A stretch of 64,000 nt of DNA, taken from positions 62,001 to 126,000 of the forward strand of contig NZ_LMPJ01000009.1 of the NCBI RefSeq assembly GCF_001424585.1, read 5' to 3'. A program made the position numbers and the translations under genes. Each line of letters begins with the position of its first letter. The stretch's first letter is position 1. This document shows positions 1 to 64,000 of this stretch, one piece after another. The notes under the pieces were generated by a model. It ran no database searches. It was not told where the DNA came from and was given only the letters and a program-made list of their open reading frames with translations. Origin of the DNA: Chryseobacterium sp. Leaf180. GTDB taxonomy: Bacteria > Bacteroidota > Bacteroidia > Flavobacteriales > Weeksellaceae.

Positions 1-94
1 CCTCCTTCTGATATGGTCTTAGCGTGAATTTTGGTTTATCAGATACGTTAAACAAATCAGGCTCGTGAGTTTTTACGATTTCAGCTATTGACAT
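1..94 (-). CDS. N-terminus of a probable phage DEAD/DEAH-type helicase (partial)
   Basis: Only the first 31 codons are in the window; the gene runs off the left edge. The frame opens with ATG at 94 and ends in the visible string FTLRPYQKE. The form LRPYQ is the Q-motif-like start typical of SF2 helicases such as phage UvsW-like and SNF2-like enzymes. It lies one base after the stop of the next upstream gene, so it belongs to the leftward early operon of the prophage. The helicase call rests on this short motif and on the replication/recombination neighbours; the helicase core itself is not visible. Confidence 0.5.
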   Translation of the reverse strand, partial: MSIAEIVKTHEPDLFNVSDKPKFTLRPYQKE

Positions 95-95
95 C

Positions 96-695
96 TTAAT
101 CTACTTTTGCGTTATCAAAATCATCATCGTTTTGATCTTCATCAAAATCCATTGCCAGCTGCTCAAATTGCGGAGCGGTTTTACCATCCATATAGGCTTC
201 AACCTGCTCAATAACAATTTTTAATCGTTCCTTCAATTCTTCCACATACAGATAATTACTGTTGTCGATTTTAAGTTTAGGTGTGCTGAAAGTGATCGTA
301 CCCACACTTACCTCTTTTGATCCTGAAAGAATCACAGATTTATTTTCGTCGCTACCGGTAATTTTGAAAGAAGAAACAGTATAATTTTCCAGCTCCTCAT
401 GTTCTTCGAGTTCCTGAATTGGTGTTTGGTTATTAGACCAATGAAAGGCACCATCAACATGTGCAAGAAATACATCAAGCATTTTAAATGCTTCAAACAT
501 ATCATCGTGTACGATGTGAACGCCTTTTCGGGTAAGCTCATCACCTTTCGTTAAGCCGTGCAGTAACTCGTAAGAATAATTGCAGGACATATCTTTTAAA
601 ACTGCAGATTTAATTTCAATCTGTTTTTCTTCCTGGTTTGCATAATCTGCCAATCTTTCCAGCTGATCTGCGTTGATGTTGATTACTTTTGTCAT
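96..695 (-). CDS. Conserved-looking phage protein of unknown function
   Basis: 199 residues with no signal peptide or membrane segment. I do not recognise a named family. The last 20 residues are very acidic (many D and E), like the tails single-strand DNA-binding proteins use to recruit partners. It sits between a recombination module and a helicase start, so a role in phage DNA metabolism is plausible but inferred. The start is 1 nt beyond the stop of the small gene at 697-864, and its own stop is 1 nt before the helicase start, so the genes are tightly packed and probably co-translated. Confidence 0.6.
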   Translation of the reverse strand: MTKVININADQLERLADYANQEEKQIEIKSAVLKDMSCNYSYELLHGLTKGDELTRKGVHIVHDDMFEAFKMLDVFLAHVDGAFHWSNNQTPIQELEEHEELENYTVSSFKITGSDENKSVILSGSKEVSVGTITFSTPKLKIDNSNYLYVEELKERLKIVIEQVEAYMDGKTAPQFEQLAMDFDEDQNDDDFDNAKVD

Positions 696-696
696 G

Positions 697-864
697 TTAT
701 TCTAAGTCTTTAATGTTGCAGGGAAACCGATCCCCTTTTGTATTTTCGTATGTTACAGCATTGCCGCTGATGCTGATAATTTTTACACTGTCGCCCTTTT
801 TACCCCATAGAAAATTTTTGTATTTATTATCTTTTTTAAGGGTTTTGGTTTCGCCGATAGTCAT
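697..864 (-). CDS. Small phage protein, 55 aa
   Basis: A 55-codon frame from ATG at 864 to TAA at 697. It overlaps the stop of the NinB-like gene by 4 nt (ATGA arrangement) and ends 1 nt before the next gene. That exact fit into the operon is the main reason to call it. It is lysine-rich at the N-terminus and reads like a small beta-rich protein (segments SVKIISIS and AVTYEN). No family is recognised; an accessory early phage protein is the most that can be said. Confidence 0.6.
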   Translation of the reverse strand: MTIGETKTLKKDNKYKNFLWGKKGDSVKIISISGNAVTYENTKGDRFPCNIKDLE

Positions 865-1298
865 AGATCAATTTTTAATTGTTCGTCTGGCTCTGGGAGT
901 GTGATGTTTAAAAAATCAAGTGCAAACTGTCGTATTTTCTGCTTAAACTCGAACTCCCACTCATACGTGTTCAGTCCAGTTGTTGATCGGGGAATGCGGA
1001 TAAACTGCCCCGTGTCCTCGTTGATTTTCTCTTCATAATTGCAGTTAAGTTTTAAGATATCGTGAATCTCTGCTGCGCTTTTAAGTTCGCCCCATGAATC
1101 AGAAATTGCTCTTTGCAGAATGGGAATCCAGACACCCCAGTAAAATGAGTTTTCATTGTTCGAACGCTGTTTGTATTTGCGCTTAAAAACAAGCTTTATT
1201 TCTTTGCCTTCAAACTGCTTTACGGCTTCTTTGATGAGATCTTTATTCTGGCGGAAGTTTCCGTTTTCAATCCTCGTTTCGATCTCTATAGCCTTCAT
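861..1298 (-). CDS. NinB-like phage recombination-associated protein
   Basis: About 145 residues. The segment KQRSNNENSFYWGV and the later IRIPRSTTGLNTYEWEF followed by an alpha-helical stretch and LNITLPEP match the layout of NinB/YbcN-type phage proteins (basic RS.xQN.xYW patch, PRSTT..L motif, FL.I.IP.P ending). In lambda, NinB (Orf) binds ssDNA and helps Red recombination. Its place next to an exonuclease and an ERF annealing protein fits that role. The start at 1298 is preferred; an alternative ATG lies at 1313. Either way it overlaps the end of the exonuclease gene by 30-50 nt. Confidence 0.6.
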   Translation of the reverse strand: MKAIEIETRIENGNFRQNKDLIKEAVKQFEGKEIKLVFKRKYKQRSNNENSFYWGVWIPILQRAISDSWGELKSAAEIHDILKLNCNYEEKINEDTGQFIRIPRSTTGLNTYEWEFEFKQKIRQFALDFLNITLPEPDEQLKIDL

Positions 1299-2283
1299 CG
1301 TAATCGTTTTCAAAAATTGCCATATCGAATCCTGGCGCCCATTTCGGTTTATAAATAGTATTACGTGATCTGAAAAAATTGTATGATTTGTTAAAGCCTT
1401 TTTCAGCGATCATTTTTTCAAGGCAGTGAATTAGAAAATCTACCTTTCTTTTGCAGTAATTAACGTATGCAGAATCAATCTCTAAAACTGTGTAATTTCC
1501 AACGGCATCAAAAACAATATGCTTTACGTTGGGATTAAAATTTCCGTACACTATCTCAAAACCTATTGCATAAACACCGATTTGAATATCATATCCAAAT
1601 TTTACAAGATCACGCTCAAATTTATCAGGATGACAATCAGAAGCAAATTTTAAATCGTGAAAACCGTTTTTGTGGAAAGTGTCTAGAAAACACAGGAAGT
1701 TCCAGCCTTTGTAAGTAAATTCAAGTTTCTTCTGAAAGTCTTCAACAAGCATCAACTCATCGCAAACTTCATCTGATTCTTTTAGATTGTTTACAATACG
1801 TTTTGCCCTATCATAATGATCCTGTGAGATCACTTCTTTCCCCTTAATCAAAGCAATGATATAATGTTCCAAGCCCTCAGTTTTTACACGCGAGAATCCT
1901 TCCGCAATTGCTTCTTTAAATTTTGCTGCAAACAATTCATGAGTAAAAGTTTCAAGATTCATCTTATCCAAAACCAGATTAACAAATTCGTGCTGTTTAT
2001 CTGTGGTTGGCGCGATGGCAACAATTGTAAATTTGTCATCAAATTTATCCTCGGTTAATAACAGGCAGTCCACGATAGAACCTAATGTCATTCCGCTGTT
2101 TCTTTGTTTTGGGTTGAGGAGTGCATCAATAAAGTTGATAGGACTTGACAGGTGCTTTAATTTTGAGTAAGAAAGTCTTAATTCTCTGCGTAAAAGCTTT
2201 CCGATAAGTTCGTATTTCGGATTTGATTCTTCCTGAATCATTGATGCATTGCTGTAGTCGATATTTTGTTTTGTGAGGCTCAT
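1267..2283 (-). CDS. PD-(D/E)XK exonuclease, RecE/DUF3799-like
   Basis: 338 residues. The nuclease core is visible as Asp201 in FLDTFH, then Asp210-Leu-Lys212 (the D..DxK catalytic set), then Gln234-x3-Tyr238 in the string DIQIGVY, the QxxxY motif of RecB-family nucleases. The early GSIVDCLLL matches the usual G.xxH/D-xxLL segment. Family members are 5'-3' dsDNA exonucleases paired with an annealing protein. Here the ERF gene begins 1 nt away on the upstream side. Together they form a two-component phage recombination system working on phage DNA ends or concatemers. Confidence 0.8.
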   Translation of the reverse strand: MSLTKQNIDYSNASMIQEESNPKYELIGKLLRRELRLSYSKLKHLSSPINFIDALLNPKQRNSGMTLGSIVDCLLLTEDKFDDKFTIVAIAPTTDKQHEFVNLVLDKMNLETFTHELFAAKFKEAIAEGFSRVKTEGLEHYIIALIKGKEVISQDHYDRAKRIVNNLKESDEVCDELMLVEDFQKKLEFTYKGWNFLCFLDTFHKNGFHDLKFASDCHPDKFERDLVKFGYDIQIGVYAIGFEIVYGNFNPNVKHIVFDAVGNYTVLEIDSAYVNYCKRKVDFLIHCLEKMIAEKGFNKSYNFFRSRNTIYKPKWAPGFDMAIFENDYDEGYRDRNED

Positions 2284-2284
2284 T

Positions 2285-2959
2285 TTAGAAAATATTTAGG
2301 GATTCAAGATCTTTTTCAACTTCTTTGATGTCGAAGAATTTTTTCAGTTCTTCTTTTGTGACGGTTTCGCCTTTTCCGGTTTTCTCAATCAGGCTAGCCC
2401 ATGCTTTCGTTCCAACTTTCAGCATCTTTAATTCTGGTTCTGACTTTTTCTCCGCCACGTTTGCTGTAGATTTTTGTGGTGTCACTTTTTCGTCTGAATG
2501 GTCATTATCCGCATCATCGATCTTTCCTGTAGGAACCATAAATGTGTAAAGAAGCGCGTATTTCAGTGCATAGGTTGTTGCTTTTCCAGCTGATTTATCC
2601 TGTGAATCGACACCGTGGCCATAACCTTCAATTTCAATGCTTTCTCCGGATTCGTGGATGAGCAGATATTTTGTTTTTACTTCTGTAAAAACTGACTGTT
2701 TCATTTTAACTTGTGGCGGATTGTTTCCATATTGCGTGGTTTCTTCCCATCGGTCAACAGTAACTTTTGGTTCTACGCCGATCGGCAGAATAGCAAGTCC
2801 ATTATCTTCCATCGCTTTTCCGATAATATTTTTTACATCTTTATCTGAAACCCCTTTATAAGCAGAGGCACCTGCACCTACTGTGAGCGATTTATCTATG
2901 CCTTTCACTGATTTCATTACAGCGATAACAGCTTTATATAAGTTTACATTTTGGCTCAT
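2285..2959 (-). CDS. erf: ERF-family single-strand annealing protein
   Basis: 224 residues. The N-terminal 130 residues carry the ERF pattern: a helical start, GVSDKDVKNIIGKAMEDNG, a beta stretch, then EGYGHGVDSQDKSAGKATTY and LKYALLYTFMVPTG, which is the family hallmark (G.G.D..DKA..KA.TYA.KYAL). The C-terminus is a low-complexity charged linker and a short helical tail. ERF proteins anneal complementary single strands during phage recombination and circularisation. The gene is 1 nt from the exonuclease gene, and its start overlaps the stop of the upstream small gene by one base. Confidence 0.85.
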   Translation of the reverse strand: MSQNVNLYKAVIAVMKSVKGIDKSLTVGAGASAYKGVSDKDVKNIIGKAMEDNGLAILPIGVEPKVTVDRWEETTQYGNNPPQVKMKQSVFTEVKTKYLLIHESGESIEIEGYGHGVDSQDKSAGKATTYALKYALLYTFMVPTGKIDDADNDHSDEKVTPQKSTANVAEKKSEPELKMLKVGTKAWASLIEKTGKGETVTKEELKKFFDIKEVEKDLESLNIF

Positions 2960-3276
2960 TATCCAGCTTTTAGAAGTTTCTGCATCATATTTAAAATCTT
3001 ATTCATTTCAGAAACATATCGCTCTGCCTTTTCCCTGTTATCAGTCCATAAAAACGTTGTAGTCGGATTCTTTACGAAATGTTCTCTGTTGAAAGAATCT
3101 TTATTTGCTTTTCGAAATGATGATTCATAAACACTGCCCCAGGTCGCGCATTTTCCGGATGCGAAAACTGATAGCTCACCCACACATAAAACCTTCTGCT
3201 CCATCATTACCGCTTCTTTGCTGATGGCATCAACAGCGATGTCGTATATTGTGTCACCTACTTTAATTGTTTCCAT
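2959..3276 (-). CDS. Phage protein of unknown function, 105 aa
   Basis: A soluble, mixed-charge 105-residue protein with a short helical C-terminus. No family is recognised. Its start overlaps the end of the 53-aa gene at 3263-3424 by 14 nt, and its stop overlaps the start of the ERF gene by one base, so it is a well-fitted member of the early phage operon. Position suggests a DNA-metabolism accessory role, but the sequence shows nothing specific. Confidence 0.6.
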   Translation of the reverse strand: METIKVGDTIYDIAVDAISKEAVMMEQKVLCVGELSVFASGKCATWGSVYESSFRKANKDSFNREHFVKNPTTTFLWTDNREKAERYVSEMNKILNMMQKLLKAG

Positions 3277-3424
3277 GATATCGTGATTTTTGGTTTTCTA
3301 AGTCTTTGATTTCCTTAATGAACTCATTTACTGCCGAGAGCTCTGCCGGTGTGATCATATCATAACCGATGCGCTTCGCGTTGAAGTACCAGATTCCGGA
3401 AATGTTTTCAATTCTTATATTCAT
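3263..3424 (-). CDS. Small phage protein, 53 aa
   Basis: A 53-codon frame from ATG at 3424 to TAA at 3263. The start overlaps the stop of the small membrane gene by three bases (3422-3423 shared with TGA), and the end overlaps the next gene by 14 nt. The product is soluble and begins MNIRIENISG. The chain of exact stop/start overlaps is the evidence for translation. Function unknown. Confidence 0.55.
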   Translation of the reverse strand: MNIRIENISGIWYFNAKRIGYDMITPAELSAVNEFIKEIKDLENQKSRYHGNN

Positions 3425-3609
3425 GATGGTTTGATTAAATGCTCGGTTAATTCTCTATGATAAGTCAGGGCGATCAGGTTTCCAATGGTCAGCAGTCCGT
3501 ATAGAATGGCATTACTGTAATCATGGTCTACTTTCGCGGCGTTGGCAACTACTTCGCAGGTCATCATAAAAAGAAGGCAGACAAGCGAGATTATTAAAGC
3601 TGTTTTCAT
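3421..3609 (-). CDS. Small membrane protein of the phage early operon, 62 aa
   Basis: 62 residues with two predicted hydrophobic segments: about residues 4-24 (LIISLVCLLFMMTCEVVANA) and 35-50 (ILYGLLTIGNLIALTY). The second segment and the charged tail suggest a small inner-membrane protein. It is packed 1 nt after the preceding gene. Small membrane proteins in phage early regions sometimes modulate the host membrane or exclude other phages; that is speculation here. Confidence 0.55.
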   Translation of the reverse strand: MKTALIISLVCLLFMMTCEVVANAAKVDHDYSNAILYGLLTIGNLIALTYHRELTEHLIKPS

Positions 3610-3610
3610 A

Positions 3611-3931
3611 TCAGTTGATTTTTACGTTTAGATTTTCAGCGAGATATCTTGCCAGCTGTCGGCGTTCCAGATCATTCAATTCTACATCTTCACATTCTTC
3701 GCTGTCATACGCGTTCAGAATATGCGCTTTGATTTTTTTTACTGCCGTCTGATTCCATGAAGCATCATGTTCCAGTGTCAGTTCTAAGCATACATCGACG
3801 CTTAAAGTTTCATCCTCACAAATTGTGAGATCCGTTTCAAAATATCTCTTCTCATCAGTATCAATCTGAATTGATAGATTTTGAGTTTTTATTTGCTCGA
3901 TCGGATTCAAAAGCATTAAATTTGTTCTCAT
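3611..3931 (-). CDS. Phage protein of unknown function, 106 aa
   Basis: The frame is open back to an ATG at 4108, but that 5' part runs over the 73-aa gene at 3993-4214. The ATG at 3931 (MRTNLMLLN) leaves the two genes side by side and is preferred. The 106-aa product is acidic and mixed alpha/beta, with EECEDVELNDLERRQLARYL near the end. No family is recognised. Confidence 0.5.
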   Translation of the reverse strand: MRTNLMLLNPIEQIKTQNLSIQIDTDEKRYFETDLTICEDETLSVDVCLELTLEHDASWNQTAVKKIKAHILNAYDSEECEDVELNDLERRQLARYLAENLNVKIN

Positions 3932-3992
3932 AATAAAAAGCGTTTTTAATTTTTTGTTATACCTAAGCTGCTCAATCCACTGAGTGGCTTTT

Positions 3993-4214
3993 TTATTTTC
4001 CGTATCCACGTCTCTGCGCGGCTTTATTGGCAAGAATCTGAACATTTGGAGAAAGTTTTTGCGCGGCATCCACTCCGCTTTCCTCTGCGCTTGTATTAAT
4101 TTTTTCAAGCAATTTTATCCGGCTCCAGATTTCTTCATTCTCTTTTCTTTGCTTCCGCTCCAATCGATACTGCTTCTGTCTCAAACCTTCTAATTCTCTC
4201 TCCAATGTGTTCAT
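3993..4214 (-). CDS. Small helical phage protein, 73 aa
   Basis: 73 residues dominated by a charged helix (LERELEGLRQKQYRLERK onward), probably a coiled coil over residues 3-40, with a basic tail. Its ATG overlaps the stop of the 52-aa gene by 3-4 nt. No family is recognised. It may bind nucleic acid or a partner protein, but that is inference from charge alone. Confidence 0.5.
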   Translation of the reverse strand: MNTLERELEGLRQKQYRLERKQRKENEEIWSRIKLLEKINTSAEESGVDAAQKLSPNVQILANKAAQRRGYGK

Positions 4215-4369
4215 GATTTCCTGAATTTTCTGTTGAATAAATTTTTAATTTCCCGGATGTTCGGCGCTTTCAGTTTTTTCGCGGCCGTGAGTATCGTTTC
4301 AGCTGTTTCCCGGTTGTCGGCTTCATTAATGCAGAATAAGAATGACTGCTGAATGAATGGGTGAATCAT
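4211..4369 (-). CDS. Small phage protein, 52 aa
   Basis: A 52-codon frame, ATG at 4369 and TGA at 4211. The start shares one base with the TGA of the Cro-like gene, and the stop overlaps the next start (TCATGA arrangement). The product starts MIHPFIQQSF and ends in a very basic helix (EIKNLFNRKFRKS). Coding status rests on the perfect overlaps at both ends. Function unknown. Confidence 0.5.
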   Translation of the reverse strand: MIHPFIQQSFLFCINEADNRETAETILTAAKKLKAPNIREIKNLFNRKFRKS

Positions 4370-4599
4370 CACGATTGTACTTTTGCTTTTCTCACCTTCT
4401 TTTCTTTCGCGAAAATCTCTTCCTGTGTGAGGTCTAAAACCTTAGTTACTTTTTCAATCACATCTAAATGTCTGAAGTTGTGCAAATCAGTTTTCATCCA
4501 GCGTGTCAAAGTGATTCGCGCAATTCCTAATTCTAAACACAGTTCAGACTTTTTCAAATCCGGACCTATTCTTTTTTTAAACTCCGCTGATAATTCCAT
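4369..4599 (-). CDS. Cro-like helix-turn-helix regulator
   Basis: 76 residues. The segment SELCLELGIARITLTRW reads as helix-turn-helix (ELGIA turn followed by a recognition helix ITLTRWMK). The C-terminal tail is lysine-rich. It is the first gene of the leftward early operon and faces the S24 repressor gene across an operator region, the usual place for a Cro or CII-type switch protein. It is driven by the consensus promoter at 4637-4667. Confidence 0.7.
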   Translation of the reverse strand: MELSAEFKKRIGPDLKKSELCLELGIARITLTRWMKTDLHNFRHLDVIEKVTKVLDLTQEEIFAKEKKVRKAKVQS

Positions 4600-4636
4600 T
4601 TATTTATATATTTTTGATTACTCATTATTGCTATCA

Positions 4637-4667
4637 CAAATATACAAACTATGTTGATACCAACAAA
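4637..4667 (-). promoter_or_regulatory. Promoter of the leftward phage early operon
   Basis: On the minus strand, TTTG (4667-4664), exactly 19 nt, then TATATTTG (4644-4637). This is a perfect match to the Bacteroidota sigma-ABfr consensus TTTG-N19-TAnnTTTG. It points at the Cro-like gene whose ATG is at 4599. An inverted repeat sits between the two elements, so a bound repressor would block it. Confidence 0.75.
4652..4665. promoter_or_regulatory. Putative operator 1 (inside the early promoter)
   Basis: TGTTG-ATAC-CAACA, a 5-bp perfect inverted repeat around a 4-nt centre. It lies between the -33 and -7 boxes of the leftward promoter and shares the core ATACCAA with the palindrome at 4673-4691. 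Binding by the repressor or the Cro-like protein is inferred from position. Confidence 0.55.
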
Positions 4668-4672
4668 TAATT

Positions 4673-4691
4673 ATACCAATATTATTGGTAT
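4673..4691. promoter_or_regulatory. Putative operator 2, 19-bp palindrome
   Basis: ATACCAATA-T-TATTGGTAT is a perfect 9-bp inverted repeat with a single central base. It lies just upstream of the leftward promoter, within the 259-bp divergent region between the Cro-like gene and the repressor gene. A looser relative, ATGGTATATCAT, occurs near 4730-4741. The likely ligand is the S24 repressor or the Cro-like protein. Confidence 0.6.
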
Positions 4692-4858
4692 TTAAATACA
4701 ACTAATTGATAATGAGATAGATTAATTTTATGGTATATCATTTTTGTACTAATATTTATGATATTTATCACCTTTGGGGTATAAACATAATTGATACATC
4801 AAAGATTTATTTAATATTGCAAAAGAAAATTTAAAGCTAAACCGCTTATTACTCTATC

Positions 4859-5632
4859 ATGAAAGAATCAGACAGTACAAACATTATTGATATTAAAGAA
4901 AGATTCAATGATGCTATTTTAAAACTGAAGTCCGCTAAGATCATTGAGAAAAATGAAGACATCTCTAATACCGGTGTGATTTCAAAAACGAATCTTTCTC
5001 GTGCAGTGAATGGTGATGTAAGATATTTAACCAAATCATTTATAAAACGTTTTGCTGATCAGTACAGCGGAAATGGTTTTAATTTTGAGTCAATTTGGAA
5101 CGGTGAACATAATTATAAGGGAGATAATTTTTCTGAGACAAAAAAAGTATACGGAATTAAGCCGAAAACGTACACAAATTCACTTGCTGTGAAAGTTGTG
5201 ACAATTCCGGCGCGGGCCGGTTACGTTGATTCTTATTATTCTGAAACATTTCTCAGCGACTTACCAACGGTTCTTATTGAAGCCGACAAAGAATACAAGG
5301 GTAATTACCTTGCTTTTGAGGTTGATGGTGACAGTATGGAGCCGGATTATTATAAAGGTGACATTGTCATCTGCCGCGAAGTAAAGCGTGATCTCTGGCA
5401 GTACAAACTACATTACAAAGATTATGATTTCGTGATCGCTCATGGCTCGAAAGGGATAACTTTGAAAGAGATTACAGACCATAATGTGGAAACTGGAGAC
5501 ATTACCTGTCATTCGGTCAATCAGGAAAACGGCGCCAATCCGGATTTCGTCTGGAACCTGAAAGAAGTAGCTTTTCTTTACAACGTCGTGGAGCACCGAA
5601 CGCCCGGTAAAACAAAACGCAGAAACAGATAA
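4859..5632 (+). CDS. Phage repressor with S24 LexA/CI-type self-cleaving domain
   Basis: 257 residues. Residues 1-75 hold the DNA-binding part, with a helical start and SNTGVISKTNLSRAVNG as the likely helix-turn-helix. Residues 110-245 are a peptidase S24 domain: Ala120-Gly121 in PARAGYVD is the expected scissile bond, Ser159 in EVDGDSMEPDYYKGD is the nucleophile, and Lys203 in ITLKEI is the probable general base. Such repressors hold lysogeny and cleave themselves when RecA is activated by DNA damage, so this element is probably SOS-inducible. The lipoprotein gene follows after a 1-nt gap, so it is expected to be expressed in the lysogen. Confidence 0.88.
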   Translation: MKESDSTNIIDIKERFNDAILKLKSAKIIEKNEDISNTGVISKTNLSRAVNGDVRYLTKSFIKRFADQYSGNGFNFESIWNGEHNYKGDNFSETKKVYGIKPKTYTNSLAVKVVTIPARAGYVDSYYSETFLSDLPTVLIEADKEYKGNYLAFEVDGDSMEPDYYKGDIVICREVKRDLWQYKLHYKDYDFVIAHGSKGITLKEITDHNVETGDITCHSVNQENGANPDFVWNLKEVAFLYNVVEHRTPGKTKRRNR

Positions 5633-5633
5633 T

Positions 5634-6221
5634 ATGAAGAAAGTATTTTACTTGCTGCCAATTCTGATGCTGTCGTATTTCGTCAGCTGTGAAAAAGAAA
5701 AGGAAAAAACAATTGATAAAGCGGAAGCCAATGCAAAAACGTTTTTCTATACTGAGTTATCTAAAGACAAAAACTTTGAAAAGATTGATACAGTTAAGCT
5801 ATTCAAAAAAGATTCATTAACAGAATTAAATTTAGGCTTAATGGTTTTGACAGATTATAATTTTAAGGCTAAAAACTATACTTTACAGGCTGAAGAAATC
5901 ATCAATAACTCCGAATTAGAAAACAAAATCAATGATGCGTTAGGCTCTTCTGACAAAGAAAATATTAAAAAATCTGATCTGACAGCTCGCAAATATTTAG
6001 ATTCTGCAAATCGTATCCAGGATAATATTGGGAAAATGTACAAAGGGTTAAGTGAACTGGACAAAGTACAACCTATTTACTACGCAAATCACTTTGAGAT
6101 TTCCGTAAAGTTAAAAAACGGAACAATCAGAAAAGACACAGCGGTATTATATATGGATCGAGAATCTGATATTGTCAAATTGGAAGACCTTACCAAAAAA
6201 GTAGAAAATAAATTCAGGTAA
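5634..6221 (+). CDS. Lipoprotein co-transcribed with the phage repressor
   Basis: 195 residues. A signal peptide ends in the lipobox YFVSC with Cys19, followed by a very charged stretch (EKEKEKTIDK). The rest is mostly helical, with no recognised domain. The gene begins 1 nt after the repressor stop, and the TerB-like gene follows directly, so it should be made in the lysogenic state. Lysogen-expressed lipoproteins in other phages block superinfection or alter the cell surface; that role is a reasonable but untested guess. Fits no family I can name. Confidence 0.75.
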   Translation: MKKVFYLLPILMLSYFVSCEKEKEKTIDKAEANAKTFFYTELSKDKNFEKIDTVKLFKKDSLTELNLGLMVLTDYNFKAKNYTLQAEEIINNSELENKINDALGSSDKENIKKSDLTARKYLDSANRIQDNIGKMYKGLSELDKVQPIYYANHFEISVKLKNGTIRKDTAVLYMDRESDIVKLEDLTKKVENKFR

Positions 6222-6644
6222 ATGAATATCACACAACGAACAATTTCGGAATACGAAGCATGGACCGCTCTTATGTACGGTATAGCAGGTTGTACACCTG
6301 ATATTGTTAGAAAAGGCTATAAAAATGATTATATCAAAAGAGTATATTTCCGAAATATTAAATTTCTTGGAGTCGATTTTAATCAGCTTTTCTATGTAGT
6401 CCAAACCGAATGGAATCGTCTTGGCGAATCTAAATTTTTAGCGCAATATATTCCTTACATTCCAGAGGATGAAAAAGAAATCATCTATTGTCACGCTGCG
6501 AATATGGCGTTTACTGGCGGTGAATTAGACAGGCACGAAGTTGTTTATCTTCGTTTGCTTGCACAAGGCTTAAATCTTACACCAGATTTCGTCCAGAATG
6601 TCAACCGCATTTTTGAAATCACCCATCGCGGGAATACGGTATGA
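6222..6644 (+). CDS. TerB-like helical protein in the lysogeny operon
   Basis: 140 residues, soluble and mostly helical. The second half (EDEKEIIYCHAANMAFTGGE and DRHEVVYLRLLAQGLNL) resembles the TerB/DjlA helical repeat, where an acidic residue-containing turn is followed by a long helix and a GL.L motif. TerB-like domains bind metals or membranes and appear in stress and defence systems. The ATG follows the lipoprotein stop directly, and the next gene overlaps by 4 nt. Family assignment is tentative. Confidence 0.6.
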   Translation: MNITQRTISEYEAWTALMYGIAGCTPDIVRKGYKNDYIKRVYFRNIKFLGVDFNQLFYVVQTEWNRLGESKFLAQYIPYIPEDEKEIIYCHAANMAFTGGELDRHEVVYLRLLAQGLNLTPDFVQNVNRIFEITHRGNTV

Positions 6645-6928
6645 AACCAACAAAGCGCGAAATAAACGCTGGGAATATTCCTGATGATTATCCGGTCATA
6701 CGCAGGTTTTTTGCAGCAGTGTTCACAATCATTGCGAAAGGAACAGAAAAGGACTTTAAAAACTTCTGCGTAAACAATAATATCGAATCCCGTCACCTGG
6801 AGCGTAACATCTCAGAACCGTGGAGACAGTTCAATCCACAGCATCTTACGGCATTGGTAATAAAATATCATATTTCCGCTCATTGGCTGCTCACCGGAAG
6901 TGGCAATATGTACCAAAGTGCCGATTAA
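6641..6928 (+). CDS. Small regulator with a phage-repressor-like N-terminal fold
   Basis: 95 residues. The C-terminal part (LTALVIKYHISAHWLLTGSG) has the WLLTGxG.M ending seen at the close of many Bacteroidota phage and XRE-type helix-turn-helix domains. The N-terminal part is helical and basic. No S24 or other effector domain follows. It overlaps the TerB-like gene by 4 nt (ATGA) and is the last gene before the attachment site. A second DNA-binding protein in the same operon as the repressor could fine-tune lysogeny or excision. Confidence 0.6.
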   Translation: MKPTKREINAGNIPDDYPVIRRFFAAVFTIIAKGTEKDFKNFCVNNNIESRHLERNISEPWRQFNPQHLTALVIKYHISAHWLLTGSGNMYQSAD

Positions 6929-7049
6929 TAAGGCGATTTACCGTGTATAAAACGCGTAAAAAAGAGCGTAAAACCTGTCAAAACATAGACAATAAGTAAA
7001 TATAACTAATTATAAATCACGCAGTTAATAAATTGAAAATTATTCAAAA
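6929..7049. other. Non-coding end of the prophage before attR
   Basis: An AT-rich stretch with no convincing gene. Two direct copies of GCGTAAAA lie at 6954-6961 and 6966-6973, 12 bp apart. Short direct repeats next to an attachment core can be integrase arm-type sites, but two 8-mers are weak evidence. No integrase gene is present on this side. Confidence 0.35.
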
Positions 7050-7102
7050 TCGGTCTCAAACACCAGTTCTTAGGAGTACCGGTTCGATCCCGGTCCTGGG
7101 TA
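7050..7102 (+). other. attR: 3' half of a tRNA-Leu(CAA) gene left by phage integration
   Basis: The bases read as a tRNA 3' half: U33 at 7056, anticodon CAA at 7057-7059, 3' anticodon stem ACCAG at 7062-7066, a long variable arm at 7067-7077 as in tRNA-Leu, a perfect T arm (ACCGG-TTCGATC-CCGGT, 7078-7094), 3' acceptor strand CCTGGGT and discriminator A at 7102. The matching 5' acceptor, D arm and a proper 5' anticodon stem are missing. Because the tRNA reads rightward, the intact copy restored by the phage should lie far to the left. The phage genes to the left and the terminator to the right fit this. Confidence 0.75.
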
Positions 7103-7106
7103 CAAG

Positions 7107-7145
7107 ACCGGAAAAAGGTGAATTCACTTTTCTTCCGGTTTTTTT
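7107..7145 (+). terminator. Native terminator of the interrupted tRNA-Leu gene
   Basis: ACCGGAA (7107-7113) pairs with TTCCGGT (7133-7139), with an inner GTGAATTCAC hairpin, followed by a T run. It lies 5 nt after the tRNA 3' end and supports the view that sequence right of 7103 is the original chromosomal flank. Confidence 0.75.
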
Positions 7146-7204
7146 ATGCCTAACTCTTAGAAGTATTCTGTAACATTAATTAAAATTACTACAGCAAGTT
7201 TCAG

Positions 7205-7345
7205 AGAAAAAATTTAGTTACCCTACGTGTTGCTGATAAGGGTGTAGGAATGAATGATGAAGAAAGCAAACTCATTTTTGAAAAATTTCGCAAAGTAAAA
7301 AATACGATTTTTGACAGCCATCAATGTATTTTTTATTTTCCCTAA
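7205..7345 (+). pseudogene. Remnant of a histidine kinase ATPase domain
   Basis: An open stretch without a start codon translates to LVTLRVADKGVGMNDEESK and then LIFEKFRKV. DKGVGM is a G1-box (consensus DxGxG) and IFEKFRK is the F-box of HATPase domains of sensor kinases. After that the frame loses similarity and ends at TAA near 7345. No H-box, N-box or G2-box remains. It is a decayed fragment of a kinase that once stood here, or was brought in by recombination next to the attachment site. The rest of 7146-7368 shows nothing else. Confidence 0.65.
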
Positions 7346-7368
7346 AAAACGGACATTTAAAGCAAGTG

Positions 7369-8757
7369 TCAAATTTTAATTTTCTTAATTAAATTAATGG
7401 CTCTCTGCCATTTCGGATACACTTCAATCGGTTTGGGATAATCTGCCATATCATATTCCCAGGGAATCAAAACCTCAATATCATTTGCTCTTTTCAGTTC
7501 GAGAATCCACTCCCGTATGAAATCCTGAGCTTTATATTTATTCGACTGATGAACAGGATTCGTGTAATAGATCTCAAAAGTCTGCATGTGCCAATTCATC
7601 CAGTTTGAGCTGACATCATAATCGATCAGTCTGCTTTCAAAATACGCGGCACCCCAAGTCCAGTCAATTTTCAGATCGTGTACAAAATAACTTGCACAGT
7701 TCACACGACCGCGGTTGCTCATATATCCGGTTGTATTGAGCTGTCTCATATGAGCGTCGATAAAAGGAATTCCTGTTGTACCATCGCACCATTTCTGAAA
7801 TTTTTCTTTATCATTTACAAACGGAATCTCTTTATTTTTATAACCTTTCGTCTTAAAAATGTCATCTCCGAATTTCATCCCTTTGAAGGTGAAAAAATCC
7901 CGCCACACCAATTCAAATACAATCCACCAGGTACTCTGATTTTTCTTTATCTTGCTTTCATATTCCTTTACTTTTTCAAAAATTTCCCGTGCAGAAATGC
8001 AGCCTAAAGCTAAGTAAGGCGAGAATTTTGAACTGTAATCCAAACCCTGCGATCCGTTTCTTGTCCAGCGGTACGCTGTTAAAAGTTCAGATTTAAAAGT
8101 ATAGTATTCTAGTCTTTCCAATGCTTTGGTTTCGCCGCCTTCCAGAAATGGCTGCGCGTCATCGTATTCTTTTTTTGTAAAATCAAACTTTTTATACGAC
8201 GGAAAATTAGTACTTTTTACTTTCTTCACGCTCTTCAATTTTTTTGGCGCTTTGAAGGTTTTTCTCGGTTCCGATTCCTTCCCGGCAGGAATTCTGTAGG
8301 CTTTACTTGAAAGAGGAATATTTGAAATTTTAAAAGGAATGTCGTCTTTGTGATACAGCGTTTTCCCCCAATAAAAATGAAAATTGATTTCAGGCAGACT
8401 GTTCCGGATTTTTCCAATTAAATCAAGTTCTTCGCTGGCATATTCTTCTTCTGCATAAATATCTGAAATATTGTATTTTTTTACCAGTTCCGGCAAAAAT
8501 TGAGCTGCAGAATCAGATCCGATCAGCAGATGACCGCCGATCTTTTCGAGGTTATTCTGCAGATCAGCAATGGACTGTCCGAGAAATTTAAAACGGTTGA
8601 TGTCACATTTTTTGAATCCTAAAGCAAGTTCTTCGAAAAGGCTTTTTTCTAACGAATAGCAAAAAATTAATTCATCACATTCTTCGGCTGCTTTTGTCAA
8701 AGCTTCATTGTCATGAAGTCTTAAATCATTTTTAAACCAAACTAAACCTGTTTTCAT
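7369..8757 (-). CDS. Cryptochrome/photolyase family protein, DASH-like
   Basis: 462 residues from the ATG at 8757; an in-frame ATG at 8787 would add ten residues that do not belong to the family, which starts near TGLVWFKNDLRLHDNEAL. Residues 1-130 are the Rossmann antenna domain. TLYHKDDIPF near 145 is a DASH-type feature. The FAD domain carries FSPYLALGCISAREI, ELVWRDFF and DYDVSSNWMNWHMQTF. Members use blue light and FAD to repair pyrimidine dimers or to sense light. Whether this one acts on double-stranded DNA, single-stranded DNA or as a sensor cannot be told. Confidence 0.85.
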   Translation of the reverse strand: MKTGLVWFKNDLRLHDNEALTKAAEECDELIFCYSLEKSLFEELALGFKKCDINRFKFLGQSIADLQNNLEKIGGHLLIGSDSAAQFLPELVKKYNISDIYAEEEYASEELDLIGKIRNSLPEINFHFYWGKTLYHKDDIPFKISNIPLSSKAYRIPAGKESEPRKTFKAPKKLKSVKKVKSTNFPSYKKFDFTKKEYDDAQPFLEGGETKALERLEYYTFKSELLTAYRWTRNGSQGLDYSSKFSPYLALGCISAREIFEKVKEYESKIKKNQSTWWIVFELVWRDFFTFKGMKFGDDIFKTKGYKNKEIPFVNDKEKFQKWCDGTTGIPFIDAHMRQLNTTGYMSNRGRVNCASYFVHDLKIDWTWGAAYFESRLIDYDVSSNWMNWHMQTFEIYYTNPVHQSNKYKAQDFIREWILELKRANDIEVLIPWEYDMADYPKPIEVYPKWQRAINLIKKIKI

Positions 8758-8836
8758 CGCTGCTTTTCGTATTGATAACAAATACAAAGCCTAATACTCA
8801 TTTTATAATGTACAGGCGCCTGTGATTTTAGATTGA

Positions 8837-9346
8837 TTATTTTATAGTTTCAACTGATCCTAAAATCTGCTGAATTTGTCTTACCTGCTCCGTAGACAGT
8901 TCTTTCTTAGGAATTATGATCGCAGATAAATTGTTTTGATAGATGAGAAACCATTTTTTCTTTTCAACTATTTTATAAATTTTTGGCCAGAGAATTTCCA
9001 TGTAGAATGATTCGCCGCGGATTTTTATCATGTCATCAGTCAGATTCATATCCAGTGTTTCTCTCAAATGATTACTCGAATAATAATTCCGCACAATGGT
9101 AGAAAGTATCACCGTCGGCTGAATAACCGCTATTAAAAGTAATGTGATATACTGGTATATTAAAGGCTTTGGAAGATTGAATATTTCCAGATGATAAAAT
9201 GCAATCCAAAGCAGCATCAGTAAGGCAAAACAGATTAGAAATATCATGACCGGCTTTGTGTAAGCCAAGCTCAATAATATTTTCAGATACTGACGGATGG
9301 ATACTTTAACTTTTAATTTCATTCTACTGTTTTCAGATACATCCAT
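8837..9346 (-). CDS. YcxB-like membrane protein
   Basis: 169 residues with two hydrophobic segments, about 33-52 (MIFLICFALLMLLWIAFYHL) and 64-86, followed by a soluble beta-rich half. The pattern W-PKIYKIVEKKKWFLIYQN followed by AIIIPKKEL matches the YcxB-like C-terminal domain, a PH-like fold of unknown role. An alternative start at 9322 (MKLKVKV) removes an eight-residue leader and may be the true one. The gene stands alone. Confidence 0.65.
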   Translation of the reverse strand: MDVSENSRMKLKVKVSIRQYLKILLSLAYTKPVMIFLICFALLMLLWIAFYHLEIFNLPKPLIYQYITLLLIAVIQPTVILSTIVRNYYSSNHLRETLDMNLTDDMIKIRGESFYMEILWPKIYKIVEKKKWFLIYQNNLSAIIIPKKELSTEQVRQIQQILGSVETIK

Positions 9347-9541
9347 ATCAATTCAAAAACGTATCCAACAGACTTTTATGCAGATGCGATTCCCTGATTT
9401 TTTGGACAGAGTGTCCTGAAACGTGTATTTATTTACTTTATGTTAATTTGTAGACTTCAATAAAACCATATGATCTTAAAACAAATCTCCAGTTCCAGCA
9501 ATTATATGGTAAACACGATAAAAATAATTTTAACCGGACTT

Positions 9542-9982
9542 TCACATTCGTGCAAAACAAAGTGTTTTGCCGATAAATTTCCATTTCCAGAATCCCCGAA
9601 CGCACATTTGCCCGTTGTTTTTCAGTTCGGCAGAAGCATCCCAAGTCCTGCCAGTTGATGCGTCATAAATTTTCCCGTTTTCCCAGCGCTGATTTTTAGC
9701 ATTAAAATTCAAACCTTCCAGAACATCCATTCCGATGATTTTATTATGACGAAGTTTTACATCAGGATTCTCTGAATCTACGCGAGAATTCATTGGTTTA
9801 CCCTTACTGAGCCTTTCGTCAAACCAAATCACTTTTGCCCTGAAAGAATTGCCTTCCAAATAAACATTCACCGCGACGCTTTTGTCCGTGGCCATCCATT
9901 TACCCAAAATATCATCTTTCGATCTCTGACCAAAACCACAGAAACAGATTAAAAAAAACGGCAGTAGGAATATTTTAGACAT
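9542..9982 (-). CDS. DUF2147 family secreted protein
   Basis: 146 residues from ATG at 9982 (MSKIFLLPFF), preferred over 10003 because it gives a compact signal peptide ending near FCGFGQ. The mature part has the DUF2147 layout: DDILGKWMATDK at the start, then VIWFDERLSKGKPMN, GMDVLEGLNFN, WENGKIYDASTGRTWDA and a final FRGFWKWKFIG-like ending (here VRGFWKWKFIGKTLCF). The family is periplasmic and lipocalin-like in size, with no assigned activity. It stands alone. Confidence 0.8.
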   Translation of the reverse strand: MSKIFLLPFFLICFCGFGQRSKDDILGKWMATDKSVAVNVYLEGNSFRAKVIWFDERLSKGKPMNSRVDSENPDVKLRHNKIIGMDVLEGLNFNAKNQRWENGKIYDASTGRTWDASAELKNNGQMCVRGFWKWKFIGKTLCFARM

Positions 9983-10003
9983 AAACAGCAAATTATATAA
10001 CAA

Positions 10004-10370
10004 TAAAGATAATACTGAAATTAAGAAAAATTCTAAATCTTGCCATTAATTTTTAAAGAATATTATTCGTAATATTTTTATATTTCTAATTATTCATAAA
10101 AACTTCTTCTGCAGAAAGCTTCGATTGGATCGACCATCGAACTTCTGCCTGCAGCCGCAACGATTTTTGCACTTGATGAAGATTCAATGTTGACAAGCAT
10201 TAAATGCAGTTTCTTTTACATTTTGCTCGTCATTTGTTGCACGAATCAAGATCTTTTAAAAAGTGATTTTAAATAATTTTTAAATACTAAATAAAAAACA
10301 AATGGAATAATTCCGGTGATTCTTTTGTTTTAAATCATAGATGGCAATAATTCATGTGATAAAAAACATT
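10004..10370. other. Non-coding stretch, possibly with gene remnants
   Basis: No supported gene. Between about 10100 and 10275 one plus-strand frame stays open and reads like protein (SIGSTIELLPAAATIFALDE followed by a hydrophobic stretch) but has no start in reach and no recognised family. The remainder is AT-rich. It runs into the tandem repeats at 10371. Confidence 0.4.
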
Positions 10371-10560
10371 CTGTTTTGAACCAAATGCAATCGCAGTTCG
10401 TTTAAAACAAGCCTGTTTGTAATAAAACGCATCTGCATTTTGTTTCCCGCAATCTGTTTGGAACCAAAAGCAAACCCAATTTGTTTAAAACAAGCCTGTT
10501 TATAATAAAACGCATCTGCAGTTTGTTTCCTGCAATCTGTTTGGAACCAAATGCAATCTA
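10371..10560. repeat. 83-bp tandem repeat, about 2.3 copies
   Basis: Copies begin at 10371, 10454 and 10537 (CTGTTTTGAACC / CTGTTTGGAACC), so the period is 83 bp at both steps. The first two copies differ at only a handful of positions and the third is truncated. The period is not a multiple of three, so it is not a coding repeat. Each unit contains small inverted parts such as AAACAAGCCTGTTT. Confidence 0.85.
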
Positions 10561-10668
10561 CGCCAGTCTCTAACAATTCGGTTCGGAATATTAATCTGAA
10601 GAAAACAGGAAACAGATCAATTAAATAAATTTTCGTTGTTTTGCAAAAATCAAATTATAAATAAAAGC

Positions 10669-11805
10669 ATGTCAGATTTTGATGCCATAAGACCGTACCA
10701 TGATGATGAAGTAAATGGGGCTTTGCAAAGCATTGCCAGACATCCGATGATGAAGGCTTTGATGAGTTTTACATTTCCAGATCGAGATGAGGAATTTTGG
10801 ACTGAAGGATTCAGGGACATTCATTCTATCTCCGACTTTCAAAATCAGTTTATATCGAAAACCATTATTCAGATTTTACAAAGAAGTTCTGAAGGATTGA
10901 CGACTTCAGGATTTGATGACTTAGATAAAAATCAGTCATATCTTTTCATTTCAAATCACAGAGATATTGTTCTGGATACGTCTTTGCTGAACTTAGTCCT
11001 TTTAAATGGCGGCTTCGTGATGACATCTTCAGCGATTGGAGATAATCTGGTTCAGAAACCATTTCTCAATGTTTTGGCTAAACTGAACCGTAATTTTTTG
11101 GTTCAGAGAAATCTTTCGATTCGTGAACAGTTAAACAGCTCCAAAACATTATCTCAATATATTAACAGCCTTTTGACGGTTGAAAAGCGTTCTGTCTGGC
11201 TTGCACAACGCGAAGGTCGGGCAAAAGACGGTAATGATTTTACGCAGCAGGGTGTTTTGAAAATGCTTGCAATGGCATCGGAAAATCAATCTTTGGCAGA
11301 CTTTTTCAGAAATCTCAGAATCGTGCCTCTTTCTATTTCGTATGAGTATGATCCGACAGATTCTTTAAAAATGCCGCAACTGATGGCAAAATCAAGAAAT
11401 GAAATCTATGTGAAAGATGATAACGAAGATTTTACCACAATGCTGAGCGGCGTACTCGGACAGAAAAAACGCATCCATCTTCACGCCGGAAAAGTTTTAA
11501 ATACAGAACTCGACAGCGTCGCTGCGTTGGAAAACAAGAACCGACAATTGCAGACCATTGCGCAGATGATCGACGAATCGATTATTAAAAATTATAAACT
11601 TTGGCCAACAAAATTTATTGCTTACGATCTGCTTTACAAAACCGATCGATTTTCTGAACATTATTCTGAGGAAGAGAGGCAATTATTTTTACGAAGACTT
11701 GAGATGCGGATCGACAGTTCGGACACAGCTCTGAAGCAAAATTTTCTGGCGATGTACGCAAACCCAGTGGTGAATAAGATAAAATATAACGAAACTAAAT
11801 CTTAA
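10669..11805 (+). CDS. PlsC-like phospholipid acyltransferase
   Basis: 378 residues from ATG at 10669 (MSDFDAIRPYHDD); an upstream in-frame ATG at 10636 lies in non-coding-like sequence. Acyltransferase motifs are visible: NHRDIVLD at residues 96-103 (motif I), LNRNFLVQRN (motif II), AQREGRAKDGND (motif III, EGR) and RIVPLSISYEYDP (motif IV). The enzyme should transfer acyl chains to a glycerolipid or related acceptor at the inner membrane. In motif I the Asp is six residues after His, one more than the classical HX4D, unless Asp99 serves. A strong terminator follows. Confidence 0.8.
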   Translation: MSDFDAIRPYHDDEVNGALQSIARHPMMKALMSFTFPDRDEEFWTEGFRDIHSISDFQNQFISKTIIQILQRSSEGLTTSGFDDLDKNQSYLFISNHRDIVLDTSLLNLVLLNGGFVMTSSAIGDNLVQKPFLNVLAKLNRNFLVQRNLSIREQLNSSKTLSQYINSLLTVEKRSVWLAQREGRAKDGNDFTQQGVLKMLAMASENQSLADFFRNLRIVPLSISYEYDPTDSLKMPQLMAKSRNEIYVKDDNEDFTTMLSGVLGQKKRIHLHAGKVLNTELDSVAALENKNRQLQTIAQMIDESIIKNYKLWPTKFIAYDLLYKTDRFSEHYSEEERQLFLRRLEMRIDSSDTALKQNFLAMYANPVVNKIKYNETKS

Positions 11806-11812
11806 AACAAAC

Positions 11813-11845
11813 AAAAGGTGAATCATCAGATTCACCTTTTATTAT
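11813..11845 (+). terminator. Terminator after the acyltransferase gene
   Basis: AAAAGGTGAATC and GATTCACCTTTT form a perfect 12-bp stem around ATCA, followed by a T-rich run. Confidence 0.85.
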
Positions 11846-11990
11846 TATGATTTTACTTAATAAAGTTTAAAATATTTTAATTATTCTTCGGTGCTTTAAG
11901 GTTGGCAATCGATGAAGGAACTCTGTATCTGCTTTAACTTATATTTGAATAATTGATTTCTTTCACATTTACCAATTCCCCGTTATAAAT

Positions 11991-12410
11991 TTACTTTGCT
12001 TTATACTCTCCTTCTTCGTCCTTGTGCCAAAAGACAACACGGTCGGCAGTAACTTTCAGCAGACAAATTCCCGGTGTATCAACACCTTCGGGAAACCACT
12101 GATCGAGCCCGCTTACCCATTTCTCTTCCAGAACTTGTTTGTCTTTTACCACACTGGCAGTTCCGCTGCATTCGATGTAAAGCATGTCATCGGTCTGATA
12201 AATCAAATCTACATGCGCATTGCTTTTAATCTGCTTTACTTTGTTGCTGTCTTCATACGTGAAAAACCACGAATCTCCATCGTAATCTACCTTTCCGTTG
12301 TTACTCATCGGTCTTGACTGAAAATTTCTGTTTTCGTCCAACGTCGTCATCATACAGAAATCCAGATTTTTCATCTTTTCTGCAATGGTTTCAATTGATG
12401 CTTTTCTCAT
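11991..12410 (-). CDS. Pyridoxamine 5'-phosphate oxidase-like flavin-binding protein
   Basis: 139 residues, the usual size of the general-stress-protein-26 group. The split-barrel pattern is visible: IAEKMKNLDFCMMTTLDENR at the start, then FQSRPMSN, DSWFFTYEDSNKVKQI, VDLIYQ and the C-terminal GICLLKVTADRVVFWHKDEE. Members bind FMN or a related flavin and are stress-linked, with poorly known reactions. The gene stands alone, 120 nt or more from a small membrane gene. Confidence 0.85.
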   Translation of the reverse strand: MRKASIETIAEKMKNLDFCMMTTLDENRNFQSRPMSNNGKVDYDGDSWFFTYEDSNKVKQIKSNAHVDLIYQTDDMLYIECSGTASVVKDKQVLEEKWVSGLDQWFPEGVDTPGICLLKVTADRVVFWHKDEEGEYKAK

Positions 12411-12503
12411 TTTAAATATTTTTTGATTTTGGTGATGTAATATTACAGATTGGATTTAAACCAAAAATGTACCGTAAGTTTTACTTTAAGACTTTTACAA
12501 ATA

Positions 12504-12529
12504 AAAAAACCTCTATTTATCAGAGGTTT
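12504..12529 (-). terminator. Terminator after the small membrane gene
   Basis: On the minus strand AAACCTCT, a short AT-rich loop, AGAGGTTT and then a T run. It lies 15 nt after the stop of the 45-aa gene at 12544-12681. Confidence 0.7.
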
Positions 12530-12543
12530 AGTATTAATATGTT

Positions 12544-12681
12544 TTATTCTAATGGCCTGTTATTTTCCTGAATGAGATAGATACCGATGCCAACGATGAA
12601 AATCACGATAATGGCAATAAAAAGTAAGTAACCGATCTCTGCTTCTGAGAAGAAAATATCGCCGAAGTGATATCTTTTCAT
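12544..12681 (-). CDS. Small single-pass membrane protein, 45 aa
   Basis: 45 codons, ATG at 12681, TAA at 12544. Residues about 17-38 (GYLLFIAIIVIFIVGIGIYL) form one clear membrane helix; the N-terminus MKRYHFGDIFFSEAE is amphipathic and the C-terminus ends QENNRPLE. It has its own terminator 15 nt beyond the stop, which supports it as an expressed unit. It starts 51 nt after the stop of the DUF2459 gene, so it could be co-transcribed with it. Function unknown. Confidence 0.6.
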   Translation of the reverse strand: MKRYHFGDIFFSEAEIGYLLFIAIIVIFIVGIGIYLIQENNRPLE

Positions 12682-12732
12682 TTTTGTTAATTTCGCGACA
12701 TAAATCCAATTTTATGCCAATCATAGGAAAAT

Positions 12733-13416
12733 TTACCTGTAATGTCTGAAAATTCCGAAATCTGTTGGTGTCCACAATGCGGCTTTCTGTCCGGCGGCTT
12801 TTAAAGCATCATTCGTCCACGTGTTACAGGTATACAGAAAACTGTAACTCCCTATCGCGTCATAGAAGGCATCATTTTTACCATAAACTGCTTTTGTCGG
12901 AACCAAAATATAATTTCCAAAAGGATCTTTATCAAATTTTTTATCGACAAATTCCACCAGCTTTTTATATTGATTTTTACTGATCATGATTTTTTTACAG
13001 TCGGCAGCTTCAGTCATTTTATCGTAAAACGTACAGTGCATCGCCGATTCGCTTAGCCAGAATGCTGCTTTGAAAGCTGTAGAAAATTTGAGATCTGCCC
13101 AAGTCGGTGTATCGAGGTAAAAACCTTTGTCGCCCCAGCCGATTCCGATGTATTTATAATCTGTTCTACCTGAAAGATTATCGCTGAAAAGCACTTTCTG
13201 ACTCCAGTCGTGCAGCTCATTCTTTACCGGCATTACGATGTCTGTGTGCACGCCGTTTGTATAAATATAAACCGGAATTTCCTTTTTCTCACCGTCGTTC
13301 TTCTCCGTAACTTCTATGAACGGCAGAAAGTATCCGAGTGCTGCGTAGAGAACAACGATTCCTAAAATGACTCCAAGAGTTTTAAGTAAAAAAAACAGTA
13401 TGCTTTTTGATTTCAT
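12733..13416 (-). CDS. TIGR02117/DUF2459 family protein
   Basis: 227 residues. One N-terminal membrane segment (about residues 9-31) anchors a periplasmic domain that carries the family signature: VYIYTNGVHTDIVMP, then YIGIGWGDKGFYLDTPTWAD and a late SFLYTCNTWTNDALKAAG. The conserved GVHTDI and CNTWT patches suggest a papain-like or hydrolase-like active site, but no reaction is known to me. It faces no obvious partner genes. Confidence 0.85.
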   Translation of the reverse strand: MKSKSILFFLLKTLGVILGIVVLYAALGYFLPFIEVTEKNDGEKKEIPVYIYTNGVHTDIVMPVKNELHDWSQKVLFSDNLSGRTDYKYIGIGWGDKGFYLDTPTWADLKFSTAFKAAFWLSESAMHCTFYDKMTEAADCKKIMISKNQYKKLVEFVDKKFDKDPFGNYILVPTKAVYGKNDAFYDAIGSYSFLYTCNTWTNDALKAAGQKAALWTPTDFGIFRHYR

Positions 13417-13550
13417 GGTAAATAAGATTGTTTGTGAATAAACTTTTTCTGAAAATTAAATAACTGATATGCTGAAAATGACAAAATCCCAAAAGAGATT
13501 CAAAGTACGCGTAAAATCTGCTCCTAAAAGATCACAGAAAAAACGTTGAT

Positions 13551-14507
13551 CTATTCTTCTGCCTGATTTGATGGATTTGATCTTTCTAAAAATTCAATAT
13601 TCCGTTTGAGTCCGGCAAATTTCGTCCGCTTCACTGCAGACTTTGTAAATATTTGGGAGAAAATTTCCTGAGTAAGTTCTTTCCACTCTCCTTTTTTAAA
13701 GTTTTTTAATAAATCATTCGGCTTAAATCTGCTCTGTAAATGTGGTTTTGCAAAACGGTTCCATGGGCAAACATCCTGACAAATATCACAGCCAAACATC
13801 CAGTTTTCCATCTTTCCTGCAAAGTATTCCGGAATATCGTCTTTCAACTCGATGGTCGCGTAAGAAATACATTTACTGCCGTCAACAATTTTATCTGAGA
13901 CAATCGCGTCCGTAGGGCACGCGTCAATACATTTCCGGCAGCTTCCACAGAAGTCTTTCACTTCGTGATCGTATTCTAAATTGAGGTCGCAGATAATTTC
14001 AGCTAAAAAATAGAAAGATCCGGTTTGTTTTGTAATTAAATTGGCATTTTTTCCAATCCAGCCAATTCCAGATTTTCTTGCCCAACTTCTTTCTAAAACT
14101 GGTGCAGAATCAACAAAAATTCTGCAGGAAAAATCACCGATCTCATCCTGAAGTTCTGCAATCATTTCTCTTAAAATATCTTTAATTACGGTGTGATAAT
14201 CTTCCGCATAGGCATATTTTGAAATCTTATAATTATCTAAAGAATCAATTTTTTCATCCGGAAAATAATTGTAAGACAGCGAAATGACCGATTTTGCGCC
14301 TTCCAACAGCAATCTTGGATCAAGTCTTTTGTCGAAATGATTTTCCATATATTTCATTTCGCCGTATGCATTATTTTTAAGCCAGTTTTCCAGCGGTATT
14401 GCATCTTCCTCCAGAAAATCAGCCTTCGAAATCCCGCAGTTCTGAAAACCGTATTTCTTTGCTGCAGCTTTGATAAGTGCCGTATATTTTTCTGGTAAAG
14501 TCATCAT
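13551..14507 (-). CDS. queG: Epoxyqueuosine reductase QueG
   Basis: 318 residues. QueG carries out the last step of queuosine synthesis in tRNA wobble positions, reducing epoxyqueuosine with cobalamin and two [4Fe-4S] clusters. Visible marks are Asp133 in [20 protein letters not shown] (catalytic Asp and cobalamin-contact region), the first cluster Cys187, 190, 193 and 197 ([12 protein letters not shown]), and the second including Cys240, 243 and 247 ([11 protein letters not shown]). The C-terminus is a short HEAT-like helical region, as in the shorter bacterial QueG forms. It is divergent from the rhodanese gene. Confidence 0.92.
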
Positions 14508-14596
14508 GATCGCTTTGCAAAACTAAGATTATTTATTAAATTTGTTAGCGTTGTCAAAATTTGGATAACGCAAAAATCAACATTAAAAAACAAAAT

Positions 14597-14896
14597 ATGT
14601 CATTAGCAGAAGTTTTAAAATCAGGAAATTACCAGTTAATCGACGTTCGTGAGCCAATGGAGCTTGAAATGGACGGCCAGATTGATGGCGCAAAAAACAT
14701 CCCGCTCGGTGAAGTGGAAGAGAGAAAAGACGAAATTTTATCCAGCGAGAAACCCATAGTTCTGTTTTGCAGAAGCGGCAACCGCAGCGGAAAGGCACTT
14801 GAATATCTGACTGGTGAAGGCTTAAAAGATGGTTATAACGGTGGCGGCTGGAGCGAACTGAAAGCACATCTGGAAGCAAATAAAGGAACATTTTAA
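14597..14896 (+). CDS. Single-domain rhodanese-like sulfurtransferase
   Basis: 99 residues from the ATG at 14597 (MSLAEVLKSG); an in-frame ATG at 14561 would add twelve polar residues outside the fold. LIDVREPMELEMDGQIDGAKNI and the active loop VLFCRSGNRSG, with the catalytic Cys, define a rhodanese domain able to carry persulfide sulfur. Such small rhodaneses act in cytosolic sulfur transfer or detoxification. It is a single-gene unit closed by a strong terminator. Confidence 0.88.
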   Translation: MSLAEVLKSGNYQLIDVREPMELEMDGQIDGAKNIPLGEVEERKDEILSSEKPIVLFCRSGNRSGKALEYLTGEGLKDGYNGGGWSELKAHLEANKGTF

Positions 14897-14902
14897 GAGA
14901 AT

Positions 14903-14933
14903 AAAAAAAGCATCTTGAACAGATGCTTTTTTT
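14903..14933. terminator. Bidirectional terminator
   Basis: AAAAAAAGCATCT, loop TGAAC, AGATGCTTTTTTT. It serves the rhodanese gene on the plus strand and the convergent monooxygenase gene on the minus strand. Confidence 0.88.
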
Positions 14934-14935
14934 AT

Positions 14936-15925
14936 TTATATCGCAGGAACTTTCGCTTCTTCAAATTCTTTTAAAAGCTGATCAAAAACCTGCTGAACCG
15001 GCAAAACTTCATGTATTAAAGCAGAAACCTGCCCTATTTCTAGCTCACCTTCTTCCAAATCACCTTCAAACATTCCTTTCTTGGAACGCGCTCTGCCCAA
15101 AGCAGCGATTAACTTTTCTGAATTTCTTCCGTCGTTGTAGATTTCTTCGAGTTCATGATAAAATTTATTTTTCACCATACGAACCGGCGCAAGTTCTTTT
15201 AACGTCAGATGCGTATCGCCTTCCTTTAATTCTGTAATCTTGTTTTTCCAAATCTCGTGCGCGCTGGCTTCTTCAGTCGCGGCAAACCGGCTTCCTATCT
15301 GTACGCCGTCTGCACCAAGAATCATTGCGGCTTTCATTTGAGAACCAAGCGCAATTCCGCCTGCGGCGATCAACGGTTTAGAAATATGCTGTTTTACATT
15401 TGGGATGAGGCAAAGTGTCGTCGTCTCGTCTCTGCCGTTGTGTCCACCGGCTTCAAAACCTTCGGCAACAATCGCATCAACGCCTGCAGCTTCACATTTT
15501 ATGGCAAATTGAGTTGAAGAAACCACGTGAGCCACTGTTAAACCTTCTTTTTTCAAAGTTTCTGTGTACGTTTTCGGATTTCCTGCTGAAGTAAAAATTA
15601 TTTTAACATCTTCTTCCAAAATAATCTGAATAATTTCCTCCAGATTCGGGTACAGCATCGGTACATTCACGCCAAAAGGTCTGTCGGTAGCCGATTTACA
15701 TTTCTGAATATTTTCGCGCAGAATATCAGGATACATACTTCCTGCGCCTATTAAGCCAAGTCCGCCAGAGTTTGAAACTGCCGAAGCGAGTTTCCATCCG
15801 CTGTGCCAGATCATTCCACCCTGAATAATGGGATATTTAATTTTAAAAAGTGACGTGACTCTGTTTTGATTTTCCTGCTTCTCGTGCATTTTTTTTGCCG
15901 CACCAAAATCGATAAAATTGCTCAT
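14936..15925 (-). CDS. Nitronate monooxygenase / FabK-like flavoenzyme
   Basis: 329 residues, a TIM-barrel FMN enzyme. KYPIIQGGMIWHSGWKLASA and SNSGGLGLIGAGSM are the family start; AEGFEAGGHNGRDE has the conserved G-H-G; PLIAAGGIALGSQM and GADGVQIGSRF form the phosphate-binding site. Members oxidise nitronates, or in the FabK branch reduce enoyl-ACP. The sequence alone does not separate the two roles; with no fatty-acid genes nearby, nitronate monooxygenase is the safer call. It lies downstream of surA behind a terminator. Confidence 0.85.
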   Translation of the reverse strand: MSNFIDFGAAKKMHEKQENQNRVTSLFKIKYPIIQGGMIWHSGWKLASAVSNSGGLGLIGAGSMYPDILRENIQKCKSATDRPFGVNVPMLYPNLEEIIQIILEEDVKIIFTSAGNPKTYTETLKKEGLTVAHVVSSTQFAIKCEAAGVDAIVAEGFEAGGHNGRDETTTLCLIPNVKQHISKPLIAAGGIALGSQMKAAMILGADGVQIGSRFAATEEASAHEIWKNKITELKEGDTHLTLKELAPVRMVKNKFYHELEEIYNDGRNSEKLIAALGRARSKKGMFEGDLEEGELEIGQVSALIHEVLPVQQVFDQLLKEFEEAKVPAI

Positions 15926-15979
15926 GATGTAAAAATAATAAAAACCAGATGCTAACGGAAATTTTTAGGTTTAAAAACA

Positions 15980-16008
15980 AAAATCCTTCAGAAATTCTGA
16001 AGGATTTT
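15980..16008 (-). terminator. Terminator after surA
   Basis: AAAATCCTTCAGAA-A-TTCTGAAGGATTTT, a perfect 14-bp inverted repeat 4 nt past the surA stop. Confidence 0.85.
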
Positions 16009-16011
16009 AAT

Positions 16012-17373
16012 TTATTTCTTAATGGCTTCTTTCTTCCAGTTGCCTTTAAAGTTGCACGTCTGATATCGTTTATCGAGCGAGATAAAAGTATTAGGAATAC
16101 TTTCAGTCACAAATTTCTCAAGCATTTCATTTCGCTTTTTATTTAAAGCAAACTGCTTGATTCGGTCGTAATCGGTCTCCAAAGTGATCTTATGTGCAGG
16201 AATCACGTCCTCAACTTTCACTATTTTTACTAGTTTTCTCTGATTTTCTTCATCATCAAAGGCGTTGGTGATATCGCCTTTATTTAAACCTGCCAGTTCG
16301 TAGGTAATCGATCCTGGAATACTTTCTCTTTCAATTTTATTTGAACCGTCTGTGCCGGGAATTACACCAGCATTGAATTTTGTTCTTTTATCATCAGAAA
16401 AACGGAAAGCTGCATCTTTAAAAGTCATTTTTTTATCTAAAATCAGACCGCGGATGCTGTCCAGTTTTGCTCTTGCTGTTTTCATTTCGCCGTCAGTCGG
16501 CGTAGATTTCAGCAAAATATGTTTTGCCTCGTACATTTTCCCTGATTTTTTTACCAGCTGAATGATGTGAAAACCAAACTCAGATTCTACAGGATCAGAA
16601 ATTTCTCCTTCCTGAAGATTCAGAGCAGCAGCTTCGAAAGGTTTTACCATCTGCCCTTTAAAAATATTTTTAATCAGTCCGCCATTTGCAGCAGAACCGT
16701 CTTCAGAATAAATTCTTGCCTGGCTTTCGAAAGTCTGCCCGCCAACAATGTCAGCTTTTATCTTCTTCAATTTATCAATAAGTTCCTGTTTGTGAGCTTC
16801 GGTCAACGCGGGATACATTGTGATCTGCGAAAGCGAAACTTCATCTTTTATCTCGGGAAGCTGGCCCTGATACAGTTTATAAAAATCAGTCACCTCGTTT
16901 GGTGTAACGTCAGCTTTTTCGGTAATTCTACGGAACTTTTCCTGACCGTAATACGTATCAGTATCAATCTTTTCGATGGCATTTTTCATCTCATACTGAT
17001 TCCTGAATTTATACGCTGCAAGCATCGATTTTTCATCTGGAAACTGCGATACAAACTGAGCATATTTTTCGTTTACTCTTTCCTTGATCACCGCCGACCT
17101 GTTTTCGATGAGTGTATCCCGTTTTGCTTCGTACACTAAAAGTTTATTGTTGATCAGATTTTCAAGAAATTCGCATTTGTCGGTAGTTGCTGCGCCCTGT
17201 TGTTTAGAATAATTCATCTGCTCTTCTACCTCAGATTCCAAAACAATTTCGTTTCCGATAACTGCCGCGATGCCGTCTATCAGCTGACCTTTCTGTAGCT
17301 GCGCGTGCACGTGCGAAGACGTGAGAAAAGCGAAAACCCCCATTAAAAAAGCGGTTTTTATTTTATTTATCAT
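16012..17373 (-). CDS. surA: SurA-like periplasmic peptidyl-prolyl isomerase
   Basis: 453 residues with a signal peptide ending near SSHVHAQ. Residues 30-170 form the SurA chaperone domain (GIAAVIGNEIVLESEVEEQM is its hallmark start). Two parvulin domains follow: about 175-275, with SEDGSAANGGLIKNIFKGQM and SEFGFHIIQLV, and about 278-380, with KHILLKSTPTDGEM and FSDDKRTKFNAGVIPG. It should help outer-membrane beta-barrel proteins fold, which matters here given the SusC and T9SS genes in the same window. It is the last gene of a probable mutY-gldD-pfkB-surA run. Confidence 0.9.
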   Translation of the reverse strand: MINKIKTAFLMGVFAFLTSSHVHAQLQKGQLIDGIAAVIGNEIVLESEVEEQMNYSKQQGAATTDKCEFLENLINNKLLVYEAKRDTLIENRSAVIKERVNEKYAQFVSQFPDEKSMLAAYKFRNQYEMKNAIEKIDTDTYYGQEKFRRITEKADVTPNEVTDFYKLYQGQLPEIKDEVSLSQITMYPALTEAHKQELIDKLKKIKADIVGGQTFESQARIYSEDGSAANGGLIKNIFKGQMVKPFEAAALNLQEGEISDPVESEFGFHIIQLVKKSGKMYEAKHILLKSTPTDGEMKTARAKLDSIRGLILDKKMTFKDAAFRFSDDKRTKFNAGVIPGTDGSNKIERESIPGSITYELAGLNKGDITNAFDDEENQRKLVKIVKVEDVIPAHKITLETDYDRIKQFALNKKRNEMLEKFVTESIPNTFISLDKRYQTCNFKGNWKKEAIKK

Positions 17374-17459
17374 TACTTTTATTTAAATGAATTGCAAATT
17401 TAGAATTCTAATCTAAATCTCATTAATTATTTATTATAAATATTTCTTAAAACGCCTTA

Positions 17460-18383
17460 TTACTGCAGTTCTATATCAAAAGTTGTCAATTCTTTGAATT
17501 GTTTTAATCGGCTGTACATATCTGCTTCTGTGATTTCTTCCAGACGCTCGGTTCCGAATTTCTCTACGGTGAATGACGCCATTGCAGAAGCGGTAATCAA
17601 AGCAGATTTCATTGTTTCGAAATTAATCTGTCCTTTTTTAGCAAGATATGAGGCAAAACCGCCGGCAAAAGTATCACCGGCACCGGTCGGATCGAAAACA
17701 TCCTCCAGAGGCAACGCAGGTATTGCAAAAACTTTCCCCTGGTGGAAAAGAATCGCGCCGTGTTCCCCTTTTTTAATGATAACATATTCCGGTCCCATCG
17801 CGTGAATTTTTTTCGCCGCTTTTACCAGAGAATATTCTCCTGAAAGCTGTCTCGCCTCTTCATCGTTTATGCTGATTACATCGGTCTTAGCAATCATCTG
17901 CATTAAAATTTCAAGAGCAGAGTCCATCCAGAAATTCATCGTATCAAGAATAACCAGTTTTGGTTTGTTTTTCATTTTTTCTAAAACTGAAAGCTGCACG
18001 CCGGGATGAAGATTTCCCAAAAGTAAAATCTCTGCATCCTGCATAGATTCAGGAATTTTCGGATCGAAATTCTCAAGCACATTTACTTCTGTTGCCAGCG
18101 TATCTCTCGTATTCAGATCGTTGTGATATTTGCCTGACCAAAAAAAAGTTTTACCGTCTTTTACAATTTCAAGACCTTCGATATTGATCCCTCGGTCTGT
18201 AAATTTATCTAAATTCTCCTGTGGAAAATCTCCGCCCACGACAGAGACAATCCCAGACTGCACGCCCATCACAGAGGCCGTCAACCCGATATATGTAGCA
18301 GCACCGCCCAAAATTTTATCCGTTTTCCCAAACGGAGTTTCAATTGCATCAAAAGCGACGCTTCCTACTACTAAAAGTTTCAT
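17460..18383 (-). CDS. PfkB-family sugar or nucleoside kinase
   Basis: 307 residues. GGAATYIGLTASVMG near residue 26 is the PfkB N-terminal substrate motif, and DPTGAGDTFAGGFASYLAKK near residue 232 is the C-terminal signature with the catalytic Asp and anion hole. Members phosphorylate sugars or nucleosides such as ribose, fructose or adenosine; the substrate cannot be read from the sequence. It starts 26 nt after gldD and is transcribed with it. A closely related kinase is often found beside gld genes in Flavobacteriia. Confidence 0.88.
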   Translation of the reverse strand: MKLLVVGSVAFDAIETPFGKTDKILGGAATYIGLTASVMGVQSGIVSVVGGDFPQENLDKFTDRGINIEGLEIVKDGKTFFWSGKYHNDLNTRDTLATEVNVLENFDPKIPESMQDAEILLLGNLHPGVQLSVLEKMKNKPKLVILDTMNFWMDSALEILMQMIAKTDVISINDEEARQLSGEYSLVKAAKKIHAMGPEYVIIKKGEHGAILFHQGKVFAIPALPLEDVFDPTGAGDTFAGGFASYLAKKGQINFETMKSALITASAMASFTVEKFGTERLEEITEADMYSRLKQFKELTTFDIELQ

Positions 18384-18409
18384 ATTTAGTTTGTTATATT
18401 TTTAAAATA

Positions 18410-18967
18410 TTAATTTTTCCATTCAAAAGTATCCAAAAGATGCTTCATATCGCGCTTGATGTAATCTACAGCCGGCGCAAGAGAATCTGGTTTTGGTCTT
18501 GAATTAAAATAGAGATACGCGCTCACAAAATGCTTCGTACTGTCGGTCGCGTAAAACTGAAGATTGGTTCCTACCTGACCTTTCAGCTCGTAAAAGTTTC
18601 CAAAAACTTTCTTTTCAGGATATTCGAAAGATTTGGCATCAATCGAACTGGCTTTAATAGTATGTCTGTAAACAAGTTTTTCTACTTCTTTTACCTGATC
18701 TGCAAAATTGTTGGTGATCGGATAATAAGTGAAAAATACTTTTGCCTTCATTTTCGGGTAATTAATGTAATACCAGCACGGCTGTTTCCCCGGATAAACG
18801 GTAGCAAAATCTGAAACCTCGAATGTGTATGCACATTTAGGCTCAAATTTCGAATATTTCGGTGCGGGATAATCGAGTCGAAGTTCGCCCGGAGGTTTCG
18901 GAACCACATCTTTTTTGCACGAAAACAAAGTGAATGCGATTAAGAAAAAAATGACCTTTTTAATCAT
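18410..18967 (-). CDS. gldD: Gliding motility lipoprotein GldD
   Basis: 185 residues from ATG at 18967 (MIKKVIFFLI); a start at 18982 would put MYFCR before the signal. The lipobox is LFSC with Cys17. The mature start KKDVVPKPPGELRLDYPAP and the later QPCWYYINYPKMKAKVFFTY and RDMKHLLDTFEWKN are typical of GldD, a lipoprotein needed for gliding and for T9SS-linked secretion. It lies 23 nt after mutY. In many Flavobacteria ssb and gldE stand between mutY and gldD; neither is present here. Confidence 0.92.
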   Translation of the reverse strand: MIKKVIFFLIAFTLFSCKKDVVPKPPGELRLDYPAPKYSKFEPKCAYTFEVSDFATVYPGKQPCWYYINYPKMKAKVFFTYYPITNNFADQVKEVEKLVYRHTIKASSIDAKSFEYPEKKVFGNFYELKGQVGTNLQFYATDSTKHFVSAYLYFNSRPKPDSLAPAVDYIKRDMKHLLDTFEWKN

Positions 18968-18990
18968 CCGGCAAAAATACAAATTAGATT

Positions 18991-20046
18991 TTAGAAATCA
19001 GAAAACAAATTTCCGCCACCGCCAAAACGCTCTATATAGCTCTGCAAAGGTTTCGGAAAAGATTTCGACTGCGCTTCTTCAAAAGAAACAATGATAAAAC
19101 CCTGCGCTGAAGCAAAATCATGAAGTTCATTTTCCGAGTTTAAAATAACTTCCAAAATTTCGATGGTAAGATTTTTATGGGTGAGTTTATGCTTTACCGT
19201 CACTGTATCATTCACAAATTTCTGAAATTCTTCAGGCAGTTCATCCGGAAACTCATACAGTTTTTTCCAGATAAAATCATCTTTTCGCTGACGGATGGCG
19301 AAGAGATTTGTGTATCTGATAAAATAGTATTTCAAATGAAGATCTGTAGTTTTTGCTTTCTTTAATTTTACCGGAAAATCAGCAATTTTATTCAGGTTAA
19401 AAGCGAGACAGGCGTCATTTACCGGACATTCGGCACACAGTGGATTTCTGGGTTTGCAGATTTCTGAGCCTAAATCCATCATCGCCTGATTAAAATCTCC
19501 TACATTTTCGGGCAAAACAAGATGCGCCAACTGAGAAAAATAAGCAAAAGCTTTCGAACTGGAAATGTCAAAATCATCAGCAAAAATACGACTCAGAACG
19601 CGGTAAAAATTTCCGTCGACTGCAGGCTGTTTTCCGTCGAAACAAATGCTGGAAACTGCCGCCGCTGTATATTTTCCGACGCCTTTCAGTTTTAAAATAT
19701 CATCATAATCTGATGGAAATTTTCCTCCAAAATCATTCATAATCTGTTGAGCAGCTTTATGAATATTAATCGCTCTTGAATAATATCCCAAACCTTTCCA
19801 GTGAAGCAAGACCTCATCTTCATCGGCTTCTGCAAGTGTTTTCACATCCGGAAAACGTGCTACAAATTTATTGTAATGGCCAATTCCCTGGCTGATTCTG
19901 GTCTGCTGAAAAACGATCTCACAAATCCAGATTTTGTACGGATCTTTGGTTTTCCTAAAAGGCAGATCGCGGGCATTTTCGCGATACCAATCGGTAAGTT
20001 TTCTGCCAATCGCCGAAAAAGCTTCAGACTTCTGTATATTTTCCAA
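18991..20046 (-). CDS. mutY: Adenine DNA glycosylase MutY
   Basis: 351 residues. MutY removes adenine mispaired with 8-oxoguanine. Glu43 in ICEIVFQQTR and Asp144 in AVDGNFYRV are the catalytic pair; the helix-hairpin-helix is LKGVGKYTAAA at 120-130; the [4Fe-4S] loop has Cys197, 204, 207 and 213 with the exact C-x6-C-x2-C-x5-C spacing. A C-terminal NUDIX-like domain (about 230-345) recognises 8-oxoG. It leads the run mutY-gldD-pfkB-surA and lies downstream of the M13 peptidase terminator. Confidence 0.95.
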   Translation of the reverse strand: MENIQKSEAFSAIGRKLTDWYRENARDLPFRKTKDPYKIWICEIVFQQTRISQGIGHYNKFVARFPDVKTLAEADEDEVLLHWKGLGYYSRAINIHKAAQQIMNDFGGKFPSDYDDILKLKGVGKYTAAAVSSICFDGKQPAVDGNFYRVLSRIFADDFDISSSKAFAYFSQLAHLVLPENVGDFNQAMMDLGSEICKPRNPLCAECPVNDACLAFNLNKIADFPVKLKKAKTTDLHLKYYFIRYTNLFAIRQRKDDFIWKKLYEFPDELPEEFQKFVNDTVTVKHKLTHKNLTIEILEVILNSENELHDFASAQGFIIVSFEEAQSKSFPKPLQSYIERFGGGGNLFSDF

Positions 20047-20087
20047 AAATTAAATCTCAGTTTTTAAAGTGCAAAGATATCTTATAA

Positions 20088-20123
20088 AAGAAAAAACACA
20101 TCCTGAGATGTGCTTTTCTTTTG
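20088..20123 (-). terminator. Terminator after the first M13 peptidase gene
   Basis: CACATC-CTGA-GATGTG flanked by A-rich and T-rich arms; on the minus strand it ends in a T run, 5-40 nt past the peptidase stop. Confidence 0.8.
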
Positions 20124-20127
20124 TTTT

Positions 20128-22227
20128 TTACCAGATTTTTATTCTGTCCTGCGGCGCTTTGTACAATTTGTCGCCAGGCTTTACATCAAAGGCCTTCATG
20201 AAAGAATCCTGGTTGACGAGCGGACCAAACGCCCGGAAATATCCCGGCGAATGCGAATCGGTTTTCACCTGATTAATCATATACTGATCGGTCGATTTGG
20301 TTCTCCAGACCGTCGCCCAGCTTAAGAAGAACCGCTGATCCTGTGTGTAACCGCTAATAAAACCCACATCGCCTTTGTCTTTCAGATACATTTGAAGCGC
20401 ATCATACGCTACCGCAACGCCACCCAGATCACCGATATTTTCACCGCTTGTGAATTTACCGTTCACAAAACTTCCTTTCACCGGTTCATATGCATTATAC
20501 TGAGCAGCAAGCTGACTTACTTTTGCATCAAAATTCTTTCTGTCCTGCTCTGTCCACCAGTTGTTCAGATTTCCGTCGCCATCGAACCGTGAACCGCTGT
20601 CATCGAAACCATGTGAAATTTCATGACCGATAACGGCGCCGATTCCGCCAAAATTCACCGCAGCATCAGCTTTAGGATTATAAAAAGGCGGCTGAAGAAT
20701 TGCAGCAGGAAAAACGATTTCATTATTTGAGCCGCTGTAATAGGCGTTTACCGTTTGCGGAGACATTCCCCACTCGGTTTTGTCAACCGGTTTTCCTATT
20801 TTATCTAAATTTTTATCATACTGCCAGAGCGAAACATTTTTCAGGTTTGAATACAGACTTGCGCCCTGCGCCGGAGCTTCGACTTTAAGTTTAGAATAAT
20901 CTTTCCACTGATCTGGATAAGCAATTTTCACAGTAAACTTCGAAAGTTTTTCCTGCGCTTTTTCCTTTGTCTGTGGAGACATCCAGTCGATCTCTGCAAT
21001 ATGTTTTTTAAACGATTTTAAAAGATAATCGATATAAACTTCCATCTGCTGCTTGGATTCCGGCGTGAAATATTCATCCACATATAATTTTCCGAAAGCT
21101 TCTCCCAAAACTCCATTTACCATCTCCAAACCACGCTTATCCATCGCGCGCTTTTCCTTCTGGCCCTGAAGATACCGTGAATAAAAATCAAAACGGATGT
21201 TGTCTAAATTATCATCCAAAATGCTTGCATTGCCGTTGATGATATGATATTTCAGATAATCTTTAATAAGCGGAATATTTTTTTGTGAAAGAAACTGATC
21301 AAGATTCTGGTAATAGTTCATCTCACCGATGATTACCAGATCCGTTTTCACACCTGAACCGCTGAGATAATCAGCCAAATTAATATTCTTTGAAAGCGCA
21401 GGAAGTTCAGATATTTTCTTTGGATTGTAACGAAGGTTCGCATCCCTGTTCTGCTCGTTCGTCAAAAGATCGTTTGCCATCTGCTTTTCAAAAGCCACAA
21501 CATTTTGTGCTGCAGTATCTGAATTTTTATATCCTAAAACCATAAAAAGTTTTGCCACATAACGCTGATATTCTGCCAGAGTTTTTGTGTTGGCATCATT
21601 CACTTTCTGGTAATAATCTCTTCCCAAACCCAAATCGGGGCCTCCGAGATACACCGCGTTCATTTTAGAATTTTTCAAATCGGCACCCACACGCCAACCG
21701 TAAAAAGAATTATCGCCAACCGGCGTCGCATCAAGCAGATATTTCTGCAGATCTTTTGTGTTTTTGATGGCATCAATTTTAGCCAAATCAGATTTTATCG
21801 GCGCCAAGCCATCTGCATTCCGCTTCTGAACATCCATAAAAGTTGCATAGAGATTCTGAATTTTCTGTCCTTCGGAACCGTCTTTATATTTTTCGGAAAG
21901 AATTTTATTTAAGATATTCAGTGACGAATCATCCACATTTTCTCGAAGCGCATTAAAAGATCCCCAACTGGCCTTATCTGAAGGAATCTGTGTATCTTTC
22001 ACCCAGTTTCCGTTCACATAAGTGAAAAAATCATCCTGCGGGCGTACGGTTTTATCCATATACTCTAAATTGATTCCGTTTTCCGGGAAAATTTTAGTTT
22101 CTGTATTTACAGCCACTACGTTCACAGGTGGTTTTTCCTCTTTTGCAGCAGTATTTTTCGCCGTTCCGCAGGAGTTCAAAAAAACGATTCCTGAAAGCGC
22201 GAGCGTAGCGATATTTATTTTTTTCAT
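20128..22227 (-). CDS. M13 (neprilysin/PepO) family metallopeptidase, lipoprotein
   Basis: 699 residues from ATG at 22227 (MKKINIATLAL). A frame-wise longer start at 22251 would overlap a -7 box at 22249-22256 and lacks support. The lipobox is FLNSC with Cys20. Near residue 534 is GHEISHGFDD, the HExxH zinc site, and GENIGDLGGV carries the third ligand Glu; NEIVFPAAILQPP is the substrate-binding N-A-x-Y/NEI region. The enzyme should cleave peptides at the cell envelope. A close paralogue lies at 23776-25827, separated by a small lipoprotein island. Confidence 0.92.
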   Translation of the reverse strand: MKKINIATLALSGIVFLNSCGTAKNTAAKEEKPPVNVVAVNTETKIFPENGINLEYMDKTVRPQDDFFTYVNGNWVKDTQIPSDKASWGSFNALRENVDDSSLNILNKILSEKYKDGSEGQKIQNLYATFMDVQKRNADGLAPIKSDLAKIDAIKNTKDLQKYLLDATPVGDNSFYGWRVGADLKNSKMNAVYLGGPDLGLGRDYYQKVNDANTKTLAEYQRYVAKLFMVLGYKNSDTAAQNVVAFEKQMANDLLTNEQNRDANLRYNPKKISELPALSKNINLADYLSGSGVKTDLVIIGEMNYYQNLDQFLSQKNIPLIKDYLKYHIINGNASILDDNLDNIRFDFYSRYLQGQKEKRAMDKRGLEMVNGVLGEAFGKLYVDEYFTPESKQQMEVYIDYLLKSFKKHIAEIDWMSPQTKEKAQEKLSKFTVKIAYPDQWKDYSKLKVEAPAQGASLYSNLKNVSLWQYDKNLDKIGKPVDKTEWGMSPQTVNAYYSGSNNEIVFPAAILQPPFYNPKADAAVNFGGIGAVIGHEISHGFDDSGSRFDGDGNLNNWWTEQDRKNFDAKVSQLAAQYNAYEPVKGSFVNGKFTSGENIGDLGGVAVAYDALQMYLKDKGDVGFISGYTQDQRFFLSWATVWRTKSTDQYMINQVKTDSHSPGYFRAFGPLVNQDSFMKAFDVKPGDKLYKAPQDRIKIW

Positions 22228-22256
22228 AAGATTGTTGTATAAGTTTATCAAAGATA

Positions 22257-22404
22257 AATTATTATGTACAAAAATAAAAATTGCACCTTTTTACAGATAA
22301 ATGAGAATAATATTACAATTATAAAATATCAAATTAATACCTCATTTATTGAAAATAAACATATATTAGCCCTATATTTTAAATATACAAATATGAAAGA
22401 TTAA
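22257..22404. other. AT-rich gap before the remnant gene
   Basis: Very AT-rich sequence between the M13 gene and the lipoprotein island. An ATG at 22393 is followed by AAA GAT and then TAA, so it does not open a gene. No terminator or repeat is evident. Confidence 0.4.
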
Positions 22405-22638
22405 ACAATTAATGGAATACTTGATCCATCTGTACATAGAAATGGAGATGGTACAATTGTTCTGAATAACATTCTTGATGAAGTTGATATTTCCATCAGT
22501 TTTAACAATCTTTCGCCTATATTTGATCAGTTGACTTCATCAGTTAGCAGTGCTGCAGATTTAAAATCACCACTTATGAATACTTATCCTGCACAGTCAG
22601 CTCAGATTAATACTTTATTTCAAAATTATGGATACTAA
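22405..22638 (+). pseudogene. C-terminal remnant of a broken gene upstream of the lipoprotein pair
   Basis: After an in-frame TAA at 22402-22404 the frame stays open for 77 codons and reads like real protein: ILDPSVHRNGDGTIVLNN, ILDEVDISISFNNLSPIFDQ, ending TLFQNYGY. There is no ATG until late in the frame. Its stop overlaps the start of the lipoprotein gene (ATGGATACTAA), as in coupled genes. It is best seen as the tail of a larger gene whose 5' part was lost. No family is recognised. Confidence 0.5.
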
Positions 22639-23158
22639 ATTCTTTAGAATAGTTATTGCAGTGACAGTATTATCTGTATTACAAAGTTGCCCCGAAATAA
22701 AAGAAGAATGTAATGATACAGGCAATGTTACAAGAATTAATGATCTTGTAAAAATAACACCACTAAAAAAAATATATACATTAGGAGATATTATAACTTA
22801 TACAGCTTATCTACCAGCATTAGTTAACTTTGATGGAAACTTAGTTAATATATATAATAAAACCCTTGATAGTAATGCACGCCTTCACGCGAATCCAATT
22901 TTTTTCTTAGGTAATCAAACTACTTATATTAAAGGATCACAGGAAGATGCAAATGGCTGGACAAATGTAACCTACAATTCATCAAACCAGATGTATGAAC
23001 TTGAGGTAAAAATTAAGCTAAATAAATTGGGAACTTATTCGATTATTTCTGGTGAATATTTTGAAGTGATTGGCAAAGATATATGTAACAGATACAGAAT
23101 AGATAGTAAAATTGAGGGCACTGATGCAAACGGTAAAATTGAATTTACAGTACAATAA
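22628..23158 (+). CDS. Lipoprotein of unknown function, paralogue A
   Basis: 176 residues. Signal peptide with lipobox VLQSC (Cys21), then two further cysteines and a beta-rich body. The motif NDLVKITPLKKIYTLGDIIT, and the end WTNVTYNSSNQMYELEVKIK, recur in the next gene, so the two are tandem paralogues. No family is recognised. The gene is on the plus strand between two minus-strand M13 genes and is more AT-rich than they are, which suggests separate arrival. Its stop shares bases with the start of the next gene (TAATG). Confidence 0.7.
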   Translation: MDTKFFRIVIAVTVLSVLQSCPEIKEECNDTGNVTRINDLVKITPLKKIYTLGDIITYTAYLPALVNFDGNLVNIYNKTLDSNARLHANPIFFLGNQTTYIKGSQEDANGWTNVTYNSSNQMYELEVKIKLNKLGTYSIISGEYFEVIGKDICNRYRIDSKIEGTDANGKIEFTVQ

Positions 23159-23696
23159 TGGGTATTAAATTTTTCAAAATAATCTTTGCATTAATCTTAA
23201 CATCCATGCTACAGAGTTGCCCTAGTATAGGTGAAGAAGTCTGCGATGATGTGGCAGCTTCAGCGTATATTGACGATCTCATTACCATTACTCCATTAAA
23301 GCAAATCTATAATCAGGGAGAAGAAGCTACTTACAAGATCACAATTCCGTCAGAGAATAATTATTTTGGCAATACTATAAACCTTTATCAAAAAACAGGA
23401 GTTATTAATGCTTGGTATGTTGAAGTTCCACTGTTATTTTTGACGGAAATCAATTTTCTTATATAAAAGGTAGTGCCAGACAAGACGCTCCAAATTGGCA
23501 TAATGTGACTTACAATTCTACTAGCAATAATTATGAGCTTGAAATAAAAGTAAAACTCAATAAAGTAGGTAACTATTCAATTTATTGTCGTGACTTTATT
23601 GATTTTTTAGGTAATCCAAAATGCAATAGAAATACTGTTACCACGACAATTCAAGGTCAAAATTCTGATAATTTTATAATGTTTAAAGTTCAGTGA
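23158..23696 (+). pseudogene. Lipoprotein paralogue B, frameshifted
   Basis: It begins like paralogue A (lipobox MLQSC, Cys21; then DDLITITPLKQIYNQGEEAT). The first frame ends at a stop near 23466. A second frame from about 23433 onward continues the similarity (FDGNQFSYIKGSARQD, then NVTYNSTSNNYELEIKVK) to the stop at 23696. One base missing from the T5 run at 23437-23441 accounts for the break: with six Ts the protein reads through at a length matching paralogue A. This may be a real inactivation, phase variation, or a sequencing error at a homopolymer. Confidence 0.7.
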
Positions 23697-23723
23697 AATT
23701 TTATTGTAATTATTTAATCAAAA

Positions 23724-23755
23724 AATCCGTTTCACATTTTGTGAAACGGATTTCT
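23724..23755. terminator. Bidirectional terminator
   Basis: AATCCGTTTCAC-ATTTT-GTGAAACGGATT, a 12-bp stem with A and T flanks, between the frameshifted lipoprotein gene and the convergent M13 gene. Confidence 0.85.
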
Positions 23756-23775
23756 TTGTATGATAAAGGTAATTT

Positions 23776-25827
23776 TTACCAGATTTTAATTCTCTCTTCC
23801 GGTTTTACGTACAGTTTGTCTCCCGGTTTCACATCGAAAGCTTTATAAAAAGAATCTACGTTAATCAGCGGACCGAAACTTCTGAAATATCCAGGAGAAT
23901 GCGGATCGGTTTTCACCTGATTCGTCATGTATTTTTCGCTCGATAAAGTTCTCCAGACCGTTGCCCAGCTCAGGAAGAATCTCTGATCCTGTGTAAAACC
24001 ACTGATTTTGCCCGGATTTCCTTTGTCTTTTAAATACATCTGGAGCGCATCATAAGCGATATTTACGCCACCAAGATCGGCAATATTTTCTCCGTTGGTG
24101 AAAGTTCCGTTTACGAAAGTTCCTTTCACAGGCTCATATTTGTCGTACTGAGAAGCCAAAGCTTTAGTTGCTTTTTCGAAATTAGCTTTATCAGCAGGTG
24201 TCCACCAGTCTACAAGGTTTCCGTCGGCATCAAACTGCGCACCCGAATCATCAAATCCATGGCTCATTTCGTGACCGATAACGGCACCAATTCCACCAAA
24301 ATTCACCGCTGCATCTGCATTAGGATTAAAGAAAGGAGGCTGAAGAATGGCTGCAGGGAAAACGATTTCGTTGTTTACCGGATTATAATATGCGTTTACC
24401 GTTTGCGGTGTCATTCCCCATTCAGTCTTGTCAACCGGCTTTCCGATTTTCGCCAGATCTTTGCTGTACTGCCACTCGCTGATATTCTGAAGGTTCTGAT
24501 ACAGCGTTCCGCCTTTAGATTCAGGAATGATCTGCAGTTTGCTGTAATCTTTCCATTTGTCGGGATATGCAACTTTCACTGTAAATTTATTCAGCTTTTC
24601 CATCGCCTTCACTTTTGTAGTTGACGACATCCAAGCTAAATTATTGATATGAACAGCAAAACTTTTCTTTAAATAATCGATAAGTTCCACCATTTGAGAT
24701 TTTGCTGAAGAAGGAAAATATTTTTCAACATATAGTTTACCAAAAGCTTCACCCAAACTTCCGTTGATCAGCTGGAAACCTCTTTTATTCAAAGCTCGCT
24801 GTTCCTGCTGACCCTGTAAATATTTGCCGTAAAAAGCGAATCTTTTATTCCCCAGATCTTCACTTAAATAAGATGAGCTGCCGTTGATCATGTGGAATTT
24901 CAAATAATCTTTAATCACCTGAAGATTCTGCTGATTGATCATTTGATCGAAGTTTTTATAGTAACCCAATTCACCGATGATAACTTTATCAGTATTCACA
25001 CCCGCTTTTTTAAGATAGCCTGCGAGATCAACATTTTTCACCAAAGCAGAAAGTTCGGCCATCGTTTTTGGGTTGTACTGAAGCGTATTGTCTCGGCTCT
25101 GTTCGTTTGTAAGATAAGTTGAAGCGATTTTTTTCTCGAAATCTACAATACCTTTTGCAGCAGCATCAGCATTTTTGTAGCCCAATTCCTGAAGCATGGA
25201 AGCCACATACTTTTGGTATTCTGCAAGCGATTCTGTGTTTTTCTCGTTTACCTTTTGGTAATAATCTCTGCCCATTCCCAGAGCAGCATTGCCAAGGTAA
25301 ACCGCATTCATATTAGAATTTTTCAGATCGGCATCCACGCCCCATCCGTACAGTTCATTTTCACCGTCTTTGGTTACTGATAAAAGATACGTTTGAAGAT
25401 CGCTCAGATTTTTTATCGCGTCAATCTTGTTGATGTTCGCCATGATTGGCTTAATGCCGTCAGCATTACGCTTCTGCATATTCATGTATGAAGCGTACAA
25501 ATCCTGAATTTTTTTTCCCTCGCTGCCATCTGCAAATTTATCTTTCAAAAGCGAGTTTAAGATCGTCATCGAATTGTTATCGGTATCTTCAGCGAGTTTA
25601 TTGAAGCTACCCCAAGTTGGTTTATCAGATGGAATTTTGGCGGTTTTCATCCATGTTCCGCTTACATAATTATAAAAATCATCCTGCGGCCGCACAGAAG
25701 TATCCATTAGAGAAAGATCTAATCCCTTGTCATTGCCAGCCATCGAGATGGTTTTATTTTGCGCCATAAGCGTATTTTGCGAACAAACACCTGCCAACAG
25801 AAACAGAGAAAGCGTAAGTTTTTTCAT
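23776..25827 (-). CDS. M13 (neprilysin/PepO) family metallopeptidase, second copy
   Basis: 683 residues, clearly paralogous to the gene at 20128-22227 over the full length. The signal peptide ends near LMAQNK without a lipobox cysteine at the right place, so this copy is probably periplasmic or secreted rather than lipid-anchored. The zinc site is GHEMSHGFDD, with His519 as the first ligand; GENIADLGGV holds the third ligand. Both copies end in ERIKIW or DRIKIW, the usual C-terminus. The two likely share substrates but differ in location. Confidence 0.92.
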   Translation of the reverse strand: MKKLTLSLFLLAGVCSQNTLMAQNKTISMAGNDKGLDLSLMDTSVRPQDDFYNYVSGTWMKTAKIPSDKPTWGSFNKLAEDTDNNSMTILNSLLKDKFADGSEGKKIQDLYASYMNMQKRNADGIKPIMANINKIDAIKNLSDLQTYLLSVTKDGENELYGWGVDADLKNSNMNAVYLGNAALGMGRDYYQKVNEKNTESLAEYQKYVASMLQELGYKNADAAAKGIVDFEKKIASTYLTNEQSRDNTLQYNPKTMAELSALVKNVDLAGYLKKAGVNTDKVIIGELGYYKNFDQMINQQNLQVIKDYLKFHMINGSSSYLSEDLGNKRFAFYGKYLQGQQEQRALNKRGFQLINGSLGEAFGKLYVEKYFPSSAKSQMVELIDYLKKSFAVHINNLAWMSSTTKVKAMEKLNKFTVKVAYPDKWKDYSKLQIIPESKGGTLYQNLQNISEWQYSKDLAKIGKPVDKTEWGMTPQTVNAYYNPVNNEIVFPAAILQPPFFNPNADAAVNFGGIGAVIGHEMSHGFDDSGAQFDADGNLVDWWTPADKANFEKATKALASQYDKYEPVKGTFVNGTFTNGENIADLGGVNIAYDALQMYLKDKGNPGKISGFTQDQRFFLSWATVWRTLSSEKYMTNQVKTDPHSPGYFRSFGPLINVDSFYKAFDVKPGDKLYVKPEERIKIW

Positions 25828-25892
25828 TGTAAAAATATTTACGCAATAAGTATCTTTTTTGTGGCAGATGTTACGTTAAAAAATATTAAAAT

Positions 25893-27146
25893 TTAAAATT
25901 GTTCAATTAATACCGTCACCAGATCCTGAATTACCTTCTGTGAAACAAAATACTGGAAATCATTCCGCTCCAGATGTGGAAGATGAAGACTGTATGTTTT
26001 TTCAAAATCTTTTACTTTTATCGTATAAAAAACGGTTCCTACATCATTGCCATCTTCGCCTTTTCCCGGGCCTGCGACGCCGGTCGTGGAAAGCGAAATA
26101 TCGCTTCCAAACAATTCTTTACAGCCAATTGCCATTTCCGAAGCCACCTGCTCACTGACAACAGAAAACTGCTGTACAGTTTCTTCTTTTACCTTTAAAA
26201 TTTTTATTTTCTGCTCCGTTTCATACGGAATTATTCCTCCCAAGAAATAGGCAGAACTTCCCGCATTCGAAACAATCATTTTCGCCAACTCACCACCAGT
26301 ACAGCTTTCGGCCGTGCTTAGCGTGAGTTTTTTCTCCGTTAAAATCTCACCTAAAATCTTCTCAATTTTATCAGCATGCGTAGCAATTACATGACCATCA
26401 AGAATCGGCAGCAGATTTCGAATCGCATTTTCGAGTTCCGCAGACTGTTCATTTTCATTTTCTCCGGTCGCTGTTAATTTCAATTTCACGCGGGTTCCCA
26501 CAGGAAGATAAGACAGCGAAATATTCTCAGGAAGCGCCAATTCCCAGCTTTCAATTCGGTCTGCAAGAATACTTTCCGGAATTCCCACGACCGAAACCAC
26601 GCGTGAGCAGATAAAAAACAGACTGAATCGCTCCTTTAAAAACGGTACAATCTGATTTTTAATCAAAGGTTTTACTTCGTAAGGCACGCCGGGAAGACTG
26701 AAAACAATTTTCCCGTTTTCTTCCATCATCATACACGGCGCCGTTCCGTTAAAATTTTGGAAAACCACCGATTTAGTCGGCACAAATGCCTGTTCGCGGT
26801 TTCTTTCTAAAATCGTGGTTCGCCCACGCTTTTCGAGATAATTTTTCAGATGTTCAAAAGTCGGTTCATCGATTTCCAAAGTATCGTTAAAATATTCTGC
26901 TAGCGCTTTTTTCGTTTTGTCATCACGGGTGGGGCCAAGTCCGCCTGTTGTAATCACAATGTTTCCAAGCGAAAATGCAATTTTTAAATTTTTTTTAATG
27001 ATCTCAATATCATCAGAAATCGTCAGAATCTGCACGACCTGTATTCCAATATTTTTAAGTTCATTGGCGATGAAATTTGAGTTGGTATCAATCGTATTTC
27101 CCGAAAGAATTTCGTCACCAATCGTTACAAGCACAGCTGTTTGCAT
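25893..27146 (-). CDS. cinA: CinA-family NMN amidohydrolase with MoCF domain
   Basis: 417 residues. Residues 1-170 are the MoaB/MogA-like domain (VTIGDEILSGNTIDTNSNFI and TTGGLGPTRDDKTKKALAEY), which in CinA hydrolyses ADP-ribose or NAD-type pyrophosphates. Residues 255-417 are the CinA C-terminal amidase domain (STAESCTGGELAKM, SSAYFLGGIIPY, STTGVAGPGKGEDG), which deamidates nicotinamide mononucleotide. The protein therefore serves pyridine nucleotide recycling. Length and domain order are standard. It is followed by the lipocalin gene, read in the same direction but separated by about 70 nt upstream. Confidence 0.92.
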   Translation of the reverse strand: MQTAVLVTIGDEILSGNTIDTNSNFIANELKNIGIQVVQILTISDDIEIIKKNLKIAFSLGNIVITTGGLGPTRDDKTKKALAEYFNDTLEIDEPTFEHLKNYLEKRGRTTILERNREQAFVPTKSVVFQNFNGTAPCMMMEENGKIVFSLPGVPYEVKPLIKNQIVPFLKERFSLFFICSRVVSVVGIPESILADRIESWELALPENISLSYLPVGTRVKLKLTATGENENEQSAELENAIRNLLPILDGHVIATHADKIEKILGEILTEKKLTLSTAESCTGGELAKMIVSNAGSSAYFLGGIIPYETEQKIKILKVKEETVQQFSVVSEQVASEMAIGCKELFGSDISLSTTGVAGPGKGEDGNDVGTVFYTIKVKDFEKTYSLHLPHLERNDFQYFVSQKVIQDLVTVLIEQF

Positions 27147-27216
27147 AGTGTTAAATCTAATTTTTACAAAGAAAAACCTCAGCGGTATTTCACTGAGATT
27201 TATTATTTAAATGTAT

Positions 27217-27759
27217 TTACTTATTGTGTTTTACCCAAATAAGATTTTCTGTTTTAAAGCCAAGGCTTTTGGCTTTATTCAAAAAACGCGTTTTTATCTC
27301 TTCCGGGATCTCCGTTTTTCTTGATAAAATCCACATATATTTTGTACTGTTCCCTACAACGAGCGCATTTTGGTAATCTTCATCAATGTCAATCACATTA
27401 TAACCAGACCAAATCGGTTTAAAAAAGGACACTTTCAAACGGGCTTCATTTTCGCCGTTTACAAATCTCGCCTCACCAATCGATTCTTTTTGCTTTTTCT
27501 TCACATAATTGTATCCGCGGTTTCGCACGCGAATCGTTCGGTCTTCATTCCTCGAATATTCAGCCGTCGTGTTATCAAGGTTTTTTTCAAAACGGAAATC
27601 AAATCTGGCGATTTCGTACCATTTTCCTAAATATTTATCCGCTTTAAAATCCTGAACCGCCGTTGCATCTTTCGGAATTCCAACAGCGCAGGAAGACAAC
27701 GCCAGAATTCCAACAATTCCCAGAGATACGGGCAATGCTGTTTTTAAGAACTTATTCAT
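27217..27759 (-). CDS. blc: Bacterial lipocalin, Blc-like lipoprotein
   Basis: 180 residues from ATG at 27759 (MNKFLKTALP). Lipobox LSSC with Cys24. The lipocalin signature is GKWYEIARFDFRFEKNL, followed by RNRGYNYVKKKQKESIGEAR and KYMWILSRKTEIPEE, as in Blc. The family binds fatty acids or lysophospholipids and is anchored in the outer membrane, possibly for membrane lipid upkeep under stress. Confidence 0.9.
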   Translation of the reverse strand: MNKFLKTALPVSLGIVGILALSSCAVGIPKDATAVQDFKADKYLGKWYEIARFDFRFEKNLDNTTAEYSRNEDRTIRVRNRGYNYVKKKQKESIGEARFVNGENEARLKVSFFKPIWSGYNVIDIDEDYQNALVVGNSTKYMWILSRKTEIPEEIKTRFLNKAKSLGFKTENLIWVKHNK

Positions 27760-27901
27760 AACCAAATTTTTGAGATTACACTTTCAAAAACAGTGCCTTT
27801 CGTTTTGGCTTGATTTAGCTTAATTTATCTTCTGGAATTTTAAGATTAGTTGGTGTAATAATTGTTTGAAAGACAACATCAAAAACCATAAAAATACTGA
27901 T

Positions 27902-28285
27902 ATGATTACCATTATTGAAGATGCTCCGGAAAATGTAGCTGCGTTCAGAGCAGACGGAGAAATCACAAAAGAAGATTTTGACCAAACCGTTTTTCCGCAT
28001 GTTGAAAAAAAGATAGAAACGTATAACGAACTGAATTATCTGCTTTATTTAAACACGGATCTCGACAATTTTACGGCTTCAGCCTGGTTTCAGGATGTAC
28101 TTTTAGGAATTAAAAACCTCGCAAAATGGAACCGCGCAGCGATTGTCACAGATAAAAAAGGCGTTCAGAATTTCACTGATATTTTCAGCGTACTGATGCC
28201 GGGAGAGTTTAAATCTTTTCCGAGAGAAGATCTTGCCAACGCGCTTTTCTGGTGTGAACACGGGAACGAAGTCGGCGATTCATAA
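27902..28285 (+). CDS. SpoIIAA-like (STAS-fold) protein
   Basis: 127 residues from ATG at 27902 (MITIIEDAPENVAAF); the upstream ATG at 27866 adds a basic stretch outside the fold. The pattern VAAFRADGEITKEDFDQTVF followed by YNELNYLLYLNTDL and WNRAAIVTDKKGVQNFTDIF is that of the SpoIIAA-like domain (lipid- or partner-binding STAS fold). No specific partner is visible. It is a single gene closed by a terminator. Confidence 0.82.
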   Translation: MITIIEDAPENVAAFRADGEITKEDFDQTVFPHVEKKIETYNELNYLLYLNTDLDNFTASAWFQDVLLGIKNLAKWNRAAIVTDKKGVQNFTDIFSVLMPGEFKSFPREDLANALFWCEHGNEVGDS

Positions 28286-28288
28286 AAG

Positions 28289-28312
28289 ATGCTCCTAAAA
28301 AGGAGCATTTTT
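28289..28312. terminator. Terminator between the SpoIIAA-like gene and lipA
   Basis: ATGCTCC-TAAAAA-GGAGCAT with A and T flanks; serves convergent genes on both strands. Confidence 0.82.
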
Positions 28313-28315
28313 ATT

Positions 28316-29182
28316 TTAATGTATATGTTTTTCTGCGTGATATGAACTCCTCACAAGCGGCGAGCTTTCTACATGTCTGAAACCAAGATTTCTGGCAAAT
28401 GCACCAAACTCATCAAACTCTTCCGGCGTAATGAATTTTTTCACAGGCAAATGTTTTTTGGTCGGCTGAAGATACTGTCCAAGCGTGATAATATCCACAT
28501 TTGCATTTCTGATATCTTCAATCGTCTGAAAAACTTCATCTCTATTTTCACCCAAACCAAGCATCACACCGGTTTTAGTTCTTCTCTGTCCCGCCTCTTT
28601 TAAATATCGCAAAACGTCTAGACTGCGCTCATATTTTGCCTGAATACGCACTTCACGCGTTAATCTTTTTACCGTTTCCATGTTGTGAGAAATCACTTCC
28701 GGCGCGACACTCACTAATCTGTCAATATGTTTTGTCAAACCCTGAAAATCCGGAATCAAAGTTTCCATCGTCGTTCCGGGAGAAATTCTTCTTACAGCAT
28801 TTACAGTTTCAGCCCACAAAATAGAACCCATATCTTTCAAATCATCGCGGTCAACAGAAGTCAAAACAGCATGCTTGATCTTCATTAATTTGATTGATCT
28901 CGCTACTTTTTCAGGTTCGTCCCAGTTTACATCAAGCGGTTTACCGGTTTTCACGCCGCAAAATCCACAACTTCTTGTGCAGATATTTCCCAATATCATG
29001 AAAGTAGCCGTGCCTTCGCCCCAGCATTCGCCCATATTTGGACAACTTCCGCTCTGGCAAATGGTATTGAGTTTATATTTATCAACCAAAGATCGAAGTT
29101 CGCGGTAATTTTTCCCGGTAGGAAGTTTTACGCGAATCCATTTTGGTTTTTGTACAGTATTTTCTACGGTAAGATTGTCCAT
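28316..29182 (-). CDS. lipA: Lipoyl synthase
   Basis: 288 residues. LipA inserts two sulfur atoms into octanoyl groups on lipoyl domains, using radical SAM chemistry. The auxiliary cluster is Cys42, Cys47 and Cys53 (CQSGSCPNMGEC); the radical SAM cluster is Cys68, Cys72 and Cys75 (CTRSCGFC). The C-terminal SPLVRSSYHAE provides the RSSYHA serine that ligates the auxiliary cluster. Full length. No lipB is adjacent. Confidence 0.97.
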   Translation of the reverse strand: MDNLTVENTVQKPKWIRVKLPTGKNYRELRSLVDKYKLNTICQSGSCPNMGECWGEGTATFMILGNICTRSCGFCGVKTGKPLDVNWDEPEKVARSIKLMKIKHAVLTSVDRDDLKDMGSILWAETVNAVRRISPGTTMETLIPDFQGLTKHIDRLVSVAPEVISHNMETVKRLTREVRIQAKYERSLDVLRYLKEAGQRRTKTGVMLGLGENRDEVFQTIEDIRNANVDIITLGQYLQPTKKHLPVKKFITPEEFDEFGAFARNLGFRHVESSPLVRSSYHAEKHIH

Positions 29183-29254
29183 TTTAAAAATTGAAAGACA
29201 AAGTTACAGAATTTTTTATCGACGGCGTCAACTGTTATTATTGATGAAATGGTA

Positions 29255-29815
29255 TCATTCAATGTCGAACTGATCGTTTTTAAGAAGTTCAGCCAAAACT
29301 TTTTTCGCTCTCATAACGCGCACTTTTGCGTTGGCAACAGAAATATTAAGTTCTTCTGCAATTTCTTTAATGCTTTTTTCCTCAAAAAATCTCAGCTGAA
29401 TAATATCCTGGTAATTGCTGTCGAGCGACTCGATCGTTTTTGTAATTTTCTTCTGTTCTTCCGCAGAAATCATCAGCTCTTCCGGCGATTTTGCGTACTG
29501 ATTTTTTATTTCATCTAAATTTTCGGTAGGATCCTGAGTTTCCCGTGCTTTTTTTCGCCAGAAATCGATGATTGTATTCTGTGCAATCGTCAAAACCCAG
29601 GTTTTAAACTGAAAATGCGGATCATAAAGATCAAGCTTGTTAAGAACTTTAGAAAAAACATTTACTGTAATCTCATCAGCATCATTTTCATCCTGAACCT
29701 TTTTCAGGATAAAAGAAAAGACATCCACCCAGAAAACATTAATGAGTTTGGTCTGCGCCTTCTGATTTTTCGCTTTTGCCTCGCGAATGAGAGTAAACAA
29801 CTGCTCGTCTTTCAT
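29255..29815 (-). CDS. ECF-type RNA polymerase sigma factor
   Basis: 186 residues from ATG at 29815 (MKDEQLFTLI). Region 2 includes DENDADEITVNVFSKVLNKL and FKTWVLTIAQNTIIDFWRKK; region 4 is SNYQDIIQLRFFEEKSIKEI with EELNISVANAKVRVMRAKK as the helix-turn-helix for the -35 element. No anti-sigma factor gene is next to it, so its control is unclear. A -7-like TATATTTG overlaps the upstream ATG at 29824, supporting the later start and a very short leader. Confidence 0.9.
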   Translation of the reverse strand: MKDEQLFTLIREAKAKNQKAQTKLINVFWVDVFSFILKKVQDENDADEITVNVFSKVLNKLDLYDPHFQFKTWVLTIAQNTIIDFWRKKARETQDPTENLDEIKNQYAKSPEELMISAEEQKKITKTIESLDSNYQDIIQLRFFEEKSIKEIAEELNISVANAKVRVMRAKKVLAELLKNDQFDIE

Positions 29816-29906
29816 GATACACAAATATAAAATTAATTTATCTGAATTTCTCTTATTTAAGTCTGAGCGCTGGCGGTAACGTCAAATTTTTTACAATTTA
29901 ACTTAG

Positions 29907-29914
29907 TATCTTTG
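29907..29914 (+). promoter_or_regulatory. Probable -7 element of the tyrS promoter
   Basis: TATCTTTG fits TAnnTTTG and lies 27 nt before the tyrS ATG. The expected TTTG 19 nt upstream is absent, so only half of the consensus is met. Confidence 0.45.
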
Positions 29915-29940
29915 CAGCTAAATTTTAAGATACAGCAACC

Positions 29941-31233
29941 ATGAATTCCTTTATAGAAGAACTAAAATGGCGCGGACTTTTTGCCGACATGATGCCCGGA
30001 ACTGATGCACAACTCGATAAAGAGATGACGACTGCTTATATCGGCTTCGATCCTACCGCAGATTCTCTTCACATCGGAAGTCTTATTCAGATCAAAATTC
30101 TTGCGCATTTTCAGCTTCACGGCCACAAGCCTATCGCGCTTGTCGGTGGCGCTACAGGAATGATTGGTGATCCTTCAGGGAAATCTTCCGAGAGAAATCT
30201 TCTGGATGAGCAGACGCTGAATCATTATGTGGACTGTCTTCAAAACCAGCTTTCAAGATTTTTAAATTTTGAAGGAAACGGAGAGAATAAAGCAGAACTT
30301 GTCAACAATTATGACTGGATGAAGAAAATTTCTTTCCTAGATTTTGCTAAAAATGTCGGAAAAAATATCACCGTCAATTATATGATGGCCAAAGATTCTG
30401 TGAAAAAACGTCTTACCGGAGATTCTGGTTTTGACGGAATGAGTTTTACGGAATTTACATATCAGCTGATTCAGGGTTACGATTTTCTTCATCTGTATCA
30501 AAACAATGGCGTGAAACTTCAGATGGGCGGCTCAGACCAATGGGGAAATATCACGACGGGTACTGAACTGATTCGCAGAAAAGCACAAGGCGAAGCTTTT
30601 GCACTTACCGTTCCTTTGATTACAAAAGCAGACGGCTCTAAGTTTGGCAAATCGGAAAGCGGAGAAAATTACTGGCTTGATAAGAAGAAAACTTCTCCCT
30701 ATAAATTCTATCAATTCTGGTTAAATGCTACCGACGCCGACGCAGAGCGCTTTATTAAATTTTATACATTTTTATCTAAAGAAGACATCGATTCTCTTAT
30801 CGCCGAGCACAAAACTGCCGAGCACGAACGAAAACTTCAGAAAAAATTAGCTGAGGAAGTGACGGTTTGGGTTCACGGCCGTGAAGAATATGAAAAAGCG
30901 GTAAAAGCCTCTGAAATTCTTTTCGGAAAATCAACGGCTGAAGATCTTGTAGGCATCGATGAGGATATTTTCCTGGAAATTTTTGACGGCGTCCCGCAAA
31001 AGGAAATGCCTAAAGAAGAGATTTTAGGTAAAAATATTTCAGACCTATTGGCAGAAACCGGGTTTTTAAAATCTAAAAGCGAAGCAGCGCGCGAACTTAA
31101 AGGCAACGCAATATCTGTTAACAAAGAGAAAATAAATGACACTTTTTCTCCGGAAGAAAATCATTTCATCAACGGGAAATATCTGCTTCTTCAAAAAGGA
31201 AAAAAGAACTATTTTATTTTGAAAGCTATTTAA
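29941..31233 (+). CDS. tyrS: Tyrosyl-tRNA synthetase
   Basis: 430 residues. Class I synthetase core: [19 protein letters not shown] holds the HIGH-type motif (HIGS), and [19 protein letters not shown] holds KFGKS (KMSKS-type). The C-terminal 70 residues form the S4 RNA-binding domain ([20 protein letters not shown] and [16 protein letters not shown]). It charges tRNA-Tyr in the cytosol. Full length, single gene with a strong terminator. Confidence 0.97.
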
Positions 31234-31250
31234 AATAAATTTCAGCACAT

Positions 31251-31283
31251 AAAAAAAACCGCTCTTAGAAGCGGTTTTTTTTT
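31251..31283. terminator. Bidirectional terminator after tyrS
   Basis: AAAAAACCGCT and AGCGGTTTTTT around a short loop, with long A and T runs; also serves the minus-strand lipoprotein gene. Confidence 0.88.
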
Positions 31284-31301
31284 ATTTATAATGTTTAAGA
31301 T

Positions 31302-31739
31302 TTACAAATCTAAAAAGCTGAAATCCAATGAAATACTTTTCACTCCGGCACCTTTTACAGTTTCTGTACGTGCAGCCTCTCCGTCTACATAGATTGTAGC
31401 TGTAAGTTCAGAATTAGCATTTAAAAGCATTGCGTTCACATCAAGATTAAGCTGAGACTGGCTTTCATTTACGAAAAATTCAGCACTTGACCATGTAGAA
31501 CCTGTTGGATCAAAGATCGTATTCTGTACCGTTCCTACCTGTGTAACCACAGTTTTGAAGACACTTATATTCGTTGCAGGTGTTCCCTGCGTGATTTTAG
31601 CTTCAAACCTTACCAGTCGGTCTTTAAACTCATCTTCTCTCTCTTCTTTACATGATGTAACCACGGCCAAAACCGAGAAAAACAATACCAATACTAACGA
31701 AAGTCTGCGTAGATTGTTTGATTTGTAAAATTTCTTCAT
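31302..31739 (-). CDS. Lipoprotein of unknown function, 145 aa
   Basis: 145 residues. A long basic N-region (KKFYKSNNLRR), hydrophobic core and lipobox VTSC with Cys30, followed by the charged KEEREDEFKDR. The mature part is beta-rich (about 110 residues) and contains no recognised domain. It is a single gene bounded by a terminator. Likely a small outer-membrane-linked lipoprotein found in related species; role unknown. Confidence 0.7.
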   Translation of the reverse strand: MKKFYKSNNLRRLSLVLVLFFSVLAVVTSCKEEREDEFKDRLVRFEAKITQGTPATNISVFKTVVTQVGTVQNTIFDPTGSTWSSAEFFVNESQSQLNLDVNAMLLNANSELTATIYVDGEAARTETVKGAGVKSISLDFSFLDL

Positions 31740-31899
31740 TTTTCCAAATAGATTTTTAATGATCCAAATATAAGTTTTTTATCAATATAAAAACAGCTTT
31801 TATAAAAATAATCGAACGAAGATTTGGTTCTTCTGTCAAATTGTCAATAATCTGAAAACGGCAAAACTTTAGTAGGAACTTCAGTCAATTAGTTATCAT

Positions 31900-32538
31900 A
31901 TGAATTTAGATTACATCGTACGCGAACCCGAACATATCACACCTCAGACGAATATTTTATTTATGCTTCACGGCTATGGCAGCAATGAGCAGGATCTTTT
32001 TGCATTTCGCGAAGATTTGCCAAAAGACTGGATTCTCGTGAGCTTTCGAGCACCGTACAAAACCCAGTTTGAAGGATTTTCCTGGTATGATATTGATTTC
32101 ACTGATGCTGAGAAATTTGTAAATGTTGATCAGGCCAAAGAATCGCTGAAAGATTTAATGGAAAACATCATGGCAATCATCAACCGTTATGGGATTACTG
32201 ACGGCAAAACGCATCTCGCCGGTTTCAGCCAAGGCGGAATATTGTGCTACAGCCTTGCTTTACAGTATCCTGAACTTTTCAATAAGGTTGCGTGTTTAAG
32301 CTCTTATCCGGAAGAAAAACTTCTGACAAATATTGTTAAAGAGAAAAAGAAACTGGAGAATCTGCGCTTTTTTGTTTCTCACGGTTCTGATGATGCAGTT
32401 ATTCCTATCGACTGGGGGAAAAAAGCCGCTGAACTTTTATATGATTTAAGCTGCTATTTTACTTTTAGAGAATACATGAGCGGCCACGGCGTCAATCAAA
32501 AAAACTACAAAGATCTGATGGAGTTTTTCAATAAATAG
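31900..32538 (+). CDS. Phospholipase/carboxylesterase-type alpha/beta hydrolase
   Basis: 212 residues, cytosolic. LFMLHGYGSNEQDLF gives the oxyanion-hole HG motif, GFSQGGILCYSLAL the nucleophile elbow (GxSxG), HGSDDAVIPIDWG the acid Asp, and MSGHGVNQKNY the catalytic His. This is the layout of the YpfH/Est carboxylesterase group, which hydrolyses short acyl esters. Substrate unknown; no helpful neighbours. Confidence 0.9.
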   Translation: MNLDYIVREPEHITPQTNILFMLHGYGSNEQDLFAFREDLPKDWILVSFRAPYKTQFEGFSWYDIDFTDAEKFVNVDQAKESLKDLMENIMAIINRYGITDGKTHLAGFSQGGILCYSLALQYPELFNKVACLSSYPEEKLLTNIVKEKKKLENLRFFVSHGSDDAVIPIDWGKKAAELLYDLSCYFTFREYMSGHGVNQKNYKDLMEFFNK

Positions 32539-32602
32539 ACCTCCTATAAATTAAAATAAATTTTTAGTCTACTAAAATTATAGACTTAACGAAAAATTAA
32601 TC

Positions 32603-32610
32603 TATATTTG
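32603..32610 (+). promoter_or_regulatory. Probable -7 promoter element of the leader/NIL unit
   Basis: TATATTTG, an exact TAnnTTTG match, 20 nt before the leader-peptide ATG at 32631. A TTTG box at the right distance is not seen. Confidence 0.5.
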
Positions 32611-32630
32611 CAGCGTAATAAGTTTTGGAA

Positions 32631-32720
32631 ATGAAGACAGTACAATCAGTATACAACAAATGTAATAGACACATCACGAATATGATGCGATGCGGCGTGC
32701 CTTTGTATACAGATTTTTGA
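32631..32720 (+). CDS. Leader peptide of a putative sulfur-amino-acid attenuator, 29 aa
   Basis: 29 codons starting ATG AAG ACA GTA and ending TGA at 32718-32720. It contains Cys11, tandem Met18-Met19 and Cys21 (NMMRCG). GTATACAA (32649-32656) can pair with TTGTATAC (32703-32710). GCCTTTG (32699-32705) can instead pair with TAAAGGC (32745-32751), which is the 5' arm of the terminator. Stalling at the Met-Met-Arg-Cys codons would sit between the first pair and favour the antiterminator. The downstream gene encodes a methionine-linked NIL domain, which fits. Translation is inferred. Confidence 0.55.
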   Translation: MKTVQSVYNKCNRHITNMMRCGVPLYTDF

Positions 32721-32746
32721 GGATGAACCCAATTTTTAATACTCTA

Positions 32747-32776
32747 AAGGCTTTACGTTTCGTAAGGCCTTTTTTA
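32747..32776 (+). terminator. Attenuator terminator before the NIL-domain gene
   Basis: AAGGCTTTAC, loop GTTTC, GTAAGGCCTT, then a T-rich run: a 10-bp stem with one T-G pair. It lies between the leader peptide and the NIL gene ATG at 32801, so readthrough is needed to express that gene. Confidence 0.75.
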
Positions 32777-32800
32777 ATTTTAATCTTAAATGAAAAGGTA

Positions 32801-33091
32801 ATGAAAACAACCACAGATTTTTCTGCAGAAGCGGAAACTGAAAAGCAGATGCTTTTCCCGATGTATGAGGTAGAACTAAATGAAGATTTTGCCCTTGAAC
32901 AGATTTTGAATAAGATTCAAAATGTTTTTGGTGTCAATTATCTTTTGGTGAAGGCAGACATTTCGTACAGGGAAAATCAGAATTTCGGTTCGTTTCTGAT
33001 TCATTTAAAAGGCGAAAAGGCTGATAATCTTGAGGTAATTTATTATTTAAACCAAAACAGAATTACCAATACCTTCCGAGGTTTTGCATGA
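32801..33091 (+). CDS. Stand-alone NIL-domain protein
   Basis: 96 residues from ATG at 32801 (MKTTTDFSAEAE). The frame is open farther upstream to 32690, but that part encodes the attenuator terminator and is not protein. MYEVELNEDFALEQILNKIQ, FGVNYLLVKADISYRENQ and NFGSFLIHLKGE follow the NIL pattern (beta-alpha-beta-beta, with GsLxxxLxG). NIL is the methionine-sensing domain of MetN transporters and some ferredoxins. Here there is no ATPase, so it may act as a small methionine-binding regulator. Its control by a Met/Cys-rich leader supports that link. Confidence 0.75.
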   Translation: MKTTTDFSAEAETEKQMLFPMYEVELNEDFALEQILNKIQNVFGVNYLLVKADISYRENQNFGSFLIHLKGEKADNLEVIYYLNQNRITNTFRGFA

Positions 33092-33115
33092 TATTTAATC
33101 TTAAAAACAGTATAA

Positions 33116-33152
33116 GCAAAAAGCACCGGAGAAATTCTCCGGTGCTTTTTTT
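33116..33152 (+). terminator. Terminator after the NIL-domain gene
   Basis: AGCACCGGAGAA-A-TTCTCCGGTGCT with A5 and T7 flanks; also suits the convergent T9SS protein gene. Confidence 0.9.
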
Positions 33153-33171
33153 ATCAGAAATAATGTGATAA

Positions 33172-35514
33172 TTATTCTCTGTTTTTCAACATAATCCAAC
33201 CCGAATAATTCATCTGGGTTTTCGATCTGTCATATTCAAAATTGAATTTGTACCAATACGTTGCGGTAGAAAGTTTTTTACCACCAATGGTTCCATTCCA
33301 GATCGGTTTTTCTTTGCTGAATCTAAATAATTCTACACCGTAACGGTCGTAGATAGAACCTGTAAAGTTTTTGAATTTAACCAAACCTGTAAGATCAAGG
33401 ACATCATTCACACCATCTTGGTTTGGCGTAATAATATTATTAATCTGGAAGGTAAACACTTCTAAACTCCCAGCACAGCTTGTTCCTACAACACGTACAT
33501 TTACTTTATATGTTGTGTTGTCATTAAGGTTTGTGAAAATATTCGAAGTTTGCCATGCGCCACCTTCCAAAGAATATTCTAATGTTCCCAGAACATTATT
33601 TTTCGGTGGATTGTAAGCAGTTACGGTTAAAGTTTTATTGGCGTAATTGGTTGCTGTAATAAATGGTGATGCAGCAGCGACAACTTTTGCTGAAAACGTT
33701 TTAGAACAGATTCCGTTGTTGATTGTCACTGAATAAGTTCCCAATTCGTTTACAGTAATCGTTCTGGTTGTTGCGCCTGTGCTCCAAAGATACGTGTAAC
33801 CGCTTCCTGCACCGGCATCCAAAGTTACATTATCACCGATACAAACTTCTACATCAGCTAACGTTGTTACAGGCTGAGGAACCACTTCTACGGTCACGCT
33901 TGCAGGAATTAAAGATTTACATCCCAGCGCTCCAATCGCATATACAGTAAAAGTCGTGGTCTGAAATAAAGTTACGGTTTGCGTATTTCCCGTTCCTGAA
34001 AAATTACTCCATTCGTAAGTTACACCATTCGCAGCAGTCAATGTAACCGATTCGCCCTGACATATTCTCACTTTATTTACAGTTAATCCTGCAACCGGAG
34101 CCGCTTCTCTTTTTAAAGTAAGTTTTACAAGTTTACTACAGAATCCACCGTTTGATACTACGACGTGCAAAATCTGATTATTGGTTCCGTTGTAGTTTGC
34201 CGGATTTGTAATAAAATTATTATTCTGAGCAACAGCATCTGCCTGATTTACATAAAATTTGAAAACTGCAGTTGGCGTAAAACTTAAAAGGGGTTGAGCC
34301 GCAACAAGATCAAAAGTGGTAATATCCGGTGTCGAACAAAGCAAAAGTGTATTGTCATGTGCCTCTGGCGTTGTTCCTCCGTTAATTTCTATAGAAGCAG
34401 AACCTGGACAAGGATTCCCCGGAACACTTACTTCAATTTTATAAATACCCGGCTGAGTTGCTGTAATTGAATTTGTGATAGCACCAGGAACTACAACTCC
34501 ATCTTTATACCATTTGTATATGAGGTTTGGCCCACTTGTAGATGCTGTGATTACTTGTGGTACATTGTCGCACACATTAATCTCTGCCGGCAACTCTGCA
34601 CCAGAAGGATCTAAAAGTTTTACACCAATGTCAAACGAACCTGCTTCCAAAAACACAGCAGAATCATAACTGTTGTCACGAGCATCTGCGATCACCATTT
34701 TTATATGGTAAGACTGGCCGGGAATAACGGTTGCTTCGGCAGTTAATGGAATTGTTCTTCCGTAATAATTAATCTGATTTGGCGGCAAAGAACCAAAAAA
34801 TGCAGCATTGATCGGTCCGCAGGAAAAAAGAGGATCGGCTGGAACGATATTAGTCGCAGAAACCGGACCTGCTCCACCTGGAAGAACCGCTAAATTTGTA
34901 TACGTTGAACCTGCGATGTTTGGTTTCAAAAGTAAAGCAAACGCATCATCATAATTTGAGCAGGGAAATCCTCCGGTATATTCTTCTGAAGCAAAAATAT
35001 ATCTAAATTTCATCTGAGAACTTGTCGGTACGAAATCAAATTCCAATACAGCAGCATCATTCAGCGTTTGCGTAGTTCCAATAGCAGCAACCAAATCAGG
35101 GTCACTTCCACCTCCATTTATATTACCTAGAACATCTGTTTCTGCAAAATTACCTGCTCTTCTTGCAAAGCCTGTTGTTAATACGATACCTTCAGCAAAA
35201 GGAAAAGTGGATGTCGATTTATTAAAATAACCCCAAAAACGGTCAGCATTCGTAACAGGTTGATTAGGACTTACCGTAACATTTGAGATGTTCGGTGTGC
35301 CGCATGATCCGGATGTTCCCACTAAAACATCGGTCACAAGCTGTGCCATTGTATAATTGCTCGCGGGATATGGTGGAACGTTAACATCAATAAAATCTCC
35401 CGCTTTAGCTGAAAGGGACAGATTCTTTTTTGCAGGCGGCCTGTATGGCGAAGTCTGCGACAAAAATGTACCAAAAGATCCTAAAAACAGAAACAAAAGT
35501 ATACTTCTCCTCAT
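33172..35514 (-). CDS. T9SS type B surface protein with choice-of-anchor L domain, copy 1
   Basis: 780 residues. Signal peptide ending near GTFLSQ; a choice-of-anchor L domain over about 40-295 (DRFWGYFNKSTSTFPFAEGI and FRYIFASEEYTGGFPC are typical); then Ig/PKD-like beta modules, including one copy of the GLTVNKVRICQGESVTL type; and a C-terminal type B sorting domain from about 692 (NIITPNQDGVNDVLDL ... SGWIMLKNRE). The domain directs export by the type IX system and attachment outside the cell. It is the last of three tandem paralogues and has the fewest modules together with copy 3. Confidence 0.9.
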   Translation of the reverse strand: MRRSILLFLFLGSFGTFLSQTSPYRPPAKKNLSLSAKAGDFIDVNVPPYPASNYTMAQLVTDVLVGTSGSCGTPNISNVTVSPNQPVTNADRFWGYFNKSTSTFPFAEGIVLTTGFARRAGNFAETDVLGNINGGGSDPDLVAAIGTTQTLNDAAVLEFDFVPTSSQMKFRYIFASEEYTGGFPCSNYDDAFALLLKPNIAGSTYTNLAVLPGGAGPVSATNIVPADPLFSCGPINAAFFGSLPPNQINYYGRTIPLTAEATVIPGQSYHIKMVIADARDNSYDSAVFLEAGSFDIGVKLLDPSGAELPAEINVCDNVPQVITASTSGPNLIYKWYKDGVVVPGAITNSITATQPGIYKIEVSVPGNPCPGSASIEINGGTTPEAHDNTLLLCSTPDITTFDLVAAQPLLSFTPTAVFKFYVNQADAVAQNNNFITNPANYNGTNNQILHVVVSNGGFCSKLVKLTLKREAAPVAGLTVNKVRICQGESVTLTAANGVTYEWSNFSGTGNTQTVTLFQTTTFTVYAIGALGCKSLIPASVTVEVVPQPVTTLADVEVCIGDNVTLDAGAGSGYTYLWSTGATTRTITVNELGTYSVTINNGICSKTFSAKVVAAASPFITATNYANKTLTVTAYNPPKNNVLGTLEYSLEGGAWQTSNIFTNLNDNTTYKVNVRVVGTSCAGSLEVFTFQINNIITPNQDGVNDVLDLTGLVKFKNFTGSIYDRYGVELFRFSKEKPIWNGTIGGKKLSTATYWYKFNFEYDRSKTQMNYSGWIMLKNRE

Positions 35515-35578
35515 AATATTTCAATTTCAACAAATTTATAAGTTTTTTAAATATTTTGCATGTATAAATGCATTTTTT

Positions 35579-35612
35579 ATGAAAAAAAATAAAGCCTACC
35601 GATCTGGCAGAC
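35579..35612 (-). terminator. Probable terminator after surface-protein copy 2
   Basis: On the minus strand AAAG-TCTGCC, loop AGATC, GGTAGG-CTTT with two G-T pairs, then a T run of eight or more. Confidence 0.65.
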
Positions 35613-35624
35613 TTTATTTATAAT

Positions 35625-38600
35625 CTAATTTCTATTTTTTAATAAGATCCATCCGGAGCGGATTTCCATTTTTTTACTTGCCGGATTTTCCCACTGAATG
35701 CGGTACCAGTAAGTAGCAGTAGGAAGATTGATTCCTTTTAAAGATCCGTTCCAGGAGGTGTTATTTTTATCAGCTTTAAAGACTTCGGCGCCATACCTGT
35801 CAAATATTGATGCTGCAAAACCTTTATACTTGGTGATACCCAAAAAGTCGATCGATTCGTTGATTCCGTCACCATTTGGCGTGATGGCATTGCTTACAAC
35901 AAAAGTAAAAAACTCTACAGTGTTGCTGCACTTCGCATCTTTAACTCTGATAGAGACAGTATAATTGAAATTATTTTGGGTATTATTAAAAATATTTGAT
36001 GTCTGCCAGGTTTGTCCGTTATCTATTGAATACTCTATCACACCGCCGGAAATATTTGTTGCCAAAACCGTCAATACATTATTCGCATACGTGATATTGG
36101 TAAACTGCGGTACACTCGGATTAATAAGTTGTGCAGTAAAAACTTTCGAACACGTTCCGTTGCTGATCGTTACAGAATATGATCCCGGAAGATTTGTTGT
36201 AATCGTTTGAGTGGTCGCACCGTTACTCCACAAATAAGTATAGTTTGGTCCCGCTCCAGCATCTAATGTTCCGTTATCACCAGCGCAAACAAACACATCT
36301 GTGAGTGTCGAAACAATAGCTGGTACCACCTCAATCGTAATTGTTGCCGGTGTATTTGATACGCAACCGTTTCCGCCTAATGCGAAAACTGAATACGTCG
36401 TCGTAACAGTTGGCGAGACAACCTGCGTATTTCCAGTTCCGGGAAGACCAACCCAGTTATACGTAAATCCGCCACTTGCCGTTAAAGTAATTGACTCTCC
36501 GGCGCATATTTTTGTTTTCGTTGCTGAAACTGATGCAGTTGGAGGTCCAACGATAATTGTAATATTTGCTGATGATGTCGATGCACAACCATTGGCTCCA
36601 ATCGCTGAAACGGTGTACGTTGTCGTTTGCGTCGGTGATACTGTTTGCGTATTTCCATTTCCCGGAAGATTGCTCCAGTTGTAAGAAACACCGCCGGAAG
36701 CAGTTAAAGTAACCGATTCTCCCGGACAAATCTGATTTACTGTTGATGTTAAATTTACAACAGGCGGCACTTTATCCTGAATTACTGTAACGCTTGCTGT
36801 GAAAGTACATGTTAAATTTCCGGGCTGAGTAGCGTTAGTTACCGTTAAAGTATAATTTCCACCCGCATTGATGATCGGTGTAAGCGTATTTGCTCCTGAA
36901 ACAATATTTCCTCCAGTCGTCGTCCATGCAATTGTAGAACCTGCAGGAATTGTAGACGCTGAAGCATTCAGTGTAATCTGCGGTGTTGTACAGGTAACAG
37001 TTTGCGGGGCTGCTATGCTTAAGTTAGTTGCTGCTGTCGTGTTCAACTGCAAAGTCACCACATTTCTACAGCCGCCATTAGTTACCAGAACATAAATGGT
37101 TTGATTTCCTGTGCTGCCAAATGCGGTCGGCGCTGCAATTACGTTTCCGTTTCCGAGATTTGCATCCTGCTGATTTACATAATAAGCAAACGTCGCGGGT
37201 GAAGAAGTAATCTGCGGCTGAGCGGAAGTAAGATTATAAACGATATTTCCTGGCTGATAACACTGCAGTAAAGTTGCGTTTTGCGTAACAATCGGCTGTG
37301 AAACCGCAATATTAATCGTCGCCGGACTTGAAGATACACAACCGTTTGCACCAACTGCGGTTACAGAATACGTCGTGTTTGCGGTCGGGCTTACTGTCTG
37401 CGTATTTCCGTTACCCGGAAGTCCGACCCAGTTATATGTCGTTCCTCCGGTCGCTGTAAGTGTAATGGTTTCGCCGGCACAGATCAAAACTTTGGTTGCG
37501 GTAAGACCTGTGGTCGGCGGAGCGCTGTCACCCACAACTGTAATACTTGCAGTGGAAGAACAAACTGTATTTCCTGGTTGAATGGTATTTGAAATTGTTA
37601 AAGTATAAGTTCCTGCTGCGTTTACTACCGGATTTAATGTTGTCCCTCCAGAAACAATATTCCCTCCGGTTGTCGTCCAGTTAAATGTCGAACCTGCAGG
37701 ATAAACGGATGCTGATGCATTTAAAGTAATCTGACTGTTTGTACATGTCAAAGCTACCGGGGTAGCAATTGCCGCTGTGATTTCCGAAGCTTTTAATAAC
37801 TGAAGTTCTGCAACTCTTGAGCAGAAACCGTTTTTTACCAAAACATAAACAGTCTGATTTCCCGGACTTGAAAAAGCAGTTGGTGTAGCAATTGTGGAAG
37901 CATTTCCTGCATTAGCATCAGCCTGATTTACATAATACGAAAAAGTTACGCCAGGCGTTGTACTTATATTTGTCTGAGCATTTGTTAAGTTAAAAACTGC
38001 ATTTCCGGGCACGTAGCAAGCTGTAAGACTCGAATTCTGCACTGTCGGAGAAGTTCCTCCTACAATGGTAATGCTCGCCGTTCCCGGACAGGAATTTCCT
38101 TGAATTAAAACCTGTACACTGTAAACGCCGGGCTGTGTTGCCGTGTAGCTCGCCTGGGTAGCACCAGGGATTGGACCGTTATTAAAAAACCATTGGTAAG
38201 TTGCATTAGGAATTTGAGTTGAAGCGGTAAAAGTTTGCGGCGCATTATCACAGACATTGATGGAAGAAGGCAGCGCAACACCTGCAGGACTTAACAACTG
38301 AACTCCGATATCGAAAGAGCCGGCTTCAAGAAAAACCCCGGAATCATAAGCAGAATCGGTGTAATCCGCCAAAACCATTTTAAAATGATAGGTCTGGCCA
38401 GGAACGACCGTTGCTGTTGCCGTAAGCGGAACTGTTCTTCCCGCAAAGTTTGTCTGAATCTGAGCGGTATTATATCCGCCAAAAAATGTTGCGTTCGCAG
38501 GACCGCAAGCGAGTGGCTGACCGTTTGACTCAGTTGCAGGGTGAATGTTAGTCACACTTACCGGACTTCCGTTTGGTAAAACTGCCAGATTTGTATATGT

Positions 38601-39221
38601 TGGATCAGTAACCTTTTTTAATAATAAAGCGAAACCATCTCCTATCGTACAAGGAAAAGTTCCGTCGTATTCTTCGGAAGCAAATAAATAGCGAAAAGTA
38701 ACCTGTGTAGAACTTGGCACAAAATCAAATTCAATAAAAGTAGCATCTTTTAAGTTAGAATTGGCAATTCCCAGTGCTGCAGCCAAATCTGCATCGCCTT
38801 GGATAGGAAGCGGATCACTTAGCTGTCCACCTTGGAAAACATTTCCGGCTTTCCTAGCGTTTCCGGTAGTTAAAATAATTCCTTTCTCAAATGGAAATGC
38901 CGTGGTTCCTCTATTAAAAAAACCCCAGCTTCGGTCCTGATTGCTTGGTGGCAATGCCGGTGAAACAACCACATTTGTAACGTTGGCAGTAGAACAGGTC
39001 GATCCTCCAGCAATCAAAACATCTTTCACCAGCTGTGTGATGGTAAATGCAGATTCAGGATAATTATTTGTATTCACATCAATAAAAGCTCCGGCTTTCA
39101 TCGATGCTGCAGAAGGTTTAGCAAAGGTTTTATTGCCCTCTCTATTTTGGGAATATGCAAAATTGCAGACCAAAAAGAAAAACAGCGATAAAAATGTACT
39201 TCTAATAGTAATATTTAACAT
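35625..39221 (-). CDS. T9SS type B surface protein with choice-of-anchor L domain, copy 2 (expanded)
   Basis: 1198 residues, the longest of the three. Signal peptide ending near FAYSQ; choice-of-anchor L domain (RSWGFFNRGTTAFPFEKGI, FRYLFASEEYDGTFPC); then a run of Ig-like modules. Three related modules of about 75 residues each carry ICAGETITLTATGG, ICPGESVTLTASGG or ICAGESITLTASGG followed by GNGNTQTVSPT or a close variant. A type B sorting domain starts near 1108 (NAITPNGDGINESIDF ... SGWILLKNRN). The extra modules relative to copies 1 and 3 indicate internal duplication. Likely an adhesin displayed by T9SS. Confidence 0.9.
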   Translation of the reverse strand: MLNITIRSTFLSLFFFLVCNFAYSQNREGNKTFAKPSAASMKAGAFIDVNTNNYPESAFTITQLVKDVLIAGGSTCSTANVTNVVVSPALPPSNQDRSWGFFNRGTTAFPFEKGIILTTGNARKAGNVFQGGQLSDPLPIQGDADLAAALGIANSNLKDATFIEFDFVPSSTQVTFRYLFASEEYDGTFPCTIGDGFALLLKKVTDPTYTNLAVLPNGSPVSVTNIHPATESNGQPLACGPANATFFGGYNTAQIQTNFAGRTVPLTATATVVPGQTYHFKMVLADYTDSAYDSGVFLEAGSFDIGVQLLSPAGVALPSSINVCDNAPQTFTASTQIPNATYQWFFNNGPIPGATQASYTATQPGVYSVQVLIQGNSCPGTASITIVGGTSPTVQNSSLTACYVPGNAVFNLTNAQTNISTTPGVTFSYYVNQADANAGNASTIATPTAFSSPGNQTVYVLVKNGFCSRVAELQLLKASEITAAIATPVALTCTNSQITLNASASVYPAGSTFNWTTTGGNIVSGGTTLNPVVNAAGTYTLTISNTIQPGNTVCSSTASITVVGDSAPPTTGLTATKVLICAGETITLTATGGTTYNWVGLPGNGNTQTVSPTANTTYSVTAVGANGCVSSSPATINIAVSQPIVTQNATLLQCYQPGNIVYNLTSAQPQITSSPATFAYYVNQQDANLGNGNVIAAPTAFGSTGNQTIYVLVTNGGCRNVVTLQLNTTAATNLSIAAPQTVTCTTPQITLNASASTIPAGSTIAWTTTGGNIVSGANTLTPIINAGGNYTLTVTNATQPGNLTCTFTASVTVIQDKVPPVVNLTSTVNQICPGESVTLTASGGVSYNWSNLPGNGNTQTVSPTQTTTYTVSAIGANGCASTSSANITIIVGPPTASVSATKTKICAGESITLTASGGFTYNWVGLPGTGNTQVVSPTVTTTYSVFALGGNGCVSNTPATITIEVVPAIVSTLTDVFVCAGDNGTLDAGAGPNYTYLWSNGATTQTITTNLPGSYSVTISNGTCSKVFTAQLINPSVPQFTNITYANNVLTVLATNISGGVIEYSIDNGQTWQTSNIFNNTQNNFNYTVSIRVKDAKCSNTVEFFTFVVSNAITPNGDGINESIDFLGITKYKGFAASIFDRYGAEVFKADKNNTSWNGSLKGINLPTATYWYRIQWENPASKKMEIRSGWILLKNRN

Positions 39222-39388
39222 TTAAACTATTTTTAACAAAAATACTATTTTTTTTAATTGATTTTGATGGAATGATCTTTATTAAAAAGCATAACTATAC
39301 AATCTTTCAATAAATACCAATATAAAAATTATATACGAATAAAAAGCTACATAAGATGACTTCAAATCAATTAATACCAACATGACAT

Positions 39389-39418
39389 AAAAAAAGGATC
39401 TACTTTTCAGTAAATCCT
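39389..39418 (-). terminator. Terminator after surface-protein copy 3
   Basis: On the minus strand AGGATTTACT-GAAA-AGTAGATCCT with one internal mismatch, followed by T7. Confidence 0.7.
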
Positions 39419-39440
39419 CATATTAATTATTTAAAAAAAA

Positions 39441-42077
39441 TTATTCAAAGTTTTTCAGCAAGATCCAGCCTGTTTTTACCTGAGGCTGTTTGCTGGCAGG
39501 ATCTTCAAAAGTCACCTGATACCAATACGATGAAGTCGGCAATTTTTTACCCTGGAAATAGCCATCCCAATACGGCGTCAGCTTAGATGCCTCATAGACT
39601 TTTTTACCGTAACGGTCTGCAATTGTCGCTTTGAAATCTTTATAATTAACGATTCCACGGAAATCGATCATATCATTCACATTGTCGCCGTTTGGCGTGA
39701 TCACGTTGGTCATGGTGAAGGTAAAATATTCTAAATAACCTACACAGCTTGTATTTTTAACACGAACTCTAAGTTTTACAATGATGTTTCTTGCCACATT
39801 ATTGAAAACGTTTGAGTTCTGCCAAGTTACACCGTTATCTGCAGAATATTCTAAAACTCCGTTACTCGGGTTATTTACAGAAACAGTTAACGTCCCAAAG
39901 CTGTAATCAACCTTATTAATCTGAGGAATTACCGCCAGAGAAACTACTGCTGTAAATTCTTTAGTACAAACTCCGTTACTGATCTTCACCGTGTAGGTTC
40001 CCGGTGCAGCCACAGAAATCGTTCTGCTTGTAGCGCCAGTATTCCAGAGATAAGTATAATTCGGACCTGCGCCAGCATCTAAAGTTAGCTGATCACCGAT
40101 ACAGATAAACCCACCCTGTAATGTCGAAGTTATTGCAGGAACAACTGTGATTGCGAGTGCCGCAGGGTTTGAAGCTGCACATCCGTTTAATGTTGTTCCG
40201 TTAATCACATACGTTGTACTTGCCGTTGGCGTTACGATCTGTGTCGGTCCTGTTCCGCTTAAATTATTATTCCAAACGTAACTGTTTGCTCCGGTTGCAG
40301 TAAGTGTAATACTTTCTCCCTGGCAGATCGTTGTTTTATTTGCTGTTAAGGTTAAAACAGGTGGTGTTTTATCTTCCAAAACAATGATTGAAGCCGTTCC
40401 TGTACAAGTTGCACCCGGACTCCAGACTTTCGTAATGGTTAAAGTATAAGTTCCTCCGCTGCTGACAACAGGAGTTAAAGTAGTTCCACCTGATACAATG
40501 GTACCACCATTCGTGGCAGTCCATTTGAAGGTAGCGTCTGTCGGATAGACTGATGATGAACCGTTAAGCGTAGTATTACCTGTCAAACAAGTAATCGGAA
40601 CCGGTGTAGCAATATTTACTGTGATAGGATCTGCTTTTACCAATTGAAGTTCTGCGACTTTTGAACAGAAACCAGTAGCAACATTCACATAAATTGTTTG
40701 CGCACCAAGACTTTGAAAGGCAGTCGGAGTAGGAATAAAGTTTCCGTTTCCTGCTGTAGCATCAGCTGGTAGAAGATAATATTTAAAAGTAGCTCCTGCA
40801 GCACTTGTGATAAACGGCTGCGCCTGTGTTAAATTAAAGGTTGCATTGCCGGTAATATTACAGGCTGTAAGTGTAGCGTTTGTCACTGTAGGACTCGTGC
40901 CGCCAACGATTGTTACGCTTGCAGATGCAGGACAGTTATTTCCCGGTACCGCAATCTGAACAGTATAAACTCCCGGCTGAGTTGCAGTATAGGTAATTCC
41001 GGTCGCACCAGGAATAGCCACACCATTTAAATACCACTGGTAAGTAGAACCAGGAATAGAATTCGCCTGCGCCGTAAGTAAAGTTGGCGTATTATCACAA
41101 ACATTAATACTTGCCGGAATAGGAACGCCATTAGCATCTACGATTTTTATACCAAGATCAAAAGAACCCCCTTCCAGAAATACCGCAGAGTCAAAACCTG
41201 TATCTCTGTAATCTGAAAGCACCATTTTAAAATGATACGCCACACCCGGTGTAACTGCTCCAATAGCTGTTAAAGGAACTGTTCTACCATCAAAATTTGT
41301 TACCGTATTCACAGCAGTATTATATCCGCCAAAATACATTTCGTTCACTGCTACACATCCACCTGAGCCCGGTGTCGGAATCAAAGGATGTATATTTGTC
41401 ATGGCAACTGGTCCTGCTCCATTCGGCAATACTGCCAGATTTACATATGGCCCGCCAGAAACAGGTCTGATGAGTAAAGCAAATGCATCAGAATATTGAC
41501 ATGGGTAGGTGCCGGAATATTCTTCAGAAGCAAATATGTAATTAAATTTAACCTGATTGGAATTTGGTACAAAGTCGAATTCCAAAATAACATTATCATT
41601 ATATGGATAAACTGGTGGTGTTGGAGGAACAGCGGCAACCAAATCAGGATCATTTACAGTAGAGCCTGTTACAATATCACTTACAGATGAAGCACTGTTT
41701 CCTGCTTTTCTAGCCATACCAGTCACCAACACAATGCCGTCTGTAAAAGGAAAATTTGTCGTCCCTTTATGAAAATAACCCCAAAAACGATCCGCATTGG
41801 TAGCTGCCTGATTGGTTGTTGGAGAAATCGTAACATTACTTACATTTGGTATCGAACAAGTTGATCCTCCATTGATAAGAATATTTTTAACCAGTTGCTC
41901 TGGTGTATATGCAGATGGTGGATAGGAAGCAACATTTACGTCAATAAATGCGCCAGCCTTATTATTAGTACTGTTAACAGCATTCATAGGTTTACCCCGT
42001 TGAGCCAGAGAAAAATTGGATAACAATAATAAAACCGCACTCAGAAAAAAGTAATTTTTTAATCTATATTTAAACAT
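39441..42077 (-). CDS. T9SS type B surface protein with choice-of-anchor L domain, copy 3
   Basis: 878 residues. Signal peptide ending near FSLAQ; choice-of-anchor L domain (DRFWGYFHKGTTNFPFTDGI, FNYIFASEEYSGTYPC); a middle run of Ig-like modules with one copy of the LTLTANKTTICQGESITLTA type; and a type B sorting domain starting near 787 (NVITPNGDNVNDMIDF ... TGWILLKNFE). It is the first in transcription order of the three tandem genes, each with its own gap and terminator, so they are probably separate units. Confidence 0.9.
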   Translation of the reverse strand: MFKYRLKNYFFLSAVLLLLSNFSLAQRGKPMNAVNSTNNKAGAFIDVNVASYPPSAYTPEQLVKNILINGGSTCSIPNVSNVTISPTTNQAATNADRFWGYFHKGTTNFPFTDGIVLVTGMARKAGNSASSVSDIVTGSTVNDPDLVAAVPPTPPVYPYNDNVILEFDFVPNSNQVKFNYIFASEEYSGTYPCQYSDAFALLIRPVSGGPYVNLAVLPNGAGPVAMTNIHPLIPTPGSGGCVAVNEMYFGGYNTAVNTVTNFDGRTVPLTAIGAVTPGVAYHFKMVLSDYRDTGFDSAVFLEGGSFDLGIKIVDANGVPIPASINVCDNTPTLLTAQANSIPGSTYQWYLNGVAIPGATGITYTATQPGVYTVQIAVPGNNCPASASVTIVGGTSPTVTNATLTACNITGNATFNLTQAQPFITSAAGATFKYYLLPADATAGNGNFIPTPTAFQSLGAQTIYVNVATGFCSKVAELQLVKADPITVNIATPVPITCLTGNTTLNGSSSVYPTDATFKWTATNGGTIVSGGTTLTPVVSSGGTYTLTITKVWSPGATCTGTASIIVLEDKTPPVLTLTANKTTICQGESITLTATGANSYVWNNNLSGTGPTQIVTPTASTTYVINGTTLNGCAASNPAALAITVVPAITSTLQGGFICIGDQLTLDAGAGPNYTYLWNTGATSRTISVAAPGTYTVKISNGVCTKEFTAVVSLAVIPQINKVDYSFGTLTVSVNNPSNGVLEYSADNGVTWQNSNVFNNVARNIIVKLRVRVKNTSCVGYLEYFTFTMTNVITPNGDNVNDMIDFRGIVNYKDFKATIADRYGKKVYEASKLTPYWDGYFQGKKLPTSSYWYQVTFEDPASKQPQVKTGWILLKNFE

Positions 42078-42192
42078 TTTTGAATCGTTTGTCCAAAAAT
42101 AAAAAAAATATTCTGATTGTCACATAATTTTGAGAAAGTAATTGTTTATAAATAAATAACTTGCAGAAAAATGAACTGATTTAGCTAAAATA

Positions 42193-42735
42193 TTAGAACT
42201 TATTCATTTCATCAATTTTGCTCTGAAGAAGCTTTATTTGATCCTTCAATGTTTTTATTTCATTTTTGTTGTTGATCACATTGCTTTTAAGAATCACATT
42301 TTTTGCGCGTTCGCTGTGCGCTTCGTCATCTTCATCCTCATTAATCTCTTCAATATCTTCCTGAATGTCTTCGATATCTTCATTAATCTCTTCAATATCT
42401 TCACTGATTTCCTCAATGTCTTCGCTGATTTCTTCAATATCTTCCTGGATATCTTCGATATCTTCCTGAATATCTTCAATCTTTTCATGACTTTTATTCA
42501 CCGACATCTGGATAAAAATTGCGAGATAAATTGCTTCCAGAGAAACCACTGTAGTCAGAATCAGAAGCATTTTATCAAACTCTACAATTCCCAGCGCGGG
42601 AAGCAGAAATGAGACGATAAAAAACAGGGAATGTACGATAAGTGAAGGTATCGAGCCAATCCACCAGGTTATGCCGTCGGCAATTTTCTCGAGAAATTCT
42701 AATTTGTCCTTTTGTGTTTCTACATTATTCATCAT
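42193..42735 (-). CDS. DUF1003-like membrane protein with heptad-repeat coiled coil
   Basis: 180 residues. Two membrane helices at about 33-50 and 55-77 with the DUF1003-like pattern ITWWIGSIPSLIVHSLFF and TVVSLEAIYLAIFIQMSVNK. From about residue 83 to 137 the protein is almost pure 7-residue repeats (EDIQEDI, EEISEDI, EEINEDI), very acidic, predicting a long coiled coil on the cytosolic side. A second helix (EIKTLKDQIKLLQSKIDEM) ends it. It overlaps the next gene by 4 nt. Family function unknown. Confidence 0.8.
   Translation of the reverse strand: MMNNVETQKDKLEFLEKIADGITWWIGSIPSLIVHSLFFIVSFLLPALGIVEFDKMLLILTTVVSLEAIYLAIFIQMSVNKSHEKIEDIQEDIEDIQEDIEEISEDIEEISEDIEEINEDIEDIQEDIEEINEDEDDEAHSERAKNVILKSNVINNKNEIKTLKDQIKLLQSKIDEMNKF
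42325..42489. repeat. 21-bp tandem repeat inside the DUF1003-like gene
   Basis: On the plus strand units such as CTTCAATATCTTC recur every 21 bp (seven codons), with sub-variants TCCTGAATG, ATTAATCTC and CTGATTTCC. About seven units are visible. The period keeps the frame, so copy-number change would lengthen or shorten the coiled coil by heptads. Confidence 0.8.
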
Positions 42736-43508
42736 AAAATATCTTTGGTAACGCCGATTCCAAATAAAGCAAAATCATATTTTGCGGGATCTTGCGCATC
42801 AAATTTACGAATTGCCAGATCGAGTTCGGCAACACTTTTCCAGTCATTTTGCGATCGTGTCAGCAAACCGAGTTTTCTGGAAATATTTCCTGTATGTACA
42901 TCCAGCGGAATCGATAAAAATTTTGCCTCTGTATTTTTCCAAATTCCCAGATCTACGCCGCGGTTGTCTTTTCGCACCATCCAACGAAGAAACATCATGA
43001 TTCTTTTAGACGAAGAATTTTTATAAGGCGAACTTATATGCTTATGACTTCTGTGTTTCTCCGGCAACAAAAATTGTATTCGGAAACGTTCAATCGCGTG
43101 ATAAAAATCGGTTTCGTTTTCTTCTGTTTTAAATAACATTTCCAAGCTCCCGTATTTCTCAAAAACATCACGAAATCTTCTGATAAAGTAAATAAAATCT
43201 TCTCCGCTGAAAGTTCGGTGAATGGCTTTATTTTCAATTTGTGAAAGATCTTTTTCGGTAAAATTCATAACGAAATCAAAAGGAGAATTTCCCATGAAAT
43301 CAAGCATTTTATCGGCAGATTTTAAGATCGCTTTGCGGTTTCCCCACGAAATAGTCGCTACCAGAAAACCTGCAATTTCCACGTCTTGCTGAAGCGAAAA
43401 ACGGTGCGGAATCTGCACCGGATCGTCATTTATAAATTCCGGATTGTTGTAAAAATCTGCCTTCTCATTCAGAAAACCGCGCAGCTCTTCAAAACTTAAG
43501 CTCATCAT
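42732..43508 (-). CDS. TIGR02757 family protein
   Basis: 258 residues, soluble and helical. Family marks: DPVQIPHRFSLQQDVEIAGF, LVATISWGNRKAILKSADK, KHISSPYKNSSSKRIMMFLR and WMVRKDNRGVDLGIW, then PLDVHTGNISRKLGLL. The late LDVHTG...SRKLGL...DPAKYDFALFGIG resembles DNA glycosylase-type helix-hairpin-helix folds. Function is not established. It overlaps the rnz gene by 4 nt, so it is part of rdgB-rnz-TIGR02757-DUF1003. Confidence 0.85.
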   Translation of the reverse strand: MMSLSFEELRGFLNEKADFYNNPEFINDDPVQIPHRFSLQQDVEIAGFLVATISWGNRKAILKSADKMLDFMGNSPFDFVMNFTEKDLSQIENKAIHRTFSGEDFIYFIRRFRDVFEKYGSLEMLFKTEENETDFYHAIERFRIQFLLPEKHRSHKHISSPYKNSSSKRIMMFLRWMVRKDNRGVDLGIWKNTEAKFLSIPLDVHTGNISRKLGLLTRSQNDWKSVAELDLAIRKFDAQDPAKYDFALFGIGVTKDIL

Positions 43509-44422
43509 AAGATTTTTACCACTTCAAGTGCTTTCGGCAAATAGGTATTCGGGAAAATCTCACGTGCCTCATCTGTAAAAACCGTCAGATCGTTATACCG
43601 GTTCGAAAAATGACCCAAAATAAGTTTTCCAACTTCCGCTTTTTTAGCAATAATTGCCGCTTCACGCGCGGTGGCGTGACCTGTATAATCTGCCATTTCC
43701 TTTAAATCATGCAGAAAAGTGGATTCGTGATACAAAACCGTCACATTTTTTATAATAGGAATTACAGATTCCAAATATTTGGTGTCGCTGCAAAACGCAT
43801 AAGAAACTTGGGGAGCAGGATCGAGCGTGAGTTTTTCATTTTTCAAAACAAATCCATCACTCAGTACAAAATCTTTTCCGGCTTTAATGTTGTGATAATC
43901 GCAGGTTTCAATCTCGCTGTATTTTGCGATTTCAGCCATATTAAGATGACGGTCTTTTGGTTTTTCTTTAAACAAATATCCGTTACAGTAAATCCTGTGG
44001 TTCAGTGGAATCGTGTATACTTCTACTCTACTGTCTTCATAAATTTTCTCTGAATTGCTTCCGCTTAATTCATGATAAACCACCTCAAAACCACGGTGTG
44101 TTTCGGTAATCGTAAAAATAGTTTCCAGCATTTTTTTAATGCCTTTCGGACCATACACATGAAGCGGCATTTCGCGTCCCAGAAGTCTGAAAGACGCAAT
44201 CAAACCTGGCAAACCAAAACAATGGTCGCCATGAAGATGTGAAATAAAAATATGGTTAATCTTTGAAAATCTCGCTTTTGCCTTGCGCAACTGCACCTGC
44301 GTTCCTTCGCCACAATCGATGAGAAAATGACGTTCTTCCATCTCCAGAAGCTGCGATGTCGGTGATGTATTGACAGTCGGAATAGCCGAGTTGAAACCTA
44401 AAATCGTTAAATACGTGCTCAA
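43505..44422 (-). CDS. rnz: Ribonuclease Z
   Basis: 305 residues, metallo-beta-lactamase fold. The zinc motif HLHGDH (His62, His64, Asp66, His67) follows FLIDCGEGTQVQLRKAK, and PLNHRIYCNGYLFKE is the family's PxxH-type segment; later CSDTKYLESV, ESTFLHD and GHFSNRY supply further ligands. It removes 3' trailers from tRNA precursors. In this genome it matters because the visible tRNA 3' end does not encode CCA. Confidence 0.95.
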   Translation of the reverse strand: MSTYLTILGFNSAIPTVNTSPTSQLLEMEERHFLIDCGEGTQVQLRKAKARFSKINHIFISHLHGDHCFGLPGLIASFRLLGREMPLHVYGPKGIKKMLETIFTITETHRGFEVVYHELSGSNSEKIYEDSRVEVYTIPLNHRIYCNGYLFKEKPKDRHLNMAEIAKYSEIETCDYHNIKAGKDFVLSDGFVLKNEKLTLDPAPQVSYAFCSDTKYLESVIPIIKNVTVLYHESTFLHDLKEMADYTGHATAREAAIIAKKAEVGKLILGHFSNRYNDLTVFTDEAREIFPNTYLPKALEVVKIL

Positions 44423-44427
44423 AATAA

Positions 44428-45015
44428 TTAGTTTTGCTGCGGCCGTTTTGCCACAATGTCTTTCAGAAAAAGATCGAGCGCCTGTTTGCGGTGGCTGATC
44501 TTGTTTTTATCTTCTGGGTTCATCTCCGCAAATGTCTGGCCTAAACCTTCCGGAACAAAAATCGGATCGTAACCAAAACCTTTAAAACCTTTATTGTCAT
44601 CCAAAAGATTTCCGTAGACACGACCTTCAAAATACTGTGCTCCGGTTTCATTATAATAACATAAAACCGTGATAAAATAGGCCTTACGGTTTTCTTCGCC
44701 CTGCATTTCTTCCAAAACTTTCGCGATATTTTTTGCAAAATCATGATCGCCTGCATATCGGGCAGAAAAAATTCCGGGACGGCCGCCGAGCGCTTCCACT
44801 ACAAGTCCGCTGTCGTCTCCCAAACTTGGAATTCCGGTTTTTTCGAAGCAATATTTAGCTTTAATTAATGCATTCGCTCGAAAAGAATCGCCGTCTTCTA
44901 CAATTTCCTCGTGAAGATCATAATCGGCAAGACTTTTAACGGCAAAATCTCTGCCTAAAATCTGCTGAATTTCTTCCTTTTTATGTTCGTTATGTGTCGC
45001 TACAAGTAATTCCAT
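44428..45015 (-). CDS. rdgB: RdgB/HAM1-type dITP/XTP pyrophosphatase
   Basis: 195 residues from ATG at 45015 (MELLVATHNEHKKEEI). The family start LLVATHNEHKKEE binds the nucleotide; SLGDDSGLVVEALGGRPGIF carries the catalytic acidic residues; GFGYDPIFVPEGLGQTFAEM and SHRKQAL close the pocket. It removes inosine, xanthosine and similar non-standard purine triphosphates. Gene gap to rnz is 5 nt, so the two are co-transcribed. Confidence 0.95.
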   Translation of the reverse strand: MELLVATHNEHKKEEIQQILGRDFAVKSLADYDLHEEIVEDGDSFRANALIKAKYCFEKTGIPSLGDDSGLVVEALGGRPGIFSARYAGDHDFAKNIAKVLEEMQGEENRKAYFITVLCYYNETGAQYFEGRVYGNLLDDNKGFKGFGYDPIFVPEGLGQTFAEMNPEDKNKISHRKQALDLFLKDIVAKRPQQN

Positions 45016-45029
45016 AATCATTTTAATAA

Positions 45030-45875
45030 TCAGATATTGTGCTGAATATTTTGAGCATCAGCAGATTTGTAAAATTTTAAAAACAGAAAGAGGAAAATTG
45101 CAAAAAGTAAGATTCCAATTGACAAAACGGTATATTCTGAAATATCAAATGCGTCGGCAAAGCTTTCTGTCTTCACGAAAAAGATTATTACCGTCGAGCA
45201 AAAATTGTTGAAACCATGAAGTAACATTGGCAAAAGAAGCGACTGCGTTTTGTGATAAACCAAGCCTAAAACGATTCCCAAAAGTACGGCACCTACGAAC
45301 TGCCACGGATTTCCGTGCACTAAACCAAAAACGAGCGATGCAATAAGAATGGCAACCCAAGGTTTTACACCGTTGTTGATCATTCCCTTCTGAATAATCC
45401 CGCGGAAAACAATTTCCTCTAAAATCGGCGCCATAATCACAGCAGTAATGAACATCGAAAGCGGCTCGTCAACAAGCTGCTCCATCAGCTTTGAAAAAAA
45501 TTCGTAAAACTCTCCGAAGAACGGTCCGGTTGTCGGGATCTGAGAGGTGATAAATTCAGCAATGAACATCATCCCAAGCATCATCGGAAAAATTAAAATA
45601 TAATTTGAAAGTTTGGTTGGCGAAAAATTAAAACTGAGCTTTCTTTTCGTTGAAGGCCTCACCATAAAAAAATCGTAAAAAGCGATACAGGTGCAGAAAA
45701 TGATGGCATTTCCAACCATTAAAAAGATCGGCATAAGCGTAAAATTCAGCTTAAAAAATGTCATTCCCAAAAGCACCAATCCATTAACGGCGATCGATGA
45801 AAATATAAACCCAGCGACCATAATCAGCGCGGCAAGCCAATCGAATTTATAATAAGAAAAACGGTCTTTCTGCAT
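45030..45875 (-). CDS. CPBP-family intramembrane metalloprotease
   Basis: 281 residues from ATG at 45875 (MQKDRFSYYKFDW); the ATG at 45923 adds a polar stretch. About eight membrane segments. Active-site motifs are EEIVFRGIIQ (EExxxR), FGLVHGNPWQF (FxxxH) and LHGFNNF (HxxxN), typical of the CAAX-protease/bacteriocin-processing group. Substrate unknown. It precedes rdgB by 14 nt in the same direction. Confidence 0.88.
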   Translation of the reverse strand: MQKDRFSYYKFDWLAALIMVAGFIFSSIAVNGLVLLGMTFFKLNFTLMPIFLMVGNAIIFCTCIAFYDFFMVRPSTKRKLSFNFSPTKLSNYILIFPMMLGMMFIAEFITSQIPTTGPFFGEFYEFFSKLMEQLVDEPLSMFITAVIMAPILEEIVFRGIIQKGMINNGVKPWVAILIASLVFGLVHGNPWQFVGAVLLGIVLGLVYHKTQSLLLPMLLHGFNNFCSTVIIFFVKTESFADAFDISEYTVLSIGILLFAIFLFLFLKFYKSADAQNIQHNI

Positions 45876-46010
45876 GAATGTGAGATTTTTTTTAGGTGAA
45901 CAAAGATAATTTAATTTAAGCAAAAACCGGGCGAAGGCGGTAAATAATGACTTTGAGGCAGGTTGTTTATTCCATATAAAAACACGATTTTTGCAACTTC
46001 AAAATACGAT

Positions 46011-47606
46011 ATGTCTGATCTGATCAAAGAAATAGAGAGAAGAAAAACCTTTGGGATAATCTCTCACCCCGATGCCGGAAAAACCACGCTTACCGAGAAA
46101 CTCCTTCTTTTCGGTGGGGCAATTCAGGAAGCCGGCGCGGTAAAATCAAACAAAATAAAGAAAGGCGCAACGTCCGATTTCATGGAAATTGAGCGCCAGA
46201 GAGGGATTTCGGTAGCAACATCGGTTCTTGCTTTCGAATATAAAAATCATAAAATAAACATCCTCGATACGCCCGGTCACAAAGATTTTGCGGAAGATAC
46301 GTACCGAACTTTAACGGCCGTAGATTCTGTAATCGTGGTGATAGACGTGGCAAAAGGAGTCGAAGAACAGACCGAAAAACTCGTGAAAGTCTGCCGCATG
46401 CGGAACATTCCGATGTTGGTTTTTATCAACAAACTTGACCGTGAAGGTAAAGATGCTTTTGATCTTTTGGATGAGGTTGAACAGAAACTCGGTTTAAGGG
46501 TTTGTCCGCTTTCTCTGCCGATCGGAATGGGCGCAGATTTTCAGGGAATTTATAACATCTGGGAAAATAATATTCAGCTGTTTTTAGAGGAAAAGAAGCA
46601 GAAAGTTGGTGAAGCGATTAAATTTGATGACATCAGCGACAAGAATATCGACGAAATTATCGGTGAAAAGGCAGCTGCGAATCTTCGTGAAGAACTGGAA
46701 TTAATTCAGTCTGTTTATCCGGAATTTAACCGTGAAGATTATATGAATGGCGAACTTCAGCCTGTGTTTTTCGGTTCGGCTTTAAATAATTTTGGAGTTC
46801 GCGAACTGCTCGACGCATTTATCGAAATTGCTCCTAAACCTCAGCCTAAAGAAAGCGACACGCGACTTGTGAAACCTGAAGAAAATAATTTTACAGGATT
46901 TGTTTTTAAAATTCATGCGAATATGGATCCGAAACATAGAGACCGTTTGGCTTTCGTGAAAATTGTTTCCGGTACATTTAAAAGAAATGAAAATTATCTT
47001 TTGGTACGAGAAGGCAAAAAGATGAAATTTTCTTCACCCAACGCATTTTTCGCCGACAAAAAAGAAGTGGTGGACGAAAGTTTTCCCGGAGATATTGTCG
47101 GGCTGCACGATACGGGAAGTTTCAGAATCGGTGATACGCTGACTGGCGGTGAAAAAATCAACTTTAAAGGCATTCCGAGTTTTTCACCAGAGCATTTCAG
47201 ATATATCAATAATAATGATCCGCTGAAGGCAAAACAACTCGCGAAAGGTATCGATCAGCTGATGGATGAAGGTGTGGCGCAGCTTTTTACGATGGAAATG
47301 AACAACCGGAAAATCATCGGAACTGTCGGTGCGCTGCAGTATGAAGTTATACAATACCGTTTGGAACACGAATACGGCGCAAAATGTACCTACGAACCAC
47401 TTTCTATGCACAAAGCTTGCTGGGTAGAAGCCGACGAAAAGTCTGAAGAATTTAATGAATTTGCAAGATTAAAACAGCGTTTTCTGGCGCGTGACAAATA
47501 TAACCAATTGGTTTTTCTTGCAGATTCGTCATTTACGATTCATATGACGCAGGAAAAATTCCCGAATGTAAAACTACATTTCATCAGTGAATTTCAGGAA
47601 AAATAA
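46011..47606 (+). CDS. prfC: Peptide chain release factor 3
   Basis: 531 residues from ATG at 46011 (MSDLIKEIERRKTFG); the frame extends upstream to 45963 without support. Translational GTPase motifs: SHPDAGKTTLTEK (G1), DTPGHKDFAEDTYR (G3) and NKLDREGKD (G4), then domain II and the RF3-specific C-terminus (MTQEKFPNVKLHFIS). RF3 releases RF1/RF2 from ribosomes after termination. Single gene closed by a terminator. Confidence 0.96.
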   Translation: MSDLIKEIERRKTFGIISHPDAGKTTLTEKLLLFGGAIQEAGAVKSNKIKKGATSDFMEIERQRGISVATSVLAFEYKNHKINILDTPGHKDFAEDTYRTLTAVDSVIVVIDVAKGVEEQTEKLVKVCRMRNIPMLVFINKLDREGKDAFDLLDEVEQKLGLRVCPLSLPIGMGADFQGIYNIWENNIQLFLEEKKQKVGEAIKFDDISDKNIDEIIGEKAAANLREELELIQSVYPEFNREDYMNGELQPVFFGSALNNFGVRELLDAFIEIAPKPQPKESDTRLVKPEENNFTGFVFKIHANMDPKHRDRLAFVKIVSGTFKRNENYLLVREGKKMKFSSPNAFFADKKEVVDESFPGDIVGLHDTGSFRIGDTLTGGEKINFKGIPSFSPEHFRYINNNDPLKAKQLAKGIDQLMDEGVAQLFTMEMNNRKIIGTVGALQYEVIQYRLEHEYGAKCTYEPLSMHKACWVEADEKSEEFNEFARLKQRFLARDKYNQLVFLADSSFTIHMTQEKFPNVKLHFISEFQEK

Positions 47607-47609
47607 AAC

Positions 47610-47637
47610 AAACCCGGTTTTCGAGCCGGGTTTTTTG
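47610..47637 (+). terminator. Terminator after prfC
   Basis: AACCCGG, loop, CCGGGTT followed by a T run. Confidence 0.85.
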
Positions 47638-47674
47638 TTGGTATAAATATTCTCGCTTAAATGACTATACCAGA

Positions 47675-47946
47675 TTAACTGTATTCAACAATCATATCAT
47701 CTACATAACAGTACAGCCATTTTTCGCCGGTTTCTGAAGATATTACAACAGGATGAGAGGTTTCTTTGCAGTGATGCGACATATGCTGCATGGGGGAAGA
47801 GTCGCAGCACAAAGTAACTCCGCAAGTCTGACATGTACGCAAATGCACCCATTCTGTCCCTTCTTTCACACATTTTTCGCACTCGTTATTTCCGCCGTTT
47901 TTAATGTTTTTATGCCTGAAATATGATCACAAATTTTATTTTCCAT
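47675..47946 (-). pseudogene. UBP-type zinc-finger protein with an apparent frameshift
   Basis: From ATG at 47946 the frame reads MENKICDHISGIKT and then runs to an early stop. One base shift later, another frame gives NGGNNECEKCVKEGTEWVHL, RTCQTCGVTLCCDSSPMQHM and WLYCYVDDMIVEY, which is a UBP-type zinc finger (C-D-H, C..C, C..C, H-x3-H, C). Adding one A (minus strand) to the run at 47907-47911 joins the two into one 90-residue protein. So the gene is either inactivated, or the assembly lost one base at a homopolymer. It starts 3 nt after the flavoprotein stop, so they form an operon. Confidence 0.75.
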
Positions 47947-47948
47947 AA

Positions 47949-49187
47949 TTATAATTTAGATAAATACTGATGAACCTGCGTTACTGCCATTGCACCCTCG
48001 CCGACTGCCGAAGCCACTCTTTTTACAGAATTAAACCGTACATCGCCTGCTGCAAATGATCCCGGAACGCTGGTTTCCAAATGATAAGGCTGACGTTCTT
48101 CCTGCCAGCAGCATTTAAATTGATCCAGTCCGACAAGATCGCTTCCTGTAAATAAATAACCATTTATGTCGCGGCAAATCGCGGTTTCTGCCGACCATTC
48201 TGTATTGGGTTTTCCGCCGATACAGATAAATAATTTTGAAGTTTCATGCCATTTTTCGGTAGAATTTTTAGAATTTTTAATTTTAATTCGCTCCAGATAG
48301 TCATCCCCGTCAAGTTCTGTCACCTGAGAGTTGTATAAAACATGAATATTCTGGATACTTTCAATTCTCCGAACAAGATAATCTGACAGAGTTTCAGAAA
48401 GATTTTCCTTTCTGATGACCATGAAAACTCGTTTCGCAAAACCCGAAAAATAAACCGCTGCCTGACCTGCAGAATTTCCGCCACCTACAATGTACAGATC
48501 TATATCCTGACAGAAAAAAGCTTCGCTGGCGCCCGCTCCATAATAAACCCCTTTATGGAAAAAGCGTTTTTCATCCGGAAGATTCAGTCTCGCATATTCC
48601 ACGCCGGTTGCACAGATATTGGTTTTTGCAACAAGTTTTTCACCCGATGCAAAATCAACATGTATTTTTTTATCGTAAAACGTTCCTTTGATTCCTTCTT
48701 TTAAAAGAAGAATTTCCACGCCAAATTTCAGCGCCTGCTGTCTCGCTCGCTCCGCTAAATTTGCGCCTGAAATTCCTTCAGGAAAACCGAGATAATTTTC
48801 TATCATCGAGCTTGTGCCAGCCTGTCCGCCAACAGCTTCTCTTTCAATAAGAATCGTTTTAAGACCTTCTGAAGCGGCATAAACTGCGGCACTCAAACCA
48901 GCCGGACCGGCGCCGTAAATAGACAGATCATATTCTTTATATTTTGGTTTGGTAATCCATCCCAATGTTTTGGCGATCTCCTCAAGCGAAGGATTTACAA
49001 GAATTTCTCCGTCAGGAAACTCAATCATCGGATGAAGTTCCGGATTTATAGAAGATACCTTTTCGGAACTCAAATCGGAATCTGATAAATTATGCCACTC
49101 AAAATCAACAACACTTCTGTTAAGAAAATCTCTGATGGGATACGTCTCAGACGAGTCTGCCTTTCCGTATATTTTTAGTTTATTCAT
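47949..49187 (-). CDS. Thioredoxin-reductase-like flavoprotein without the CxxC
   Basis: 412 residues. Residues 1-75 look like a thioredoxin-fold domain with no cysteines (LKIYGKADSSETYPIRDFLN). Then a class II TrxR core: FAD site GAGPAGLSAAVYAA, NADPH site GGGNSAGQAAVYF and FAD site GSFAAGDVRFNSVKRVA. Where TrxR has CATC, this protein reads YYGAGASEAFFC, so the redox-active disulfide is missing. It likely passes electrons from NADPH to something other than thioredoxin. The gene for a UBP zinc finger follows directly, a pairing known from other bacteria. Confidence 0.85.
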   Translation of the reverse strand: MNKLKIYGKADSSETYPIRDFLNRSVVDFEWHNLSDSDLSSEKVSSINPELHPMIEFPDGEILVNPSLEEIAKTLGWITKPKYKEYDLSIYGAGPAGLSAAVYAASEGLKTILIEREAVGGQAGTSSMIENYLGFPEGISGANLAERARQQALKFGVEILLLKEGIKGTFYDKKIHVDFASGEKLVAKTNICATGVEYARLNLPDEKRFFHKGVYYGAGASEAFFCQDIDLYIVGGGNSAGQAAVYFSGFAKRVFMVIRKENLSETLSDYLVRRIESIQNIHVLYNSQVTELDGDDYLERIKIKNSKNSTEKWHETSKLFICIGGKPNTEWSAETAICRDINGYLFTGSDLVGLDQFKCCWQEERQPYHLETSVPGSFAAGDVRFNSVKRVASAVGEGAMAVTQVHQYLSKL

Positions 49188-49395
49188 AAATGAGATGGTT
49201 TATTATATAAAGCTTATCAAATTTCAGAAAAAATAATGAAAAATGCAGAAGTAAAACCACTGTCAAAAATTTTCCTTTCACCTTTTGCTTTAAACTTTAA
49301 TTAAATAAAGCATGACATTTTAACCTGACTAAAACTGAAATTTATAAAACGTATTATTGAATCTTTAAAACTTTAATTAAATTTTTACTGAAATA

Positions 49396-49426
49396 TTTGC
49401 ATTACTCATTTATTGTCGTATATTTG
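49396..49426 (+). promoter_or_regulatory. Promoter of the cold-shock gene
   Basis: TTTG (49396-49399), 19 nt, TATATTTG (49419-49426): a full match to the Bacteroidota consensus. The start site should lie near 49432, giving a leader of about 240 nt before the ATG at 49671. In the rest of the 49188-49670 gap I see no gene. Confidence 0.75.
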
Positions 49427-49670
49427 TAAAATAATAATGCAGCTGTCACGGTAGATATAAATAAGAATAGATTTTGTTTCTTATTTTTACTGAAAGATCC
49501 GCTCACTTTTGTTACAAATATTTAGGTGCTCTACCTTTTAAGACGTTTGATTTTCACGCTTAAATTTTACCCATCCATAATTTTTTTTCAAATTTATTAT
49601 CGTTTTGAGAAATCAAAGCCGCGGGATTTTCCTGCAAACAAAACAGAATAATTTTTTTAATACTTATACA

Positions 49671-49862
49671 ATGCAACAAGGAACAGTAAAATTCTTTAAC
49701 GAAACTAAAGGATTTGGTTTTATTACTCCATCAGCTGGTGGACCAGACGTTTTCGTACACACTTCAGGATTAGTGGATAATATCCGCGAAAATGATGTAG
49801 TAACTTTCGATACTCAAAATGGTAACAAAGGTGTAAATGCAGTAAACGTTAAAATAGCGTAA
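49671..49862 (+). CDS. CspA-family cold shock protein
   Basis: 63 residues, one cold shock domain. RNP1 is KGFGFITP and RNP2 is VFVHTS, both RNA-binding. The frame is open farther upstream to 49605, but the protein start QGTVKFFNETKGFGF is invariant. It binds single-stranded RNA and acts as an RNA chaperone. The long leader and strong promoter suggest thermoregulation of its own mRNA, as in other csp genes; that is inference. Confidence 0.95.
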   Translation: MQQGTVKFFNETKGFGFITPSAGGPDVFVHTSGLVDNIRENDVVTFDTQNGNKGVNAVNVKIA

Positions 49863-49889
49863 CTACATTTTTCAAACACACATGATATG

Positions 49890-49922
49890 AGAGCAGATAA
49901 TTATTTTATCTGCTCTTTTTTT
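49890..49922 (+). terminator. Terminator after the cold-shock gene
   Basis: AGAGCAGATAA-TTATT-TTATCTGCTCT followed by T7. Confidence 0.88.
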
Positions 49923-49941
49923 GTATTCTATTTCGATAAAT

Positions 49942-50775
49942 TTAATAAGGGTTTGCAGAAATACAGTTCTGAATCTGCTCTTCAGTGGGCTTCTGAATAA
50001 TTTTAATACTCTGATTCTGATCAATATGTATTAACCCTAATTTTTCAAATGCATTCAGCCAGGCCTTCATCGGCAAAACCTTCCATTTTTCTCTGTAGCT
50101 TAGAGCATTTTTGATAATTGAATCAAAATAATTGAGTGGCGGATCGTATTTATTGTGATACTGATGCAGAATAAAATCATTTACAAAAATTTGCTCAATT
50201 CCTTTTTGGTGAAATGACATCGCAAAATCAGTATCTTCAGCGCCATAACCAATAAAAGACTCATCAAAACCACCAATTTCCTGAAAAGTTTTTTTCTGAA
50301 CCGCAAATATCAAAGACCAAAACTGCAGGTGATGAACCGGTTCGCCGGCTGGAATATTCTGACGTGCGGGATGCGAAACAGCACTTTCTAAAAGTTGATT
50401 GAAATTTCCATTTTCCGGAAGCATAGGCAAATATTTCGGATAGGCAGCAATAATTTTTTCCGGACTTAATTTATTCAGTAAACTTTCAAATAAAGTCAGC
50501 GAAACGATGCAGTCAACATCGATAAATATGATATTTTGTGTTTTCGCAGCCTTAATACCGAAATTTCTGGCAGCGGCAAGCGGCAAATTTTCTTTGTGAA
50601 TCATCACCTGTATTTCCACATTCAAACCTTCAGGAAAAAAAATATTTTCTGGATCATCCATACAAATCACCTGAATGTCGACAGGCAAAACCGTGGAAGC
50701 TTTTATGGATTCCAGAAGGTTGCCGAGTTGCTTTCTCCTTCCTTTTACAATCGTAACAACGCTAAATTCAGGCAT
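49942..50775 (-). CDS. Family 2 glycosyltransferase
   Basis: 277 residues, GT-A fold. FSVVTIVKGRRKQLGNLLES is the start, LPLAAARNFGIKAAKTQNII and FIDVDCIV give the DxD-type metal site, and EIGGFDESFIGYGAEDTDFA is the acceptor-site motif seen in galactosyl- and N-acetylgalactosaminyl-type enzymes. It is the last gene of the five-enzyme operon and overlaps the previous gene by 8 nt. Substrate unknown. Confidence 0.85.
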   Translation of the reverse strand: MPEFSVVTIVKGRRKQLGNLLESIKASTVLPVDIQVICMDDPENIFFPEGLNVEIQVMIHKENLPLAAARNFGIKAAKTQNIIFIDVDCIVSLTLFESLLNKLSPEKIIAAYPKYLPMLPENGNFNQLLESAVSHPARQNIPAGEPVHHLQFWSLIFAVQKKTFQEIGGFDESFIGYGAEDTDFAMSFHQKGIEQIFVNDFILHQYHNKYDPPLNYFDSIIKNALSYREKWKVLPMKAWLNAFEKLGLIHIDQNQSIKIIQKPTEEQIQNCISANPY

Positions 50776-51796
50776 ACCAGTTATTCATTTTTTGAGCGAT
50801 TTCTTTTGCAGCAAAAGGATTTACTACATTTTTATTTAAAGGTTTAAAAGATTTTGCTTCAGATAAAATATTTTTCCAGTCTTGAGCGGTAAAATTTTCT
50901 TTAGCAAGCAAAGCAATTCCTTCTTCTGCTAAAATCTCAGCGTGAATTTTCTGTTCATCGTAAGGTCTTGATTCAGGAAGTAAAATCAACGTTTTATTTA
51001 ATGAAAACATCTCGGCAACCGTGTTTTGCCCGGCCGCGGAAATAACAATTTTACCTGAAATGCCATCACTGATATTTTTCACTCGGCCAAGCTGAACACA
51101 GTTTTCAGCCAGATTATATTTTCTTTTATTTCCGATAACGGTAAATTTGGTATTCAGATCACTCGTGATGTTTCTAAGAACAGATTCATCATAATTATCA
51201 TAACCTAAAATAATGGTCACCGGATTTTCGTTCAAACTCTTATTTTGAATTAAATTTTCCTGAAAATATTTCGACAGATATCCGCTGTAAAAAGTTTTTG
51301 TGGCAAACCGGTAATTTTCCTGTTCGAGAGAAGCAGGAAAATGCGCCACAATATGATCTGCCAGTTCGTGGGCAAAAACCTGCGTTGGATCTTGTATGAT
51401 ATTTCCCGGAAGATGAACCAAAACAACCGGTAAACCCATACTGCGCGACATTATGGCTATCTCAGGAACGCCATCGCAATAGAAAGCTTTGGGTTGATAT
51501 TTAATAATCGCTTCTGCGAAAGACTTTGCCCGAAATGCAGGTTCAATTTCGTAAGGTGTCATTTCAAAAGCTTTGGAGAAAGTATGCTCAGGAATTTCAT
51601 AGTTGGGTGGATATTTCGGCGGTAACTGCAGAATTTCGACTCTGTGGTTCCACTGCAAATATTCTGTAACTTCCTCATTTGTAGTAACTGCAATCACATT
51701 AAAAAACTCCGACAATTCTGGATAAAGCAAATTAAAAATCGCGCGGTGACCGTTTCCATGAGCATGAACAAAGTAAAAAATAGTGGGTTTTTCCAT
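50768..51796 (-). CDS. GT28/MurG-like glycosyltransferase
   Basis: 342 residues, GT-B fold. The start FYFVHAHGNGHRAIFNLLYP resembles the GHGHR motif of GT28/GT1 enzymes. The donor half has VISAAGQNTVAEMFSLNKTL and LLPESRPYDEQKIHAEILAE, as in enzymes using nucleotide-sugar donors. It overlaps the following gene by 8 nt and the preceding one by 1 nt. Acceptor unknown; a surface glycan is likely from context. Confidence 0.8.
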   Translation of the reverse strand: MEKPTIFYFVHAHGNGHRAIFNLLYPELSEFFNVIAVTTNEEVTEYLQWNHRVEILQLPPKYPPNYEIPEHTFSKAFEMTPYEIEPAFRAKSFAEAIIKYQPKAFYCDGVPEIAIMSRSMGLPVVLVHLPGNIIQDPTQVFAHELADHIVAHFPASLEQENYRFATKTFYSGYLSKYFQENLIQNKSLNENPVTIILGYDNYDESVLRNITSDLNTKFTVIGNKRKYNLAENCVQLGRVKNISDGISGKIVISAAGQNTVAEMFSLNKTLILLPESRPYDEQKIHAEILAEEGIALLAKENFTAQDWKNILSEAKSFKPLNKNVVNPFAAKEIAQKMNNWYA

Positions 51797-52854
51797 CAGT
51801 TTGCGTTTAGTTTTAGACGTTCATACAGTTCCACATATTCTTTCACTGTATTTTTTACATCAAATTTTGAAGCAAAATCTCTGCAAGATTGTGATTTTAC
51901 TTTTCTGATATTTTCCACAGGTTCTATCAAATCACGCCAGTCATCAGAATTAACAGCGATTGAGACATCTTTATCACGCAATTCTGGCGGAATGGCAGTT
52001 TCAAAACCCACAACCGGCAATCCGCTGGTAAGCATTTCGACTGTACTGAGACCAAAAGGCTCTTCCCAAACCGCCGTCGCCAAATATGCTGAAGCGTTCG
52101 CTGCGATCTGATTCAGCTTATTTTGCGTGACATGAGGAATGTATTGAATATTTTCGTTCAGATGCGGTTCTACACAGCTTTTAAAATAATCTTTGTCGAA
52201 AACCGGACCGATGATTTTTAATGGTTTTTGGAGAAAATTCGCGAGTTTAATTGCGGCTTCTACATTTTTTTCTTTTGCAATACGCCCGCTCCACAGCAGA
52301 TATCCGTCTTGATTTCTTTCATTAAATTTCCATTTATCTAAAGGAATTCCATTTAAAATAACTTCCATATCAGTTTTAAAAATCTTTTTCCATTTCGCGC
52401 CCATCCTTTCTGAAATGCCGATGGGAACTACAGGCGCATGTTTAACGAAAAACCGGTATATCAAAGCAAATTTTTCTGTTGGAGGCAGATGTAAGGTCAA
52501 GACGCCGGGAGTTTTAAAAAGTGCCGCAACGGAATAAATTTCGGGTATAAAAGAGTTGTAATGAATGACGTCGTATATACTGACATCCAACATACTTAAT
52601 TGTAAAGTCTGAAAATGCTGCTGACCAAGTTCTTCCGAGCAAGCGCGGTAAGAATTATCTTTCATGCTCAAAGGACTTTCGGGAAATTCAATTACCTGAA
52701 AAAGATTTTTTTCATCAGCATCTTTAGCAATCACATCAACAGAGTGACCCAAACGTACCAGTTCGTTGGCATGTTCGACAATGAAAGCTTCTGTACCACC
52801 ATTGTACGGTTCGCGCAAAGAGATAAATGGTCCGGCAACGATCAATATTTTCAT
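51796..52854 (-). CDS. Family 4 glycosyltransferase (copy 1 of 3)
   Basis: 352 residues, GT-B fold. KILIVAGPFISLREPYNGGTEAFI is the acceptor side; LLWSGRIAKEKNVEAAIKLA and AVWEEPFGLSTVEMLTSGLP give the GT4 donor site, the second carrying the E-x7-E motif (Glu-Pro-Phe-Gly-Leu-Ser-Thr-Val-Glu). It overlaps the next upstream gene by 4 nt. Closely related to the two genes upstream. Confidence 0.85.
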   Translation of the reverse strand: MKILIVAGPFISLREPYNGGTEAFIVEHANELVRLGHSVDVIAKDADEKNLFQVIEFPESPLSMKDNSYRACSEELGQQHFQTLQLSMLDVSIYDVIHYNSFIPEIYSVAALFKTPGVLTLHLPPTEKFALIYRFFVKHAPVVPIGISERMGAKWKKIFKTDMEVILNGIPLDKWKFNERNQDGYLLWSGRIAKEKNVEAAIKLANFLQKPLKIIGPVFDKDYFKSCVEPHLNENIQYIPHVTQNKLNQIAANASAYLATAVWEEPFGLSTVEMLTSGLPVVGFETAIPPELRDKDVSIAVNSDDWRDLIEPVENIRKVKSQSCRDFASKFDVKNTVKEYVELYERLKLNAN

Positions 52855-53873
52855 ATAATTTCCTCAAAAAATTTAATGTATCGCTCAGCCATTGTTTCTA
52901 TAGAAAATTTTTCTGCGTGGCATCTTACGTTACTGCTTTCCAACTGTATGGCAGCCTCAATGGCTTTTACGAGCGACTTTACGTTTTTCTGTTCGGCAAC
53001 TACTCCACTTTCATTATTTATCAGTTCACGGAAAGCACCACGGTCAAAACCAGCAATCGGAACTCCGGCTGACATGGCTTCAATCGTCGTAAGGCCAAAG
53101 GGTTCTTCCCACCGAACAGCACTAATAACAGCGGCTGCGCCTATCATTTGCTGGTGAATTTCGGATTGTTTTAAATGGCCGAGATAAGTAATATTTTCAC
53201 TGAGAAACGGTTGAATATGTTCCTCAAAATATTTTTTATCATCCAGAGGTCCGGCAAATTTCAGCGGCATATTCATTTCAATAGCGGCATCGATGACAAT
53301 ATCAAGACCTTTAGAATGCACCATCCTACCGTACCAAAAAAGATATTCAGAATTCTCACGAATGAGTGGCCACTTTTCAAGATCAACACCATTATGAATC
53401 ACTTTTGACCGGGAATTTATAAAAGGATGCCATGATTTCCGGAAGGAGTCTGATGGGAAAACGAAATGAAGATTTTCAGATCCAGAACAAATAGTTGTAG
53501 CCGCTTTCAATTTGCTGATCGGCGGCGTATGAATGGTTGTCACCACTGGCACAGTTTCTTTTACGCCCCAAATAATTGGCAGTTCATGCGTCGAATTATT
53601 ATGAACGATATCAAAATTATTTTTTTCAATATCTTTTAAAATTGATAAATATTCATCATTTTCATAGATTTCAAAATAATCGCTGTCACGGTTTTCTTCA
53701 CCGTAAAATCCTTTTACATTCAGTGCAGGATCGCTGTCTCTGTGCGCGTATAAAGTCACTTCATGACCAAGACGCAAATATTCTTTGCACAATGAATGGG
53801 TAAACGCTTCCAAACCGCCCCGAAATGGCTCAACAATAGGCAGTCTGGTTTTGGCTATAACGGCAATTTTCAT
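52851..53873 (-). CDS. Family 4 glycosyltransferase (copy 2 of 3)
   Basis: 340 residues, GT-B fold. KIAVIAKTRLPIVEPFRGGLEAF at the start and VRWEEPFGLTTIEAMSAGVP for the E-x7-E donor site. Same organisation as its neighbours: FWYGRMVHSKGLDIVIDAA in the middle. Separated from the previous gene by 6 nt. The three GT4 copies share enough text to be paralogues, probably adding successive sugars. Confidence 0.85.
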   Translation of the reverse strand: MKIAVIAKTRLPIVEPFRGGLEAFTHSLCKEYLRLGHEVTLYAHRDSDPALNVKGFYGEENRDSDYFEIYENDEYLSILKDIEKNNFDIVHNNSTHELPIIWGVKETVPVVTTIHTPPISKLKAATTICSGSENLHFVFPSDSFRKSWHPFINSRSKVIHNGVDLEKWPLIRENSEYLFWYGRMVHSKGLDIVIDAAIEMNMPLKFAGPLDDKKYFEEHIQPFLSENITYLGHLKQSEIHQQMIGAAAVISAVRWEEPFGLTTIEAMSAGVPIAGFDRGAFRELINNESGVVAEQKNVKSLVKAIEAAIQLESSNVRCHAEKFSIETMAERYIKFFEEII

Positions 53874-53879
53874 GAATAG

Positions 53880-54956
53880 TTAAGATAAAATTTGTGTTGA
53901 TTCGGCGATTTTAGCTGCAGAAAAATCCGTTTGCTCAAATAATTTATCATTAAATAATTCTAAATAATCAGATGTCATTTTTTGAATGGTCATTCCCAAA
54001 GCGAATTCTCTGCATTGAAAAGGGCTGATTTTTGTGCTCTTTTCAACCAGCCCAATCAAGTCTTCCCAACGTGTAGACTCTGTAGTCAAAACACTTATGT
54101 GCTTCCAGCTGGGCGGAACGGCAGTATTAAAACCTACAACGGGCACGCCACTTGCCAACATTTCTAAAGCTGCCAAACCAAAAGGTTCCTGCCATGTTGC
54201 CGTTGCCAGATATACTTTGGCATTTTGTGCCAGACCGCTGATTTCACGTTGTGTAACGTGCCCAATATATTTGATCTTACTGTTTAAATAAGGTTTTACG
54301 TTTTCATCGAAATACTGCTGATTCACAATTCTGCCGGCAATTTTCAGTGGCAAATCTAAATGCTGAGCAAGTCGAATGGCATCGGCAACATTTTTTTCTT
54401 CTGCAATCCTTGCCGACCAAAGTAAATATTCTCCACTGCTTGTCTTTTTTATTGGCCAGAGATTTACATCAATTCCATTGTTTATCAAAGGAATATCTAT
54501 CTCAAGCACTTCTTCCCACTGCTTTTTTATTCTCTTTGAAACTGCAATGAAATTAAGATCAGATGTTTTCAAACGCTCTTTGTAAAACGCGATTCGCTCC
54601 TCTTCCGGCGGTGTGTGAAGTGTCAGAAAAGACTTTTTTTTGAAATTCATTCCCGCTTTTATCAAATGCGGATAAAACATATGATAATGTATCAGATCGT
54701 AAGAGTCAACATCCAAGTTTCTGTATTGATGTTTTTCTATCGCCCGCTTAGCCAAGCGTCTGCTATCTGAGTAGTGATTTTTAGACGGCTTGATAATTTT
54801 AAAAGCTGCAGTGTCATCTGCTTCTTCTGCAAAAATATCCACTTCATGACCTTCCGCAAAAAGCCGGTGAGCAAAGGAAACCATGAAAGCTTCTACACCG
54901 CTGTTAAAAGGCTCTTTCAGCGATATATTAAAACCGGATACAAGTAAAATTTTCAT
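53880..54956 (-). CDS. Family 4 glycosyltransferase (copy 3 of 3), first gene of the operon
   Basis: 358 residues, GT-B fold. KILLVSGFNISLKEPFNSGVEAF at the start, LLWSARIAEEKNVADAIRLA and ATWQEPFGLAALEMLASGVP for the donor site. It is the promoter-proximal gene of a five-glycosyltransferase operon with no transporter, polymerase or sugar-nucleotide genes beside it. Substrate unknown. Confidence 0.85.
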   Translation of the reverse strand: MKILLVSGFNISLKEPFNSGVEAFMVSFAHRLFAEGHEVDIFAEEADDTAAFKIIKPSKNHYSDSRRLAKRAIEKHQYRNLDVDSYDLIHYHMFYPHLIKAGMNFKKKSFLTLHTPPEEERIAFYKERLKTSDLNFIAVSKRIKKQWEEVLEIDIPLINNGIDVNLWPIKKTSSGEYLLWSARIAEEKNVADAIRLAQHLDLPLKIAGRIVNQQYFDENVKPYLNSKIKYIGHVTQREISGLAQNAKVYLATATWQEPFGLAALEMLASGVPVVGFNTAVPPSWKHISVLTTESTRWEDLIGLVEKSTKISPFQCREFALGMTIQKMTSDYLELFNDKLFEQTDFSAAKIAESTQILS

Positions 54957-55489
54957 ACGATGTAAGTTTTATACGTAAACTTCACATTTTTATAGTTAAC
55001 AATTGAAGTAGCCAAAAAAGAATTTCTGCAAGTGGTTTGAGTTTCTGTTGTTACAAATAAGATGCTAAAAACGCTACCGATATTTAATATGATCAGGAAA
55101 TGAAACAGAAACACTGAAACTTTATCTGTAAATAATTATATGCTTAATGCTAGTTATCATGTCAGAAGTTAAAGGTGAAATGGCTGTCTACATGTTGGTT
55201 TACAATGGATGTTTATAGTAATTATAATTACTATAAATTTATTATTAATAAATTAATAAACATTTTATTGAAAGCATAGTTATTATTATTTAAATAATGA
55301 TAAATTCGCGAACGATCTAAAAATCAAAAAAAACGTAATGGTTTTTCAAAGTTTTATCGGCAATTGTATCATAGTAATTGTTCACAAATGACAGTAGATT
55401 CCTCCATTGAAAAGAAACTCTACAGGTAACAGATTTTGTACAGCAGCTTATCATTTAAATCAAAAGACAGCATATAAACCAAATTATTT
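54957..55489. other. 533-bp divergent intergenic region
   Basis: It separates the leftward glycosyltransferase operon from the rightward SusC gene and should hold both promoters. The sequence is very AT-rich. I see no clear TTTG-N19-TAnnTTTG match on either strand, no gene, and no strong hairpin. Confidence 0.5.
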
Positions 55490-58400
55490 ATGGGAAAGAA
55501 TTTACTCATTGCCCCAATATTTTTCATTTTATCAAACGCAAACTTTTCGGCACAGCAGAAACCCGACACCGATACTGTTTCAACATCAAATATTGATGAA
55601 GTTGTCATCACTTCGCTTGGTTTAAAAAGTGAACGAGACAAATTTGCCTCATCAGTAAGCACTGTGAAAGGTTCTGTAGTTGCACAATCTGGCGAAACCA
55701 GCGTTCTGACAGGTTTAAGCGCAAAGGCATCAGGTGTTTTGATCACCAGAAACGGTGGCGATCCGGGGGCCGGAGCGTACATCCAGATCAGAGGTCAAAA
55801 TACCATCAGCGGAGATGCGCAGCCATTATTCATTGTTGACGGTATGCCGATCAGCAATTCTAGTTCAAAAACCGGTTCATCTCTGGCCAATGGAATTGTG
55901 CAGCAATCGCGGACGAATGATATCAACCCGAACGATATTGAGCGTATCGAGGTTTTGAAAGGCGCTGCCGCAGCGGCACTTTGGGGAACCAGAGCGGCCA
56001 ACGGTGTTATTATTATTACCACAAAAAAAGGAAAAAACAATGCAGGAAAAGTTAATATCTCCCTTAGATCGACGGTTTCTTTTGACGTTGTAAATAAAAT
56101 GCATCCGCTTCAGACAACTTACGGACAAGGTTCAAACGGACTTTATATTCAGGGTGACCGGTTGAGTTTTGGTGACCGTATTGCTGACCGCCCCGGCGGT
56201 GCCGATACATATATCACAAATCCCGGCAATACTCTTTATCAGGGTTATGTCACTTTTCCTGACGGAACGGTGCGATATGCAATTGCTCCCGGCACTGCAA
56301 CAAATAAAAACGGCGGGAAAAACTCACGCGATGTTTTTGATCATGGAAAAGACGCGTTCCGAACGGGACATTTTATTGAAAATAATTTATCCGTAGACGG
56401 TGGAAATGAAAAGTCAAATTTTCTCCTGAGCTTTTCAAATTTAATGCAGGATGGTGTAATCCGAGCATTCAGCGATTACGACCGAAATACTGTGCGGCTA
56501 AATACGTCGCAAAAATTCAATGATTGGTTTAAAGCGAGCGTCAATGTAAATTATATTAAAAGTAAATCTTCACGAACGCAGGAAGGCGATAATGTCGACG
56601 GGCTTTTGCTCAGCAGTTTGAGAACGCCGCCGGATTTTGACAATTCATATTACGAGGGAACTTACACCGATCCTTCTGGTCAGATTTTTCCGAATGCGCA
56701 CGTTTCGTACCGAAATCCTTTAGGAATTGACCGAAAAACGACGTACGCCAATCCGTACTGGAATATTTTAAATAATAAAAACACCAGCAACGTAGACCGG
56801 ATTTTAGGAACTGTGCAGGTTGATATTACGCCTCTGAAATGGTTAACAGCAACAGGCCGCGTCGGAATTGATAATTTTACCGATAAAAGAGTGGAACGAT
56901 TTGCGGCAAACTCTGCAAACTTTGTAGACGGTTATCTGGGAATCACCTCGATTGCTGAAAAACAGTTTAATACAGATCTTTTTGCGATTGCGAAACATAC
57001 GATCAACGAAAATTTCAGAAGTTCTTACTTATTCGGTTTTAATTATAACAGCCGCAGAGCCGAGTCGGTTTCCAACGCTATTACAAATCTTATCGTTCAA
57101 AACGGACCGGATATTTTGGACAATGCGCTAAATACAAATCTGAAAGCAAACAATGTAGCTTCACTTTTGAGAACCTACGCATTTTACACTCAAATTGATT
57201 TGGAAGCGTATAATACATTGTTTTTAACCTTAACCGGAAGAAACGAAAGCGCTTCCACTTTTGGAAAACAAACGAAAAACAGTTTCTTTTTTCCTTCCGC
57301 AGCTTTGGCTTGGCAGTTTTCAGATTTAAATTTTCTGAAGGACAAAAGTGCGTTCAGTTTTGGTAAATTGAGAATAACGTGGGGCCAGGTGGGAATTCAG
57401 CCACGACCGTATGAGAATTTTACACTATTTAATCCGGCGAATTTTGGCGATCCTTTTACGACTGGCGTAAGCGGAGTCAGTAGTCTTTATAACGGCGGAT
57501 ATATTAGAAATTCAAAAGAAGGCAATGCTTTTTTAAAACCGGAAAGGAAAACCGAATTTGAGCTGGGAACCGATCTGCGTTTCTTCAGAGACCGCGTGAG
57601 TTTTTCTGCAACCGTTTACACCAATAAAACTAAAGATGTCATTCTGAATTTAGGGCTGCCAGCTTCTACAGGATTTACCAACAGAACCACCAACGCTGCC
57701 GTTTTGCAAAATCGAGGTCTGGAGCTTGATTTAAGCGGAGATCTTATCAGAAAAGGCGATTTCAGATGGAATCTTTCAACCAATTTCTCTACCAATAAAA
57801 ATAAAGTCGTTTCGCTGGCGGGCGTTTCTGCGTTTACTTTGGAGGACAGTTTTATACAAAATTCATCGTTGATTCCAGGGCAGCCTTTTGGCGTGTTTCT
57901 GTCGACAGATTTCCTTAAAGATGCTTCGGGAAATTACATACTTGATGCCAACGGTTTTCCACAGCCCGGAACAACTACTGAAGTGATCGGTGACCCGAAT
58001 GCCGACTGGCGCGCAGGTTTGGGAAGTACATTTTCGTATAAAGATTTCAGTCTTTATCTGCTTTTCGACCGCGTTCAGGGTAATGATGTTTTTAACGGAA
58101 CGAGAGGTTCACTTTATGCTTTCGGAACGCACGGCGATCAGGGAAATACTGTAATTGTTCCGGCTGGCGGATTACGTGATGTCAATGGAAATATTCTTGC
58201 CGCAGGCACAACGTATCAGGGAGAAATCAGAGATTTCGGCGCCGGACCGGTTGCTTTAAATCAAGCTTGGTATCGCGGAAGAGGAACGGCTTCTACGACG
58301 GCTTCATACAAACAGTTTGTGGAAGACGGAAGTGCAACAAGACTTCGCGAGGTGACTTTAAGCTATACTTTAAGAACCGAGAAGCTGAAAAAGAAACTGA

Positions 58401-58573
58401 AGTTATCAAGCATTAATTTCAGTCTCACAGGAAGAAATTTAGTTTTGTGGACAAAATACACAGGTATTGATCCGGAATCCAATGTTTCGGGTGCAGGACT
58501 TTCCCGCGGACAAGACTGGTTTACCAACCCAAATACGCGGTCTTTCCTCGCTTCTATTCTTATTAATTATTAA
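55490..58573 (+). CDS. SusC/RagA-family TonB-dependent outer-membrane transporter
   Basis: 1027 residues. Signal peptide ending near NFSAQ, then directly the plug: IDEVVITSLGLKSERDKFAS, YIQIRGQNTISGDAQPLFIV, DGMPISNSS and VLKGAAAAALWGTRAANGVI, followed by a long beta-barrel ending RSFLASILINY. There is no carboxypeptidase-like extension between signal and plug, which many SusC proteins have. Together with the SusD lipoprotein at 58585 it should import a nutrient through the outer membrane, with energy from TonB. Cargo unknown. Confidence 0.93.
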   Translation: MGKNLLIAPIFFILSNANFSAQQKPDTDTVSTSNIDEVVITSLGLKSERDKFASSVSTVKGSVVAQSGETSVLTGLSAKASGVLITRNGGDPGAGAYIQIRGQNTISGDAQPLFIVDGMPISNSSSKTGSSLANGIVQQSRTNDINPNDIERIEVLKGAAAAALWGTRAANGVIIITTKKGKNNAGKVNISLRSTVSFDVVNKMHPLQTTYGQGSNGLYIQGDRLSFGDRIADRPGGADTYITNPGNTLYQGYVTFPDGTVRYAIAPGTATNKNGGKNSRDVFDHGKDAFRTGHFIENNLSVDGGNEKSNFLLSFSNLMQDGVIRAFSDYDRNTVRLNTSQKFNDWFKASVNVNYIKSKSSRTQEGDNVDGLLLSSLRTPPDFDNSYYEGTYTDPSGQIFPNAHVSYRNPLGIDRKTTYANPYWNILNNKNTSNVDRILGTVQVDITPLKWLTATGRVGIDNFTDKRVERFAANSANFVDGYLGITSIAEKQFNTDLFAIAKHTINENFRSSYLFGFNYNSRRAESVSNAITNLIVQNGPDILDNALNTNLKANNVASLLRTYAFYTQIDLEAYNTLFLTLTGRNESASTFGKQTKNSFFFPSAALAWQFSDLNFLKDKSAFSFGKLRITWGQVGIQPRPYENFTLFNPANFGDPFTTGVSGVSSLYNGGYIRNSKEGNAFLKPERKTEFELGTDLRFFRDRVSFSATVYTNKTKDVILNLGLPASTGFTNRTTNAAVLQNRGLELDLSGDLIRKGDFRWNLSTNFSTNKNKVVSLAGVSAFTLEDSFIQNSSLIPGQPFGVFLSTDFLKDASGNYILDANGFPQPGTTTEVIGDPNADWRAGLGSTFSYKDFSLYLLFDRVQGNDVFNGTRGSLYAFGTHGDQGNTVIVPAGGLRDVNGNILAAGTTYQGEIRDFGAGPVALNQAWYRGRGTASTTASYKQFVEDGSATRLREVTLSYTLRTEKLKKKLKLSSINFSLTGRNLVLWTKYTGIDPESNVSGAGLSRGQDWFTNPNTRSFLASILINY

Positions 58574-58584
58574 AAACATCTATT

Positions 58585-60000
58585 ATGAAAAATATATTTA
58601 AAATAAAATTTCTTCCGTTAATCATTGCCGGTTTGCTTTCTACAACCGGGTGCAGTCATCTTTTTGATGAAGCCGATATCTTGAATAGCCCGAATGCACC
58701 AACCGATGTTGATGTAAGAACGTTACTCGCAGGAACGCTTTTAGGCATGTCTCTGCTTCACGAAGATACCGATGTGAGAATTGCATCAATGTGGTCGCGC
58801 GAAGTAAATGGTCTTGCCAGAGCGCATTTCGGATACGGACAGTACATCGTTTCATCTACCAATTTTACCTGGAGAAATCTGTATCCGGTTGCGGCAAACG
58901 CCCGTTTAGTACAGCAGAAAGCAGACGCCATCGGCAATAAAAGGATAAAAGGTGTGGGGCAAATCATTGAAGCTTTAGTGATTACTAAAGCCACTTCTCT
59001 GTACGGCGATGTGCCTTACAGCCAAGCTTTTGATAAAGAAAATTTTCCGAATCCTGTTTACGATCCGCAGCTTGAAGTTTATCAGCGTCTTCAAAATACG
59101 CTTGATGACGCGATTATCAATTTAAATTCTACTGCTGTATTGGCTTTTAATAATCAGGATTTCATCTTTAAAGGTGATCTTGCAAAATGGAAAAAAGCCG
59201 CGTACACTCTGAAGGCCAGACTTTATCTTCACACCGGAGATTATCAGTCCGCGGTTGCAGCAGCAAACCTCGGAATGTCTGCAACCAGTGATGATGCTCT
59301 GGTTCCGCACGGAAAAAGTCAGGGAATTAATTTCAATCAGAACTACGATTTTTTCAGGGTAAAATCTACCGGAGATGTAGGTTTTGCAGGCGCCTATTTA
59401 CCGGTTTTAATGACTTCACGGATTAATTCTTTAAATACGAAAACCAATGAAACGGCTTTGTTAAATTTTTTCAGGCTGGCGAATTTAGAACCTAATACCG
59501 ATGACGGAGCGTTTACGAATGATGCGCCGCATCCAATCCTTACATATTATGAAAATCAGCTGATCTTAGCGGAAGCAAACGCCAGACTCGGAAATCAAAC
59601 GGCAGCAATTACAGCTTTAAATTCGGTACGAACGGCCTTAAACACGGGCTACTTTAACGGAAAAACCTTTTCTGCGACCGGAAGATTATATGAAAATTAT
59701 GTCGCTGCAGACTTTGCTCAGAATGGCTTGGCAAATCCTAAAAATTATTCTTCTGCGCAGCTGGCTATTTTATATGAAATCATCAGTCAGCGTTATATTG
59801 TTTTTTTAATGCAGTACGAATCTTTCAATGATTACCGACGTCTGTCTAAAGCAATACCGGTCGTTGAATTGGCGATTCCGCTTTCTGTGGGAACTCAGAA
59901 GCCGCAGCGCTTAATTTATCCGGAAAATGAGATCAACACCAATTCGAACACGCCAAAACCGGTACCCAATCAGTTTGTAAAAACTGCAGTTTTCAATTAA
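58585..60000 (+). CDS. SusD/RagB-family lipoprotein
   Basis: 471 residues. Lipobox TTGC with Cys23 (MKNIFKIKFLPLIIAGLLST). SusD-like_2 type features: NSPNAPTDVDVRTLLAGTLL, ITKATSLYGDVPYSQAF and a TPR-like helical middle, with QYESFNDYRRLSK near the end. It caps the SusC channel and binds the ligand. It starts 11 nt after the SusC stop, so the two are one unit. Confidence 0.92.
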   Translation: MKNIFKIKFLPLIIAGLLSTTGCSHLFDEADILNSPNAPTDVDVRTLLAGTLLGMSLLHEDTDVRIASMWSREVNGLARAHFGYGQYIVSSTNFTWRNLYPVAANARLVQQKADAIGNKRIKGVGQIIEALVITKATSLYGDVPYSQAFDKENFPNPVYDPQLEVYQRLQNTLDDAIINLNSTAVLAFNNQDFIFKGDLAKWKKAAYTLKARLYLHTGDYQSAVAAANLGMSATSDDALVPHGKSQGINFNQNYDFFRVKSTGDVGFAGAYLPVLMTSRINSLNTKTNETALLNFFRLANLEPNTDDGAFTNDAPHPILTYYENQLILAEANARLGNQTAAITALNSVRTALNTGYFNGKTFSATGRLYENYVAADFAQNGLANPKNYSSAQLAILYEIISQRYIVFLMQYESFNDYRRLSKAIPVVELAIPLSVGTQKPQRLIYPENEINTNSNTPKPVPNQFVKTAVFN

Positions 60001-60028
60001 ATAAATTTAACAGCCATCCTATAACTGT

Positions 60029-61363
60029 ATGAAAATTCCTGCCTTATCGCAAAGCGCTTTTCTTAGATATTTTAATTTTATCGTCCTGTATTTTGTGGAA
60101 GGTTTACCGCAGGGAATGATCTTCATCGGAATTCCCGCCTGGCTGGCAACTTCAGGAAAAAGTGTAAGCGAAATCGGCGCTTTTGCCGTTGCCTGCTCAC
60201 TTCCCTGGACTTTCAAATTCGTGGTTGCACCGCTGATGGACCGCTACACATACCTTCCGATGGGCAGAAAACGGCCCTGGGTTTTGCTCAGTCATTTGGG
60301 TTTAATTGCCAGTTTAATCGGGATTGCTTTCGTTGAAGATCCGCTTAATAATTTATCAACTTTAAATATTGCCGCATTTATTCTGTCTTCTTGTGGAGCG
60401 ATTCAGGATGCGGCGGGAGACGCGATGGCGGTAGATGTTATTCCTGATGATCAGCAGGCGCGTGCCAACGGTTACATGCAGGGATCCCGAATGTTGGGAA
60501 GCTCTCTTGCTCTCGCCTTGGGAAGCTGGGCGCTGAATGCGTACAGTTTCAAAGTGGCGATGCTCCTAATTTGTGTTTTGGTGATTATTTTAACTATTGT
60601 TCCGCTTGTTTTACGCGAAAAAGAAGGTGAAAAAATCCTGCCTTTTACACCTGGAAAAGCTTCTCCCGCTTCTGCGGAAATGCAGATCTCAAACTGGTCT
60701 GTTATTCTGAAAGCTCTGTTTGAAGTTTTCAGTTTAAAAAACTCAATTCTTGTCGTTCTTCTTGTTTTTATCACACAAGGCGCATATAATTTTTTTGAAC
60801 ATTTACTTCCGATTTTTACCGTTAAAAATACAGGCTGGACGAATGTAGATTACAGCCAGATCTTTGCTACAGCAGACATAGTGGGAGGAATTGGAGGCAT
60901 TCTTTTGGGAGGTTTTCTTATCGAAAAATTTGGGAAAAAGCGCATGATCAATCTTTATCTTTTCATCATCATCGGAATGGCTCTGGTTCTTGTTTTTATT
61001 AAATCGGTTTGGGCTAATTCCGTTTTTATGGACGGATTTATCATTACTTACCGGCTTTTCAATGCGTTTGCGAAAATAGGAGTCTTTGCCATCGCCATGC
61101 AGTGCTGTTCCAAAAATGTTTCGGCCAGTCAGTTTACATTGTACATGACTTTCGGGGCAACCGGTTCTATCGCTGGTGCGGCATTAATTGGTCCCATCAA
61201 AGATAATTTCAGCTGGGAAATTTCGTTCCTTTTCTTCGCCGGATTTCTCGCTTTGGCGTGGCTGGTTCTTACTGTTCTCAACATCGATCAGCAGATTGAG
61301 AAAATCAGTAATCTGGAAAAGAAACACATGGATCATGATGTGGTGAAAGTAAATTCACTTTAG
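60029..61363 (+). CDS. AmpG-like major facilitator permease
   Basis: 444 residues, about twelve membrane segments. The AmpG-type pattern is visible: VEGLPQGMIFIGIPAWLATS, GAFAVACSLPWTFKFVVAPL and MDRYTYLPMGRKRPWVLLSH, then AIQDAAGDAMAVDVIPDDQQ. AmpG carries anhydromuropeptides across the inner membrane. It starts 28 nt after SusD in the same direction, so the three genes may form an uptake route for cell-wall fragments or another peptide/sugar compound. That assignment is inferred. Confidence 0.82.
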   Translation: MKIPALSQSAFLRYFNFIVLYFVEGLPQGMIFIGIPAWLATSGKSVSEIGAFAVACSLPWTFKFVVAPLMDRYTYLPMGRKRPWVLLSHLGLIASLIGIAFVEDPLNNLSTLNIAAFILSSCGAIQDAAGDAMAVDVIPDDQQARANGYMQGSRMLGSSLALALGSWALNAYSFKVAMLLICVLVIILTIVPLVLREKEGEKILPFTPGKASPASAEMQISNWSVILKALFEVFSLKNSILVVLLVFITQGAYNFFEHLLPIFTVKNTGWTNVDYSQIFATADIVGGIGGILLGGFLIEKFGKKRMINLYLFIIIGMALVLVFIKSVWANSVFMDGFIITYRLFNAFAKIGVFAIAMQCCSKNVSASQFTLYMTFGATGSIAGAALIGPIKDNFSWEISFLFFAGFLALAWLVLTVLNIDQQIEKISNLEKKHMDHDVVKVNSL

Positions 61364-61379
61364 TTTAATATTATATTCA

Positions 61380-61409
61380 TAAAAAAACCATCACAGTTTG
61401 ATGGTTTTT
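61380..61409. terminator. Bidirectional terminator
   Basis: AAAAAACCATCA-CAGTT-TGATGGTTTTTT between the permease and the convergent pgl gene. Confidence 0.88.
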
Positions 61410-61432
61410 TATGTATATATGAATTACAAATT

Positions 61433-62161
61433 TCAAACGATCTTCGAAGCGGCCGCCTGATCCAGAAACCAATGTACTTTTTCATTATCAGAATCAATCA
61501 GCCTTCCGGGATATTTTTCTGCTGAAACATTTTTCTCTTTTAAAACATGATAAACAGCTTCAGATTTATCTCTTCCGAAAACCAAAAAAGCAATTTCTTT
61601 CGCCTGGTTGATCAGCGGTGCCGTCATCGTAATCCGGTACATTTCCACTTCTTCTACAAAAATTGATTTCATACTTGCTTCAGTTTCCTTTAAAACAGAA
61701 GTGTGCGGAAAGAGCGATGCCGTATGAGAATTATCGCCCAAACCCAACAGAATAAAATCAAATTCTACTTCTTCTCCATTAAAATGTTTTAAAATATCCT
61801 GCCAGTATTTTTCAGCAGATTCTTGCGGCGTTCCGGTGGTATCAACTTCAAAAATATTTTCCGAACAAATATTCAACGGTTCAAATAAAGCCTCTCTCGC
61901 CATCAAAGAATTGCGCTGGGAATCGCCTGCCGGGACAAACCTTTCATCTCCAAAAAAGAAAAATATTTTATTCCATTCTATTCTGTTTTTAAATTTTTCA
62001 GAAGCCAGTAACTCATAAAGTTTCTTTGGCGAACTGCCACCGGAAAGCACAAGATCAAATCTTCCGTGATCCCGAATGGCTTTTTCCGCTGATTCACAAA
62101 TTTGTTCTGCTAAGGCATTCAGCAATTCATCGGTATCATTTAAAACCGTCAGATTCATCAT
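61433..62161 (-). CDS. pgl: 6-phosphogluconolactonase
   Basis: 242 residues, the DevB/SOL type. LVLSGGSSPKKLYELLA and FFFGDERFVPAGDSQRNSLM are the substrate-binding signatures; LLGLGDNSHTASLFPHTSVL holds the conserved GxG.DGHTASLFPG-like loop, here GDNSHTASLFP. It hydrolyses 6-phosphogluconolactone in the oxidative pentose phosphate pathway. It shares one base with the zwf stop and is the last gene of gnd-zwf-pgl. Confidence 0.93.
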   Translation of the reverse strand: MMNLTVLNDTDELLNALAEQICESAEKAIRDHGRFDLVLSGGSSPKKLYELLASEKFKNRIEWNKIFFFFGDERFVPAGDSQRNSLMAREALFEPLNICSENIFEVDTTGTPQESAEKYWQDILKHFNGEEVEFDFILLGLGDNSHTASLFPHTSVLKETEASMKSIFVEEVEMYRITMTAPLINQAKEIAFLVFGRDKSEAVYHVLKEKNVSAEKYPGRLIDSDNEKVHWFLDQAAASKIV

Positions 62162-63678
62162 TATTTTTTCTTATGCGGAATATTAATCCAGTGAAAACCG
62201 TCTTTCGCGATCAAAGCCTCTGCATTTTCCGGTCCCCACGAGTTCGCCGGATAATTCGGGAAATTCGTCATCTGATTTTTCTCCCAATAATCGAGAATCG
62301 GCATCACCGCTTCCCAGGCTGCTTCCACCTGATCGGCACGCATGAATAACGTCTGATCTCCAAAAATCACATCCAGCAGCAGTGTTTCATAAGCTTCAGG
62401 CGTTTCAGTTTTTGCTTTTCCGGAATAATCAAAAGTCATATCCACTGTATTCAACATCATTTCCAGACCCGGAGTTTTGCTCTGAAGCTGAAATTTAATA
62501 GCCATATCCGGCTGAATACTTATAATTAAACGGTTTGCTTTAGGTAAATTTCTTTCGTCGTTATTAAAAATATTGTGGGGCACTTCGCGAAACTGAATAA
62601 TGATGTGCGATGCTGATTCATATAATCTTTTCCCTGTGCGCAGATAAAACGGAACGCCCTGCCAGCGCCAGTTATCAATGTGCAGTTTCATCGCAGCGTA
62701 CGTTTCCGTATTAGAATCTTCTGTAACATCTACCTCATCACGGTAACCCGGAACTTCCTTTCCTTCTACCCAACCGGCGCCGTACTGACCGCGAACGGCA
62801 ATATTATCAATGGTTCCCGGAAGAATTTTTCGCATCGCTTTCAAAACATCTACTTTTCGGTCGCGAACCAAATCAGCATCAAAATTTACGGGCGGTTCCA
62901 TCGCAATAATACATAATAACTGCAGCAAATGATTCTGAATCATATCCCGCAGAATCCCGGCATGGTCGAAATAACTGCCGCGGTCTTCAACACCAATCTT
63001 TTCTGTAACGGAAATCTGTACATGCTCAATGTGCGTGCGGTTCCACAAAGGTTCCATAATAGAATTTGCAAAACGGAATGCCATCACATTCTGCACTACT
63101 TCTTTGCCCAGATAATGATCAATTCTGTAAATCTGTTTTTCATCAAAAATATTCAGCAAGTCTTCATTCAATGTTTTTGCCGACCCAAGGTCTTTTCCAA
63201 AAGGTTTTTCGATGATAATTCTTGTAGAATCTTTCTTGTTTTCAAGTTTGCTTTTCGAAATATTTTCAGCAATCGTACAGAAAAGATCAGGTGAAACGGC
63301 ACAGTAATAAAGCACTGATGGGTTTTCTTTCCACTCGTTTTTAAGCTCAGTTATTCTTGTATGAAATTCGTTGTACGAAGCCACATCTTTGATATCCGCA
63401 GCCTGATAAGAAATGTTTTTAGAAAATTCTGCCCACTGTTCTTTCTTAGCTTTTCCGGTTCGTGAAAATTCATTAATACCTTCCAGAAGATCGTTGCGGT
63501 ATTTTTCATCTGTGAATTTTGTACGTGAAGTGGCAATGATGGCAAACTTTTCCGGAAGATGATTTTCAAGAAAAAGATTATATAAAGCAGGTATTATTTT
63601 GCGTTTCGTAAGGTCGCCATTGGCGCCAAAGATGATAATCACCGTTGGCTCTATTTTTTTGTCGGATGTGTTCGGCAT
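62161..63678 (-). CDS. zwf: Glucose-6-phosphate 1-dehydrogenase
   Basis: 505 residues. IIFGANGDLTKRKIIPALYN is the NADP-binding start (GxxGDLx); RIDHYLGKEVVQN contains the substrate lysine and catalytic His region; EKPFGKDLGSAKTLN and VRGQYGAGWVEGKEVPGYRD are family signatures. It oxidises glucose-6-phosphate and supplies NADPH. Full length. 24 nt from gnd on one side and overlapping pgl on the other. Confidence 0.97.
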   Translation of the reverse strand: MPNTSDKKIEPTVIIIFGANGDLTKRKIIPALYNLFLENHLPEKFAIIATSRTKFTDEKYRNDLLEGINEFSRTGKAKKEQWAEFSKNISYQAADIKDVASYNEFHTRITELKNEWKENPSVLYYCAVSPDLFCTIAENISKSKLENKKDSTRIIIEKPFGKDLGSAKTLNEDLLNIFDEKQIYRIDHYLGKEVVQNVMAFRFANSIMEPLWNRTHIEHVQISVTEKIGVEDRGSYFDHAGILRDMIQNHLLQLLCIIAMEPPVNFDADLVRDRKVDVLKAMRKILPGTIDNIAVRGQYGAGWVEGKEVPGYRDEVDVTEDSNTETYAAMKLHIDNWRWQGVPFYLRTGKRLYESASHIIIQFREVPHNIFNNDERNLPKANRLIISIQPDMAIKFQLQSKTPGLEMMLNTVDMTFDYSGKAKTETPEAYETLLLDVIFGDQTLFMRADQVEAAWEAVMPILDYWEKNQMTNFPNYPANSWGPENAEALIAKDGFHWINIPHKKK

Positions 63679-63702
63679 TTTTTAATCTTAAATTAAAAGT
63701 AA

Positions 63703-64000
63703 TTATTCCTTAATATTTTCCATCACCCATTTTGTATGGAAAACACCTTCTTTGGCTTTCAATTCATACGTGTGCGAACCAAAATAATCTCTTTGTGCCT
63801 GAATGAGATTCGTCGGCATATTTTCATTTCTGAAATTGTCGAAATACGCCAACGCCGATGAAAACGCCGGAATAGAAATTCCGTGAAGCGCAGCATCTGA
63901 AACTACCGCGCGAATTCCAGACTGCGTTGATGAAATTTCTTTCGCTACATTTTCGTCCAAAAGCAAATGTTCCAGTTTTGAATTTTTATTGAATGCCGCA
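63703..64000 (-). CDS. gnd: 6-phosphogluconate dehydrogenase, C-terminal part (partial)
   Basis: The gene enters from the right edge; about 98 C-terminal codons are present. LEHLLLDENVAKEI, GIRAVVSDAALHGISIPAFS and LIQAQRDYFGSHTYEL are the all-alpha dimerisation part and active-site tail of decarboxylating 6-phosphogluconate dehydrogenase (RDYFG-H-TYE is diagnostic). It makes ribulose-5-phosphate and NADPH. It is the first visible gene of gnd-zwf-pgl. Confidence 0.95.
   Translation of the reverse strand, partial: AAFNKNSKLEHLLLDENVAKEISSTQSGIRAVVSDAALHGISIPAFSSALAYFDNFRNENMPTNLIQAQRDYFGSHTYELKAKEGVFHTKWVMENIKE

Follow-up and report, generated by a model that had tools for sequence, protein, structure and literature searches.

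The window, by which we mean the whole stretch of 64,000 nucleotides of Chryseobacterium sp. Leaf180 DNA that was analysed, probably contains a diverged Met/Cys leader-peptide attenuator of metN. The importer gene has been lost except for its NIL domain, which is retained behind the same promoter, leader and terminator. Judged by sequence comparison, the leader, terminator, promoter and gene are homologous to their counterparts in relatives, in which the terminator covaries and an antiterminator is conserved. A preliminary description of the locus had proposed that a stand-alone NIL-domain gene is preceded by an attenuator unit with a Met/Cys leader peptide. This unit is borne out: its promoter, leader and terminator are those of a conserved family, and the layout recurs in other genera.

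Layout of the locus and origin of the NIL gene

The locus is flanked on one side by an esterase-like gene (31900-32538, identified by eye) and on the other by a large reverse-strand gene (33172-35514). The promoter is of the Bacteroidota type, with a -7 box TATATTTG (32603-32610, forward strand) in the TAnnTTTG form common to the relatives. It is overlain by a putative operator, AGTCTAC-N7-ATAGACT (32566-32586), similar to a palindrome in the relatives' leader promoters. The leader ORF MKTVQSVYNKCNRHITNMMRCGVPLYTDF (32631-32720, forward strand) has 29 codons, among them Cys11, Met18, Met19 and Cys21, and is homologous to the metN leaders of Chryseobacterium. The codons Met18-Met19-Arg20-Cys21 (32682-32693, forward strand) are the probable stall site and align with the Met-Met...Cys core of the relatives. 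An intrinsic terminator (32746-32776, forward strand), consisting of a 12-pair stem at 32746-32772 and a T tail, is located only about 28 nt ahead of the ATG of the NIL gene. The -7 box, the leader frame with its four Met/Cys residues, the pairing arms and the ATG at 32801 all lie where the preliminary description had put them, as does the terminator, a 12-pair stem and T run just before this ATG. None of the Rfam elements searched for (T-box, SAM riboswitches and others) gave a gathering-score match in the window.

The gene itself (32801-33091, forward strand) encodes 96 residues that match the Pfam NIL domain (PF09383) with an E-value of 6.5e-8 and 32.8 bits, against a cut-off of 24. The MetN importer ATPase model TIGR02314 gives a weak C-terminal match of 21.3 bits against a cut-off of 499.7, and residues before about 235 are missing. 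The protein is 43% identical to MetN residues 235-342. This alignment extends 11 codons 5' of the ATG (PFLILILNEKVM against PIIKQFLNSGVM), and the gene therefore starts at a methionine internal to MetN. A NIL-only gene of Pseudoflavitalea starts at the same point and is preceded by an in-frame fragment of MetN (FIQQFVNTKVM, 53% identity). A tree of 26 NIL segments places the window gene with nine Chryseobacterium MetN sequences (96/97), on a long branch (1.3). By these comparisons, the gene is a MetN with the ATPase part deleted. Its earlier description as a stand-alone NIL-domain gene is correct as to the domain but misses that this is really a truncated MetN inside a unit that formerly controlled metN. 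The genome is 99.94% complete, and no other NIL match and no MetQ were found in it; MetN was sought by way of its NIL domain.

The NIL frame looks selected. It contains no stops and has 43-46% amino-acid identity to six MetN, with identities of 52-57, 68-72 and 30-41% at codon positions 1, 2 and 3. Neutral simulations produced about six stops, with 0.05-0.3% of runs stop-free and amino-acid identity of at most 38%. Part of the apparent selection may predate the loss of the ATPase part.

The protein belongs to the same domain family as the C-terminal NIL (C2) domain of MetN (PDB 2qrr, 3dhx, 3dhw). It differs from these structures in having no ATPase part and a leucine at the position equivalent to E. 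coli Asn295. Replacement of Asn295 by Ala is reported to remove L-Met binding at the NIL domain of E. coli MetN (PMC12357092). The equivalent residue is Leu in the window and Gln in one Chryseobacterium MetN (L017), as read by eye from the profile alignment. Methionine binding by the window protein is doubtful because of this leucine. The view of the gene product as a methionine binder thus keeps its family match, while binding is not assured.

A close search with the NIL protein among the named genomes found no relative, and the NIL-only arrangement was not seen in any other Chryseobacterium among the 50 genomes with NIL matches. Most sampled Chryseobacterium carry another stand-alone NIL family, with proteins of about 100 residues (L034-L049). 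It was rejected as the orthologue of the window gene: it shares no neighbours, no Met/Cys leader was seen with it, and it falls on another branch of the tree.

A leader family upstream of metN

As sole query, the leader peptide gave no convincing homologue beyond the window in 197 genomes of the family. Two weak matches (L002, L003) were discarded, as the scanner saw no leader there. The leader family was revealed only because a profile of metN leaders was used. Leaders clearly resembling that of the window are located directly before metN in 6 of the 29 first-seen relatives, for example MKMKTKFRYNSMREMHISFMMMYCCMPLYADFCG, then AAAGGCTTTACCACGTTGTAGAGCCTTT. A profile built from seven leaders, the window's among them, matched 160 of 173 Chryseobacterium genomes (the window's counted) at E≤0.1 and 145 at E<0.001. 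Four of the 13 unmatched genomes were examined (G163, G145, G183 and G193). G163 was additionally matched by a 20-leader profile (A4). The other three have no metN and carry only a paralogous NIL gene, and the seven-leader profile matches none of them.

The leader accompanies metN. A NIL match is present in 50 genomes of the genus, and 46 of these carry a full metN. Comparison of places puts the leader upstream on the same contig in 45 of the 46; in the remaining one (G072) it lies on another contig. The fiftieth genome is that of the window. Among 29 relative loci with long flanks, metN is the next gene in 19 and follows after about 1 kb in 10. Across 109 relative loci, the gene after the leader is metN in 53 and starts like EamA in 56, as classified by sequence patterns and by eye; two EamA-like genes of other genera are EamA by Pfam. 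At EamA-type loci metN comes next in all ten that could be checked far enough.

Including the window, we examined 110 leader loci, 30 from the profile search and 80 more that were fetched. All 109 relative peptides contain Met-Met. The core is variable, since Met-Met-Met occurs in 75 and Cys-Cys in 67 of them; Cys-Met-Pro is found in 95. The Met-Met pair is mostly 15 codons ahead of the stop (85/109). Peptide conservation peaks at the Met/Cys core and at the last residues, and these overlap the RNA pairing described below. Of the 101 leaders with Met-Pro following the core (L054-L163), 97 encode this proline by CCT. This preference hints at a further constraint on the RNA, GCCT with AGGC, in addition to the conserved antiterminator; kinship and codon bias may also explain it.

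The promoter is conserved as well: in 107 of 109 relatives, a TAnnTTTG box lies no more than 90 nt from the start codon of the leader. Palindromes resembling AGTCYAC-N7-GTRGACT, searched as a degenerate pattern with at most one mismatch, occur in 101 of the 109 leader promoters, and a reversed-pattern control found none. The window palindrome is one of three one-mismatch sites in its own genome. At two mismatches this genome shows no enrichment (9 sites against 23 for the reversed control). The same palindrome also overlies 10 of 16 promoters of the second stand-alone NIL gene in the genus (L034-L049). From its sequence and positions, it is a putative shared site of a regulator acting at the leader/metN and other NIL promoters. 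A further one-mismatch palindrome (C11:136395-136415, L211) is located shortly before a gene for a 300-residue protein, probably a membrane protein.

Membership of the window in this family is indicated by a covariance model built from 26 relatives, with the window left out. It matches 32673-32776 with 59.3 bits (E 1.5e-10), and the runner-up in the window scores 26.6 bits (E 0.0011); these E-values are rough. By sequence homology, the region is a diverged member of the Chryseobacterium metN leader family. It has a short ORF with regulatory amino-acid codons, whose translation is predicted, and an intrinsic terminator between leader and gene. The leader is shorter than those of the relatives, and its core reads MMRCGV.

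The probable switch in the relatives and its altered copy in the window

The scanner finds a terminator in 105 of the 110 leader loci, and the other five loci did not enter the fold counts. When 82 distinct relatives were aligned with the window, 99.2% of the terminator cells were paired and 31 were double-changed, and none of 500 shuffles was as good. The 12-pair stem of the window is perfect: bases on its loop side have changed and are still paired.

In a conserved antiterminator, GTGG(T)...CCTT is paired to AAGG...(A)CCAC of the terminator 5' arm. Its strand, GTGGxTGACCTT, overlaps the last codon and the stop of the leader. Paired cells amount to 89.3%, compared with 36-54% in slid controls. 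Six cells are double-changed, a number equalled in 1 of 500 shuffles. The covariation is weak, because the slid controls show 3 to 12 double changes and two of them equal the antiterminator's covariation score. Clear compensations are GGAG/CTCC and CATGG/CCATG, and the antiterminator in the relatives rests on conservation together with a few such changes. When folds were compared with shuffles, it ranked in the best 5% in 0 of 26 sampled relatives by energy and in 13 of 26 by pair count. With a ribosome footprint of 15 nt assumed, a simulated stall at the last Met-Met pair frees RNA that forms on average 10 pairs with the arm, and at least 7 in 88 of 104 loci. A simulated ribosome at the stop codon abolishes the antiterminator (mean -0.25 kcal/mol, against -9.3 with the Met stall).

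In classical attenuators of the trp/his type, ribosome stalling at regulatory codons chooses between terminator and antiterminator. In the Chryseobacterium leaders, by contrast, the antiterminator strand lies on the leader stop codon, and a ribosome there would mask it directly; masking is proposed because of this overlap. We infer that the relatives respond to stalling as follows. With plentiful Met-tRNA and Cys-tRNA, the ribosome would reach the leader stop codon and cover the GTGGxTGACCTT strand. The terminator would then form and transcription would end. If Met or Cys is short, the ribosome would stall some 9 to 15 codons ahead of the stop, on the Met-Met...Cys core. The freed strand would pair with the terminator 5' arm, and RNA polymerase would read on into metN.

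The conserved antiterminator is broken in the window, where GAGG faces CGTT and GAGGATGAACCC (32719-32730, forward strand) is a degenerate remnant of the strand in alignments A3 and A6. An antiterminator that excludes the terminator was thus found conserved in the relatives, with weak covariation, and not in the window. With this strand lost, the switch of the window is either rewired or decaying. The altered switch might still act, perhaps through GCCTTTG (32699-32705, forward strand) and TAAAGGC (32745-32751), and the former could replace the lost strand. In silico, this pairing gives -10.3 kcal/mol with the RNA from 32697 free and the 3' arm of the terminator not yet made. A free end at 32697 fits a stall at Met18, not at Cys21, under the 15-nt footprint.

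The preliminary description had drawn this pairing as the antiterminator and had opposed to it a protector duplex of GTATACAA (32649-32656, forward strand) with TTGTATAC (32703-32710). Both pairings are present in the sequence. As the switch, they are not supported, and on their own they are no better than chance. The fold of the whole leader is better than that of all but 3 of 200 dinucleotide shuffles (z -2.35). Free window RNA from 32700, however, pairs with the terminator arm no better than 118 of 200 shuffles, and from 32697 shuffles are as good in 225 of 500 cases by pairs and in 73 of 500 by energy. GCCTTTG recurs, as GCCTTT, in 29 of 109 relatives; the antiterminator conserved among the relatives uses the stop-codon region of the leader. 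At the protector place, an equal search gave an 8-pair duplex in 8 and 7 pairs in 30 of the 109 relatives, and no conserved separate protector hairpin was found in their leaders. In view of the relatives' stop-codon-region antiterminator and the chance-level duplexes, the drawn pairings were rejected as the conserved switch. Alignment of the upstream regions, the check that had been suggested, shows the Met/Cys codons kept and the terminator covarying, with a conserved antiterminator other than the one drawn. What shows the element to be real is its homology, not these pairings.

A real possibility, which we nevertheless hold to be somewhat improbable, is that the leader and its terminator are what remains of the lost metN operon and are now decaying. 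In that case the switch would be dead, and the NIL gene, if expressed, would depend on read-through or on the operator alone. The loss of the conserved antiterminator strand, the shorter leader with MMRCGV in place of the relatives' core and the shuffle-level pairing are all as expected of a relic. Against this, the promoter, the operator-like site, the open leader frame and the perfect 12-pair terminator have all been kept, and the NIL frame looks selected. Very unlikely is that the Met/Cys-rich peptide acts as a small protein in its own right, such as one that binds metals or thiols, and that the position of the terminator is incidental. The peptide is indeed recognisable at the amino-acid level across the genus, but it is best conserved at the Met/Cys core and in its final residues, where it overlaps the RNA pairing. 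Between genera the peptides differ greatly, whereas the Met/Cys codons and the terminator that follows them persist. About as unlikely is that the hairpin at 32746-32772, which lies about 207 nt past the stop codon of the esterase-like gene and in the same direction, is a mere terminator of that gene with a NIL promoter between 32772 and 32801, given that the homologous hairpin of the relatives sits between leader and metN or EamA-like gene, that little room is left before the NIL ATG and that a conserved promoter precedes the leader. We retain the diverged metN attenuator as the preferred reading.

Occurrence beyond Chryseobacterium and relation to known systems

Among the named genomes, the best 80 of 121 NIL-encoding loci were scanned, and a leader with a terminator was found upstream in 69. 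Judged by pattern, the core is of the Met-Met or Cys-Cys type in 68 of these leaders; it reads MIMYNC in the other (L239). Reading of the remaining loci adds nine leaders: three from Elizabethkingia, two from Chryseobacterium and one each from Sediminibacterium, Pseudoflavitalea, Cloacibacterium rupense and UBA1937. The hairpins of these were inspected except that of one Elizabethkingia locus (L222), and the leaders of C. rupense and UBA1937 have only three Met/Cys codons beyond the start. No leader was seen at NIL loci L050, L053, L195, L196, L205 and L206, and the contigs of L252 and L284 are too short to judge. NIL/MetN is rare in the class (8 of 346 genomes). Outside the family, the covariance model R1 gives matches at E above 1e-4. 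Viral contigs, searched for the terminator of the leader, gave no match.

NIL-only genes are located behind Met/Cys leaders in six genomes: that of the window, C. rupense, UBA1937, two Edaphocola and Pseudoflavitalea. That all six go back to one event is disfavoured (AU p 0.029), but the test is weak: it used short rows, with a long branch for the window, and omitted two long ones.

Two leader-terminator units can occur in tandem. This is seen in two Edaphocola species (L218, L219), before a DUF4395 gene and the NIL-only gene, as well as before EamA in G126 (L193) and before metN in G880 (L202). The second unit of G126 matches the Chryseobacterium covariance model R1 with 60.9 bits. A profile of the first tandem leader gave five strong matches in the 197 family genomes, all upstream of metN, and ten weaker ones (E 0.01-0.05). 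At tandem loci the first peptide has Cys-Ile-Gly near its end, and its terminator arm contains CCGAT. In distant genera (L050, L053, L218), a DUF4395 gene lies directly ahead of a stand-alone NIL gene. This adjacency, assigned by Pfam for L218 and by eye for the others, suggests a functional link.

The metL leader of Streptomyces lividans (MSTTSDRTPATEATTTPGARCMCRRMCAF) comes nearest as a precedent, being likewise a short peptide with Met and Cys upstream of met importer genes, metNIQ (PMC8079986). As reported there, it differs in being actinobacterial, in its leaderless transcript and in that no typical Rho-independent terminator was found; the likeness considered here is one of anatomy. Actinobacterial cys-operon leader peptides have runs of Cys codons in a similarly short upstream ORF, for which the report describes no terminator hairpin found (PMC1262725). 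They precede cys operons and cbs, not an importer. Within Flavobacteriia, Flavobacterium psychrophilum is reported to show signs of leader-peptide attenuation ahead of operons for amino-acid biosynthesis (PMC9723704); the word "methionine" is absent from the main text of that paper, and its passages on attenuation name no Met/Cys leader or metN. The preliminary description knew of no such attenuator in Flavobacteriia. This stands for the Met/Cys type, of which we found none in the Bacteroidota literature among the matches listed in open-licence papers, and must be qualified by the report of leader-peptide attenuation in F. psychrophilum. As far as could be seen, the class of mechanism is known, and the leader family, the antiterminator on the stop codon, the tandem copies and the retention on NIL-only genes are new.

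A bolder proposal, which we consider rather unlikely, is that a sulfur-amino-acid attenuator of MetN, sometimes in tandem, is widespread in Bacteroidota. Organisms losing the importer would repeatedly keep the attenuator and the NIL sensor as a free, trans-acting regulator of some other sulfur process, induced by starvation.

In the relatives, the leader family provides a concrete candidate control circuit for methionine uptake, in a phylum for which no Met/Cys leader attenuator was found in print among the open-licence papers listed. Its logic is simple, with the antiterminator strand placed on the leader stop codon. The NIL-only genes show a recurrent fate of MetN, in which the pump is lost and the regulatory domain is kept together with its leader. 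This retention points to a function of the free NIL domain.
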